Below are positions 1-64,000 of a stretch of 64,000 nt of DNA, one piece after another. Position numbers and translations under genes: made by a program. Source of the stretch: Diadophis punctatus similis (Eukaryota; Chordata; Lepidosauria; Squamata; Dipsadidae); the NCBI GenBank assembly GCA_023053685.1, contig JALIGW010000002.1:171521430-171585429 (forward strand), given 5' to 3'. Numbering within the stretch: position 1 is the first letter of the stretch; each line of letters begins with the position of its first letter. Under the pieces are notes generated by a model, which saw only the letters and a program-made list of their open reading frames with translations, made no database searches and was not told where the DNA came from.

Positions 1-1134
1 ATAGACTCATTAAACTTTCTGGAAAGTTTGGGAATATGATTTTGAGGAGCTTTGGGTGGCAATAAAAGAGAGTTCGGAGCACACGTAGCCTATGTGCCAC
101 TGGTGGCCGCTGGTTTATTCTGTATTGTTTATCCTGATTGGTAATCCATGTTCACTGAAGGGGGAATTCCTCCCCATCTGTTGCTTACTGATTCTTTTAA
201 CTGGGGATGCTTACATACCAGGTAGCAAACCTGGGGTTTTCAGCATATAGTGCACACGCTCTGTCATTTCACCCAAAGCAAATCTCTTTCCAAAAACATT
301 GCTATTCTGCTGTTACGTGATATAAATCTGGGAACGGTTATTAACTCAGCATTGAAAACATTAATTTATTTTTTCTTTTTACTAAAGAGATTTTTGCTGT
401 TAAGAAAATATTTTCTGCCACCATAAAAAATGTAATTCCTGCTATTATGGTTGCAAAGGGAAATTTACAAATAATATTGAAAAAGGGAAGACAATGTAAA
501 TGAATGGAATACTGAGAAGATCCTCAGTAATCAGAGACAGGACTTTAAAATTATTCCCAGTTTCTGGTACTCTATGGCTCTAAGAAGGAATTTTAAAGTA
601 CTGTAGTAACATCTGCATGAAACCATGTTTCTTTTAATTAAGAGATTAAGGCATGTGCTATTTGAACTCAAATATAAGTGATATGTGCAATTTAGACTTG
701 GACTGCATTTCCTCCTTGAGCATCCTTTATCTTTGGCCCAAATATCCTAGACCTGAATTAATTTATTTAGTCATCTAGGGAGGCAAAACACTGTGTGCAA
801 ATAATTATCTATTTGTTTTACCCCATTTCTATGCTAATCAAAATGATAAATTTGAGTGGTAATGCATGGCAATAGTAATATCTCTATGAATTACAGATCA
901 AAACCCTGGCAAAACAAAACTATGTTTATATCCCTCCTGAATGTTAACAGACAGAGGGTCATCCTTTTATTGGGATGAATGATAGAGACTGGATAGTAAG
1001 GATAGGTTGGCACAAAAACCACATTTCTTGGCTCCCCACATCCAGAGCTTCAGGGAGGTGGAGTATGCAGCATTCTTTCTCCGTGTGTAGGATAGAAAAC
1101 ATCTACCTGCAATAGATGGTCTTGAAAATAATTG
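1..1134. other. AT-rich stretch without recognised feature
   Basis: No open frame with recognisable protein similarity, no terminal repeats and no tandem array were seen on either strand. Confidence 0.5.
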
Positions 1135-1215
1135 GACCCAAGATGTGAAGGGCTTTATAGGTGATGGATAACATTTTGAATTGTACTTGGAACCATAGTT
1201 AACAAGTGGAGCAAT
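1135..1215 (+). repeat. Degenerate dispersed repeat fragment
   Basis: The wording around 'aagggctttatagg ... ttgaattgtacttgg' resembles a common amniote repeat segment (a 'gggctttaaaggt...caccttgaattg' motif recalled from squamate and bird genomes). It may belong with the repeat at 14236-14645. The match is from memory and the copy is old. Confidence 0.3.
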
Positions 1216-2714
1216 ACAAAAAGAGATATTATTTTGCTGAATTGATTGTAGTAAGTTCCATTTTGAAGGCAGTCCTTAAGTAAAGAGCATTGTAGTAGTG
1301 TGATAGTGGTGGTGGTGATGATGATAACAAGCATATTTCAAGGTTGCTGTGAGCCCAAGAAGCTCTAGCTCTAGAAATTTTGTATAGATGTATGCTCAGA
1401 AGATATCTGCGGAGGTGGCGAGAAATGAAGAGTTCCAATATTAAAAAAGGACAAGAGGAAAGGCCCAAGAAACTATGCTCCCAGTCAACTACAACTTTTT
1501 ATACCTGGGCTTCTGTGAATGTTGAATGCAATATTTAGATTCACTTGAATTGAACTAGAAAATGTGGTGAAGTTATTAAATACTTAATATGGCTATTTTT
1601 TTAAAGTGTCTGATTAATTAAATATATATTTTTTCTTTTAAAACAAATGTTCAGGTTTTCTAATTCCCAATTCCCAATTGGAAAGTCGAAAGCTAGCTCT
1701 TATAAACATATGTATAAGATTCAGATAGAGCTGTGGTTACACTATTCATTCTTCATAATTTTGTTGTGCTCTGCTGTATCCTAGTAAGTTAATTGTGCTT
1801 TCTAAACAAAATCCCAAATGCCCTGTGCATTTTTTGTAGAGAAAGTCCCTGTATGAGGAGGTTTCCCCCCTGCATTTTCTATACACATATATATTAACTA
1901 TATTTTCTTTCTTGCACTAGGTCCACAGCACCATGTGAGATTATTCCTAAGTCATTTGGGCACCTACAATATTGAAAAAAATATGCGCCTTTTATTGCAA
2001 GATTAGCATTTGTTTCTTTGTTAATTTGCATATTGTCTCTAGAAACACATCTGAAGCCACCTATTTATTATAACATCTTTTATTTGCCCTCCTAAATAGT
2101 TAGGTAGCACTTGGGAAACTAAGAGCAGTCCTGGGATAAAATGCATGAAGGACTTGGAAAGCATGAAATGTGCTGGATACTAATGAGCAGTTGCTGCTGC
2201 TGTTGTTGTGAGACAGTTTTCTATCACTAGCAATCCCAAGGGTCATTTTGGAAATAACCATACAGATCTCTGTCTGCTTTTGCTTTTCAGACAAAGGATA
2301 GGATTTTATGGATTTAAGCATTTGTCCAAAGAACTGGAGCGTAGACATTGATCTATCTATCTATCTATAAAACGTTATGCAATGTTTGGACAGAAACTTT
2401 CTTAACAGCTATTAAGCATTATACGGAGCTTGATTGTATTTAGTAACTGTTAACAATTCGATACCATTACAAGTATCACCATTGCTGTCATGAAAACAGC
2501 TCATAATAGCACTTTGGTTTTATGTAAGAATCAGGGTGAATGGTGCATGCTAAGGTGGTGATGCTTTGATTGCACTGTGTTTGTAGCATCCTTTTGAAAT
2601 CTATTTCAAATAAGCAGATTGTTGAATTATTTATTTATACCAATCATGCACTTTCTCCAAAGTTTTAAATGCTGCAGAAATAACGGAAGGATGATGACCC
2701 AAGGTAATAAATGG
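1216..2714. other. No recognised feature
   Basis: AT-rich sequence with a short TCTA run near 2352-2367 and a GCT/GTT-rich patch near 2190-2208. Open frames here are short and resemble no family I know. Confidence 0.45.
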
Positions 2715-2912
2715 GTAAGGTAAAGGTTCCCCCGCACATGTGTGCTAGTCGTTTCTGGCTGTAGGGGCGGTGCTCATCTCCATTTCTAAGCTGAAGAGCC
2801 AGCGCTGTCTGAAGCTGGGACAAGTAACGGGAGCTCACTCTGTTACACAGCGCAAGGGATTCAAACCACTGATCCACAAACTCAGCGTCTTAGCCACTGA
2901 GCCACTTTGGGT
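2715..2912 (+). repeat. Squamate dispersed repeat, internally deleted copy
   Basis: The start ('ggtaaaggttcccc'), a middle ('gaagagccagcgctgtc') and an end ('cagcgtcttagccactgagcc') match a very common squamate interspersed repeat that I remember but cannot name safely. Compared with that memory, about 100-150 bp are missing after 'gctgtctgaagctggg', where the two halves share a short overlap. The deletion therefore probably arose at microhomology. Confidence 0.5.
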
Positions 2913-3359
2913 CACGGTGTGGGTAGTAGTACATAAATCAGCAGTTTGGACTGAGGCAAATCTGCATAAACACAGAGACCAGTAAATCTGGTACCTTTTT
3001 TTTTTTTAAAAAAAAAGCAGAATTAATTTCCATCTCCAACAGTTCTTGACAGTTGTCTTAAACAGACCTTTTCTTCTCTTTCTAGCCCTGGGAAATGAAT
3101 ATAGCAATTTCTGAGCCTGTTGGAAACTAACAGTAGAGGCAATAGAGACATGGGAATAAGAATCTTAATTTATGATTTAATGTGCATAATTGAGATATAA
3201 CAATGTTGTAAAAACGGGTGTAGATATGTATCAAAATATTCAGATGTTTAATGAAGAAAAATAATAAAAAAATTACAAAAAAAAGAATCTTAATCTTCAG
3301 AAGCTGTGAAATACAAATTTTGAGCTAACACATTTCGCAGGTCCATGGATGATCTAACA
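2913..3359. other. AT-rich spacer with a T-run/A-run
   Basis: A homopolymer T run followed by an A run lies near 2996-3016 and a second A-rich patch near 3250-3290. Otherwise nothing is recognised before the hAT element that starts at 3360. Confidence 0.5.
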
Positions 3360-3916
3360 CAGTGATGGCGAACCTATGGCACACATGCCACAGGTGGCAC
3401 ACGGAGCCATATCGGAGGGCACGCGAGGCGTTGCCCTGTCAGCTCCACGGGCAAACCGGAAGTTCGGAAAAACGCACTTCCGGTTTGCCGTTGTGCTGTT
3501 TTTCGCACTCCGGAGGGTTCAGGGAAGCTTCCTGAAGCCCCGGAATGCAAAAAACGACAAAACGGGCAAACCAGAAGTTCGGAAAACGCACTTCCGGTTT
3601 GCCATTGGGCTATTTTTAGCACTCCGGATGGTTCAGGGAAGCTTCCTGAAGCCCCGGAGTGCAAAAAACACCCCAATGGACAAACCGGAAGTGCGTTTTC
3701 CGAACTTCCGATTTGCCCGTTTCGTCGTTTTTTACTGTTCCAGGCTTCGGTAAGGCCTTTGCGCGGGGGTGGGGGGGTGTGCACATGCGCAGGGGGCAGC
3801 ATGGGGGGTTGTGCTCATGTGTTGGGGGGAGAGAATGGGTGTGGGCACATGTGTGCGCGCTAGCGCGTGCACACACCCCTTTTGGCACGTGAACCAAAAA
3901 AGGTTCGCCATCACTG
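3360..3916. mobile_element. Non-autonomous hAT-type DNA transposon, 557 bp
   Basis: The element opens with CAGTGATGGCGAACC and closes with the inverse GGTTCGCCATCACTG, giving about 15-bp terminal inverted repeats. The flanks ATCTAACA (3352-3359) and GTCTAACA (3917-3924) match at 7 of 8 bases, as expected for an aged 8-bp hAT target duplication. The inside is GC-rich, carries repeats of about 115 bp (listed separately) and a GCACATGCGCA motif at 3781-3791. Open frames crossing it are by-products of the repeat structure. There is no transposase, so it would need a partner element for movement. Confidence 0.85.
3449..3735. repeat. Internal ~115-bp tandem units with inverted motif inside hAT
   Basis: A block containing 'ggcaaaccggaagttcgg' followed by its near inverse 'cttccggtttgcc' begins at 3449 and again at 3565 (period 116). 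A third, partly flipped copy begins near 3679. Each unit can fold into a hairpin, and the copies also share 'ggttcagggaagcttcctgaagcccc'-like sequence, itself partly palindromic. Confidence 0.8.
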
Positions 3917-4442
3917 GTCTAACATATTTTGTTGGTTGGGATAAAATGGAAAAAAAATGAAGATCAAGGAATGGGAATGTAAATCCAGTTTATGCTAGAC
4001 CGGCATTATATTTTGCTTCCAGCATTTTTTTCAATAAATCATTTATAAAATAGTCCAAATGTCCATAATTACCACATGAATTTTAAACATATAGGCATTT
4101 TTCAAAGCTCTACTTTAATATAGATCCAACCCTAGAGTACATGATGAATACACTGAGAGCAATACCACTGAAGAGCTGTCCTTCTTTCCTTCTATTGGGA
4201 GTGTAGTGGCCATAATCACTATGTGGATTTGCAACAGGACCCTTTGATTAATTTTATGCACTGTATTAAACATAGTATTAAACTATGGTCTACTGAATTA
4301 ACCACAGTTGTCTAGGTCTACACAATACTAAACTCTAAATTATGATTTGCAAAACACAATGATTTAATTCACACACTATTCTAAGCCCAAGTTATATTTC
4401 AGTTTACCGGTGTTTTGTCTGTTATGGAAAACAAGTATGATT
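3917..4442. other. No recognised feature
   Basis: AT-rich sequence between the hAT target duplication and the antisense L1 fragment. Nothing is supported here. Confidence 0.45.
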
Positions 4443-5040
4443 CTAAGTGTATAATTTAGACACCTTCTCTATCATATCTCCATTCACTATTACTTTGGCT
4501 GTTTGTTTACTAGAAATCGTTTTAATTACATTAATAAATCTTTTTCCAAAGTCCATAGTTTGAAGTTGCATTGTCATAAATTGCCAATTCACGTTGTCAA
4601 ATGCTTTCTGTGCGTCTAAAAACATTAAAGCCACTTGTTTTCCAGGATGCTGTTCATAATATTCTAATGCATTTAAAATCGTTTGCATATTGTCTTTAAT
4701 CTGTCTTTTAGGTAAATATCCATTTTGGTCAGAATGTATAAATTCGCTTAGAAATTTTTTGAGTCTATTTGCCATTATTGATGCAAATATTTTATAGTCT
4801 GCATTCAAAAGTGAAATCGGTCTGTAATTTTTAATTTTCTGTAAATCAGTCTCTTCTTTTGGTATCAAAGTTATAAATGCTTCTGTCCATGATTCTGGTA
4901 TTTTAGCTTCTAATAGCAATTCATTGTATAGTTCCAGCATCACAATTCCTAATGTTTCTTCAAAAGTTTTATACATCTCTACTGGTATCCCATCTGGTCC
5001 TGGTGCTTTACTATTTTTCTGTCTTTACTATATTTACTAT
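4443..5040 (-). pseudogene. L1 LINE ORF2 fragment (reverse transcriptase fingers/palm)
   Basis: Read on the minus strand, this is a 177-codon open frame (4443-4976) with the standard L1 reverse-transcriptase landmarks in order: TLIPKE, then NYRPISLLNADYKI, then NRLKKFL, DQNGYLPKRQIKDN, and FLDAQKAFDNVNW. Sequence just upstream (to about 5030) reads NSKAPGPDGIP in the same frame, so homology continues beyond the first ATG. The catalytic [FY]xDD segment and everything after it are missing. The frame stops just after 'VIVNGDMIEKVSK' with no 3'UTR or poly-A. It is a dead fragment, truncated at both ends and comparatively well preserved. Confidence 0.93.
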
Positions 5041-5059
5041 TATTCTAATGCTGCCTCCT

Positions 5060-7300
5060 TGCCACCTTTTTTTTTGCCAATATCGCAGTTCTACGGGTTC
5101 TCCCATGGGAAACCCTGAATCCCAGCTGCTGGGGGACCCGGAACCGGACTGGAACCAGGTTGGAACTGCCCTGGAGGGGCATGAAGAAGAGAGGCACCAG
5201 TTGGTGGTCCGGGGGACTTGCAAACCCTCAAGGGAGCCGGCACCAGCCTCTCGACCAGCAGCTGTGGAAGACGACTCTGTCACCATTAGCTGGGACGGCC
5301 ACGATCAGAACAATAGGAATAGAGAGATTGTGGATTGCCTGGGTGACAAGATCTAAGCATTTGTGCTGGAGAGATGTGAAGAAGTATTGAAGCTGGGTGA
5401 GTGTTTGGCCGATTTAATGATAAAAAGAAGAAATTTAAAAGGAGACAAAAGAGATTCCAAAATGGAGTGAGTGGCTATCTTGCAATTGGAAATACCATAG
5501 AGAGAATTAAAGGAACAGAGTTTAAAAGCCCAATAAATTTGAGGATGTTTTTATAATTGGACTTGGTGGAAGTTAAAGAGACTGAAAAAGAACAAAGAAT
5601 TTGAAGAAAATATCCCATATGTGGGTCTAAAGCATTTTGGAAAGTTTTGTGAAATAATTGTATTGCAATCGAAATCCGGTAACGCCATCTGCTGGTTGGA
5701 AGAAATATTGCAACAATTTGTGGAAAGATAGAGAAAAAGGGAAATTGGTTGACAGCTGTGAGGACTGACTTTGCTTACAAGAAAAGATAACCTTGGAACT
5801 ATGAGAATCTGAAAGGAGAGTATGCTGAGCTACGGTGTTTGATTTTGACTTATCATGGTGATGGAAGATAATAAGACTGAACTGGAATGGAATATATTAA
5901 AAGTGGATATTAGAATGCTGAAACATAAAGAGACTATAAGCTTTAATCAAGAGAGATTTAATTATGGAAGAATGTGTGTATGAAGAATTAATTGGGTTAT
6001 TAAAATATATGTATGAAGACATAAAAACTTATATCTTGGAAATTAGAGGTAATAAGAAAGCAGAAATGAAGTTGGAATATATAGAACATTCAGAACTTAC
6101 AGTGTTGGAAAATAAGAATGAAGAACAAGGAAAGCACATTGAAGAAAAAGGGATTGATAATAAAAACAAAATGATTTTACTGGGATTTACAGTGACAAGA
6201 CAGGGGTAGATAGGGAGGAGTATCACCCCCAAAAGAACCAATTAAAAGATAGAGGAGGTAACAGGGTGAAGAGACCAGGCAGAATTGTGAGGAGAATTCA
6301 ACAAATAATATTCTTAAAAGGAAGAAAAGGAATTAAGAAAAAAAGAATTTATATGTATACAAATAAAAGAAAGAAAAAGAAAAAGTTAAGAGAGAGTAGG
6401 AGGAAAGGGAAAAACTCACAAGAAGTGGAATTTCTGAGAGACCAAAGGAGAATGGATGAAGAGGGAGGTTAATGAAATGGAAGAGGGGTGATAAGATATA
6501 TGTTAATAGTTTTATTTGTATGAATGTTATTAATTGTATATGATTAATTATGATATAAGGTTTTTATGGAAGAGAGGTATATGATAAATTTATGAATAGT
6601 GATGATGTAAGATATATTATAGTAAATGTAATTGTTGGAATGTGATAAAATTTGTATAATTATTATCTTAAAAGGTTTTTAGAATAAGTTAATAATTTTA
6701 TATCAGATTGGTACATGATGGTTAAAATTAAATCTTGATGATGAAAAAGGTGATGAATTAAGGGGGGGAAGGGGGAAATAAATAGACTATAGTAGGTGAA
6801 TTGTTGGAAGGTTATAAAATTTGAATAATTACTATTTTAAAAGGTTTTTACATAAGATTTGTATAATTTATAAATTGGATTTAATGTTGAAAATAATTTT
6901 GATAATTACTGAAATTGTTGGAATGTTATAAGATCTGTATAATTATTATTTTCAAAGGTTTTTTTATATAAGACTATATAATTCATAAATTTGACTTTAT
7001 GTTGAAGAGATTTTTGATAACTAGGGGGCTTTTGGTATATTGGGAAGTTGGTAATGTTACCAACCAATGGATGGAAAGGGAGTTCTGAAAAGATAAAAGA
7101 GATTAGAAATTTAGGGCATTTAGAAATGACAGAATAAAATAAAATGAGTAAAGATATAAATTGTGGTAAGGGAGGAGTATGGCCTAAAATTTAAAATATA
7201 AACAGGATGGATTTGAAGGATAAATAAGAAAGGAGGTACAAGAGACAATGAATATGTATGGAAGATAAGCTACAGCAATTAACTTGGAAGAAGATTCAAT
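5060..7300 (+). other. Unclassified AT-rich block, possibly L1 5' region plus ORF1 remnant
   Basis: A GC-rich start (5090-5300) gives way to purine-rich, T-poor sequence. A short frame at 5964-6209 begins MEECVYEELIGLLKYMY and is rich in Glu/Lys/Leu with heptad-like spacing, as in L1 ORF1 coiled coils, but I see no RRM or CTD motifs. If it is L1, its orientation is opposite to the neighbouring RT fragment. The tandem block at 6630-7022 lies inside it. No conserved 3' end is visible, so the class is uncertain. Confidence 0.3.
6630..7022 (+). repeat. Tandem triplication, diverged
   Basis: The sequence 'aattgttgg' followed by a 'aa.attt.tataattattat.tt.aaaggttttt' frame starts at 6630, 6799 and 6913. 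The three units are of unequal length (about 169, 114 and 110 bp) and differ by point changes and small indels. Confidence 0.75.
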
Positions 7301-8074
7301 ATCTTTTCAGGTATGGAACTTACTGCATGACTGGGTCTATATAATTTCATCAAAATATTGTGAAGATATGTGTGTGTATAATAATAACAGTAATCACCAA
7401 ATCTATAATACTATTCTATGTATAATACAGTTAATCTCATAGTCTGATTGAATAAAAAACATTACTTGTAATCATGGAATGTCCCAACTTCTACAGGACA
7501 GGCATGTTACTCTGTTGCAGCCAAATCAACAAATGTTTGATTTGTAATGTAGTCTTGGTTACTAATTCTATATATACATACAGACATTTGGATGGGGGTT
7601 TTATCCCAAGTTTTATCCTAAGACTGAGCGGCATATAATGTAAAATTCTAGTATTCTATGTAAAACCTTCAGAGATCTTCAAAAGTTGTGATCAAATTGA
7701 TACTTTCAATGCAGGAGAAGAGAATTTTAAAATACATACTAAATAGTAGTCACAGTAGTTTTGTGCAATTTTAATAAAATAGATAAATGAAATCAAATGA
7801 AATCTTTGTTCTGGCCCTGGCCAGTATTTCTTGGGGTTGGTCCCTGGCCTGCCATTTAGTATTAGTGTGGTCCTTTGGCCCTGGTAAATTGCTAATTTAC
7901 AAACCAGAAAAAGAGAGAGAGAAAAAAAATAATCCACCACAGCATGTTGATTTTTGCTTGATTTAGGAAAGGACAAGCTTTTTTCAAAAACTATCTGCAG
8001 ATGATAGCCACAGAAAATTACAGACTATGCACTTTATACATGCTAATATATATTATGAACACATAAATGACTGC

Positions 8075-8076
<2 letters not shown>
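7301..8076. other. No recognised feature
   Basis: AT-rich, with no terminal repeats or recognisable protein similarity on either strand. Confidence 0.45.

Positions 8077-8153
<77 letters not shown>
8077..8153. repeat. (CA)n microsatellite, ~38 units
   Basis: An uninterrupted CA dinucleotide run. The long His-Thr frame across it is an artefact. Confidence 0.98.
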
Positions 8154-8157
<4 letters not shown>

Positions 8158-9574
8158 TAATTTATTAGGGATATTTTACCACCTGTCTGAATTCTTAGTG
8201 TTGTTGGCTTAATTTAAATTTATGTGTTCCACCCATTATTAATTCTTTGTGCTTTCATTAAAGATGCACACATTGCAAAGATTTATTGGATGCATTGATT
8301 TGGATAACGAGTTGGTGAATATCAGACACATTGTTCTGAAGAAACTGTGTTACTCTTCATCATCTCTGATCAAGTTGTCAAAACTATTTAAGATATGTAT
8401 TTTTCTGGATTAACTACTGATTTAAATGTTTGTCTTTAAAGACTCGGGTTTATTCTACTTTATATTTAAGTAAACAAATGGACATAGTAGGAGCTTTCAT
8501 TAATTAAAAACCAAAACAGACAATATGTCTGGTCCATCAGATCTAAAACCTACCTTCTCTGGCAGAGATCCATATCCTGAATTGTAGAAGAAAATCTTCC
8601 AGCCATAATATATCAAGCAAACTGAAAAGGATTTGTGCTTTGTATGCTGATCTTTAGTTATAATGTACATTGATTTTTTAGAAGCTGTCTGGCCTTTGGC
8701 TGCATTGTCCATTTCCAATAATACAAACATTTTCTTTTTAATGTGCCAAATTTAGAACATAACTTTTCTCCCCAAGAAAGCCAGTGCATTTTCATTCAAA
8801 AAGTGGCCAGGGGTTAGAATGGCCAATGTAGCCATGGCAGTCAGAAGCCAAAAATAATTGTTATCTTTATGCAAAACAAAAAAGTGAAAAAAAATCTGAA
8901 GGCAAATTCATTACAGTGGTTTAGACAAATGTTTATTATGGCCAGAAATAGAGATAATTTACTATACTATACATCGGGATATTTTTTATTAATATGAATT
9001 ATAAATGTAAAAATGTGCAAATCAAAATCAGCAAATGATTCTATTAAACCATAGCTTTTTATAAATGAATAACATAAATAAACAATAACATGAATAACGA
9101 TGCACCAAGAAATATTAAGCAAGCATTGTATTTTTATTTATTATTTGAATTTTCTGTGATATTTGATTATAAACCTGGAATTTTAAAACTTTGGAGTCTC
9201 AGTTGCATTTTAGAGTCTGGCTAATCCTGGAAACCTTAGTCTAGAATGGAATCTATATTTGTGAGCACTTAGTTCTTTCACAAATTCCTAATTTAGTTAA
9301 TTTGGTATGTTTCTGAAATGTTTTATATTTCTATATTTAAAATACTTTCAAAATAGTTCTGGATTATAATATAGTTTTGTTTCTTCCTTTTGTTTCTGTA
9401 CTGTGATACATTTTTTTCTGAAGGAGAATTACTCAGGTTTTCTTTAGATTACCACTGTTCTTATATTTCATGAAAAGTCTGTTTATATAAACCATGCCTG
9501 GGAAAAGTCATTCATCATAAAGTGCCAAGCAATGTATTTCAGTTTTAGACTCTCATTTATAGATGGGTTAGAGC
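8154..9574. other. No recognised feature
   Basis: AT-rich single-copy-looking sequence. A 76-codon minus frame at 8500-8730 resembles nothing known to me. Confidence 0.45.
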
Positions 9575-9672
9575 ATTATTATCCAACTTGGCCCCCTCCA
9601 ATTTGGCGATGCTGGCTGAGGTTGATGTGGCTTGTAGTCCAACACATATGAAAAAAAGCTTGGTGAAAGCGG
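9575..9672. repeat. Possible old hAT-type fragment
   Basis: 'gatgctggctgagg ... tgtagtccaacac' resembles the 'tgctggactacaactcccagc' core common to reptile hAT repeats. No terminal repeats or target duplication remain. Confidence 0.25.
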
Positions 9673-10582
9673 AGTGAATGATTTAGCTCAATTGGCTTTT
9701 TCTGGTTTTTGTCTGTAACCTTTCAAAGTCACCATGAAGATCTGTGATCATCTTATGAGCCACTTCCAACCAGCAGCAAATAGAAATTTTTAATAACTAA
9801 GGGATGGGTGGCAACGGCTGTTCTATGTCTGACTGAAAAAAGCCTAAACTGTAGACAATCATGATGTCAGCATTATCAAAGATAACTAGATGGACAACTT
9901 ATTTCATTAGGTGTGCGCAGCTGGAGTAGCTTTCAGGCACTCCCTGCAGCATATAGGGTTCTGAGGTCAGCAAGGTAAAAAGATTGCACAAGATTAATAT
10001 TGCCATCTGGGAATTCATTGCTTTAAAGATGGCTTCAGTGTCTGATTAGAAATGGTAAAAAAAAAACCAGGATTACCTATTTTTTAAATACGAAAATGCA
10101 AGCCTTTTCAGAGGATATTTAGAACTTCAAGTAATTCTATTTTCTTTTGGGCTACCTGAAGTCTGCATATATCTAAGAAACCAATATAAAATGGGTCCTG
10201 CACGCTATTTTGGTTGTATTGTGAGGCATGGATCAGGAGAAAGTAAGAAATAAACCACAAAGAGCTCAATGTAGAGGAATTTCTCTGGAAGACTGAAGCA
10301 ATATTATATAGAGCCCCTGATTACCTGTTCATTTAAAGATCAGGGAGACCTAGAAGTCCATTGGGTATTGTTTATTACATGTGTATTGTTTACTACATTG
10401 CTAACTACAGGTGTACTTCTCTCAATTCCATGCAGGAATAGTCTCACAAGTCAAAATGCAATCTATTCTGCAGACTGGGACACCGATTACAATCTACAGA
10501 GCAAATAACATCAGAACTGTTCAATTGAAGCATTATTGAAAGAAAAGCAGAATCTCCCTCTCCCTCTCTTATCCCTGTCCTT
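9673..10582. other. No recognised feature
   Basis: Nothing is supported apart from a short imperfect repetition of 'attgttta.tacat' near 10365-10400. Confidence 0.45.
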
Positions 10583-10658
10583 ATGACTTTATATTGATCT
10601 ACCTATCTATTTGTGTCTTTGTGACTTTGTATTGATCTACCTATCTATTTGTGTCTTT
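10583..10658 (+). repeat. 38-bp perfect-length tandem duplication
   Basis: Two adjacent 38-bp units (10583-10620 and 10621-10658) contain 'attgatctacctatctattt' and differ at only two or three sites. They abut the 3' end of the SINE that follows. Confidence 0.9.
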
Positions 10659-10717
10659 GTGTCAATGTTGACACCTGGCAACTGCAATTTTCTTGGTAAG
10701 ATTTTTCATGACTAGTT
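10659..10717 (-). mobile_element. tRNA-derived SINE, 3' part (split by the HES-carrying hAT)
   Basis: On the minus strand this reads '...aaaaatcttaccaagaaaattgcagttgccaggtgtcaacattg', the 3' region of the SINE family also present at 34076-34270. It continues at 12138-12289. The break falls exactly at the target duplication GACTAGTT (10710-10717 and 12138-12145), which independently confirms the ends of the inserted element. Confidence 0.8.
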
Positions 10718-10783
10718 TAAAGTGACCAGATTTTTTTTTTTTAAGCGGGACACCGAAGGGGGCGGGGCCGCCTGGACGCCGGG

Positions 10784-10833
10784 TTTTGCCCTCTGTGCAT
10801 GCGCAGAACGCTGCGCATGCGCAGAGGGCAAAA
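10784..10833. repeat. GC-rich hairpin with NRF1-like palindrome
   Basis: 'ttttgccctctg...' at 10784 is answered by '...cagagggcaaaa' ending at 10833, with TGCGCATGCGCA at 10812-10823 and a near copy at 10796-10805. TGCGCATGCGCA matches the NRF1 (alpha-PAL) binding consensus. The same hairpin forms the centre of the element at 55431-55740. Confidence 0.8.
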
Positions 10834-10847
10834 GACCGCTAATGTCA

Positions 10848-10900
10848 TTTCACAAGAGCCGTTCGCGTGCAGGGCAGTTTATAAATAGCGGCCGCCAGGT
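10848..10900 (+). promoter_or_regulatory. Captured HES1/HES4 core promoter, left arm
   Basis: In order: N-box CACAAG (10851-10856), the block GAGCCGTTCGCGTGCAG (10856-10872), TATA box TTTATAAATA (10878-10887) and 'gcggccgccagg'. From memory, the mouse Hes1 promoter has the same order, with an identical 17-bp middle block, a TATATATA box and a GGCCGCCAGGG following. In native genes the N-boxes are bound by the HES protein itself for negative feedback. Transcription would run rightward into the captured 5'UTR and coding segment. Whether it is active here cannot be seen. Confidence 0.85.
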
Positions 10901-11109
10901 AGGGAGCCGGCCGGGGTTGCGCAGGGCTGGGGGAGGCTCGCTAGCCCGGCAGCTCCGGCCGCAGGAAAGAGCGGGGGGGGGGGTGCCGTACTGGGAAGGG
11001 CCAGCAGTCGCCGCCGCCTGAGGGGGCCACCCCCCCTGCCCGCCCGCCCGCTTCGCTACAGGGGACGCTGCACCGGATCCTGAGTCGCGCCGGCTCTCCC
11101 GCGGCCACG

Positions 11110-11214
11110 ATGCCCGCCGACCTGATGGAGAAGAGCTCCTCCTCGCCCGCGGCGGCCATCCCAGCCAGCGCCGGAGGAGTCAACGCAGGACGCCCGCCCG
11201 CCGCCCACAGCTGA
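11110..11214 (+). pseudogene. Captured first coding segment of a HES1/HES4-like gene, left arm
   Basis: An ATG with A at -3 lies 223 nt downstream of the TATA box, a distance close to that expected for a HES1 5'UTR. It opens a 34-codon frame beginning MPADLMEKSSSSP and continuing AAAIPAS; the vertebrate HES1/HES4 N-terminus reads MPAD-x-MEK-x-SSSP-x-AA-x-PAS. After PAS the frame departs (an AGG insertion, then VN, then unrelated residues) and stops at TGA 11212-11214. The basic helix-loop-helix, Orange domain and WRPW tail are absent, so no functional repressor could be made. I cannot tell HES1 from HES4. Confidence 0.85.
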
Positions 11215-11336
11215 GAGGCCAGCTGCTGCTGCTGCTGCTGCGGCTGGGCCCCCAGTCCCGGTGGCGGGAAGGCTGCGGCGGCGGCCCCAGCCTGCTGAGC
11301 CAGCGCCGGCCCGAGGGTCATGGATGCGACTCCTTC
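11215..11336. other. Inner part of left arm: unidentified GC-rich segment
   Basis: Past the HES frame the arm holds a CTG/CAG run (11222-11240) and alanine/glutamine-type coding on the minus strand. It may be HES intron 1, a second captured gene fragment, or filler. See the frame beginning at 11435, which is the same sequence in the other arm. Confidence 0.4.
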
Positions 11337-11434
11337 GCTCAGGCCGCCCCGCCCACCGCGACGCCGGCCTTTTCGAGAGGGCGGGGCTGCATCAGGCGCC
11401 TCTCCACCTTCCAGGGGCGGAAGGAGTCGCATCC

Positions 11435-11600
11435 ATGACCCTCGGGCCGGCGCTGGCTCAGCAGGCTGGGGCCGCCGCCGCAGCCTTCCCGCCGCCGGGA
11501 CTGGGGGCCCAGCCGCAGCAGCAGCAGCAGCAGGCCTCTCAGCTGTGGGCGGCGGGGGGGCGTCCTGCGTTGACTCCTCCGGCGCTGGCCGGGATGGCCG
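11435..11600 (+). other. Possible second captured coding fragment (unidentified)
   Basis: Reading outward from the spacer, an ATG at 11435-11437 opens MTLGPALAQQAGAAAAAF followed by a proline/glycine stretch, six glutamines and ASQLWAA. The same frame is open in the mirror arm on the minus strand. The Ala/Gln-rich composition resembles the N-terminus of many nuclear regulators, but I do not recognise a gene. It runs antisense to the HES segment, where its continuation is only a shadow frame. Confidence 0.3.
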
Positions 11601-11643
11601 CCGCGGGCGAGGAGGAGCTCTTCTCCATCAGGTCGGCGGGCAT
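11539..11643 (-). pseudogene. Captured first coding segment of a HES1/HES4-like gene, right arm
   Basis: Mirror copy of the frame at 11110-11214, read leftward. ATG is at 11643-11641 and TGA ends at 11539. The 34 residues are the same, including MPADLMEKSSSSP; the coding differences seen are silent or lie in a C-run that preserves frame. The frame is also open well upstream of this ATG. Confidence 0.85.
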
Positions 11644-11855
11644 CGTGGCCGCGGGAGAGCCGGCGCGACTCGGGATCCGGTGCAGCGTCCCCTGCAGCGA
11701 AGCGGGCGGGCGGGCGGGGGGGGTGGCCCCCTCAGGCGGCGGCGACTGCTGGCCCTTCCCAGTACGGCACACCACCCCCCCCCGCTCTTTCCTGCGGCCG
11801 GAGCTGCCGGGCTAGCGAGCCTCCCCCAGCCCTGCGCAACCCCGGCCGGCTCCCT

Positions 11856-11985
11856 ACCTGGCGGCCGCTATTTATAAACTGCCCTGCACGCGAACGGCTC
11901 TTGTGAAACTTGCCAAACTTGTGAAGAGCACTTGCAAAGCCGTGCCCGCCGAAAATTGTATTTGTCTTTCGCCCCCCATGAGCCG
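11856..11985 (-). promoter_or_regulatory. Captured HES1/HES4 promoter, right arm, with extra upstream sequence
   Basis: Minus-strand TATA box at 11869-11878, the 17-bp GAGCCGTTCGCGTGCAG block at 11884-11900, N-box CACAAG at 11900-11905 and a second CACAAG at 11918-11923. Between the two, 'gtttggcaagtttcac' lines up with the remembered mouse 'gtttgggaagtttcac'. The TGGGAA core that resembles an RBPJ/CSL site in the gene is TGGCAA here. This arm keeps about 75 nt more upstream sequence than the left arm, so the inverted duplication took place after capture of a longer fragment. Confidence 0.8.
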
Positions 11986-12137
11986 CGGCCGGCCGTCCCT
12001 GCAGGGGAGAGCCCGCCCCCCAGCCCTCCCTCGCCCCTTTCAAAAAATCGGGACTTTTTAAGAGGGCGGGCGGGACGCGGGACAAACCATTAAAAAGCGG
12101 GTCTGTCCCGCCAAAATCGGGACGTCTGGTCACCTTA

Positions 12138-12289
12138 GACTAGTTTGCCATTGCCTTCTTTTTCCTAGGATTGAATGAGAATGAATGGCCCAAATTCATC
12201 CAGCTGGCTTCTTGCTTAAGGCAGAACTAGAACTCACAGTCTCCTGGTTTCTAGCCTGGTGCCTTTAACCACTGCATCAAACTGGTTCT
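12138..12289 (-). mobile_element. tRNA-derived SINE, 5' part (split by the HES-carrying hAT)
   Basis: On the minus strand this begins near 12289 with 'gatgcagtggttaaagg' (A-box like), then 'gagttctagttctgcc' (B-box like), and a body ending 'ggcaatggcaaact' at the break. The rest lies at 10659-10717. Confidence 0.8.
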
Positions 12290-13907
12290 TATCCTGTTAT
12301 CCCTCTCCCCCCCACTCCCTCTCTCCCTGAAAATGTTATGGGACTAAAGATATATTCTCATATTCTTTCTCTCAGTTGCCCTGTAAATGAAATGAAAGAT
12401 AATGACCTTATCCATTTTCCATTTCCCATTTCTGGGGCTTTTGATTGTACAAAATTGCAATGCAAAGAAAGCAAAATTATAGATCATTTAATATTTGCAC
12501 TTTATCTGCTTGCTTGTTTACTTATTTTTCACATTTCTGAACCTCCCATCTCCCTCAAAGAGTATTAATTATACTCCTGGTGGAGAGCAGGGAAGGTAAA
12601 AAGGAGAACTCAGGAAGTAGGGGTTAAGTAGTTTGCAAAGACCAAGATATACAACAAGTGAAATATTACTGCTCAATATGAGAACACTACATAAAAGCTC
12701 TATAAGAGCTGCAGGTCAGAAACATTCATCATTTTTCATGTATTTCTCCACATCACAAAGGCAAAAATGTGTTTTAAGTTCTCTCAAGATCTGAAGGCAT
12801 GTTGGGAGGTAAGGTACGCCAATGCTCTGAACTGTGATCCCAGCAATGAAAACATTTAGGGCTTCTGTGTATATGTTCTACTTTTCTTGTCAGATCAGGA
12901 AAAGATAAGCTCAGACCTGAAGCTGTTTTTTAAAAAAGTGATATATCTAGAGACTCAGAAGAAAAGCCATTGCAAAATGAATCACAGGGCTCATTTTGAT
13001 TGTGTTCAAGAGTTGGAATTGGTCAAAATCTTACTAAGAATTATTCATATCGATTAATGAATATTAACTAGTCCTTTCCATCAGCAAATGGCTAAACTTT
13101 CAATTACAGTATAATGACTTTTTTGCTTTTTTTAAAAATAACATTTTTATTGAAATTCTTGTTTTACAGAACTGAAGACAATGCAGGTCCTGCGCTGAAC
13201 TCAAGGCATACTCTTAAAAATAGCATTGAGACCACCAATATGCATTTTGACTTTGTATTGTGTTTATATCTGTCTTTTCTTTAATGCATAGCCATGCTCT
13301 ATATTGAGTACAGTTTTTCAGGAACATGAAATGAAATTCTATTATATAGATTGGGTGAAAAGCTTCGTTTAGGTTCACCACTTATGTTCAGTGAGATTTA
13401 AAGTAGCCACATTACCTAATTAAACAGGGTTTTGTTTGGGTAATACATTCTGTATGTAATTAGCTTTCCCTGATAATTTTTTTTAGATACTTTATGTGGC
13501 AGTTGCCCCATCCAGACTCTAAATAACAAGATATATCCAAAATCATCAGAGGGGGCCATGCCAGTATTATGAGCTCTTGGTAAACAGACTAAGTTTTCTT
13601 TTCCCCCAAAACAGAAAAATGATGAATTCTGAAGGAAGCTGAGCCATTTCTAATTAAATAACATGCAAGTAACCCAAGAATGTATATAAGAAGAGGAAGG
13701 AGAGGTTATTCTTTTAGTGATTGGTAACTGCCCTTTTAACATTTTTGCTTTTTGTTTTGGATGAGCACTGCAGTGAGTGAGTTGATGGCATGGAGATGGC
13801 TCTTAAGCACATGCGTTTAATTTCCCAAAGGTCTTTCTGGGGCATTTTTTGGATATGCTGACCGACCATAAGGCTTCACTTCACAATACTGAAGTAAAAT
13901 TCAACTT
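12290..13907. other. No recognised gene
   Basis: AT-rich. 'aaataacatttttattgaaattcttg' at about 13134-13160 could be the tail of an antisense LINE 3' end, but it is too short to call. Confidence 0.4.
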
Positions 13908-14149
13908 GAGGAGCCGAGGTGGCACAGTGGTTAAAAGCAGCACTGCGACCTTCAGCTGATTGCTAGTTCAGCAGTTCAGCTGTTCAAATCTCACCAGGCT
14001 CAAGGTTGACTCAGCCTTCCATCCTTCCGAGGTGGGTAAAATGAGGACCCAGATTGTTGGGGGCAATATGCTGAACTCTGTAAACCACTTAGAGAGGGCT
14101 GTAAAGCACTATGAAGCGGTATATAAGTCTAAGTGCTATTGCTATTGCT
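13908..14149 (+). mobile_element. Squamate tRNA-headed SINE (family A), full-length-looking
   Basis: It starts 'gagccgaggtggcacagtgg' with an A-box-like sequence and has a B-box-like 'gttcaaatctc'. The body has 'ggttgactcagccttccatc', and the end is 'gcggtatataagtctaagtg' plus a (CTATTG)n tail. AACTT occurs on both sides and may be the target duplication. Other copies: 19383-19616 and 28695-29006. Confidence 0.85.
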
Positions 14150-14235
14150 AACTTCCAGTGCATTTGGCTTCTGTATATAAAAATTAGGAAGGGGGTCAAT
14201 GTAATCTTTCCTTTACCTTAAAAAGGGTAAAAAAA

Positions 14236-14645
14236 ATCCAAAATATTGATTTATTAAATTTATATCCCAGTGATTCTGGATGGTTTACAAAATGATAAAA
14301 TAAATATAAAACTAAAACAACACAAAGTGAAAAAGAGCAAAGATTGCAGAGATAACAAACCCAGATGGGAACAAAGAAAAAGAAGAAAATGGGATTCAAA
14401 CATGCTTACCAAAGGCCTGAGCAAAGAACCAGGTCTTCATGGCACTTTGAAAGGCCAGAAGGGTGGGGCCGTCTGGATCTTGGGGACAACCTCAGGTTCT
14501 GCACCTGAAGAGGGACACTTCCGGGGTCCTGAGAGGTGGCATTATGTAACCGAGGGAACCTGGAGCATGCCAACCCTATCAGATTGGATCAAATGGGCAG
14601 ATATGATGGGTCACAGGCAGGCTCTCAAGTCCCAAGGCCTATTGC
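14236..14645 (+). repeat. Dispersed squamate repeat (unnamed), diverged
   Basis: 'tttattaaatttatatccc ... gatggtttacaaaat', then 'caggtcttcatggcactttgaaaggccagaagggtggggc' and a long GC-richer body, match a repeat I remember as abundant in lizards and geckos. The 134-codon frame at 14270-14674 is not a known protein. Confidence 0.5.
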
Positions 14646-17618
14646 AGTGTAGAGTTGAGCTTGATTGCAAATGAAAAATCTCTCAGGGCAGTCTTGACTG
14701 GAAACCTCACTCTGATATGAATGAATGTGGGTTACAATTTTAAAACATATTATAAACAATCCATTGAAAGAACTGTCCTTCTATAACTTGAATGTTTGTC
14801 TTTAAGAATTCCTTTTCCTATTGGGATAAAAACTCTTGGCAGTCAAATGCATAAGATCCACTTTATTCAGCTTAAGTATCAATTTGCTTGGTAAAATAGG
14901 TCCACTAATAGGAGGAAAGGAGTCAACTGAACCAGATACCCCTTTCAAAATTTATTGCTATTCTGAGGAATTTCTTATATATACCAGAACTGAGAATCTG
15001 AACAACAGGCTGCCACGACAAGGAAAAGAATAAGTGGTGTTATCTTGATAGTCAGATAAACACAGTATCTGCTCAAATAAAGTCATTTGGGGAATATTGG
15101 TTGAGAAAGCCACTTCACTTTGGATCTACTCCTTTCCCCATCCTCTGGTCAAAAAAGTCCTCAATACCAAGCTGTTAAAGGCAGCCATAAAATTGAGAAG
15201 AAACACTGACAAAGACATTTTATCAAGCTCCATCTGGGAGACAGGCCAGCTCTTCCTACTTCAAGTTTATTTTTCCTACACTGGTTTACTTCAGATAAAG
15301 TCTCATAAATAGTTAAGAGGGTCATTTATACATGTTTGGGAATGGGTATTGCTTTCATCACAGGCCCAGGATCCCCTGGCCTTAAGCTGCAGAACACAAC
15401 CTTTGCATGAAAAGCCAGGAGAAAAATGCTAACTTTTTTTTTTATTATTCTGCATTTTCACTCAAAGTTAGAAGTGCAAAAGCTATACTGCTTATGTAAT
15501 AATAGTTACATACTACTCCCTTTCTTACAATGCAGCCAGCATTTCCTACATATAATTAAGATGTTAAAATATCAATGTTGGAATAAGAAGTAGATTATTA
15601 TAGAGTTGGTATCTCTTCTTGCTTCAAAATAAGATATTATTCCCGTTTATTCATTTTTCCCAGTATTTTAAATGGGACAATTCAGCATATTTTTCGTATT
15701 TTTTGGCCAAAGTTAAAAACATTAACTTTTGAGCAGATTATGATCAGTTTGTTTTAAAAAAATAAGTTAGAACTTTTTAGTCATCTTTAACTCTCACTTT
15801 TCCAACAACATTGCAATATGTATGATTAATAGCTATTGAAGCTGAAGGAATCAGGTTTATAATGCTGTATTATTTCTTAGATTTATAGCCACTTTCAAAG
15901 GAATGACTAGGCATTTATAACAATCTGTGCTGGTTTGGGAATGAAAATGTTCCTTTATATAAAGTAATTTAACAATAAAATGCTAAGTTTTTATTATCTA
16001 TATTAAAATTAATTTGTATTATCTTTTGGAGAATATCTTTCTAATGAGCAGTATGAAAAACTGAAAGAGTATGACAAAGGCTGATTTTATTATAATTCTA
16101 CTTTCTCTTCAATATATCAGCTGATGGTAGAAATGGGTTTATTTAATTTAATGAGAAATCAACTGAATGAAATAAATACAGCAAATTAATAATGTAATAA
16201 TCCATCAGCAATAAATAGTAGGAAGTACCAATGTAGAGTGATTGATTATGACAGAAGTTATTCAACCTCACTGCAACTTCGGAAAAAATATTTTATTTTA
16301 TGGCCACAAGAAATTTGTGTAGGCAGCGAAAACATGATAATAATTTATGAAAGTTATAAGATATATGATAAAAGCAATATTTTGAGAACTGAGATGAATT
16401 CCTTATTCTGGTATTCATATTGTGGAGGTGCATCTTTTTATTAATCATATTAAGACCAGCATTACTGTTTCTAACTGAGAAGAACCATTTCTCATTCATC
16501 CTAACCACTGTGAAATGGGTTGCTATCTGTTATTGAAGAGTGGCTGCCATTTTGTTTCTCTCTCAAATTTTTGTTCTGAAAAGATTGTTGAATGTTGACT
16601 GTTTTCTTTGTCACCGACTGGATGCCAATAAAGGACAGGTTCTGAATACCCACAGAAAAAATTATATGTTTATAGAGTGAAGGCCATTTATTTTACAGAA
16701 GTGGTACACTTTTACATTGTCAAACAGGCCAGTGATTGAATTAAATTTGTTAAAAACATAAAGGCATGACAAAAAGACAAAACCATGAAGAAAATGTTAA
16801 TCTCGCAATTTATGTTTTGAGTGTTCAGATTAACTACTATTCAGTAGATATTGAATCAAGTAACTCCCACACTGTGCCACCACATTGAATTCAGGAGGAT
16901 TTATTCACAAGTAAATATACCTGAGTATAAAGTATTTCATTAAATTAAACTGAAATGGACAAATATCTCCAGCCCATTGGTATGGTATGTCTCCTCTTTA
17001 AGTCAACATATAATATATAGAAGCCAAGTTAGTGGAATAATTTGGCAGAAAAATTGCAGACGTTTCATTTCCTTTCCCAGCAGAAACAGTAGATGGGAAT
17101 AAGTTAAATAAATAATGATTTACTTGCATTTCATGAAACTCTAAACCCGTTGCCTACTTCAGTTGCATCCTTTCTGCCTACTGGTAGAACCAATATTATT
17201 CATCGTCTTGGTTGAGGCAAGACAAAGCTAGGTCAATCCCCCAACAGCAAGTCACTGTTTTTGAGTTTTAGCAGACCTTTCAAGTGTTCCGAGAAGTACA
17301 AACAAAACCTTCTTCAACAATTAGCTGATGTGTTAACCTTGAATCTCTTTCCTTCTTCCTTACTATTGTACTGATCCCTTTGAATAAAGTGCCTTACTAT
17401 TGAATTTCACATTTCTGTAGATTTGATCTAGAGTTCCACTGTAATCTCTGATTTCCATTTTGACCTGGAATTTTATGTGGTCTAAACGGAAATTGATTTC
17501 TTATTTTTCAGATGAGCAAGAGTCAAATTGCATGTTAAGTTAAGCTCCTGCTTTAGTGGGTATGCTTACTCAAGTTACAGAAGGCAATTGCACTTTGCTC
17601 TGATTCGGAAGAGATTGT
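14646..17618. other. Long stretch with no recognised feature
   Basis: AT-rich and without terminal repeats, arrays or protein similarity visible to me. It may contain conserved non-coding sequence, which only alignment would show. Confidence 0.4.
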
Positions 17619-17701
17619 GTATGTATGTATGTATGTATGTATGTATGTATGTATGTATGTATGTATGTATGTATGTATGTGTCTGCGTGTGTGTGTGTGT
17701 A
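17619..17701. repeat. (ATGT)n then (GT)n microsatellite
   Basis: About 15 ATGT units followed by a short GT-rich run. Confidence 0.97.
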
Positions 17702-17721
17702 TTTATTTTACTGCATAAATA

Positions 17722-17729
17722 AATAATAA

Positions 17730-17784
<55 letters not shown>

Positions 17785-18012
17785 ATGTAAAATCTCCTTT
17801 GAGTCAAGCTTGATTCCTGGAAACTCCTTAGACACCTCCATGCAGTTTCTTAATAACAATGCAGACATGGTTTGCCATAGTTTACTTCTGCAAAGATTGT
17901 TGACTTCCTAGACTAGCCTACAACAATTGTGGCATTCCCTGGAGGTCTCTCATTCAAGTACTAACCAGCCCTAACTCTGCTTAGCTTCTAAAGTCCCACA
18001 ATGCCGTCCACC
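17722..18012 (-). mobile_element. 5S-rRNA-derived SINE with (AAAT)n tail
   Basis: On the minus strand, 18012 to about 17914 matches the 3' two-thirds of 5S rRNA. Landmarks are 'agaagctaagcag', 'ctggttagtacttg', 'gagacc' (C-box region) and the terminal 'tgtaggct'. Next comes a body (about 17913-17787) with 'tggcaaaccatgtctg ... aaactgcatgg ... ccaggaatcaa', resembling the 3' part of the tRNA-headed SINE at 34076, and then a (TTTA)n tail at 17722-17786. This fits the 5S-headed Sauria/RTE-type SINEs known from squamates. It is 5'-truncated, so the internal promoter is incomplete. Confidence 0.8.
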
Positions 18013-19382
18013 TGCTCCCGCATGACATTTATACTACCCAAAATGCTTTTTAAAAAGCAAATATAGATGTGGGGAGGATGTTGTAGTTGGAGAAACAAAA
18101 ACAATGCAAAAAGGAAAAAGCAATTGTTCCAATGATACTAGTCATTAGTATACTAGTTACAATGTAGATTTTCAAACAGTTGTTCTTAGCTTAAATGGCT
18201 TGGTCTTTCTTGCCTGTTCCTATATTACATACATCTCATACACAAGTGCATGAATGATTATTCCCTAACATACTATCTATAAAAGCTTTTTCTAAGCTGG
18301 TGCCATTCAGAAGTGTTAGGTTACAATTTACAATCATTTTCAATCCGCACAGCCAACATATCTTGTAGGAAGGCCAGGAATTTGATGAAGACGTATTTCA
18401 GCTCTTAAAGGTAATGGTAACTGGTTTCTGCTTAGAGCAACATTAATTCCAAACTAGTTGTGTTTTGCATTTTCAGATTCAATTTCTCATTTAAGACAAC
18501 TCTGCATCTGGTTTTGACTTTAATGAGGCACAGCCCTGTCAGTATCTTTTCCAAGGATTTCACCTATGTTGTATGAAATGTGTTTTTTGGTAATATAAAA
18601 ATAAAATTAGCACTTTGAAATGGCATACACATAAAATATGATTATTTTTGACAGGAGGAAATTAAATTGTAGGAAGTCTGCAACAGCCTGTTTTACATTT
18701 AGAAATGTATATTTGGAAGGATAAAAACTCAAACCAAAGTAATGTAAATAATGTAATTATATCCAGGAGTTTCCGAATCCTAACATTGATTTGATGTTTG
18801 TCCTTGAGAAAGTCACAGTTTCTATAGGATCTCCGTTGCTGACTTGCAAAATATACCAGACTCAAGATAGAGGGGTAGGGTGAACGCCAATAAACATTGT
18901 GGTGGAAATAAATACTTTCTCTCCCCCTTTAATGAATTAATGTGAAACAATTATGTTGCACTGTTTTTTCATTCTGTGGAATTGCCTTTCTATTTGGGAG
19001 TTAGATTTTTATCCAACCTTTTTCCCCTGAAGTATATTTAGGGTTCCTTCCTCCCATATCCCTCCCCTACAAAATAACAATGACCGATCCCAGAAAGCTG
19101 AAGTGACCATGAACTTGAGTTCTGCTATTTTAAACTTTGATCACAGTGGTTATTGGTCTACTCAGAGTGCCAGACCAAAAAAACTTGGACATCACTTAGA
19201 AAATATGCACATTGATAAAATTTCCATCAGTCAATTGCAAAAGAGCTCTCTGCTTGGATCTAGACTGATACATTTTAGGTTCTCGGGAGGAACTCAGTGT
19301 GTATGAAGGCTAATACCGGCTAAAGAACTGGCAGCTGTGACTTCACATTGTTGTGAATAGATAATAATAATACTTCTATTAT
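18013..19382. other. No recognised feature
   Basis: Nothing supported on either strand. Confidence 0.45.
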
Positions 19383-19616
19383 GAGCCGAGGTGGCACAGT
19401 GGTTAGAATGCAGTACTGCAGGCTACTTCTGCTGATTGCCAGCTGCCAGCAGTTTGGCAGTTCGATTCTCACCGGCTCAAGGTTGACTCAGCCTTCCATC
19501 CTTTCAAGGTTGGTAAAATGAGGACCAAGATTGTTGGGGCAATATGCTGACTCTGTAAACTGCTTAGAGAGGGCTGTAAAGCACTGTGAAGCAGTATATA
19601 AGTGCTATTGCTATTT
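19383..19616 (+). mobile_element. Squamate tRNA-headed SINE (family A)
   Basis: Same start ('gagccgaggtggcacagtgg'), body and 'cagtatataagtgctattg' end as the copy at 13908. It lies immediately upstream of the R4-type LINE remnant. Confidence 0.85.
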
Positions 19617-19687
19617 ACCAAATATTTCAAACAAGTATGGAAAGTTATGAAATCAAAACTAAATGAAGGAAACATCATTAGAGCAAT

Positions 19688-20180
19688 TACCATATTTTTC
19701 AGAGTATAAGACGCACCGGAGTATAAGACGCACCTTAGTTTTGGGGGAGGAAAATAGGGAAAAAAAATCTACCTACCAGGTATTCATCTGGCTAGCGTCC
19801 TTAGTCTGTTCAGCTTCAGTACATTATTTTATCCCCTGGTTAGGGCTGAAAAAATCTTTTTCAGAGGAGTAGGAATGAAAACAAGCCTGCAAAGACTTAG
19901 GGCAGGAAAAACTACTTCGGAGGGAGTAGGAATTAAAAAATGCTGCAAGCCGATAAGATCGTTAGCACCTCCTTAGGGCTGAAAAGACCTTTTTCAGAGG
20001 GAGTAGGAATGAAAACAAGCCTGGAAAGACGGAGTAGGAAGCTGGGAAGATCGTTAGCACCTCCTTAGGGCTGGGGAAAAAAGCTTTGGAAAAGCTACAT
20101 TCGGAGTATAAGATGCACCCAAATTTTCAGCCTCTTTTAGGGAGGAAAAAGATGCGTCTTATACTCCGAAAAATACGGCA
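19688..20180. mobile_element. MITE-like DNA element with ~27-bp terminal inverted repeats
   Basis: It starts 'taccatatttttcagagtat' and ends with the inverse 'atactccgaaaaatacggca'. 'agtataagacgcacc' is repeated just inside the left end and inverted near the right. Internally, 'ttagggctgaaaa...ctttttcagagg.gtaggaat' occurs three times in tandem. The element splits the R4 frame precisely: joining the flanks restores Ile-Asn-Thr-Trp. The target duplication is unclear, so superfamily is left open. Confidence 0.75.
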
Positions 20181-20609
20181 ATACCTGGCAGTCCCTGTTA
20201 TTCAATATACAGCAGGAGTTCCCTAGATTCACGGAATTTGATAACTTGGATCCAAAGACTAGAAAACGAATGACAATGCTCCATGCTGTGCACTCAAAAA
20301 TTGATGTTAATTGGTTATATTTGCCAAGAGCCAAAGTGAGTACAGTACAGGTGAAACTAACTCGGGAGGAAGAAAAGCACAGCCTGAATGACTACACTAA
20401 GAAAAGCTAAGAACCCTTGCTGAAGGAAGTCAATCAAGGAAAGTTCTTGAAAACAACGAAGGTGAAGGCTGAATATGGAAAATAAACAATTGAAAACTGA
20501 TTTGTTAATTAGAAGAACAAGCTAATGTGTAGTCAATACTTGAAGGATATAGAAGGAAAAGTTGACAACAATCTTATGTGGAGCTCGTTAACATCAGGAT
20601 TGCATAAAG

Positions 20610-20836
20610 CAGTGGTTTCCAATCTATTTTTTTTTGGCCATGCCCCACCTAAGGGTCTCTAAAATCCTGATGCCCCCCCCCATGACATATAATTCTTACT
20701 ATTCAAAAAGTGAACTCCTACTCATGCGGAGGAAGCCTAAAAGGCCATTAACTTGGTTTAAACAAGGTTCCAATTGCCCCCATTAAAAATCAAATTGCCC
20801 CCCTGTGGGGCGTGGGCCCCACATTGGGAACCACTG
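20610..20836. mobile_element. Non-autonomous hAT (Charlie-like), 227 bp, perfect target duplication
   Basis: CAGTGGTTTCCAATCT at the left and ACATTGGGAACCACTG at the right form terminal inverted repeats. GCATAAAG is present at both 20602-20609 and 20837-20844. It is inserted in the R4-type LINE. Confidence 0.92.
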
Positions 20837-21310
20837 GCATAAAGGTAAAAACATGATATGTAACGAACAGCAACAAAGGTAATCTTTGTAGTGAAAAGAT
20901 GACACAATTGACTATTTGATCAGTGACTGTGGCAAGATTGCACAAACTGATACAAGCAGCGTCATGCCAGAGGTTTGGAATCAAGGGTAGTAAAAACTGC
21001 TGAGACCATCAGGTTGAGAAGGTTTTGGGAAATGAAGCGAGTTAAGATCTTATGGGACTTTAAGATCAAACAGACAGGCTTCTTGTGCATAAAATGTTTG
21101 ATATAACAATTATTGAAAAGAAGAAAAGTCTGGTTCACTGATGTTGTTATTCCAGGTGATGCTAGATCTGAGGATAAACTATTAGAAAAAAAATATGTGA
21201 AATACTGGGACTTGCAGATTGAAGTTGAACGCTGATGGGAACAAAAATCTATTGTTATACTGGATTGGAGCCCTCAGAGTGAAACCTTGATATTTGGAAA
21301 TATTGACTTT

Positions 21311-22950
21311 ATCAGATCTGAATACCTTCCTTTTACAACCCCCCCCACTCAGATTGTATTTATTTTCTCCATTCTGTCCTATTTAGTTTTAAAATCTTAC
21401 ACCCCAAATGAGGATGGATTTTCTGTCCATGCATCCATCCACCCATCTACTCTTGACATCATCATCCCATCATGTAGCCCTAGGAACGGGAACACTTTTT
21501 AAAAATTACCCTTATGACCATTAATACAAATATTACTGCAAAATATTGTTAAATGATATGATTTATGATCTTTTAAAATAGTGTATAAATCTTTATATTC
21601 TCCCCCATATAAACACATATCAACTTGAATTTGACAAATGTATTTTCTAATTACAATTATTAGCTAGTGATAGCCTTCTGTAAGTTAGCGGTGCTTTTCT
21701 TTGAATCTTGGCAACAGTTGAGGTTAGATTTTTGTGTGTGTGGCCTTGACATTTATTTAATAGAGAAGGTAGGAGTGAAAGATAAAGGGCCAAAGGAGTG
21801 CATTAAGTAATGGATAGTGAATAGAATCTAAAGCTGAAGTATGGAAAATTGCAATTTGCATTTACAGTATTCTTAACTAAATACAGTAACAGGTGGCCCT
21901 GCAGGTTGCATAGCAATATCAGGAAATGTGGGAGATAAATGATGTGAAATGAAAAGGTTATATATATTAAAGCATATAACCATTTATTAGTTTGATGGTT
22001 CTATACCGTATATTATGGAAGAAAGTAGCACATAGTGTTATAGTTACATTCTCTAAATGCATTAAAGAATTAATATCAAATTCATTATGGCATATGCAGT
22101 TTAACCATTTTTTATATTCCAAAGGTTATTATCCATATCACCAGAAAAGTGAATTACAGTTTGGGGACCAAATGCTGAATTTAATTTGTATGTGTGTGTA
22201 TATTTGTATGTGTGTGAGAGGATCAAGAGTCACAGCGGGCAAGAAAATGTCATGTACATATGAAGAATAAGGGCTTTCTTTTTTTCATGGATTTACAAGG
22301 AGAGTTTTTTTTTTAAATAAAGCTTGCTAAGCTTATTTTAGAGCTCTTGCAATAATTACCATTATTTTGCACTTCAAAGCAGTGTCACTAATTTTATTAG
22401 AAACTTTGGTCAGAGGTACTCAAAATAATCCTGGGGTTTTATACTGCCATCATAGTATTCATTTTGTAAATAAAACAATATATAATTGGATTGTACAATT
22501 TGAAAATTAGATTTCACAAGTATTTGTATGCTTCCATGCAAAATGGTGTTCTGTCATATTGTAGTATTCTCAAATTTGATTGTCTGCCGATTTTAGTAAA
22601 AATTCTTTCTTAGTTGTAGGTTCAATTTACATCTCAAAATTATCCTTTAAACTCATCATTAAGAATCTAAATAATTTAAAGACAGTCCTTAAATAAAGGT
22701 CAATAAAGTTTTAGAATATGAATTATGTGAATGTATCACTAAAACTTTATCCCACTCCAACCCAACCATCTAATTAAATTCTAGGTTACTCTAGGTTACA
22801 AAAGCTCCATATTACTGATGTCCCAAATACCTTTTAATGCTGAATGAAGCCCTTATGAATGGATGAATAATAGAAAAAGCAATTAAAAAGGAAGTTGAAA
22901 CATAATTCTTACATTGCCACTTATTTTGCGTTTTGTGAATCATAGTTTAG
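21311..22950. other. No recognised feature
   Basis: AT-rich sequence in which no repeat family or gene can be supported. Confidence 0.45.
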
Positions 22951-23078
22951 CAGGGATAGTCAATCTATGGCACCTTGAACAACAACAAAAAGCATTCCTT
23001 GTTATTGGTCATGTTTCCAACAAATGCTGGGAGTTGTAGTTCAGCAAAACCTGGAGTAACACCAGTAACCTCCCTCTG
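22951..23078. mobile_element. Old hAT-type fragment
   Basis: It begins CAGGGATAGTCAATCTATGGC and contains 'atgctgggagttgtagttcagc', a core seen in reptile hAT repeats. The right end is only weakly inverse and no target duplication is visible. Confidence 0.45.
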
Positions 23079-23644
23079 ACTCATAATATTGTTTTAATCA
23101 TTGTTGACAGGCATAAATATATTCATGTGATAGCTGGCAGGACCTAGAGAACATTCTAAAGATATATCATACAGTTCTATTGCATGTTAAACAGGTCATA
23201 TCCTATAGATTGCAATATTCCCACAGAACTCTCTGAAAGATTATCAGGATTGCATGATAGAATAGCAGGTCATTAACAGAAATAATGAATTAATAAGCAG
23301 TGAGCTATAAGCTGTCTTAGAAAAATCAGGAATACCACAACAATGGTTCACTTTCAGAGTCATAAGGAAAGCATCTTCTGCTCTTGGGCTTAAGCATTGT
23401 GAGAAAGATGAAATTTAAGGCACAGATGATGGTGTTCTTGTGCAAGAGCTTTTAAAAGTAGCAGTACAAAAACAGCTGTGAGTTGCTTATAATCCTCCAG
23501 TTCTTGTGCAAGCTGTTGCACAAATGTTTGTGAGAAAGTAGGAGGGTCATTTGGACCAAGGTTCAGTTGGAAAAGGGGGCTTAAATTTAGACTTCTTTTT
23601 GCATTTAGGCATACTGGAATTGTAGCTCACATGTGCTTTTTGGG
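23079..23644. other. No recognised feature
   Basis: Nothing supported between the hAT fragment and the Bov-B 3' end. Confidence 0.45.
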
Positions 23645-24316
23645 GTTGTTGTTGTTAGTTGCAAAGTCATGTCCGACCCATCGCTACCCCATGGACAACA
23701 TTCCTCCAGGCCTTCCTGTCCTCTACCATCCCCCGGAGTCCATTTAAGCTCATGACAACTGCTTCAGTGACTCCATCCAGCCACCTCATTCTCTGTCGTC
23801 CCATTCTTCTTTTGCCCCCAATCTTTCCCAGCATTTGGCTCTTCTCCAGTGAGTCCTTCCTTCTCATTAGGTGGCCAAAGTATTTGAGTTTCATCTTCAG
23901 GATCTGGCCTTCTAAAGAGCAGTCAGGGTTGATCTCCTCTAGGACTGACCGGTTTGATCGCTTTGCAGTCCTCTAGGACTGACTGGTTTGATCGCTTTGC
24001 AGTTTGGGACTCGCAGGAGTCTTCTCCAGCACCATAGTTCAAAGGCCTCAATTCTTTGGTGCTCAGCCTTTCTTATGGTCCAACTTTCACAGCCATACAT
24101 TGCAATTGGGAAAACCATAGGCTTGACTATACACACTTTTGTTGGCAGGGTGATGTCTCTGCTTTTTTGTATGCTGTCTAGATTTGCCATAGCTTTCCTC
24201 CCCAGAAACAAGCGTCTTTTAATTTCTTGGCTGTAGTCCCCATCTGTGGTGATCTTGGAGCCCAGGAAAATAAAAGCTTTTTTTGGGTAGTGATAGATAT
24301 TTTCATATGCCATCAT
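23645..24316 (-). pseudogene. Bov-B (RTE) LINE, 3' end of ORF2, 5'-truncated
   Basis: Minus-strand frames give FLGSKITTDGDYSQEIKRR, SRDITLPTKV, FPIAMYGCESWTIRKAEH and FELWCWRRLLRVP. After a frame break they give LKYFGHLMRRKDSLEKSQML, RQRMRWLDGVTEAV and DRKAWRNVVHGVAMGRT. These are the post-RT motifs of Bov-B ORF2 in correct order. The 3' end is a (GTT)n-type tail at 23645. The RT core and endonuclease are absent. The frame break coincides with a 34-bp tandem duplication (23936-24003). Bov-B is the classic LINE shared between squamates and ruminants by horizontal transfer. Confidence 0.95.
23936..24003. repeat. 34-bp tandem duplication inside Bov-B
   Basis: 'cctctaggactgac.ggtttg...' occurs at 23936-23969 and again at 23970-24003 with one base difference. 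Because 34 is not a multiple of three, it shifts the Bov-B frame. Confidence 0.95.
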
Positions 24317-24329
24317 TTTTATTTTTATT

Positions 24330-24430
24330 ATAGGGAAACTGCAGGGGCTTCTCCAGGCAGTTGCCAGGAGTCAGCTGACTTGAAGGCACAAAATAAAAGT
24401 GTGTGTGTGTGCGTGCGCGCGTGCGTGTGT
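24330..24430 (+). mobile_element. SINE 3' fragment followed by (GT)n
   Basis: 'gaaactgcagggg ... ccaggcagttgccaggagtc ... gaaggcac' is the 3' part of the SINE family at 34076, in plus orientation. It abuts the truncated 5' side of Bov-B and ends in a GT/GC-rich run (24401-24430). Confidence 0.65.
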
Positions 24431-25685
24431 AAAGCTTCAAAGTTGGAATTGATCTGTGTCTCTCAGGATCTCTGAAAAGGACTGCTTCTAGCAGAAGTGA
24501 TTACATTTATTGTATTTCTTCTTGCTATTCCCTGGGTCCCTCTCCTTTGAAAGCTAGAAGCCAGCACTGCATGCTGAAGGGCCACATGATGTACTCTATA
24601 ATGATTTATCCCATTTTCTAAATTGTGCTTCTGCACTCTTTTTTGTGTCACTTCTAATAACCACCAAAATGTGAGTGGGTTAACACACGGTTTTTCATGA
24701 TTTATGAGGTAACCTTCTTAAAGCTACAGATAATTTTAAATCTCTACATCTTGAGTATTTCTAATATCAAATAGCCTATTCTGAAAATAGAAGCTGATAC
24801 ACTATAAATTATTATAAAAAGGAATACATACTATTTTAATATTGAGGCAGAAACTTAAGACGGAGAGCTGGAATCAGTTTTTGGCATTTTTTTCTCCACA
24901 TAAACCACATATGCAACTTCCCTAGATCTCCCTTGGTGCTGTGCTTCAAGATCAAGAGTATTGGTGTATGACTGTTGGTAACAAGGAGCTTAAAAGTGAC
25001 TTTGAAAAAAATAAGTTGTGCTGTGCAGCTTCCTCAGAATTGCCCTCAGCAGGAAGCTCAATATCTACACCTGTTAGCACATCTTTGAGATTGGTATGAA
25101 ATGTGTGGAAAATACAACATTATAATGTGTAACAGGCAGCATAAAAACAGTATCCCAAGTGAAAGGGTGGGTTTCCTTTGATTTATCAGCAGGATCATGT
25201 ATCAAAATGTCTAATTATATTGGATCATAACTTCAACTGAAACTTGAAATAATTTCAAATGAAATTGCTCTAAAGAGGAAACAAATTGATAGTGTTACCT
25301 GGTCCAAGAGGATTTGGATGCCTCTGTTAACATGCAGATCTGAATGATTGTTCTTTATGGAAGGCATTGCATTTATTATTTCATTTGAGGAAATATTTAT
25401 TTCTTGAAATGTACAGTAGAGAAACAATGTCCCCACTAAATGTCTATGGAGATTCTCAGTCATCCAGGTCTCTTGAAAAAGCACCTTTGGGACAATGTTC
25501 CCACTGTTATTATCTATATGAAATATTGCTTGTTTCTACTTTTTTGCTGACCTTTTTACAAACATACTGGTACACTGTAAAAAAAAAGATAACAAACACT
25601 GAGGTCTTATGCATTCTCTTCTTATTCTTTTTATACATTCACCCACCCACCCACTAGTGGGTTTTTTCATTTGAAGATGTAACCT
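24431..25685. other. No recognised feature
   Basis: Nothing supported; the short open frames resemble no family. Confidence 0.45.
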
Positions 25686-25860
25686 TACAGTATGTGGTTT
25701 TATCATTGGACTATGACTGGAAAGACTGAGATTCAAATCTTCATTTAGTCATGAAGTAAAAAATGGTGAACTTGGAAAATCCCCTCTCTCGTTCTCAGCC
25801 CATTTTCAAAGGTAGTGTGAGATCAAAAGAGAAAAAGAAAGAACCTTTCATACTGGCTTG
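25686..25860 (+). mobile_element. tRNA-derived SINE (family C), degenerate
   Basis: 'tatgtggttttatcattggactatgactgg' carries A-box-like spacing and 'gagattcaaatct' a B-box-like sequence. The downstream 'gttctcagcccattttcaaagg' also fits a SINE common in squamates. A reverse copy of the head is at 40562-40655. Confidence 0.55.
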
Positions 25861-26006
25861 CATTCCTTCGATAAGATAAGATAACTTTATTGTCATTTAT
25901 TTACTGCGAGCACACCGCCCCACATTAAAAATGAAATTCTGTTGTCTGCTCTCAAGAGATAGTGTATATCTACCCAAACACATACATAACACACATATAC
26001 ACAAGC

Positions 26007-26108
26007 TATATATATATATATATATATACATAAATATATACCTACACTATACATACATACATACATACATACATACATACATACATACATACATACATAC
26101 ATACATAC
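26007..26108. repeat. (TA)n and (CATA)n microsatellites in the L2 3'UTR
   Basis: A TA run at 26007-26029 and about 15 CATA units at 26050-26108. Confidence 0.95.
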
Positions 26109-26454
26109 TAATCACTGTCCATTTTGAATACGTAGCGGAAAGAGGAAACTTGAGAGTTCACAAGGTTGTGAACAAAACTGTGACTGAATCTAGATGTTCT
26201 GCTTCGTATACCATGAAGCTTCCTCCCAGAAAGTAACAAGGAAAACAGGTCATGAAGAGGATGTGTAGACAATCATGCAGACTCTGCTCAAGCATCGCTT
26301 ATGTGCTATGTCCTGGATAGAAGGAAGTGAGCTACAGATGATCTTTTCTGCCATCCTCACCACTCTCTGCACCACCTTCCTGTCTGAAGCAATAATTCTT
26401 CCAAACCAGACAGTAATGCCATATGACAGGATGCTCTCAATTGTCCCTCTATAG

Positions 26455-26826
26455 TAGGGGTGTCAAACTCAAGGCCCAAGGGGTGGATCCGGCCTGCGGG
26501 CTGCTTAGATCTGGCCCATGGGGCCACCCTGGAAACAGCAAAGGACTGGCCCGCAGTGTCTCTGCCAGCGAAAATGGAGCTTGGGAGGGCTCTGTCCATC
26601 CCTCCTGAGCTCCGTTTTCACTGGTGGGGGGTTGCAGGAAGCTATCACAACAGAAATGGAGCTCAGGAGCCCATTTTCATTGCCAGAGCGCTCTGGCCAC
26701 CACAGGCACCCCTGACACGAGTGACGTCGAGCTGGCTATGCCCATCCTGGCCATGCCCATCCCGGCCCTCCAAGGTCAAGCACAACCCTGATGCGGCCCT
26801 CAATGAAATCGAGTTTGCCACCCCTG
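26455..26826. mobile_element. Non-autonomous hAT, 372 bp
   Basis: TAGGGGTGTCAAACTC at the left is inverse to GAGTTTGCCACCCCTG at the right. The flanks CTCTATAG and CTCTATAT agree at 7 of 8 bases. It is inserted inside the L2 ORF2 remnant, whose homology resumes on both sides. The 125-codon frame in it is not a transposase. Confidence 0.9.
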
Positions 26827-26945
26827 CTCTATATTAAGTGGTAAGGACAGGGGAAGGAAGATGAACTTTTCTCATGCGACGCAGAAAAATGTAGGCACTG
26901 CTGAGCCAGCTTCAACAGTGTCTCACTGTTGAGCGACCAAGCTAG

Positions 26946-27382
26946 AAACGGTAGAATGCAAATGAATAAAGCAATATATTATTCATTTGTATTCGTATTT
27001 GATAAGGATCAATAATGGATCATTAAGATTTTAATGCATTTTAATGCAAATAAAAATTAATCACTTTTAAGAATGTGGTAAAAAATACTCAAGATGGCAG
27101 CTATAACAGTGTGATCAAAAGTATCTTTTTAGGCCGGGCCTAGCTGTGATCACATTGTTAGAGCTGCCATATCGACTTTTTTGACCATACCCTACAAAAA
27201 TCCTGGCCTACTTTCAAGTAAAAATAGAAGCTGAATACTGATTTCACATTTAAAATATCACCAATATATGAAGCCAAGAGATTTTTAAGGTTAAAGACTT
27301 TCAAATGATTGTGGATTTCAACATTATTTTAAAATGCATTGAGATCCTCCATATACAACATCATCTATGTTGCATGTACAAC

Positions 27383-27386
<4 letters not shown>
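26946..27386. other. Spacer with a 24-bp-arm hairpin
   Basis: 'atggcagctataacagtg' (27094) is answered by 'cattgttagagctgccat' (to 27170). The arms are 24 nt with two mismatches and the loop is 29 nt. It may be a tiny MITE remnant. Nothing else was seen. Confidence 0.6.
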
Positions 27387-27480
<94 letters not shown>

Positions 27481-27510
27481 CTCCCTCCCTCCCTCCCTCC
27501 CTCCCTCCCT
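27387..27510. repeat. (CT)n then (CCCT)n microsatellite
   Basis: About 45 CT units, then about 7 CCCT units. Ser-Leu and Glu-Arg frames across it are artefacts. Confidence 0.98.
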
Positions 27511-27960
27511 GTGAAGAACCCCAGAAGGTCTTTGGTAGCAGGAAGAAAAGCCAGACGTTTTGAAACTGAGAACATGCCCATTGATCATCTGGCATTCTTA
27601 GAGCTCCACTGTTGATTAGCTTAGTCTGAGGATAACTTAGCAGCCACTTACAATAAGCTTTCAACTCAAAATCCATGCATGTGGGGATCCCCAAACAGTG
27701 AGGATGACGTGTGAGTAAAAGAGTTTACCCTTCCCTCCCTCCCTCCCTCTCTTTCTCCCTCCTTCCCTTTCTCCCTTCCTGTGAAGAACCCCAGAAGGTC
27801 TTTGGTAGCAGGAAAAAAAACAGACATTTTTGATAATCTGGCATTCTTAGAGCTCCACTGTTGATTAGCTTAGAAGGATAGCTTAGCAGCCACTTACAAT
27901 AAGCTCTCAACTCAAACTCCGTGCACGTGAGGATCCCCAAACAGTGAGGGTTTCTTTCTT
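27511..27960 (+). repeat. ~270-bp tandem duplication bounded by pyrimidine runs
   Basis: 'gtgaagaaccccagaaggtc' begins at 27511 and again at 27781. Both units carry 'attcttagagctccactg' and 'ggatccccaaacagtgagg', and each is preceded by a CCCT/CTTT-rich run. The second unit has a deletion near 27825. Confidence 0.93.
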
Positions 27961-27964
27961 TCTC

Positions 27965-28205
27965 CTTTGAAGGCCCCCCGCACCCATTCTGGGCCTAGCA
28001 AGCCTCCCTACAGCCCCCTGGAAGCCAAAAGGGGTGCGGGGGCACCGCTCCCCCGTGCCCCATTTTGGACCTAGCAAGCCTCCCTACAGCCCCCTGGGAG
28101 CCAAAAGGGGCACGGAGGGGGCGCTGTACCTCCTGTGCCCCATTTTGGGCCTAGCAAGGCTCCCTACATCCCCCTGAGAGCCAAAAGGGACGCAGGGGGG
28201 ACCCT
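27965..28205 (+). repeat. GC-rich minisatellite, three ~80-bp units
   Basis: 'gcctagcaagcctccctaca' followed by 'gccccctgg.agccaaaagggg' and a C/G-rich stretch occurs three times with substitutions. Confidence 0.9.
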
Positions 28206-28210
28206 GGAAG

Positions 28211-28483
28211 CAGGGGTGGGTTCTAACTTACCTTGCTGCCAGTTCGCTTCCTCCCACGCCACATGACAAAAAAACAAAGCCGAAAAACAGATGGCGATCG
28301 CATGCACAGTGCCGGAACTCGGCTTCTGCGCATGCTCAGAAGGAAAAAAAATTCAAAAAAAAAAGATGGCGGCACCCATGGACCAGCACCAACCAATCCG
28401 GTTCAGTGACATCATCGTGACATCACCAGCGGGTTGCTACCGGTTCGGGCAAACCAGTCCGAACTGGTCCGAACCCATCCCTG
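28211..28483. mobile_element. Non-autonomous hAT (CAGGGGTGGGTTC family), 273 bp
   Basis: CAGGGGTGGGTTC at the left is inverse to GAACCCATCCCTG at the right. It is the same family as 45076-45315. TGCGCATGCTCA lies at 28327-28338. The flanks CCTGGAAG and AGTTAATC do not match, so the surroundings have been rearranged, perhaps by the minisatellite on the left. Confidence 0.8.
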
Positions 28484-28694
28484 AGTTAATCCTATTAAAA
28501 TCAGAGGAATTTGTCATACCTGATAGTTTTATCTGCAGGAGTTTTTGTTCTATGTAGCCCCCAGTGTTCTAAAGTATTATTCATGAATAAATATATTAGA
28601 TTTTTATTTGAAAAATCAGAATCACTCTCTTAAAAATCACTCTCTTTATTTTTGTATTTGAGCCAAAAGATACAGGATTTGATTTGTCTTTTAC

Positions 28695-29006
28695 TGAGCC
28701 GTGGTGGTGCAGTGGTTAGAATGCAGTATTGCAGTTCAAGTCTCACCAAGCTCAAGGTTGACTCAGCCTTCCATCCTTCCAAGGTTGGTAAAATGAGGAC
28801 CCAGATTGTTGGGGGCAATGTGCTGACTCTGTAAACCGCTTAGAGAAGGCTGTAAAGCACTGTGAAGCAGTATATAAGTCTAAGTGCTATTGCTATTGCT
28901 CCTTATAAATCTAAGTGCTATTATTATTATTGGTCCCACTTAGATAGGGCTGTAAAGCACTGTGAAGCAGTATATAAGAATAAATGATATTGCTATTGGT
29001 CCCTAT
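28695..29006 (+). mobile_element. Squamate tRNA-headed SINE (family A) with duplicated 3' end
   Basis: A copy of the 13908 family runs from 28695 to 28900. A second 3' end ('agggctgtaaagcactgtg' to 'gatattgctattgg') follows at about 28903-29006. Confidence 0.85.
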
Positions 29007-29065
29007 TTGAGTCCTGTGTCAAAGAGCATCTTTGTGTATTTACCCTACGGATAAATCTCAATAAT

Positions 29066-29290
29066 TGGGACCAGAATTGTTAAACAAGGTAGTTGTTAGG
29101 TGAGTTGTGCCCAATTTTACAACCTTTTTTGTCATAATTGTTAAGTGAGCCACTGCAGTTGTTAAATCAATCATGCGTTCATTAAGCAAAACTGACTTCC
29201 TACATTGACTTTGCATGCCTGAAGCTGGCTGGGAAGATTGTAAATGGCAATCACATGATCCTGGGATGCTGCAACCATCATAAATACATG
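29066..29290. mobile_element. Internal fragment of the mariner-like family seen at 42177
   Basis: 'agttgttaggtgagttgtgcc', 'aattgttaagtgagccactgcagttg', 'cattgactttgcatgcc' and 'ctgcaaccatcataaat' correspond, in opposite orientation, to the inside of 42177-42507. Both ends are missing. Confidence 0.65.
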
Positions 29291-29829
29291 CTGTCTACCA
29301 TACCTATACGTGTGTGAAATACTGATTACATTAGCTACTATTAATATTAATGATAATTTCTGCACAGAAGTATAATATTATTGGAGTCTATGCATGACTT
29401 GGCTTTATTATGCTAATCAACCTCCCCTCACTATTAACAGCATTAAAGGAGCAACACAATCTCAAAATTAATAACCACAATTTGTAGGCTTTAGGCATTT
29501 GGCTCCTGTGTGTTGAACATTGGCAACAGAGACAAGATAGTTAACTCCACTCTCCCATGAATGTAGTAAAAATTTCCTTAGGGTTGGATTGGCTGGCAGC
29601 TAACTATGCAAATCGTGTTTGTTGGAAATTATGAAGTGCGTGACTGATTTTTCTTGGGGCAAGAATATTTCAAAATAAACTGAGTATAATTGTATAATGG
29701 CTTCTTTAAATTCTGTTTGGAATTCTGTGAAAACTAGTGCAAGAATGCAAATAAAGCTATAATCCTCCATATTTTTCCCTGAGAGAAGCCTGGGAGCAGC
29801 TGTGTGGCAGGCTTATTTCTGAATAAGAT
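29291..29829. other. No recognised feature
   Basis: Nothing supported. 'tatgctaatcaacctcccc' near 29410 looks unique. Confidence 0.4.
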
Positions 29830-30650
<821 letters not shown>

Positions 30651-30651
<1 letters not shown>

Positions 30652-32157
30652 AGTTTTTATGATTATTTACATACATTGACTATGGCTGTTTTCTTATTTC
30701 TGCAGAGAAGAAATAAGAGAAAATTACTACTTTAGTTCACGGCAGAGTAATTATTTCTATTGTTATACTTTGCAATTGCCAATTAAATAAAAAGATTAGC
30801 TTTTTCTGAATAGACATGTAAACAATATTTTAAACAAATATTCGTTTTAAATTAAAACAGCACATATTCATTAGTTATCACTTTCCTTTTTCCCATTTGC
30901 CATACTGAAACTCATATTTTATTCATATTTTAAATATTATTTGCCGCATCCAGCGGTTATGTGACTGTGATTTGAGATTTTTTTTTGGTCAGTTTCTGTT
31001 GTTTTACTTCTGGTTAGGATTCTGAGGGTATGTCTAATCAGTTCGTGGATTATTGCCTAAAATATCTACAGAAAGATCTTCAGATTCTCCAACAACTAAA
31101 ACTACTACGATAGAGATATGAAAAACTGCAATGTAGCACATTAATACTTACTAGTTAGGAAATTTCCAGATGTAAAATCCTAGCTTTATGAGTCCCTGAG
31201 GAAGTGGGCTGCTATTTCAGTTCTCCTGCTTCAAAAACAGGAGAAATAATTGGAAAGCATAGAAAGTATATAGTATAAATGGAACATTACGTTATCTAGG
31301 CTACCTACAAAATTCTGTTGAAAAAGTGGGAAAGTTGCATTTCACATCTAAAAATCCTTCCATTGTGTGACAAATTAAACTTATAAAAGCATGCCTATGC
31401 ATATTTACTTAGGAGTAAAATCTCATAGTGGTTCATCAGTCGATCAAATGTAAGTTGACCTGTCTTAAGGACTAGTGCTATTCAGAGAAAAGAATTATTG
31501 AAAAGTTTGACGTTGTTGTTGATGATGATACTGACAGACTGGTGTTAGGAATAGTTTCTGAAGTTTAATTCTTTCATGACGAGGATGGCTCCAAACAGTG
31601 CAGACAATAGATATATTGTGCCAATGTTTTGCGATTAGCACAGGAACTGGTTAAGCTGATTAAACAAAGCCCTGTTCTGAGTTGACATATTCTCACCGAA
31701 ACAAAATCCTCTCTTTTCTCAAGTGATGTAGCTTGAACCCCACCTCATGCAATGTTACTTAGCCATTTATGCTGTAGGTTGCTGAGTTACCCTCCTAAGA
31801 AGCTGTCATTCGCCTTTTGCATCAGTCAGCTCCTATCTAAAGCCAGCTATCATACTGTACCTGAGGCAAGCATTCACTTGCTTAAGGAGGATAGTTTTAT
31901 TTGCTGAATTAAGGATTATAATTCAGGGATATGGGATTTTGAGTTTGATCTTCTCTTTTGGCTTACTGTGGCACAGGAAGATATGAAATGAACAAAGGAC
32001 AAGCTGGCAAAAAAGGAAGACCGTGAAGTCAAGTCTACAGAAACATATTCCTGCAAGCCTGGGAAGGTATTTGTACATAAATGGGGCCACCAATATCTTT
32101 CACTTTGTCCATTCTCTGATGCCTGAATTCAGACCCAAACTTCCTTCCAGGAATCAC
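30651..32157. other. No recognised feature
   Basis: AT-rich with no array, terminal repeat or protein similarity seen. Confidence 0.45.
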
Positions 32158-32412
32158 TATTCTCCAAAGCACCTGAGGGTAGGACAAGAAGCAATGGGTG
32201 GAAACTAATCAAGGAGAGAATCAACTTAGAACTAAGGAGAAATTTCCTGACAGAACAATTAATCAGTGGAACAATTTGCCTCCAGAAGTTGTAAATGCTC
32301 CAACACTGGAAGTTTTAAAGAAGAGATTGGATAACCATTTGTCTGAAGTGGTGTAGGGTTTCCTGCCTAAGCAGGAGGTTGAACTAGAAGACCTCCAAGA
32401 TCCCTTCCAACT
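32158..32412 (+). mobile_element. CR1 LINE 3' end
   Basis: It begins 'attctccaaagcacctgagg', and includes 'aactaatcaaggagag', 'taaggagaaatttcctgac', 'atttgtctgaagtggtgtagg', 'gcaggaggttgaactagaagacc' and 'cccttccaactctg'. These are the same 255 bp as the end of the CR1 at 44055-45772. It runs directly into a microsatellite. Confidence 0.9.
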
Positions 32413-32523
32413 CTGTTTCTGTTTCTGTTTCTATTCTATTCTATTCTATTCTATTCTATTCTGTTCTGTTCTGTTCTGTTCTGTTCTGTTCTGTTCTGTT
32501 CTGTTCTGTTCTGTTCTGTTCTA
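32413..32523 (+). repeat. (TTTCTG)n/(TTCTA)n/(TTCTG)n array seeded at the CR1 tail
   Basis: Immediately after the CR1 end come TTTCTG units, five TTCTA units and about twelve TTCTG units. This is the pattern expected when the CR1 3' octamer tail expands. Confidence 0.95.
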
Positions 32524-34075
32524 TTTTAAATCTTTTACAGCTCCCATTAACTACATCTGTGAAATGTGACCTGCACTGAAAAGCTGAAATTAGCATTATG
32601 TTATGATTCATCTCCATTAGATGGTCACAGTAATTATGTTTGGACTATCAACCTCTATCTTAGGTGGAAAAGACAAATACAATTCTCTTATAATTGCTTA
32701 TATCTATTCCAAAATTAGTCTAATATGATTAATTTCTAATAAATTTTCATGTTTACAGACTCTCATGTATAAGCACATTACATTTGCCAATATACTGGTT
32801 GATACTCAATGACATGCAGGCATTTTATAGATACGGTAAGTGTGTTTGTGTCTTTATATAGCTATATGCAAAAACAGCAACATTTGCACTATCTGCCTCA
32901 TATAAAACCAACTGGTTGTGTTGAAGTTTCTGAGGTCTCCATTTATGCTGAGTTACACAATGATGGTCATAACATTCCTGTCCCACAAATCTAGCAATTC
33001 AGTTGACATGCCACTAGTGCTAGAGTAAAATCTACTCAAGGAAAAAGTCTTGTTGGTATGAAAAATTCAAGGCTCTTTTTTCCTTAGTTTTGTCAGGCAT
33101 TAGATTGCCTTTATGTAAGAAAACAAAAGCTAGACAATTTTTTTAACCACATGTAATGGCTTGATTTATTTCTGCAACTCTTTTTAAAATTGGTGGCAAT
33201 ATGGAAAAGAAATGCCCGCCCATTTAGCCACTTCTCCTCTTTGCACATTTATCTTCTTGCCTGGTCTGAGAGTTAGCATCCCACTGGATTCTGACATCAG
33301 TTCAGCTTGCATCTTGAGCACTAATGTATGTATATTAGGAATACTTTCCACATGCACTCTGAGCTCAAGCTCTTTTTGTAGTGCAGTTCCACTCTTGCAC
33401 AAAGTTCTCTTTCTCCATGGTTCCCATCACCGATTTATTTTATGTTCTCTAAGCTTGCACAATACAGCTTCTACTTTGCACCATGTATGATAATTCTCTG
33501 CAATAACCTATTCTTAAGCAGGTATTTATACGCTTCCTCGAAAGGTATGACTAATCAACTCAGCCACTGCTGTGTTGCAGGCAAAGTAAAAAATGAGACA
33601 GACCCAGAGGTGAAATTGCTTGGGAGTTCCTCTGAAATCACCCAGTTTTGGCCTGTCAATGGAGGTGCTCATAGTTAGCATAACACAACTCTGTCATATC
33701 TTTGATGTTACATTGGTGTTGTAAGGTGTGCCACAAAATACCTAATTTGTGATATTGCTGTATCCTACACGTTTAGCTTAAATTCAAGTCATTGCTTAAT
33801 TGTTACATTTCTGGGAACTTGTGGTTAATCTCTGTTTTGCAACACCAAAAGAACAGAAGTAGCATCTAGTTCCTTGCATGTGTGCTTTAGTTTCATTTAT
33901 GCGGCCTGAGTTCACAAGTGTGAATTCAGAATTCTGAGAGTGATGCGGTATCTCAGATCATAACCATGAAATTTCATTGGTCTTTCAGCAGATGATCTGG
34001 ATCCTGGTATTAGCATAACTTCTGTGCAGTTCCAAGAGCTAAACACCTAAACTGGAGGCTGAAACACCTTCAGAG
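32524..34075. other. No recognised feature
   Basis: Nothing supported. Opposed open frames at 33184-33490 are of unknown type and probably chance. Confidence 0.4.
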
Positions 34076-34270
34076 GGACAGTTTGATATGGTAATTAAAG
34101 CATGTGGCTAGAAATTGGGAGATCATGAGTTCTAACCCTGCCTTGACCTTGAGCCAGGCACTCTCCCTTAGCCATAGGAAGGAGGCAATGGTAAGTCACT
34201 TCTGAAATCTTGCCAAGGAAACTGCAGTCCAGGCAGTTTCCAGGAGTTAACACCAAGGCACACAAACACA
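34076..34270 (+). mobile_element. tRNA-derived SINE (family B)
   Basis: It has an A-box-like 'gatatggtaattaaagc' and a B-box-like 'gagttctaacccc'-type sequence, then 'aaggaggcaatggtaagtc', 'gccaaggaaactgcag' and 'ccaggagttaacacc'. This is the family split by the HES-carrying element. Confidence 0.75.
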
Positions 34271-34551
34271 AAACATCTTAAGTTCGAATTAAAAAAGAAC
34301 TATTTAGCAGAACAACAAGTGAGTTATGTCACCTCTAATCTGAGCAGTTATACTATGATTCACAGAGTATACGTATGTAACCCTGTGGTGTTTTGTGTAT
34401 GGGGGTTGTAATTCTGCACATACAAGAAACAAAAAGCAAAGTGGAATAATGCATCCAATTACGTTAATAGCCACAACATAACAGCCTAGTTGGAATCAAT
34501 CCAGTCCTGAAGCAGCTGCTGCCAAAGTACAGCTGAATAAGCACTACACAT

Positions 34552-34566
34552 GCACACACACACACA

Positions 34567-34617
<51 letters not shown>

Positions 34618-34619
34618 AA
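34552..34619. repeat. (CA)n microsatellite
   Basis: CA repeats with single interruptions. Confidence 0.97.
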
Positions 34620-36145
34620 AATACAGAAAAACGCACAAGTGATTTGTTAAGAGCTGGTTGTGTTTCTGTGTAGTAGATGCTGGAGGGAATTTTTATTGAA
34701 TCTGGCCCTAAGTTCCTGTGGCATGAAAAAGACCAAATGGCAAAGGAAAGTCTACATGCCAATTTGAAACTTCCCGGCCCAAAGAAATGAAGATTCCTGT
34801 AAAAACTGGAAAGCCCCCCCCATTTTAAATTCACATTCACAGTAACATTGATTTTGAAATCAAAGCTTCAAATAATTTCCACATTTACTTTGGAATAGAG
34901 AGACAGAAGAACCTCGTCTATGTCTTAGGCCAATGAGATTTTATTTCTGCTTGGCAAATAGGCTCCCTCAGAATTATCCTTGAGGGTCATCATTGTTTTC
35001 GGAGTATCTTTTATGAAACAGACTGTGGAAAGAACAAAGCTATGGGGATTTTCCAGAGAGAGAGATGAGTGAAGGTGTCTACCTAGGTTTTTGCAGACTT
35101 CTTTCTGTTTTCAGACATGGAGATTATATAGGCAGAATACAACGATCAAACCCCAATCCAAATCCTTCCCCTCACATTATTTCTGTACGAAACTAGCAGT
35201 AATAATGTTTGTGGTCTGGTCTCCTGTTTTAGTCAGCAGCACATTGTGAAGCAGCCTATCTTGCCCATCAAGAGAATTGCAAAACCCACAGAGTTGACCA
35301 CAGAGGAGAAGGAGGAGGAGGAGAAGGATCAGAGGCCTGAAAGCAAAAGAACCACAAAGCTCAATGAGTCTGTCTTGAGGGAGTCTTTAAAACGATGCTG
35401 CCCAGATGCATTAAAATCAGGGGCAAGTTTTGCCATTGTGATGTGGATTGTACTTGGTGCTTCTGACACTCAAGGATCAATCAATCATGGGACATATTCA
35501 GAAGGGAGTTTCACGTCTGTATACTCCTTATAACAGATTTGAAATATAGTCTCTATCTGATAGTAGGAAGAAGCCCACACAGTGTGAGTGTTTTGCTTGT
35601 TTCCCAGAAGGTTTATCTGTTGTTCTGGAGCCCATGATAAGAAATTGGTCTGCAAGATAGTGTCAGTATCCTTCTGTCTGTAGTCTGCAACTTGTTTTAG
35701 CAAAGATGTTTTGAAGTTTTCAGGCAAATAAAGATGGCTTTATGTTTGTGGGAATCAAAATCACTCTATGGGTTTAACTTCCACGTTCTTTATTCATTCT
35801 GTACATGTCCTGTGTTCATGTAACATAAACTATTCATTTCTGTAGCGTGCGGAACCTGATAAACCTGAGTTACTAAGAAAAAAGATCCTTCTGCACAAGG
35901 CTATACTTTCATTGTGTTTGGTTTTTAAATGGTAACCTGTGTACTTCAGGTGTCAAAAAATAGCATAGAAAAGAAGGTGAAAATCTGAAATGTAAAAATG
36001 TAAGTTAATTAAACTCACTGGCAATAGAATTTTAGAAAGATGATTTGTTACAGATCGAAAAATTATGATCCAAGGCATTCAAATAATCTGGGTTATTGTC
36101 ATATGGATTTAATTCACTTTGAGGGAAGTTAGAAATAGAACGTAG
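34620..36145. other. No recognised gene; one unexplained open frame
   Basis: A frame at 35246-35533 starts after a pyrimidine run and AG near 35232 and contains an acidic tract (TTEEKEEEEKDQ), but it matches nothing I know and has no donor signal or partner exon. Confidence 0.35.
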
Positions 36146-36500
36146 TGTAGAATAATAGAGTTGGAGGGACCTTGGAGGTCCTCTAATTCAGGGGTCTCCA
36201 ACCTTGGCAACTTTAAGACTTGTGGACTTCAACTCCCAGAATTCCTCAGCCAGCAAAGATGGCTGAGGAATTCTGAGAGTTAAAGTCCACAAGTCTTAAA
36301 GTTGCCAAGGTTGGAGACCTGTGCTCTAGTTCAACCCCCTGCTTGAGCAGGAGACCTGTTACCATTTCAGACAAATGGTTGTCTAGTCTCTTTTTGAAAA
36401 CCTCCAGTGATGAAGCACCCACAACTTCTGAAGGCAACCCATTCCACTGGTTCATTTTTCTCACCATCAGGAAATTTCTCCTTAGTTCTAGGGATGCTTG
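36146..36500 (-). mobile_element. CR1 LINE 3' end, antisense, with nested MITE
   Basis: Minus-strand CR1 3' end: 'agaataatagagttggaggg' is the tail, followed inward by the '...gcaggagacctg...', 'acaaatggttgtctagtctc' and 'aggaaatttctccttag' landmarks. It is interrupted at 36189-36323. Confidence 0.88.
36189..36323. mobile_element. Palindromic hAT MITE, 135 bp, in CR1
   Basis: The whole element is a near-perfect inverted repeat: 'ggggtctccaaccttggcaa' at the left against its inverse at the right, meeting near 'cagccagcaaagatggctg'. The flanks CTCTAATT and CTCTAGTT agree at 7 of 8 bases, giving an hAT-size target duplication. Confidence 0.9.
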
Positions 36501-38415
36501 TATGCAAGTTATATTGTACAACTTGGTTGTACATATCATGACTCTTTGCTTTTGGAAAATGCCTTGGAGTGTTTTCTTGTTCCCCTGTTGTTTTTAGCTT
36601 TTTTTTCTTTTTTCTTTCCTTCATCTTTCTCCCTAATTTTCTTTATTAGATTTCTAGTTTTTTTCTGAGTTTCTATTATATATTGTTACTGTGAAGCCTC
36701 TTAATACCCTTAATAACAATTAAAAACATGGATTGCAATTTCAGAGCAGGGCTGCCCTTTCCAAATCACAGTACAGTCTTTTGCTTTTCATTAGAATCCT
36801 CAATCAGATACAGGTGCAACAGACAGAGAGACAGACAGACCAGTTCTGACCATGAATCTCTATGAATGGAACTGAACACAAAAGTCCATTCACAGTATCT
36901 CTGTCAGGCAGTGATTTTATATTGCCTGTTACATGTATATGCAGGGAGCTGCATTCCTATCTAATATAATGGTTTATTCCTGAGCACGTGATTAATATGT
37001 TCCTAGTACGCATGTGTACATTCCTTTCTTTGATCAGTCCTTCTGTTCCAGCTTCTGTGGGAGCAAGAGGTGTTTTTATAGCAAAGATGTAATTAATGAG
37101 AATTTATTGTTTTTGTACTGAAATAAATATTCCTACTTAGAACTTTAAACTGCGGTTTCATTTATAATGTCAGAGTTCCAGGAAAAGATCTATTTTCGCC
37201 TCTAATGAGAGTTATTCTCATCCTGACAATCTCTCATTTTCTCATTTCAATAGTATCATGTTGGGATTGTGAGACGTTTGTTCTTTTCATCTTTAAGCTT
37301 TTTGAACTGTGCAAAACTATTACAAATAATTCTGTGATATACTAATAGATTAACTGGCTTCTAGTCACTTCCACCATATTAAGAGAACTCGCAAGATCCA
37401 GTTGAACAAAGTTTTCTCCCTATACATTGCAGTCAACTAAGGTGTGACAATCTGACATCCTCTCTCCAAAAAGCTAGTTTTCCTGAGTCCCTAATGAGTA
37501 ACCATAATGACTGGTGAATCATGCTCAACATTAGTGTTAGAACCTATGCAAATTCTGCCCAAGAAGTACACTAAAAAAGTGATATCTTGTGTCTGTCTGT
37601 CCAGTAAATTTCATAAGTGAAAGCGAAAATGCTTGTAATAACCTTGTGCTGTTCTTACTGCAGTAGGTATAGCTTTGCAGACAGAAGCATTTTTATCCTG
37701 CTCTAGCTTAAATTCATTTATTCTGCTGTAGCCCACCTGGCAATAATTGAAAAGTGAGGAGAGGAATTTGCTTTCTTAAGATACAAAAACCCTGACTGAC
37801 TTTAATCAGGGAGGGCTATTTTGATACCAGAGCACTGACCTTCAAAGCCAAAAGTGCATTTTGATATTTTGCCTCCTGACTTTGCCATTCACTTAGAACA
37901 CAGAGAGGCTGTCAGGAAACCTGGACTGGGAAAAACAAAAAGAGGGACTGAGACCTGCAAATTAGCATCAAAGGACTGGCCTTAGGTTTATTGGGACATT
38001 TATTAGTGTTGTTTTCATTATTTACACCACTGTTGATGCTAAGAGATCTCATTAAAAGTGTAATAAATGTAAGAAAAATTTACAGGCCAATAAAAGGTCC
38101 AAAGTTGATACCTCCCCCCCTTTCTCTTAGTGCTTGAAGTTTTTCTTGCTTTTCTTCATACAATTGTAAACAACTTGCTGTAGTATCACACTAAAGCTGC
38201 TGATAACTGATGGAAGACTGAAATAATTTTAGTCCTGGTTCAGGACAAGGGGGTGATGGATAATGCCGGCTGCTTTCAGATACTTTTACCTCATGAGCCC
38301 CATCATGTCTCTTCTGGCATTGGCAGAAAATATTTTCTATTCAAAGTAGGGGACTGGCAAGGCAATAGACCAATTTTTAGACAATTTCAAATCCTTCCCA
38401 TAAAAATATTCACTT
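36501..38415. other. No recognised feature
   Basis: A block at about 37690-38070 looks unlike the AT-rich background and could be conserved non-coding DNA, but this is an impression only. Confidence 0.35.
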
Positions 38416-38565
38416 TAGAATAGAATAGAATAGAATTCTTTATTGCCAAGTGTGATTGGACACACAAGGAATTTGTCTTTGGTGCATACGCTCTCAGTGT
38501 ACATAAAAGAAAAGATACATTTGTCAAGACTCATGAGGTACAACACTTAATGATTGTCATAGTAA
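38416..38565 (-). mobile_element. LINE 3'-end repeat with (AGAAT)n-type tail
   Basis: 'agaattctttattgccaagtg' followed by 'gattggacacacaaggaatt' and 'cagtgtacataaaagaaaag' is a common squamate repeat. The AATAAA-like signal and simple tail are at its left, so it is antisense. An L2-type origin is likely but not shown. A short copy sits in CR1 at 44550-44642. Confidence 0.65.
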
Positions 38566-39389
38566 TTCATTTCTGCCATGAAAATATCAGTTGTTGGCTT
38601 ATTTCTGTAAAAGGCAATAATGGCAATTATAATGGCAATAGTGGAGCTGTCTGTGAAGCAAATATGCAGTTTCTAAGTGAAAAAAATGGTTGATTTAGAA
38701 TTTATCTGAATAAATGAATTACTTTTCAGGATATTTCTGTAAAAAACAAAAAAGGAAAGGGAGGGAGGGAGAGAGGGAAACAAGGAAAAAATAAATGCAA
38801 GAAGAACTGAAGAAGCTCTTGGATGAGAAGGGAATTATCTTCAATGAAAAACCAGAAAGTCCAGTTGCCTCTTGAAAAAGCACCTTTGGGACAATAAATT
38901 CAAGAGTTCAGAGAGTAAGAAAGATACTCGTGTAGAATGAAGCATTACTACAAAGGCAGAACAAGCATGGAACTGGACATATAGAAAAAACCAAACCCTC
39001 AAACTACAGTTTAAAAAATAGATGTAAACTTCCAAAAAAAGTTTCAAAATATTAATTTCCTAATAATTTAATATTTAGGATAAATAATATGTTACACCAT
39101 TTTATAGGCAGCATATAAGCAGGCAACACACTGAAATTGTTCTGTGCCTGCAGTTTTTTTCACTGATCATCTAACATTCCATTCCTCATAACTGAGTCTC
39201 TCATATCAAACTGCAAAAAGTTAAGTTCAATGTCAACTGAGGCCAAAGTGGCAGATAAAGTCCACTCATCCTTCCAGGCACACCCAAGGCAGCCATGAAA
39301 CTGCAATCAAGAATCTAAGATCAACTGTCATGCAAAACCTATCTCATCTACATAAACAGAGAGCTACAATGCTAAAACCCAAGGAAGTT
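38566..39389. other. No recognised feature
   Basis: Nothing supported apart from a purine-rich patch at 38750-38800. Confidence 0.45.
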
Positions 39390-39553
39390 TTTTTTAATTT
39401 ATTTATTTATTTATTTTGTTTGTCAAACATGTACAAGATAGTAGGTGTTTGTATAAACATAACATAAGCAAAGAAGTACAGATAAATGAGGACAATAGGA
39501 CAGTAAGACAGGGATAGTAGGCACAGTGGTGCGCTTATGCACGCCCCTTACAG
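39390..39553 (-). mobile_element. Squamate LINE/SINE 3'-end repeat, copy 1
   Basis: After an ATTT tail come 'tgtacaagatagtaggtg', 'gaggacaataggacag', 'ggtgcgcttatgcacgcccc' and 'ttacag'. The same sequence is at 52354-52530. Class is not known to me. Confidence 0.65.
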
Positions 39554-40050
39554 TTTAAGTTTAAGTTACAGTTACAGTTTAAGTTTGTAAAACTTTCTTG
39601 CAGAAGTACAAAAAGAGCAGCAGGAGGGCTGCATGAAGAACTCCAAAGTTTTAGGAATGGCCTTTAAAAGTTGTCATTCAATTTTATTTTTTCTTTGGAA
39701 CAGGAAGAGTAGAAAGAATCATGTCTCTTGATTTAATTAATTTATATAAAGGACATTTTATATTTAATCAAATAAAATATATTGTTACTTGTGCTAGGAC
39801 CCAACTTCCCTCCCCCCATCCTTGCTTCCTTTTAGAAGTTTAGCTTGAAGGAGACCACTCAAAAATCAAGTGTGTCCTTTAGCTGAAAAGATTGGGCATT
39901 TCTGCTTTTTTACTACCTATATGAACTGGCAATTTTATGTGGGCTGGTAAGCCTGTATTTAACCTCATTTATGGAGCTTGGGGCCCAACAATCAAACATT
40001 GCTGCACAAATCAGTTCCTGATAAACTATTTATTGCATGTTATTCTAGAT
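39554..40050. other. No recognised feature
   Basis: A short imperfect repetition of 'agtttaagtt' lies near 39551-39585. Nothing else. Confidence 0.45.
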
Positions 40051-40535
40051 CAGTGGTTCCCAACCTTTTTGTGATCGAGTACCACTTGGAGGTCCCGTAC
40101 AGTCGCCGCGTACCACCTGGTTCCAGAGAAACTAAATTCAATCAGATATCACTTCATTTCCATAATTGTACAAGTAGAACACGCAAACCAACTACGAAAA
40201 CAACAACTCAATGTGAGGGCTGTATCTGCTTCTCCACCAGCTGGTCAATGCGGGGCATGACTTTGCTCACAGCACATCGGAAATCATGCCCGGGCGCAGC
40301 AAGACGGTTCCGGCTCTTCGACTTGATGGTCATGAAGGCTGAGAAAACTGGATTCTCAGGCCGCTGGGACCAGGTGGGTGGCGTGTGGCAACAGTTGCAA
40401 ATCGTTGCCAGATTATCTTGTGTTAGGCAGTAAACATTTTTGTGAAGTAAAAAATAACTAACTAAAAATCGTTCATGACCCCGAAAGTGTTCGCGTACCA
40501 CTAGTGGTACACGTACCACAGGTTGGGAACCACTG
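40051..40535. mobile_element. hAT element, 485 bp, internally deleted, perfect target duplication
   Basis: CAGTGGTTCCCAACCTTTTT at the left is inverse to ACAGGTTGGGAACCACTG at the right. TTCTAGAT is at both 40043-40050 and 40536-40543. It retains the end of a transposase gene on the minus strand. Confidence 0.93.
40208..40345 (-). pseudogene. hAT transposase C-terminal remnant
   Basis: Minus-strand frame ending ...AFMTIKSKSRNRL, then FRCAVSKVMPRIDQLV and EKQIQPSH-stop (stop at 40208-40210). The NRL...R.A.S...PRI..LV...Q.Q.SH pattern is the familiar C-terminus of hAT transposases and of host genes derived from them (ZBED-type). The open frame continues upstream to 40519, but that part is not recognisable transposase. 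The zinc finger, most of the catalytic RNase-H-like fold and its DDE residues are gone. Confidence 0.7.
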
Positions 40536-40561
40536 TTCTAGATTATCCTAGGTTTATCTAT

Positions 40562-40655
40562 ATACCACTGTGATAATTGGGTGACATTGGATTTGAACTT
40601 GGATTTTCCAAGTCCTAGTTCTATATCTTAACAATTATGCTGCACTGGCTCTATG
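40562..40655 (-). mobile_element. tRNA-derived SINE head (family C), antisense
   Basis: On the minus strand: 'agccagtgcagcataattgt' (A-box region), 'actaggacttgg' and 'aagttcaaatccaatg' (B-box region). Only the tRNA-like part is left. Confidence 0.6.
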
Positions 40656-42174
40656 GTGCTACACATGTTCAAAAGAATGCTTGAGTAGAAGTCCACTTAA
40701 TGCCTAGTCATTCAAGACAGACAGGACAGGGGCCAAGTAGCTGATGGCAGAGTTATATAAGGACACTCTCTTTGGGACCTGCATAATTCTATATACTTGT
40801 TCTGAAAGAGCAGGTCTTAAGTTTCAGTCAGCTCAACTTGAAATTGATGAAATTTAGGTTGCTTAGATTTAGTTCCTGGCCAAATACCTGTATATTTCCT
40901 GGAGCTGATGAACATATGTATAAAGAAAACAAAGATTGCAGATGCCACCCACCCAGATACTTGTGGGAAGGAAGGTAGTTCAACCTGTCTTCCTTCTTTG
41001 AGCATCTGAATCAGGTTCTAATGCACAGAAACCTTTGGAGACAAAAAGAACAATTTTTATGCAGTTGCAGTCTTTTTTTTAGACCCAATACCACTGAAGG
41101 TGTGTGTGTGTGTGGGCTGTCTAGACATAAGAGTAAATACGTTTTAGAATAAATATATCAAAGAAAATGAAATATTTCCTCAAGAAACTAGTATGAATAA
41201 AGCTAAACTCATTTTTCTGAATGAATGAATAAACATGGCTTTGACACCTGGAAAAAAAATGTCAGAGAAAGGATTTTAAATCATGCCAGTAGTAGTGACT
41301 TACTGTACAACGTTTGCTAGAATTATCTAACCACTGTTGTGCTGAAATAACAATTAGGAGGACATGCTTATGGTTCCTTTAAAACCGTGAGATACTGGTG
41401 GGAAAGGATTCAAATTCTTTTTTCAGTGAAGTTTTTATCCAGCAAAAGGTCTTTATGAGTACAAGCAGCCTCTGTGTCTTGGGCCTTAGTTGTAGCATAC
41501 AGAAAATTACATGTGACAGGACGTGTTCCAACTGTAATTCCCTGGACTAATACAAATGTGTTAGAAAGAGCATGATGCTAAAGTGGTTTTTCCTCATCTT
41601 GTTCAACATGCTGTGCAGTCCTGTGCATACATGTATGGCTAGGTACACCGGTATGATAAGGTACTGAGTTTTTACTTAACCAATATAGTGAGGGACGTTG
41701 GGTATCATCCGGATCCCATCAGCCAAGAAATGTTGGCTGGTGAAAATCAGGAGAGGTGCCTTCTCTACTGCAGCTCCTGCCTTTTGGAATTTTCTCCCTT
41801 CAGATATCAGGATGACCCCCACTCATTTCCTGGATGTATTAATATCAATAGTAACACTTTAGATATGATGTTCTTTAAACATTTTTTTAATGTTTTATGA
41901 TGCTGATTGAGTTCTACACATTTAAAATGGCATCTCTGTAATTAAGCGCTTAACTTGCACTGTGAAGTCCGGGAAGCAAAATGACAAAGTTAGTGATAGA
42001 AATTCCAGCATTTCTTCCACTGTTCCCCGCATTAGAGCCTTCTCCAGAAAGGTGGGTCTCTGCACAATGTATCTGAAGCTGGATAATTTCAATCTGGTAA
42101 TTTGTGCCTTGAATGAGAACTCTGGGTTGATTTGTTCAATGGGTGCATTTATTTGTTTCCTTGGCTGTCCATGG
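40656..42174. other. No recognised feature
   Basis: Nothing supported. Short GT run near 41100. Confidence 0.45.
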
Positions 42175-42509
42175 TACAGGTAGTCCTTGACTTTTTCACA
42201 CTTATGACTGTTGCAGCGTCCCCATGGTTACGTAATTTACATTTGGATGCTTGACAATTGACTCACCTTTATGATGGTTGAAGTGTCCCAGAGTCATGTG
42301 ATCCCCTTTTGTGACCTTCTATCAAGCAAAGTCAATGGGGAAACCAGATTCACTTAACAACTGTGTTACTAATTGAAGAACTGCAGAGATTCACTTAAAC
42401 AAATGTGACAAGACAAATTGTAAAATGGGGCAAAAGTCACTAAACAATTTCTCCCTTAGCAACATAAATTTCGGGCTCAATTATGGTTGTAAATTGAGGA
42501 CTACCTGTA
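42175..42509. mobile_element. Tc1/mariner-like non-autonomous element, ~331 bp, TA duplication
   Basis: CAGGTAGTCCTTGACTT (42177) and AATTGAGGACTACCTG (to 42507) are inverse ends, flanked on each side by TA. The internal sequence 'tcacttaacaactgtgttac' and 'caaagtcaatggggaaacc' is shared with 29066-29290. Confidence 0.85.
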
Positions 42510-44054
42510 TTCTCAGGAGTCTTCTCCAACACCAAAGTTCAACAGTGTTGGTTCTCTTCCTATCTTGCATCTTCAAAGTTCAAACTCATATTATAGAAGC
42601 CCAGTTATTGAAGGGCACAAAGTAAGATGTACCGCTCTGACTTTTATGGCATTGTTTGGACTTTGGGGGACTAGAAAGATACAAATAGTTATAGCACAAA
42701 CACAATCAATGTTTCTTTTATGCAGTGTGGGTGGCAGAAATATGCACATGGGCTTGTGGCTGTATGCAAGGATTTGTACTGTTTTAGTGTACGAGGGATC
42801 TTGGTACAGAGACATCACAAACAATGTTAATATAACATGACCTTTTTGTAATATTGTTTAAACATTTAGGGGAGGGGGTGTTAGGATAAACAGACTGTGT
42901 AACCATTTATTAAATGCTTATACTTTGTTTTATTGATATAGCTAAACAAATCTCATTTTTCTCAGCACTTTCTCTACTAAAAGACACTGCTGTTGTGCTA
43001 AGACAGAAAGTGGGGGGAGGGTTTACATATGGAGAAGGGTGGAAGTTGATGGCCAGCAGTGACAGCTGTGAAGCATCATCAAAGAACAACATCCATGATT
43101 CAGCTCTCTTCTAAGCATCTTTCCTTTTGTGGATAAATGCTTATGTTTGGCTTATAATTCAGAGGCAAGATTTTAGAACCACCAAGCTGCCACACAAGAA
43201 GGTGACTTATACACTTGCAGTGACAATAAAGAAGTTCTCAGGCTCATCTATTTTGTCTCAGTCCTACCAATAAAAATAAAATAATGCTTGGAGAAGTTGC
43301 ATGAAACAAGTAAAGGTAACATGTTTGTGTTACCAGCCAATGTGCTGGCTGTAAGAAAAACTGTAGAATCCATATTAATATGACATGTAATCAAACTTTA
43401 ATATGCTAAGACTCGACTACTATTACAAATGTAGTTGTTTTAATATGTATTAAATTACACAAATTAGACTGGGACAATTTTACAAAAATGCCAATATCTC
43501 AGATTTTCTTGGGAGATGTTCTTAATGGAGAGTTATGAGTGCCCACTCGGTGCATTTAAACACTGCATTAAAGCTCTAGAAGCCCAACAGCCCGCTTTAC
43601 CCAAGGACGTTTTTCTGAACAGCCCAATTTTTCAACCCAGCAAAAGAATTACATCATTTCCCTGTTTCCAAATTCTGAAGAGCATCAATATTAGCATGCT
43701 TCAACACTCTTCCCACAGCAGGGTGGGAGGGCCCATATAGAAAAGTTCTAGTGAACTAAGATTGTGCCCTGGGGACAAGGAGCTATTGAAATTACAGCTC
43801 GTGCCCTGTTGTATCATATCCTTTATAAGCATCCTAGGAATCACGTTGTAACTCCTTACCCGATAAAAGAGCCAGAAAATCTGGATTTTTTAAATATGTA
43901 GTATTATCAGCTCACTATGATCTCATTTCCTTGAATGTAGCAAAATTCTGCCCAGTGATCAATCTGCCATCAATTCTAACATTCTTATCCTTTTTTTAAA
44001 AAAATCATTTTGTTTTTAATGTGTTTTATTTTGAATGATGTCTCCATCATTCAT
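42510..44054. other. No recognised feature
   Basis: Nothing supported on either strand. Confidence 0.45.
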
Positions 44055-44549
44055 AGCAGGAGATTGCAAGGATGTGATGACAGAGGACTGGAAAAGAGCT
44101 GATGTAGTTCCTATCTTCAAACAAAGAAAAAAAATAGATCCAGGAAACGACAGACCTATCAGCCTGACCTCAATATCTGGGAAGATTCTGAAAAAAATAA
44201 TTAAGCAACGAATTAGTGAACACCTAGAGACAACAAAGTCATAACCAAAAGCCAACATGAGTTTGTCAAAAACAGATCATGCCAGACAAATCTTATTGCA
44301 TTCTTTGACAAAGGGGCAAAATTAGTGGACCAGAGGAATTTACTTGCACTTCAGTAAAGGCATTTGTAAAGTAGATCACAATCTACTATTTGATAAGATA
44401 GAAAAATGTGGGTTAGACAGCATCATCACCAGATGGATTCGTAACTGGCTGACCAACTACACTCAATGGAACTGCATCTACATGGAGGGAAGTATGCAGT
44501 GGTGTACCCCAAGGCTCTGTTTTAGGCCCAGTACTCTTCAACATCTTCA

Positions 44550-44642
44550 ATAGAATCAATAGAATCAAAAGAATTCTTTATTGGCCAAGTGTGATTGGAC
44601 ACACAAGGAATTTGTCTTTGGTGCATATGCTCCATATGATTG
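44550..44642 (-). mobile_element. 93-bp LINE-tail insertion inside CR1
   Basis: The same repeat as 38416-38565, very short and antisense, flanked by TTCA on both sides (44546-44549 and 44643-44646). CR1 homology resumes exactly after it. Confidence 0.8.
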
Positions 44643-45075
44643 TTCATCAATGATTTGGATGAGGGGATAGATGGGGAAACTCATCAAATTTGCAGATGAC
44701 ACCAAGCTGGCAGGAATAGCTAACACTCCAGAAGATAGGCTTCAGATACAGAAGGATCTTGACAAGACATGAATACTGGGCCGTATCTAATAAAATGAAA
44801 TTCAATGGTGAAAAAAGTAAGGTTCTACATTTAGGCAAGAAAAACCAAATGCAGAGGTGTAGTGTAGGTGGTACCTCGCTCAATAGTAGTAACTGTGAGA
44901 GGGATCTTAGAGTCCTAGTGGACAATCACTTAAATATGAGCCAGCAATGTGCTGCAGCTGCCAAAAAAGCCAACACAATTGCATTACGCTGCATTAACAG
45001 AGGGATAGAATCAAGACCACACTTAGAATACTGCATCCAGTTTTGGCCGTCATGATGTAAAAAAGATGTTGAGAC

Positions 45076-45315
45076 CAGGGGTGGGTTCCGGATTGTGTTA
45101 CTGCCGGTTCGCTCAGGTATGTGCATGCACAGTACTAAAAAAGGCTTCTGTGCATGTGCAGAAGCAAAAAACAAGATAGTGCCGCCTATGGCGCCACCGA
45201 GAAAACCAGCTTGGAGGAGTGGCAGGCCTGGGTCGCAGCCGGTTCCAGCGACCCAGGCCGCCAAGTTACTACCTATTCTATAGAACCAGTCAGAACCGGT
45301 AGGAACCCACCTCTG
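45076..45315. mobile_element. Non-autonomous hAT (CAGGGGTGGGTTC family), 240 bp, inside CR1
   Basis: CAGGGGTGGGTTCC at the left is inverse to GGAACCCACCTCTG at the right. The flanks GTTGAGAC and GTTGAAAC match at 7 of 8. Removing it restores the CR1 reading across 'gttgag...ctttagaaagag'. TGTGCATGTGCA at 45149-45160 looks like a CpG-decayed NRF1-like core. Confidence 0.93.
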
Positions 45316-45772
45316 GTTGAAACTTTAGAAAGAGTGCAGAGAAGAGCAACAAAAATGATTAGGGGACTGGAGGCTAAAACATATGAAGAACGGTTGCAGG
45401 AACTGGGTATGTCTAGTCTTATGAAAAGAAGGACTAGGGGAGACATGATAGCAGTGTTCCAATAACTCAGCGGTTGCCACAAAGAAGAGGGGGGTCAAGC
45501 TATTCTCCAAAGCACCTGAGGGCAGGACATGAAGCAATGGATGGAAACTAATCAAGGAGAGAAGCAACCTAGAACTAAGGAGAAATTTTCTGACAGTTAG
45601 AACAATTAATCAGTGGAACAACTTGCATCCAGAAGTTGTGAATGCTCCAACACTGGAAGTTTTTAAGAAGAGATTTGACAAACATTTGTCTGAAGTGGTG
45701 TAGGATTTCCTGCCTGAGCAGGGGAGTTGGACTAGACCACCAAGGTCCCTTCCAACTCTGTTATTCTATGAT

Positions 45773-47294
45773 GACAATCGTCAACATTATAGTAAGCATT
45801 GTTAGCTTTTAATCTTTAGAAAGGCAAAACATGATGACATCCTTATTTTTCTCATACATTGAGGTAAGAATTGGATGTCATATGAGCCTCACCCAGAAGT
45901 TAAGTGGTGGCATCAAAAACGACCAAAGATATTACACCAAATCCGGAGGTGTAAGGCTTCTGAGAAAGGAGATTTAAGATCTTTATCTTCTATACTAAGG
46001 CCTCAGCCAATCTGCCATATAGTGATACAATTGTAATTCAATACAACTCAGGGTTAATTTGTTGTTAACCCTGTTGTTGGTGAGCAAAATATGCTCATTG
46101 TTGACTAATCATACAACAGGTTGAGTCTTGGACCTGTGGTCTGGCTTTGACAAATAAATTTCCTCATTCTCAGGGAATGGTGATAGATGAGGCTCAACTC
46201 AACGAACTCCATATAATTTCCTTTGTATTTTTTTTTAAAAAACCCATCTATTTCCCATCAACTTTTTGCAGTGCTATCTATAACTTAGTTATTATGATTA
46301 GACAGGTAGCAGATGATTTGTGAATGATTGCTGAAAAAGATTTATCTGCTGAGCTAACTCTTGCCATTGTTTTTAAACAGCAGAAGGTCACATGATGTCA
46401 ACTGAATCAGTAACATTTTGTGGTTTATTACCTGTACCTCAGTCAGCCAACCCAGTGTTGTAATATGCCACAGTCACAGTTATTTCATGCAACTGTGGTA
46501 TTAAAAGAAATGGGTGGAAAGGAGGTAAAGAGTAATCTTGGAGGTGATTCACCAAAATGCTTTTGAAAGGAATGTTAACCCCTGTGTATCTGCAGCTCTA
46601 CAAATGCATTGGCCAAGACTAGGTATTCTTTGAGATTTCAAAGTAGAAAACCTTGATTGGATAGCTGTTCATTGGGGTCTCACAAGAATGAGTACCCAGC
46701 CACATTGGCTGACTTTATCTGCTCAGACTCTGGGATCCAACAACAGAGACAGAAATATATTTTCAGAAGTTGCTTGGAACCATTTCTTTCTGAAGTAAAA
46801 TTGACTTGGAAACCAGCTCCTGAAAACTTGATTATTTTTTCAGCACTGCTATCATCTAGGCAGCTATAGATGTAGCTTAATGCCTCATGAGACATGTTAT
46901 GATTAAACCTAAAGCATCTCAGTCACAGCCATTGGTACCCTGCTTGATGCTATGTGGAAGTGGGGAAATTGCAAACAAATACCATTGTTGTTGAAATGTT
47001 TGTGCCATTTTCATTCTATGCTAATGTCTCAATTCTTCTGCAGAATCAGTTGGATGTTTTGCTAGTTTGGCAATCCACTTCATCGTCTTTCTTGGCTATG
47101 TGTTTGTATGTTTGATTAGGCCAACCAAAACATTATTTTATAATGGCATTAAAGTACTAGTAATTTTAGTTCTGAGTCCTTTCCTAAATATCCCTTTGGT
47201 GGAATTTTCTCCCCCCCGAACGTTATTTTCAACCAGTAGGTAGGGAGCTTGGTGGCACCAATGAGCTCTGCTGGGACCATAACATGCCATTTAT
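45773..47294. other. No recognised feature
   Basis: Nothing supported. Confidence 0.45.
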
Positions 47295-47560
47295 TTCTTT
47301 ACTAGTTTGTTTATTTATTTAACCTATTTATGGAACCACCCATCTTACAATTGTGACTCTGGGTGGTGAATGTAGTATTAAATCCAACAATGACAACAGG
47401 AAAAATAAAATAAAAAGAAGAATAAAGAAGAATAATGATAATGGCATAATGGTACATGAAGACAACCTAACACAAGTCACACAATTGCAGGCTTGTCCAG
47501 AAAGGCCACATTGGCAAGCCCACCCAACCTCTGAATCCCATGTCTAAAGAAAGAGCCACA
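47295..47560 (+). repeat. Degenerate dispersed repeat
   Basis: 'tttatttaacctatttatgg ... gactctgggtggtgaatg' resembles the widespread amniote 'cccatctcactgggaggactctgggcggctt' repeat. Old copy with an A-rich middle. Confidence 0.35.
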
Positions 47561-48518
47561 TTTTTAAGGACATTTTTGGATGCAACTTATGCTACCGTAT
47601 AATGTTTACTTAAATAATTTTTGGAAGTAAAAATTATGAACGTATATTGAATAATTTTCCTGCTTGTGGACACTGTCAGAGAATACTAAAAAGCTAGTGA
47701 GGTAAGATGTTCCTTTGCAGATGCCCCACTAATTGCTTTTTATCAAGAATTTTCTTCTTTGTGATTAATTTTTTTTAAAGATGCTATGTTAGCTACTTTT
47801 TCAGTTATGGGTTGTATTGGCAGTATATACTTTTGTTAGAAGATCAGCAATTCCATCTATACTTGAATAATATAAACTGCCATTGAGGCACATTATCTTG
47901 TTCATTTTTAATTTATCATTAATCCCAAGAATTCCATCTATCACATTGATTTGCCTAAATTCTTCGAATGCTGTTCCTAAAAAAAACAAACCTACTTTAG
48001 GACACAATATCTGTCCTACATCTCCAACAGTTACCATAATTACTTAATATCCTTATTCTCCTTTAGCACTCTTTCTACCTAAAAATCAGTGTCTCCCGAC
48101 AGCCAGATTCCTGTTTCCAATGTCTTTCATGATATAACTTTTTTTTGGTAGTTTAATGCTTCAAGAAGTATGTTGCTTGAATTTCTTTTGTTGCTTGTTT
48201 TGTTGTAAAAAACCCCACATTCATTTGTGTTTGTTTCATATCTGTGGAAAGAAAGAAAAAAAAGCTACAGAAACTTTTCCACAACCTCAAAAGGATTTGT
48301 TGGAATGTGACTCACTTCTTTTTTTAAAAGAGGAAAACATACACATGTACACATACTTATATACCTACAGTTCCAGCATGAGCATTATACTGAAAGGAAA
48401 ATCTCCAAAATTTCAAATTCTATTGACTATTGTGAAATTTTTTGTGAACTGTGCATTTATGTTCTTTCCCATGGTCAATAAAAAGTTTATAATCTCAATT
48501 TCAGCATATCACTGATTA
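47561..48518. other. No recognised gene; one uninterrupted minus frame
   Basis: A 78-codon minus frame at 47801-48037 begins MVTVGDVGQILCPKVGLFFL and has unusually protein-like composition, but I cannot place it. The 119-codon frame at 48156-48515 looks like chance in AT-rich DNA. Confidence 0.3.
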
Positions 48519-48553
48519 CACACACACACGCACACACACACACACACACACAC
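48519..48553. repeat. (CA)n microsatellite
   Basis: About 17 CA units with one CG. Confidence 0.95.
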
Positions 48554-48639
48554 TCTTAAGATAGCTAAATAATTAAGGCAGGAGTGCAACACAGCAGCAG
48601 CCATGAGGTGACCACCCTCGCCGCCTCCTGCACCTCAAA

Positions 48640-48731
48640 AATAATAAGACCTCCCCAAAAATAAGGCCAAGTGCTTATTTCGGGGATCAAAAGAAAATAA
48701 GACCCTGTCTTATTTTCAGGGAAACACGGGT
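48640..48731. mobile_element. Truncated MITE of the 54299 family
   Basis: 'aataagacctccccaaaaataaggcc' and 'cttattttcagggaaacacgggta' match the inside and right end of the element at 54299-54437. The left terminus is lost. Confidence 0.6.
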
Positions 48732-49560
48732 ACAAATAAAATACCGAATAATAATGAAAACATAAAAGCAAATAAGTTAAAATGCATCCTTAGAAACAAA
48801 TAAACCACACTTACCACATAAAACCAATCCACAAAAAAGTTAGCTTCATAAGTACAAAGCCTAAATAAAAGTATCTTTGTAAACCAAAGGACAACAAAGA
48901 TGGAAGTAGCTTGCTCTCTTATGTTCCCATAAATTGTATATTCAATGCTAGTAGGACTCTGAAAAATGACTCACGAAGATCATGAAACTTGGCCAGATTT
49001 CACATTGCTTGGCATATTGTCATTTGACATTTGTTATATAAATATTCAATCCCATTCTTCTCATTGTGGTGGAAAGAGAGAGAGCGAAAAAAAAGTAAGA
49101 AGGTACAGTTAAACATTAAACGGTAGGAAAGAATTACAGGAAAGTTGAAGTCTTTGCTACCATATAATAGTGGCTGGAAATCCCACCAAATAATTACCTA
49201 TCAATGACAATGGAACTACCAGCTAGATCTAAAGCCTTACCATCACATCCCTCCTTGAAAATTAGAGCCCAATGACTGAGAAGATGCAGTCTTGCCATGG
49301 AATTTTCAATTGAAGTTGAAGAAAGGAGATGTAGAATACATACAAGGAAAAACCACCTCTGGCCATTATTGATATAGTGATAGCTATAAACTTTAATGGA
49401 ACCATAAGATCATGAACAGAGTTATGAATGCAATGGCTAATTATGATGACCTCCAGAACTGCATTAAGACAATTTGTTAGGGAATATAAACTGGGATGCT
49501 GAATTTGATCCATATATTGTTCATAGGCTTCCTGTGGCCTTCCCTTGGCCACCCCTAGAT
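48732..49560. other. No recognised feature
   Basis: Nothing supported. Confidence 0.45.
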
Positions 49561-49658
49561 CAGGGGTGGCCAAACTATGGTCCTTTGAGGACCTGTGGAC
49601 TTCATTCTGGGAGTTGAAGTCCACAGGTCCTCAAAGGACCATAGTTTGGCCACCCCTG
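49561..49658. mobile_element. Palindromic hAT MITE, 98 bp
   Basis: CAGGGGTGGCCAAACTATGG and its exact inverse at the right end. The arms pair almost to the centre ('ttctgggag'). The flanks CCCTAGAT and ACCTAGAT match at 7 of 8. Confidence 0.93.
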
Positions 49659-49751
49659 ACCTAGATGGTCCTAGATATTGAATCTAGTCCTTGGTATAGC
49701 TCTCTCTCTTTTCATTTAGAGAGTCTGTCACATGGGATAAAGCAGTTAGAA

Positions 49752-49938
49752 CAAGGTCCCTGACCCCTGGTCTGTGGACCAGCACCGGGCTGAGGCATGC
49801 CAGAAAGTGGGCTGTGCAAACAAGCAAAGCCCCATCCGTGGGATGCAGGCAGCATGCAAAACCACACCCTCTCCGGTCCGCAGAAAAACCTCTCTCCACA
49901 GAACCAGTCCCTGGTGCCCCAAAAGTTGGCGGCCACTG
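49752..49938. mobile_element. hAT-type element, 187 bp
   Basis: AGTTAGAA is present at 49744-49751 and 49939-49946. The right end reads CAGTGGCCGCCAAC in reverse; the left end CAAGGTCCCTGACC is a weaker inverse. 'accagggactggttctgtgg' (minus) is a known hAT repeat core. Confidence 0.75.
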
Positions 49939-49946
49939 AGTTAGAA

Positions 49947-51274
49947 CATTTAATGCTCAGATAATTTTTTTATAATGCCCACAATTTTTGGATTATTCTT
50001 TACTTTTTCCTTTGCCAATTTACTAAATATTTCTAACCTCTTAATTATGTTGGTCTGTGCTTTACAGACCAAATCTGATTGTTGTTGAAATGTTTTCCCA
50101 GCCATGGTTGCCTTCAATCTAGCGATCTTCTCAGATTTGATTTTACTGGCAAGTCTACAGAAAAAAAAGAGGTTAGCAATATGCCCTTCTTGGAAGCAAG
50201 GTCTTTGGCCATTCTTTATTTTTTTTTAGATATAACATCAGACTTTATTTAAAAAAATCCCCCCAAATTTCAGTGAATACTGAATATATTATTACTGCAG
50301 TTGTTCAAATTCATTTATTCATTTTTTCGTTTCTTTTTCTCTCTCATTCAAGCTATTTTAAAACCTTGAATGCTCATGTGGGAGTGCGAAAACTTTTGTA
50401 AACTGAAAACAAATCTGTCATCTTTTATTCCTTGGAGTCTAATCCTTTCTTTTGTTTTGCCATGTGCTTGCACAAGTGGTTTCCTAGAGAATTGTAAAAC
50501 TGGGAATATATCATTAGAAATAAAACCTTTGGCATTTAATGTTGATCTTATCACCGAGCTGGGCTTTTTCAGCTCTTTGTTCAATATTCGTAGGCCTCCA
50601 GTTGAAATCCTTAATTACAAGGTCCTTGCTTTACATCCTGACATTTCAAATGGAGTCCTGGCTTCATATGATGTAATGTGCTTTGTGAACTAAGCAATCT
50701 AGGAGGTTCTGACATCCCTTCAGAATATGCGGTAGAAGTTTTGACATAGTAGCTTTAGGGTTCCCCCCTCCCATTTCTTCTTATGATGGGTGATCACAGA
50801 AGGGTAGACTAAGATTCAGTTCTTAGAAAAGCAAATTGATATGCCTGCATAATTACAGAGCTATAGCTATTGTCCTGCATGAGGGAATGTAAACTGAGAG
50901 ATTTCTACAGAGCCTTGAGCTAATGCTGTTTACTGAGGGACTTACTTTATAATGAATTAGAACATTTCATCTAGTCAAGTACGTATATCTGGCAGAGCTT
51001 CTGTAGGATATTTTTGATTGTTGATATCAAGGATTGGACCTCAGACTACGTCCACTGACATGGACTAGTTTCCAAGCACTGTCTGACTCATTGGGTTGTT
51101 TTCTTCTATAACAACATGGTGGGAATTTCATATGCTAAACATAAACGAGTCAAAGAGGATTTTGCATCAGATGTTCATGTATTTATTTCATGGATATTGA
51201 ATACATACATTTTCATTACACATACATTGATTTAGTTGAGCCCAAACTCAAATTTACTGTAGGCTTCTTACTGT
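49947..51274. other. No recognised feature
   Basis: Nothing supported. The 107-codon frame at 50370-50693 does not resemble a known family. Confidence 0.4.
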
Positions 51275-51315
51275 TGTTATTGTGCCCTCCTAAAATTTAG
51301 GAGGGCACAATAACA
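51275..51315. repeat. Perfect hairpin, 20-bp arms, 1-nt loop
   Basis: 'tgttattgtgccctcctaaa' type sequence at 51275-51294 is exactly mirrored at 51296-51315. It is not flanked by T-runs and belongs to no repeat family I recognise. Confidence 0.9.
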
Positions 51316-52353
51316 GCGTACTTTCTGCCTTGAACAACTAAGGAAAGTACATTTCAGTTATTTACATTCATGCATGTTCTTCTTACACCCTGTTTCCTGC
51401 ATTGAAGTGAGGAATGTGGTTTACTAGATCTCATCTTTCAGAAACAGATTAATAATCTGGCATACAAGAATGCTGAATAAATCCACCATAGATTTCTGTA
51501 GTAGAAAAATAGTGTGATTCATCAAAACAGATCAGTCAAGACACATAGGAAGCAGTGAACTGAGTTCTCTTAAAGTTGTCATCTTTTTTCCCCAAATTCT
51601 CATAAAAACGCACATGCATTTGAGATAGATGCAGTACCAATTACCAAAGAATATTTGGAAAGGTTGCATATAAAAAGTTAGATATTAGAAATAATTATTT
51701 TTAAAATAGCAATTTGAAGTCTGCGTAAAGCACTGAAATGAGTGCCGTAGTTGAATTAACAGTTGTGTAATCATACCCATAGAAGCAGATCCAAAAACTA
51801 AAAAAGTCCTCTTTGATGCAATGGAACAGATTGAATATCTGCAGCCTTTGCCAGTTTTAAGGAGTAGTTTGCTAATTTGATGGATTTTCAGCTTCTGGGA
51901 TCATGGTAAGCAATACATAGCGCTGCAATTTGATCTTCCATTTATTGAAAGTAAAAATAGGGGGAGAATTGACGGGGTTGTCTGTCTGATAACAGTAGTC
52001 AATTAGTTTCATCACTGCATTAAACTTTCTGCCTATCAGAGTTATTTTGGAATGGCAAAGCTAGCATTCACTTTGAAACTGATCTCAAGGCTGAACAAGT
52101 TCAATAAGTATTGTGGGGGGACAAACATCACATTCATTTTTAGAGGAATGGGCTCAGTTTAAGTATCTTGAGAATGGATAGCAAGAGTGCCATTCAACTT
52201 ACAGGTTTATGAACAGCTGTTTGAAAGTAATGTATAGAACTGGAAACAAGAAATAGGTGTGCATTCATCTAGAATTAATACAGCTATAATACATTAATAA
52301 ATTTCCTTTGTATTAGATCAGTTTTTCCCAATGGGGATTTCTCCAGGAATGAT
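51316..52353. other. No recognised feature
   Basis: Nothing supported. Confidence 0.45.
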
Positions 52354-52530
52354 GGTTTTTATTTATTTATTTATTTATTTTGTCAACACATGTACAAGAT
52401 AACAGGTATGATATAAACATAAACAAAAGCAAAGTATGTATAGGTAAAAATTAGACAATAGGACAGAAGGACAGGGACGGTAGGCACGATGGTGCGCTTA
52501 TGCACGCCCCTTACAGACCTCTTAGGAATG
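52354..52530 (-). mobile_element. Squamate LINE/SINE 3'-end repeat, copy 2
   Basis: ATTT tail, then 'acatgtacaagataacagg', 'ggtaggcacgatggtgcgc' and 'ttatgcacgccccttacag'. This is the same family as 39390-39553, slightly longer at its inner end. Confidence 0.65.
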
Positions 52531-52899
52531 TTGTTCTAGTTGTTGTTGTTATTAATTTATTTACATTTAGTATCGCCACTTACTACTCTAAACTCTGGGA
52601 CATGTTGAACCACATCACCACAGCCTCTGTGCAGTAGTGCTAAAATGTCATTATTGGTAGGGGACTCACTTCCTCCCCCCTTCCCCCCCCCAATTTCTAT
52701 TTGGCCAGCAGGAGCTTGAACTTGGCAACATTCTGGCCAAAGGGCTCCAAATACTAAATGCAATCTTTATCTCCCTTTGAACCTGGAAACAAATTCTGAG
52801 TTTAAAATTTACTGCGGTCATTACAGTTTTACATTTGCATCCCAGAAGATTTTTTTCTCTATTCCTAGCAAGCTCCAAATAAGAAATACATATAAAGTT

Positions 52900-53252
<353 letters not shown>

Positions 53253-53802
53253 TCATCATCTGTCTGTATAATATATGTATAAATTCTAACAGTGGCCGTT
53301 GATTACTTTAAAGCAGAAAGCACTTCATTTGGGGTTAAGTAGCTAATGAAATTATTACTAAGTAGGGATTAGTTTAGCTATTTTTATGTTGTCATTTTAA
53401 AGCCTTGTTTACTTTGTTTTCTTATAACCTGGAATGCCGTTTCACTCGCAGGTTTATTATTTGCTTTATTCTCAGGTCACTTGCCTATCATCACCAGCTG
53501 CAGAGCAAACACTAACTATACAGTCATGCCTAGTGCTGCTTTTCTGTAGACACACCTGGTTCAAACATTTCAGATCAATGGGAGTAACTTCCCCCTCTTT
53601 TCCTCTCTTTTGCGTAGTAGCACAAATTCGGTCCACATTTGGTGCAAGAACAGGTCAGGGCACCCAGTGAGGCAGCTATATTTTATCCAGAAGCAGAATA
53701 TATTGTGTGATCTGACCTTGCTAAGAAAACCACAAACAGTTCATGTGAAGGCATTTCCCCTGGGTTTTCCGCCCTAAGAGGAGCTGATGGAATAGCATAG
53801 TC
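53253..53802. other. No recognised feature
   Basis: Nothing supported. Confidence 0.45.
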
Positions 53803-54047
53803 CAGGGGTGAATTCTAGCAGGTTCTGACAGGTTCTGGAGAATCGGTAGTGGAAATTTTGAGTAGTTCGGAGAACCGGCAAATACCACCTCTGGCTGGCC
53901 CCAGAGTGGGGTGGGGATGGAGATTTTGCAGTATCCTTCCCCCAGGAGTGGGGAGGGAATGGGGATTTTGCAGTATCCTTCCCCTGCCATGCCCACCAAG
54001 CCACACCCACAGAACCGGTAGTAAAAAAAAATTGGATTTCACCACTG
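53803..54047. mobile_element. Non-autonomous hAT (CAGGGGTGAAATTC type), 245 bp
   Basis: CAGGGGTGAATTCTAGC at the left and GGATTTCACCACTG at the right are inverse ends; 'agaaccgg' boxes occur near both. An internal 'ggattttgcagtatccttccc' is duplicated about 60 bp apart. No matching target duplication was found. Confidence 0.7.
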
Positions 54048-54298
54048 GTCCAAATCCAACTCAATCATATTGTCTCTGAAATTGTTTGGTACTTTCTGCA
54101 GTAGGTCTAAGTCTGACCAGAAGAGGACTTTTGAACTTCTAAAAAAGTTCCAACCTGTGAATACCTGATATAGGGGAAGTTTAGTGGCTCTGGTTCTGTT
54201 TGCCAAGCCACAGACTTTAGATTCATTTCTATTATATTATATTAATAATCGCATTGAATGAGGAAGATTAAACTGCCCGGTCTCAATCTCATAGCATA

Positions 54299-54437
54299 TA
54301 CCGTGTTTTCCCCAAAATAAGACCCTGTCTTATATTTTTTTGAACCCTGAAATAAACGCTTGGCCTTATTGCCATGCACTCAAAAGCCCGATTGGGCTTA
54401 TTATCAGGGGATGTCTTATTTTAGGGGAAACAGGGTA
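54299..54437. mobile_element. MITE with ~25-bp terminal inverted repeats
   Basis: 'taccgtgttttccccaaaat' at the left is inverse to 'attttaggggaaacagggta' at the right, and 'aagaccctgtctta' lies just inside. Superfamily is not certain. Confidence 0.75.
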
Positions 54438-54467
54438 CCAGTAGAATAAAGGAAGAACCCAACTACC

Positions 54468-54622
54468 CAGCTGCTGTGGCCTAGAGGTGGAACTCTTGCC
54501 TCACAATCAGGAGGTTGTGAATTTGATCCTAGGTAGAGGCAGATGTAAGGGTCTCCTGCTTGGGCAGGGGGTTGGACTAGATGACCTGCTGCAAGGTCCC
54601 TTCCAACTCTGTTGATCTGATC
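54468..54622 (+). mobile_element. tRNA-headed SINE with CR1 3' tail
   Basis: The head 'gctgtggcctagaggtgg' carries an A-box-like sequence and 'ggttgtgaatttgatcc' a B-box-like one. The tail 'gggcagggggttggactaga' and 'cccttccaactctgttgatc' is the CR1 3' end, as at 45715-45765. It was therefore copied by CR1 machinery. Confidence 0.8.
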
Positions 54623-54688
54623 TAAACCCCATGAAAACTTCATCAAGAAAGTGCATTCATTTAGCCCATGTGAAAAATGCATTCCTTA

Positions 54689-54760
54689 AACCAAGGGTAA
54701 GCAACTTTTTTGAGCTGAGAGCCCAAAACCCGTGGCCCCGGGAGAGTTACCTGTATTTAA
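54689..54760. mobile_element. hAT-type end fragment
   Basis: 'aagggtaagcaacttttttgagctgagagcc' resembles the common hAT end 'caggggtcggcaacctttttgagctgagagcc'. The other end is missing. Confidence 0.45.
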
Positions 54761-55430
54761 AATGGTGTGCCATAGCTGGCACAACTAGCCATAAAACACT
54801 ACTTTCTCAGAAAGTAACTAGCTCCTTGAATTGCTATCAAATTTCTTAGTAGACCTTTTGTGGAACCTAAAGGCATTACTGTAAAGAAATGTGATCTTAG
54901 TTTACTTTGCTTTGCTTTGCTTTTGTTTTACTTTATTATTTGTTTTATGCTGGTCTTCTAGTTAAAAAGAATCTTTTAAAAAAGTTCTGATGGAACAGGA
55001 AGCAAAGGAAATGCTTGAGGCCCATTGGTATTCATATGAGCACTATGCTGCCAGTCTCCAGCCCAGTTTTACACCCATATATATTCACTCAAAATTCTTT
55101 CTGTATCATTGGAGCACTACAGCAAATGTCTTCCCTCTCACTTTTTATTTAAATCATCTACATGTCTCTCCAGCCATTTATGAATGAGCCTGTGTAAACA
55201 AAGTAAATTTCTTTTTGAAATGCTTGTTTACAGAAACTGCCATTTTTGTGCTTGTACAGTACAACGTGACTATGCTACATAACTGTCATGAGCTCATTGA
55301 AGTGTGTAGGTAAGTATCTGAATGTAATTATCAGGTAAATCAGCAACAAGACATGGTTTCAAAAAAGATGAAACAAATGTGATGACATCACAATGCAAGC
55401 TCTGCCCCTTACTTATTTGTATGTGGTATC
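54761..55430. other. No recognised feature
   Basis: Nothing supported. Confidence 0.45.
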
Positions 55431-55740
55431 TAGGGGTGAAATCCTCCCGGTTCGCTCTTACCTGTTGGTCACTGCACAGCCGAACAACTTGGTGGCGTTC
55501 ACAGCGCGGGGCTTCCCCCGCCCGCTTTCCCCGCCCGCCGGGATGCCGCTGTTTGCGTTCTTTTGCCCTCTGCGCATGCGCAAAGCGTTCTGCTTGCGCA
55601 GAGGGCAAAAGAACGCAAATGCCGGTGTCCAAGCGGGCGGGGAAAGTGGGCGTGGGAAGCCCCGCGCCACGAATGCCACCAGGTTGTTCGGCTGTGTGGC
55701 GACCAACAGGTAAGAGCGAACTGGGAGGATTTCACCCCTG
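55431..55740. mobile_element. Fully palindromic hAT element, 310 bp, perfect target duplication
   Basis: 'taggggtgaaatcctcccgg' at the left is inverse to the right end, and the arms pair over almost the whole length, centred at 55585. GTGGTATC is at both 55423-55430 and 55741-55748. The centre is the hairpin 'ttttgccctctg' / 'cagagggcaaaa' with TGCGCATGCGCA at 55571-55582, homologous to 10784-10833. CpG content is high. The long frames on both strands are symmetrical by-products. Confidence 0.95.
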
Positions 55741-55928
55741 GTGGTATCATAATTCAGGTTCAAAAAAGATGGGATTTTGAGTTGTGGTGCCATATATTTT
55801 CCCATTAGCACCCCCAGCAGTTACTCTAATTTAAATAAAAATCCATTTTTTATCACCCTGGTGAAGAAGTGAGCAAGCAACTGTTTCAATGACATCTCAA
55901 TCTGTTGTCCGAATTGTGTTGTATTAAT

Positions 55929-56154
55929 TGTTACGTACTGATGTACGGAGTACGAATTTGCATAGCCACCACTGATTGGCTAACCTAGCGGCAGGAGAAA
56001 TAAAGTACTGTCAGTGGCTAGCAGGTTTCAGGGAAGCCCTTAAAAGCAGCTTCCCTGCAACCTGCCGGCAGTCCATATTAGTTCTAGCCAATAGACAATA
56101 AAGGTGCTGAATTGTTCCTGAGCCTCGCCTCTTCATTTACACGCGAATCTAACA
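55929..56154 (+). mobile_element. Solo LTR, 226 bp
   Basis: It starts TGTTACGTACTG and ends CGAATCTAACA (TG...CA, with TGTTA/TAACA inverted ends), flanked by TTAAT on both sides (55924-55928 and 56155-56159). 'acaataaaggtgc' near 56096 would serve as a poly-A signal. No internal retroelement sequence adjoins, so the body was lost by LTR recombination. Whether it came from a Ty3/gypsy element or an endogenous retrovirus is undecided. Confidence 0.85.
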
Positions 56155-56159
56155 TTAAT

Positions 56160-56883
56160 TGTGACGGCAACTTCCTGACCTTGTTCTTTATCTTAAAACT
56201 GTGTTAAAAGGGCCATATAAATCTTATAAATAAATAAGTAAAGAGACAAGCAAACTTGTTTTGGCTTGGCTATAGTCTAGGACTTGAAGTGCCAAAAGGT
56301 TGATAGGCTTTCAAACCAATGCAAGTTCATTTCCCTTTTTGAGGTAGGCCTCTGTTCTGCATCAGTGGAGATAGGACTGTGCATGATTTGAGATCCTCAT
56401 GGTGATAGCCTGAATGATTCTTTAGAATGAATAAAAGGAAGCCCTTTTTAAAATATCATACATATATTCTGGATTGTTGGACCATTAGTGGCTGTTTGTT
56501 ATCTTCGGCATTACAGATAGTGTTCCTTTAATACTCCTGCCAGAAATTACAGTGGAAGAGACTGTCTCATTCTTCTCCCTGTGACTTAGACTGCTGAAAT
56601 AAACGAACCCCGGATCCTTGTACATCAATACTATTTACTAGTCCTGTCACACCAGCTATCTCAGCATTTGCTGACTTCCCAAATATTATTAAATATTTTA
56701 TGGCCTAGAATAGCCACATGCTCAGATTTACAGGAGACTTTCATTTCTTTATATACATTAACTTTTATGATGGTATTATATTGGTGAGTCACAAGTGATT
56801 TTCTGCTGATCCTTTTTAGCTAGTAAAGGTGTGTACATCAAATTGGAAACCCCCTAAATATTGATTCATGACCTGTGGTGACA
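56160..56883. other. No recognised feature
   Basis: Nothing supported. Confidence 0.45.
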
Positions 56884-57522
56884 AGCTGTGGTTGAGATCT
56901 ATAAGTTGGAGTGTCTGCACAATAAAGCCCATGAAACAACTCTTTATATGTTAGCTGATATATTCATGACATGCCAAAATCCATCTTTCAGTTTTTTGGA
57001 AGTCTCTTCCCTTGAGAAAGAGTCATTTTCCCCCTATGTCATTCTCAAAGCTGTGGTTGAGATCTATAAGCTGAAGTGTTACAGCATGCCTGCATAATAA
57101 AGCCTATGAAACAACTTTATAAGTCAGCTGATATATTCATACTTAATAAACGTTCCTATAAGCGTTCTTATACTGTTATGTATTGAATATATATAATTGT
57201 GTTAAGCCCTGCTAAAGTGAAACTAACCTTTAGATGACCCTAACTGTTAACGCCAACTGTTTTGGAGGGAAACTTAGGGTGGGCTCTTTCAAGTATTATG
57301 ATTGGTTAAGGCCCTGTGGGCCCAGAGTATAAATTACAGGGATTTGCCTGTTGTTACACAGTTCCAGTTTGAGTCAATACATGCTGTTGTATCTATGCTG
57401 GTCTGTTCTTGCCTACTGCAGCCCACTACACAATACATACTATGCCAAAATCCATCTTTCAGTTTCTTGAAAGTCCTTTTCCCTTGAGAAAGAGTCATTT
57501 TTCCTCTATCTCATTCTCAAAG
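56884..57522 (+). repeat. Tandem duplication A-B-A'-(insert)-B'
   Basis: Block A ('gctgtggttgagatctataa' to 'gctgatatattcat') is at 56884-56970 and 57050-57140. Block B ('atgccaaaatccatctttca' to 'attctcaaag') is at 56971-57050 and 57442-57522. A 292-bp insertion separates A' and B'. Confidence 0.9.
57144..57435 (+). mobile_element. LTR-like insertion between A' and B'
   Basis: Flanked by CATACT (57138-57143 and 57436-57441). Inside lie 'tgttatgtattgaatatat', a TATA-like 'gtataaattac' near 57328, and an end 'acacaatac' partly inverse to 'gtattg'. It could be a solo LTR with altered ends. The uninterrupted A-B copy to the left serves as the empty site. Confidence 0.55.
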
Positions 57523-57670
57523 CATTTTAAAAATTGGTGGATGATGTTTTTGAGCTTAATTTGTTTGAGAACTTTTGGGTTTGTTAACTTATCCACCTCT
57601 TTATCTCTCTATAGCTTCCCTGAATGGCTGTGTTTTCTGCTCTGAAAGAGTTCCATTAAAGGAACTCCCC

Positions 57671-57903
57671 CATAGAATATCAGAGTTGGAAGAGACTTTG
57701 GAGGTCTTCTAGTCCAACCCCATGCTGAAGCAGAAGACCCTATACCAGTGTTTCCCAACCTTGGCAAGTTGAAGATGTCTGGACTTCAACTCCCAGAATT
57801 CTGGGAGTTGAAGTCCAGACATCTTCAACTTGCCAAGGTTGGGAAACACTGCCCTATACCATTTCAGACAGGTGGCTGTGCAGTGTCTTCTTAAAAGTCA
57901 CAC
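57671..57903 (-). mobile_element. CR1 LINE 3' end, antisense, with nested MITE
   Basis: 'catagaatatcagagttgga' tail, 'gtcttctagtccaacccc', then (after the MITE) 'atttcagacaggtggctgtg' and 'cttcttaaaa' follow the CR1 3' end in reverse. Confidence 0.85.
57746..57851. mobile_element. Perfectly palindromic hAT MITE, 106 bp, in CR1
   Basis: CAGTGTTTCCCAACCTTGGC is mirrored exactly at the other end. The centre is 'cccagaattctggg' and I see no mismatch between arms. CCCTATAC is at both 57738-57745 and 57852-57859. Confidence 0.96.
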
Positions 57904-58854
57904 CATCTTCCTCTTTAATTTTGAATAGAAGAGAGGGAAGCCAGGGAAGCTTGGAGGTAAAGGGGCAGGGGGAAATTGTACAGGAAACTTGTACATACCA
58001 CTTCCCCATCTTGTAATGAAGTTAAGGACAAGACCTTGATAATTTCACTGAAGATTTACGTCTCTCTCTTTAATCATCGAAATTTGCTTCTTTCTCATTA
58101 ATGTGAAGAATAGTAAAAAAAATGCAAACAATGTTTTTTTGTGTGTTAAAAATAGATCAAGCATACTGGTGCAATGTAATGACTAGGAATGGAGAATAGA
58201 GCTGTCTTGATTCAAATATTACCTGAGTTATAAACTTAATATACAACCCTATGAACTGTATTGTTAATTTAACCTCACTTCTTCACTAACAGTATGGAAT
58301 AATACTGACCAGATTTGGGAGGTAGCCTTATAAAATTATGCATATAGTATGTAGAAATACTTAGGATTAGAGAAAATACTACATGAATTTCCCAAGCGTA
58401 ATCCAGAAATTTAAGAAAATACATGGCGAGAAGCAAACAAAATTTCATAGGGAATATGTGTAATTTGCAAGGACAGAGAGTTATGATGTAGTTGATTTTG
58501 ATATAAACAATATTTTATCTGATCTCCTATTTCAGTTTCATTTGATTACTATTTTTATTCCTTTTTTCTACTTTGCAAAAGGTTTACTGCAAAAGATAAT
58601 CATGTTTTGTTTTATTTGGTATATGTGTTCAAATTTTTCTGATGAAATAGTATGATGGAATATGTCTAGATTTTAACATAGACATTAACAACTAGAAGTA
58701 GCAATTGCAACCAAGTTATACATTATTGTCACAAACCATTGATTTGATTAAAATCTTTTTAAAATCCATGTGTTTCCATTATGTTACAAAAATAAATAAA
58801 TAAAGTGGTGACTACTATATCATCCAGTCATTCTTGTGGAATGTTTTCAAGGAT
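57904..58854. other. No recognised feature
   Basis: An AAAT run near 58785-58802; otherwise nothing. Confidence 0.45.
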
Positions 58855-59345
58855 TTTTATTAAGAGTTTTACCAAAAACATAACAACTAAAAGAAAGAAA
58901 GGAAGAAAAAAAGAAAAGAAAAACAGCAAAAGTGCAGACAGAAAGAATAAAAAGAAATGAAAGAATCTTCTGATTTCCTCTGTAGAAAATATAAGCACAA
59001 TTACAAAATTATCTCTTACTTCATGATTACAAAAGAAAGTCCATATCCCCTAATACCCAGTTTTTTCTAATCATCAAAAACTACAAGTCCTAAGTGCATT
59101 TTTCCTGTTTCAGGCAAAAAGTCTATAAGTCTATAAGACATTTCCAGTCAGCCATAAATGTAGACATTGTTTTTTCCATAACCAAAAATATTAATTTAGC
59201 CATGTCCACAAGCTCCATCAACCATTCCTCCATTGTGGGTAGTGTTGAATATTTCCACTTTTCAGCATATAATAATCTTACTGCAATTATCATAAAAAAA
59301 CCCAAAGTTGCCTGGTTTCAATTGTACTTTAACTTTTAAAATAAC
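58855..59345 (-). pseudogene. L1 LINE 3' end (ORF2 C-terminus and 3'UTR)
   Basis: A minus-strand frame (59305-59123) reads MIIAVRLLYAEKWK, then LPTMEEWLMELVDMAKL and MADWKCLIDL-stop. This is the L1 ORF2 tail pattern (AAR.L.A..WK....PT..EW). The A-rich 3'UTR ends near 58855 with 'ctcttaataaaaa'. It is truncated upstream near 59345. Confidence 0.8.
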
Positions 59346-61062
59346 TTTTAAAAAAGGAGGCAATAATTTAGTCATGTTCTTTCACTTCATGGGCACCTCT
59401 CATATTGCTCTTGATAGTATCCCAAGCTTGGAATAGGATTACAGATGTCATAGAAGGCTTTTAGCTAATCAAAAAGTTACCAATAATTATCAGTAGATAT
59501 ATATTTCTCAGTATGATTCAGTACCATTTAATAAGAAAATAGTCATCAAAGCACCATTGTGAATCTTCTGCTTGTTCTCAGTCATATTGTCACCTTTTAT
59601 ATCATTCTATGTTTGATTAGATAACCCTCCTCTCTTCATGGTCAGGGTAGGATACCTAGATCTTTCATGAAAAGAGAAAGCCACCAATATAGACATGATG
59701 ACTCATCAATACTTCTGTTGAAATCATAGACTCCTGAAGAAAATGTTGTATATAAAATGGTTGTCACAATCAATTTTCTTCTGATCTTTTGCAAATTAGC
59801 CATTAATAATAGTCAAGAAATCAGAAGATATTTCACCATGCTTCTGCACATTACATTTGCTTCCATGATTTGCTGTTCAGTTCTTCTTCAGGAGACACAT
59901 TCCTAGCCCTGAAACCTCTTGCACGTCTAAGACTTAAGTAAACATGAAAGCAAAGTCAACAAGTCTAACATTCCCAGTGTCTTTATTTGCACCTGGTGAG
60001 TGTGGAATCTGGTGTTGTTGGGCTGGAGGAGGGCGTCTCTTTTGTCTCTTTGTCCATTTGAAAAATGAATGTCATATACTTTGGTTGCCCTCATGTATTG
60101 TCACTAAATACAAAACAAAGTGTAGCTACATATTAGTAATAGAAGAGAGAGAATGCCAAATTTTATGTGAGTCATCTAATTCTTTTATTATAATTGTGCA
60201 GGATTTTTTTATTTACTCTTTTTTTTGAAAAATGAAACAACACGTTGGAAGTTCTTTTTGAGTTCTGTCACCCTTCTTTTTTTGCCGAGCGCAGTCATTC
60301 TTCATATGTTGAGGAATGAAAAGCACTTCAGAGTCATTTCATTCCTCTCACTGTTCTGCTTTACAGATAGATAAAAATAAAAATAACCACAGGAATCAGA
60401 TATGCCAGAGTCGTGATTAGGCTTGCATTTCTTGTTTTCTCTTTTTGTTTATTTATTTACTGTATTTAGTATTGAAACTGAGGTAATGTCCTTGTGATAA
60501 TTCATCACGAAACCAGTATGAATGATGCACGATTGACACTGCCAATACTAACTTTATTTAACTCATTGGCAAAACATGAGGTGATTCACAGGCGGGCCAA
60601 TTTTATATAACCAAGTATACATTGATGAACATGATTTTCTCAAGGTACTCTAAAACACAACTTTAAATGTAACTAGGGAATTATCCGTTTCCTTTGTGCA
60701 CCATTTATGAATGTGCATTTATTCTATATGAAATGAATAGAGACAGAAAATATTTTGGGAGACAGAACAAGGCCCACCATCAGCTTTGTACCAATTGCTC
60801 TTGACAGATGAAAGATGGAATAGGGCTTGAAGCCTAAATTTTCTTTGACCAGACAAGCAATATTTCTAGCTTTGATCCTTATATTATTACTTTTGTTTCA
60901 ATCACAACTATCTTTAAATACAGTGTCAGTATTTAAATATTTTTAAATAATTAGAAGGGTATTCCATCTGAGGTATTTCTTCAGAGGAAACCCTTCAAAG
61001 GAAATATGTGTCACACTGCTTCTCCATGGAAAATAAATATTAGATACATCCAATTATATACA
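59346..61062. other. No recognised gene
   Basis: Mixed AT-rich sequence. 60240-60650 is less AT-biased and could hold conserved non-coding sequence, which cannot be judged here. Confidence 0.35.
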
Positions 61063-61150
61063 CAGAGCCTGTGTGGTATAGTATACTGATTACACTACAA
61101 AAGTGACTGTACAGATCCTAGTTCAAATCTGTGAACTCTGAACCTATTGG
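61063..61150 (+). mobile_element. Possible tRNA-like SINE head
   Basis: 'gagcctgtgtggtatagtatactg' and 'tcctagttcaaatctgtg' have A-box and B-box-like spacing. No SINE body is recognised. Confidence 0.4.
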
Positions 61151-63003
61151 GATTAATCTCTATCCTGTGTTCCTTGTGAGGAGAAATTGGTATGTGTGTA
61201 TGTGTGCATGTGTTTATGCGTATGTGTGTGTGGAGACAACTGTTCAAGTTGTCCAAATCTCACAAGAAGGAAGAAAATGAAATGAAATTGAGACTTGTTC
61301 CCCAATCTGTAGTTTTTAATGCATTAGGACACTTTGTTGAGTGTATCTCTAAACAAAGGTATCCACAAAATTGGTTTTGGACAAGGAACCAAGAGGAGGT
61401 TGAAAATTACCAAATGATACAATCAGGTATATTTTTCAGCAATGGGAAATTCTCTTTTTTTTCTGTCACCATTACCAGAATGAATTTGGGCTGTCTCAAA
61501 ATCAAACGAAATTTTTATTAGTTTGCTCTTTGATTTCTTCTTCACCATTAAAGGTCATGGAACATCTCACTGGTTGTAGCCAATACTTTAAGGACACAAA
61601 ATATGTAACTACCAAAATGAAATAGCCTTTTAGAGTTTTTCAGAGAATGACTTAACAAGAAGGCTTAAATTTTGATTCATGTGAAACAATATATTTGGAT
61701 ACTTGAATATTCTCCCAGCCTTGGGTTAGGATTGTGGTTGAGCCACTTTGGATTTTGGTGCTGTCTTCTGGTGAGCCTTTTCTGTAATATATATTGTATT
61801 CTTTTTAATTTTTTAATTATAAGCCACCCAGTCTCTATGGAGTTGGTCTTGAAACTGAAACAACCAAAACAATAATAAATAGTAGTGAAACTAAGTTTTG
61901 GTAAGAAATTACTATGGGACCCTAAAGCTGCTTTTTCCTTAAAAGGAAAAGTATGAAGCATGATTTCAAATGATAATGTAATATGTAATTGGGCAAGAGA
62001 AAGGCCTTGTTCCATATGGAGGAGCTAATCAGAGAGTGTTCAAGGAAAAAACTGTAGCAAATGTTATCCTTTGTAATCTGAAGAACGCTAAGTTTAGAAA
62101 TATTTGTCAGAAGGACAAATAGTGAAAAGAAAAAAAATCCTGAAGCTCTTTTATTTTATTTTTAAATAACCCCATCTCTTTTATGAGTATGGATTAAGTT
62201 TTGGAAATATCAGAACACTCAGCCAGTCAAATCTATAGAACTGACCCAAGTCTTATTAGGGTTGGGTTAAATTCATACTGAACATAACGATTTACTCTGA
62301 AAAACTGTTCTAAGATACAAACAGTGAATATGCTGGACAGAGGGAGAATACACCAGGAAAAATATCCTACTGCTAGGATTTTTAAAACAATCAGGAAAAA
62401 CACTGGATTTCTGAACTGTTTTAGGAGATAACATATAATCCTACTGGGAAAAATTCTAAAATTTCTTCTCTAGACAATATGTATAGTAATCACTGTTAGG
62501 ATTGGTCTCCATTGGTTCAAACATTGGAAAGTAAAAACAGTTTTTTTTATCTAAATGGGTAGAAGAGTGACCAACTTTGCTTTATATCTCCCTTTCTAAA
62601 AGCTAGAGACAATTATGTTTTTAAGCAGTGAAATGTGGGGATTTTAAATTTATGATTTGTTGGGAGTAAACTCTTCAGTGGATTCTTGTCACTGGCTGGG
62701 AAAGAGCTACGACAGCGGCACCAGATTCTTGACTTTAATAGGAAAAAAAGGCAAGTAGGAGAAAATGATGGAAAAGCACTGTAGGATGTCATGTTATTGG
62801 TGTTGAGTTGACTGTGAGTAAATGAGAGAAAAAGACATAGATGTTTCCGTGCTTTGGATGAGCAAGGATCAATGTTCACTGTTTTCCTTTTAATGGGGAG
62901 AGGATCTAGAGTTGTGGTTAAGAATAATATACTGATTCTGTTGGGCATTCTACCCCAAAGCATTATATTTCTAACTGAAACAAGATAAAACAGAAAAAAA
63001 GTG
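61151..63003. other. No recognised feature
   Basis: A short GT-rich run near 61190-61230; nothing else. Confidence 0.45.
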
Positions 63004-63048
63004 GTGGGAGAGGGAGGGAGGGAAGGGAAGGGAAGAGAAGAGAAATGG
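63004..63048. repeat. GGGA/GAAG purine-rich simple repeat
   Basis: 'gagggagggagggaaggg' type sequence, followed by a short 'agatagctaag' repetition to about 63080. Confidence 0.85.
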
Positions 63049-63080
63049 AAAACAAGATAGCTAAGCTAAGATAGCTAAGA

Positions 63081-64000
63081 AGACTAAACGGCTTGGCTTC
63101 CATTGTACTTGATTGGAGGACAACCTCGGCTTCCTACTTTCTGGTCCCAATGATGTCCCTGTTTCCAGAATGTCCTGCTGCCCACATCCCAAGAAACCTG
63201 AGAATGTAAGCAAGATTCTTTGTTTGCTCAGCACACTCATTAGCGAAGAAAGCTACAGAAGGGTATGAGTTGCTTTCTGCTCTCTTTTCCTGGTTGTTGA
63301 TTTTGTTATTGTACATTTCATGTGTGGCTGAGAGAGTCATTAGAAGGCTTAAAGGGACTGCTTGTGGTGATAGAAGCAGGCTACAAAACATGCAGTATTC
63401 ATGGAATGCACTGGGCAGAATGGAGGGGTGATGATGGATAAGAAGAATAGGATTTCTCCCCCCTCCCTGTTTGACATTATTTGCACAAAGCAAAACACAA
63501 ACGAATGGAGTTTTTCATCAATCAGTTGGCCATGCACATAGGCAGCTGTGCAACATGACAGAACAGACCTACAGATTATATTGTTTATAAACAGGTTGCT
63601 TGAAAGCCAGTGTTATGGCTTGCTTTGTCAGAACTTGAATGATTGTTTGATTAATCCACTGCTGCTGCTTTTGCTGCTGAACAAAGAAAAAGTACGGTAA
63701 GTTCCATCCAATTGTACCTGACTTAAAATATGTTTGCATAGACACCATTTTTCAGGAGGAAAAAGTGGACAATGCCTCATCTGTCCAATGGAAGAAAGTT
63801 TAAAGCCAGCAAGAACACAGTCCTAGAAAATTTGGAATTGTTATATTTTTTTATGGCAGCCGAATGCAATTTTTAAAGACCGAAGTCAGGGACACAACAA
63901 AGCAGTGTGTGTTTCATTATGTGTGTGTTTGTATGTGGCAGGTCAATGTGTCAAATCATTGGTTTAATTTAATATACATATCGTTAAAATTACATTAAAT
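63081..64000. other. No recognised feature
   Basis: Nothing supported through the end of the window. Confidence 0.45.

Follow-up and report, generated by a model that had tools for sequence, protein, structure and literature searches.

A non-autonomous hAT transposon family bearing the HES1 promoter and start codon as two inverted arms in a snake genome

We analysed a window of 64,000 nucleotides from the snake Diadophis punctatus similis (GenBank assembly GCA_023053685.1, contig JALIGW010000002.1, positions 171,521,430 to 171,585,429 of the forward strand; contig C112 herein), which harbors a complete non-autonomous hAT element of 1420 bp, a member of a short subfamily, with a G+C content of 70% compared with 37% in the remaining window (Table 1). 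As an earlier note on this DNA had stated, the element has clean ends and is flanked by a perfect 8-bp target-site duplication; the ends, TAAAGTGACCAGA and TAAGGTGACCAGA, form the short terminal inverted repeats that are a trait of hAT elements. The interior is close to a palindrome, since the arm pieces 10848–10981 and 11775–11908 are 100% complementary, 10973–11241 and 11512–11780 are 97% complementary, and 11223–11336 and 11420–11533 are 99% complementary. Both arms contain CACAAG, GAGCCGTTCGCGTGCAG, TATAAAT and an ATG opening MPADLMEKSSSSP, and each holds TTTCACAAGAGCCGTTCGCGTGCAG together with a TATA box and an ATG with MPADLMEKSSSSPAAAIPASA; the N-box, TATA box and start codon previously read in each arm are therefore all there, the ATG lying 230 nt past the TATA box in the left arm. 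HES1 sequence in the left arm stops at 11171, with parental transposon sequence occupying 11172–11336, and the 34-residue frame that had been taken for a HES coding start is HES1 in its first 21 residues only, the other 13 being derived from the parental transposon. The longest stop-to-stop frame inside the element (229 aa) is composed of HES1 plus parental arm sequence. In a search for a transposase inside the element, the two translated peptides searched had no Pfam match, and the 34-residue peptide matched no PDB chain and no Pfam family. When the two flanks were joined and compared with other sequence, five matches were retrieved, all in L002 and L065, which overlap and represent a single place. 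One of these matches, in L002 (70% over 135 bp), crosses the insertion point, while the remainder of the window gave no match. This weakly suggests insertion into a repeat, as the note had stated; the repeat is presumably a SINE, the label that the note used.

Table 1 Features of the HES1-bearing hAT element and its flanks (window coordinates)
Feature	Position	Strand	Remark
Target-site duplication, left, GACTAGTT	10710..10717	.	perfect 8 bp
Whole non-autonomous hAT element	10718..12137	+	ends + 8-bp duplication
Left terminal region, parental hAT (= L091 1-137), GTTTTGCCCTCTGYGCATGCGCAG hairpin	10718..10847	+	91% to L091
Left HES1 arm: N-box-like CACAAG, TATA, predicted 5'UTR, ATG, 21 codons	10848..11171	+	= native L052 6269-6595
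TATAAAT, TATA box of left HES1 promoter, inward	10880..10886	+	
Left 34-codon fusion frame: 21 HES1 + 13 parental-element codons, stop	11110..11214	+	
Parental-element inverted pair around spacer 11337-11419	11172..11581	.	= L091 481-~789 + inverted 744-481
Right-arm 34-codon fusion frame	11539..11643	-	
Right HES1 arm, inverted; 11 nt extra native gene (AAGTTTGGCAA) vs left	11582..11920	-	= native L052 6258-6595
TATA box of right HES1 promoter, inward	11870..11876	-	
Right terminal region, parental hAT (= L091 800-1003)	11921..12137	+	100%/32 bp + 95%/101 bp, weaker between
Target-site duplication, right, GACTAGTT	12138..12145	.	perfect 8 bp

The left transposon/HES1 junction, of which the consensus has one per element, was found at 275 places in the genome (at most one mismatch; control 0), and the 100 of these places that were listed are spread over many contigs. 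A 22-mer from the HES1 core, a pattern that admits the native gene too, occurs 456 times (235 + 221; reversed control 0). The copy count proposed in the earlier note was made by DNA search, in which 40 of 2,075 first-look candidates were scored (the window copy included): all 40 span positions 1–1420 at 92–100% identity, with 8-bp duplications that are perfect in 39 and carry one mismatch in the other, and that differ in every copy. On contig C1, the first 30 listed places of the 22-mer were grouped by hand into 20 elements, 17 of which have both ends and a perfect duplication (L065, L066 and L082 being also within the 40 scored copies), whilst a motif test showed the remaining three to be without complete ends, L072 and L075 looking truncated and L076 diverged. 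A longer subfamily has a consensus of 1,515 bp, built from nine copies, in which the arms reach almost to a loop of ~36 nt. One further member of 978 bp (L068) has a single HES1 arm and a perfect duplication, and could be either a deletion product or a precursor.

HES1 is a developmental regulator and a target of Notch. We searched the same genome (G000, 1.78 Gb in 419 contigs) with the Hairy/orange family PF07527, which gave 10 places from 23 scored candidates, all exceeding the curated cut-off. The gene at L052 (contig C364) has four coding exons, and its protein, with the exons joined by hand, matches the Transcription factor HES-1 chains 2mh3 and 7c4o, as well as, more weakly, two MITF chains. 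Comparison with this native locus, as the earlier note had advised, showed that both arms align with its promoter, predicted 5'UTR and first 21 codons at a BLAST identity of 93%, each arm carrying ~327–338 bp of HES1 from just upstream of the TATA box through codon 21. With gaps ignored, the long-subfamily consensus differs from native HES1 at 8 of 318 positions in the left arm and 8 of 329 in the right, and the eight substitutions are identical, while the corresponding values for the short-subfamily consensus are 8/318 and 9/329. The native and element sequences also differ in length, with gap runs of 1–11 bases, which indicates that the donor allele was not exactly that in the assembly; TATA box and start codon keep near-native spacing in the arms, with length changes between them. 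The CACAAG N-box lies at native CACACGAG, that is, CACGAG two bases on, so that this motif, earlier put forward as a HES1 feature, is present in the arms while the native gene has CACGAG there. A second candidate donor, L051, is a different gene with MPADTMEKPTASP, which we take to be HES4-like. It was rejected, as the arm peptide agrees with L051 at 13 of 21 residues and with L052 at 20 of 21 (direct translation), and the element consensus has no match in L051 at E 1e-3. Although the better tblastn match of the 34-residue peptide is that on L051 (62% over 21 residues, E 5e-4; on L052, 8 residues at E 0.05), this preference is outweighed by the DNA alignment and the direct translation, by which the donor is L052; the HES1/HES4 origin first suggested thus narrows to HES1, from promoter to codon 21. 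In addition, the right arm aligns at 84% over 64 bp (E 2e-15) with a published Notch-reporter fragment containing GAGCCGTTCGCGTG (PMC4391858), a paper in whose text the name “Hes1” is absent. This is not a chance match, as the alignment scores 81 and none of 500 dinucleotide shuffles exceeded 31. We presume the fragment to be the mouse Hes1 promoter.

The parental element was sought with a pattern that required the inner arm part and excluded HES1 context, giving 16 places, three of which were read. These parents (L090, L091 and L092) are ~1.0 kb long (two were excised at 1,006 and 1,003 bp), are without the HES1 segment, and resemble the element at 91–93% in the left end, 77–85% in the inner piece and 76–95% in the right end, with a duplication that is perfect in L091 and L092 (in L092 from the flanks) and has one mismatch in L090. 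At E 0.01, neither L090 nor L092 matched the native HES1 5' region, and L091 matched it once, over 38 bp (76%, E 0.005), which we take for chance similarity in GC-rich sequence. Relative to L091, the element consists of bases 1–137, HES1, 481–~789, inverted 744–481, inverted HES1 and 800–1003, HES1 occupying the slot of bases 138–480 and the inverted copy lying near parental base 790; from 1333 to 1414 of the long consensus, the similarity of the right terminal region to the parent is incomplete. The parental junction was counted at 3,560 places, a figure to be read with the qualification that this left segment may occur in other families too. The inner arm piece was also considered as a second captured gene (frame MTLGPALAQQ...), and this was rejected: it has no Pfam match, none of 384 protein candidates reached E ≤10, and the pattern that excludes HES1 context identified it as parental transposon sequence. 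As a separate observation, the inner piece of L090 and L091 contains polyQ-like and coding-like stretches, and is possibly an older captured gene.

A related source of transposase was looked for with the hAT dimerisation domain, for which 150 of 984 candidates were scored and four with long open frames examined. L089 (646–3546) has a perfect TCCATCCT duplication, a 632-codon stop-to-stop frame with a match to PF05699 (Dimer_Tnp_hAT, E 4.9e-9), and ends akin to those of the element (81% over 97 bp at the right, 77% over 39 bp at the left). L086, with a similar protein, has one matching end in the stretch examined, and L087 and L088 have none in theirs. It is likely that an L089-like element supplied the transposase, L089 itself being a relative (81% at one end) and a candidate helper. 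The duplication consensus of Buster-branch hAT elements is nnnTAnnn, and the fourth and fifth duplication bases are A or T in 40/40 and 37/40 of our scored copies, respectively, with T-then-A not strict. The assignment to hAT rests on the 8-bp duplications, the short terminal inverted repeats and the Dimer_Tnp_hAT relative with related ends. The family also has the marks of a Pack-TIR, being non-autonomous, with a cargo-free counterpart and a HES1 filler whose parent copy lies elsewhere (C364 vs C112). Pack-MULEs have Mutator ends and duplications of 9–11 bp, and the 8-bp duplications and the hAT relative set our family apart from them.

The 40 scored copies differ from their own consensus by 0.95% on average and by 0.45% at non-CpG sites, values that are biased, since these copies are the most query-like and older ones are under-represented. 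Decay at CpG amounts to 2.48% per site versus 0.29% for non-CpG transitions, which suggests germline methylation. Between the short and long subfamilies, 19 columns are changed in both arms of each (three of these lie dispersed in the centre, where the alignment is poor), and 62 further columns vary otherwise, mostly within that centre. Within single copies, 26 of 390 single-arm variants are common to both arms, a modest excess over 200 permutations (mean 9.0, maximum 16). The arms have likely been homogenised by exchange or re-copying between them.

In the native L052 promoter, TGTGGGAA, the RBPJ consensus of the Notch response, starts 14 nt before TTTGGCAA. The capture begins between the two sites, which leaves the element without TGTGGGAA and the left arm without both; in the long consensus, neither arm has TGTGGGAA, and TTTGGCAA alone is found, in the right arm. 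The two TATA boxes face into the element, and to leave it a transcript from the left one would have to traverse ~1.3 kb. If it is assumed to start ~30 nt past the left TATA box and is cut at 1300 of the long consensus, such a transcript is 94% paired (MFE −1358 kcal/mol over 1108 nt). With promoters directed inward, the predicted outcome is a transcript that folds back on itself as a long hairpin, and not expression of neighbours; outward promoter activity is unlikely, the functional options left being a predicted hairpin RNA or putative factor binding. The earlier idea of a multi-copy family scattering HES-responsive promoters therefore holds for the copy number (275 junction places), but needs amending as to the promoters, which face inward and leave out TGTGGGAA, so that the family does not simply spread outward-reading ones.

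We consider it very probable that this is a non-autonomous hAT element in which the start of HES1 forms two inverted arms; template switching is the likely means of copying, and a related transposase is likely to have multiplied the element to ~275 places. No copy is caught moving in our data. The captured stretch starts upstream of the TATA box, which speaks for DNA, and not mRNA, as the likely template. HES1 would have been copied into a parental element by template switching at the DNA level, during gap repair or replication, replacing bases 138–480, and a fold-back switch at the central loop would then have made the inverted second arm; judging by the 11 extra native bases of the right arm, it is the left arm that appears to have been shortened. 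The HES1-bearing copies would have been spread by the hAT transposase of a related element, and their inward promoters, if active, would make self-complementary RNA without driving neighbouring genes. The cargo would thereafter be mostly a passenger, methylated in the germline.

Two other accounts concern the origin of the cargo. That the two arms stem from separate captures, rather than from one capture and an inverted copy, is very unlikely; the greater reach of the right arm into native HES1 speaks for it, but in the long consensus all eight substitutions relative to the native gene are found in both arms, which points to one capture followed by inverted duplication, and both arms exit HES1 at the identical base into the identical parental base. 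That the sequence arose by segmental duplication or retroposition of HES1, or through faulty assembly, has a negligible probability and was rejected, for we found nothing in its favour: the listed junction places lie on many contigs, the 40 copies sit in 40 different duplications, and sequence upstream of the TATA box is included. With the donor on another contig (C364) and the cargo enclosed between duplicated ends at 275 places, the sequence is not a local segmental copy, and the Pack-type transduplication proposed at the outset is upheld, the more so as a cargo-free parental family exists.

The remaining alternatives ascribe a role to the cargo. The inverted arms could act as a natural HES1 hairpin, double-stranded RNA over the HES1 leader giving rise to small RNAs or editing on HES1, or to silencing of the family. 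The inward TATA boxes and the pairing of the assumed transcript are in keeping with this, as are the antisense Pack-TIR transcripts and small-RNA effects discussed in the available part of PMC8277862 and the small-RNA crosstalk in that of PMC8616336; we nevertheless regard it as unlikely, given that CpG decay suggests copies methylated in the germline and that any inverted repeat pairs as a plain consequence of its structure. It is rather improbable that the captured promoter aided the spread of the subfamily, for example through open chromatin in HES1-active germ or stem cells. The number of places, the apparent youth of the dated copies and the preference of multicopy Pack-TIRs for GC-rich captures (PMC8277862, as far as available) fit such an effect, whereas the HES1-free parental junction is ~13 times commoner (with its segment possibly in other families), the copies show methylation-type decay, and those dated are the closest to the query. 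Similarly doubtful is the more elaborate scenario in which the mobile hairpins at ~275 places, with their paired inward HES1 core promoters, would be transcribed at the sites of HES1 activity and would act back on the HES1 oscillator as double-stranded RNA or decoy binding sites; if true, copies of a vertebrate's own HES1 leader would be dispersed through its genome as a natural library of inverted repeats. Since the captured promoter belongs to a developmental regulator, the family in any case lends itself to asking, in a natural setting, whether such promoters become silenced, serve as decoys or give rise to hairpin RNA.

The capture had been called very unusual, a judgement that does not hold for capture by an animal hAT as such: the available part of Tan et al. 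(2021, PMC8277862) reports 370 Pack-TIRs in 100 animal genomes, of which 208 are hAT and four multicopy, including a frog example, hAT-N8_XT, with 291 bp of CAPSL (5' UTR included) at three loci, and gives five copies for one frog Pack-TIR family. Our element resembles these Pack-hATs in that a TIR element carries a copied gene fragment with the parent copy elsewhere, in the frog case also with 5' UTR, and is unlike them in that its junction occurs at 275 places, where the survey has four multicopy cases among 370, and that its cargo runs from core promoter to start codon as an inverted pair. According to Sela et al. (2008, PMC2572040), Turmoil-1 of C. elegans likewise has fragments within its inverted repeats, with cargo present twice in opposite sense; it belongs, however, to the Harbinger superfamily (usually 3-bp duplications), carries coding fragments of rsp-2 and cpg-3, and has its own transposase, being present as a single complete copy plus eight fragments. 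FB4 with captured Ssk, as described in the same available part of PMC8277862, shares repetitive TIRs and the transfer of 5' upstream plus gene sequence to new places, but it is found at three loci in fly lines, holds nearly the whole gene and is annotated as TcMariner. Plant Pack-MULEs are, in that source, also non-autonomous elements with GC-rich gene pieces (PMC8277862); they are of the Mutator superfamily, whereas ours is hAT. Literature searches covering open-licence papers found no description of a HES1-bearing hAT family, and a search with GGTGACCAGA yielded, by title, nothing on a HES1-bearing element among the matches listed. Animal Pack-TIRs and inverted-repeat cargo being already known, what appears to be new is the combination, namely a HES1 promoter with start codon, twice and inverted, at 275 places. 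It provides a dissected case of capture, with parents, native gene, junctions and amplified product all within one genome, and, seeing that the surveyed multicopy animal Pack-TIRs number four in what is available of PMC8277862, a family of 275 places would supply numbers that the field lacks, on breakpoints, fold-back duplication, arm homogenisation and methylation.

Elsewhere in the window, a second palindromic short element lies at 55430–55741, with the ends CTAGGGGTGAAATCC and GGATTTCACCCCTGG. Its centre has a GTTTTGCCCTCTGCGCATGCGCAG hairpin in common with the left end of the HES1-bearing element (87% over 61 bp), so that this hairpin module is present in different families. A reverse-transcriptase-like open frame (KAPGPDGIPVEMYK...), which we assume to be LINE-like, spans 4443–5024, and tandem repeats of 114 bp and 80 bp are located at 3447–3717 and 27983–28203, respectively.
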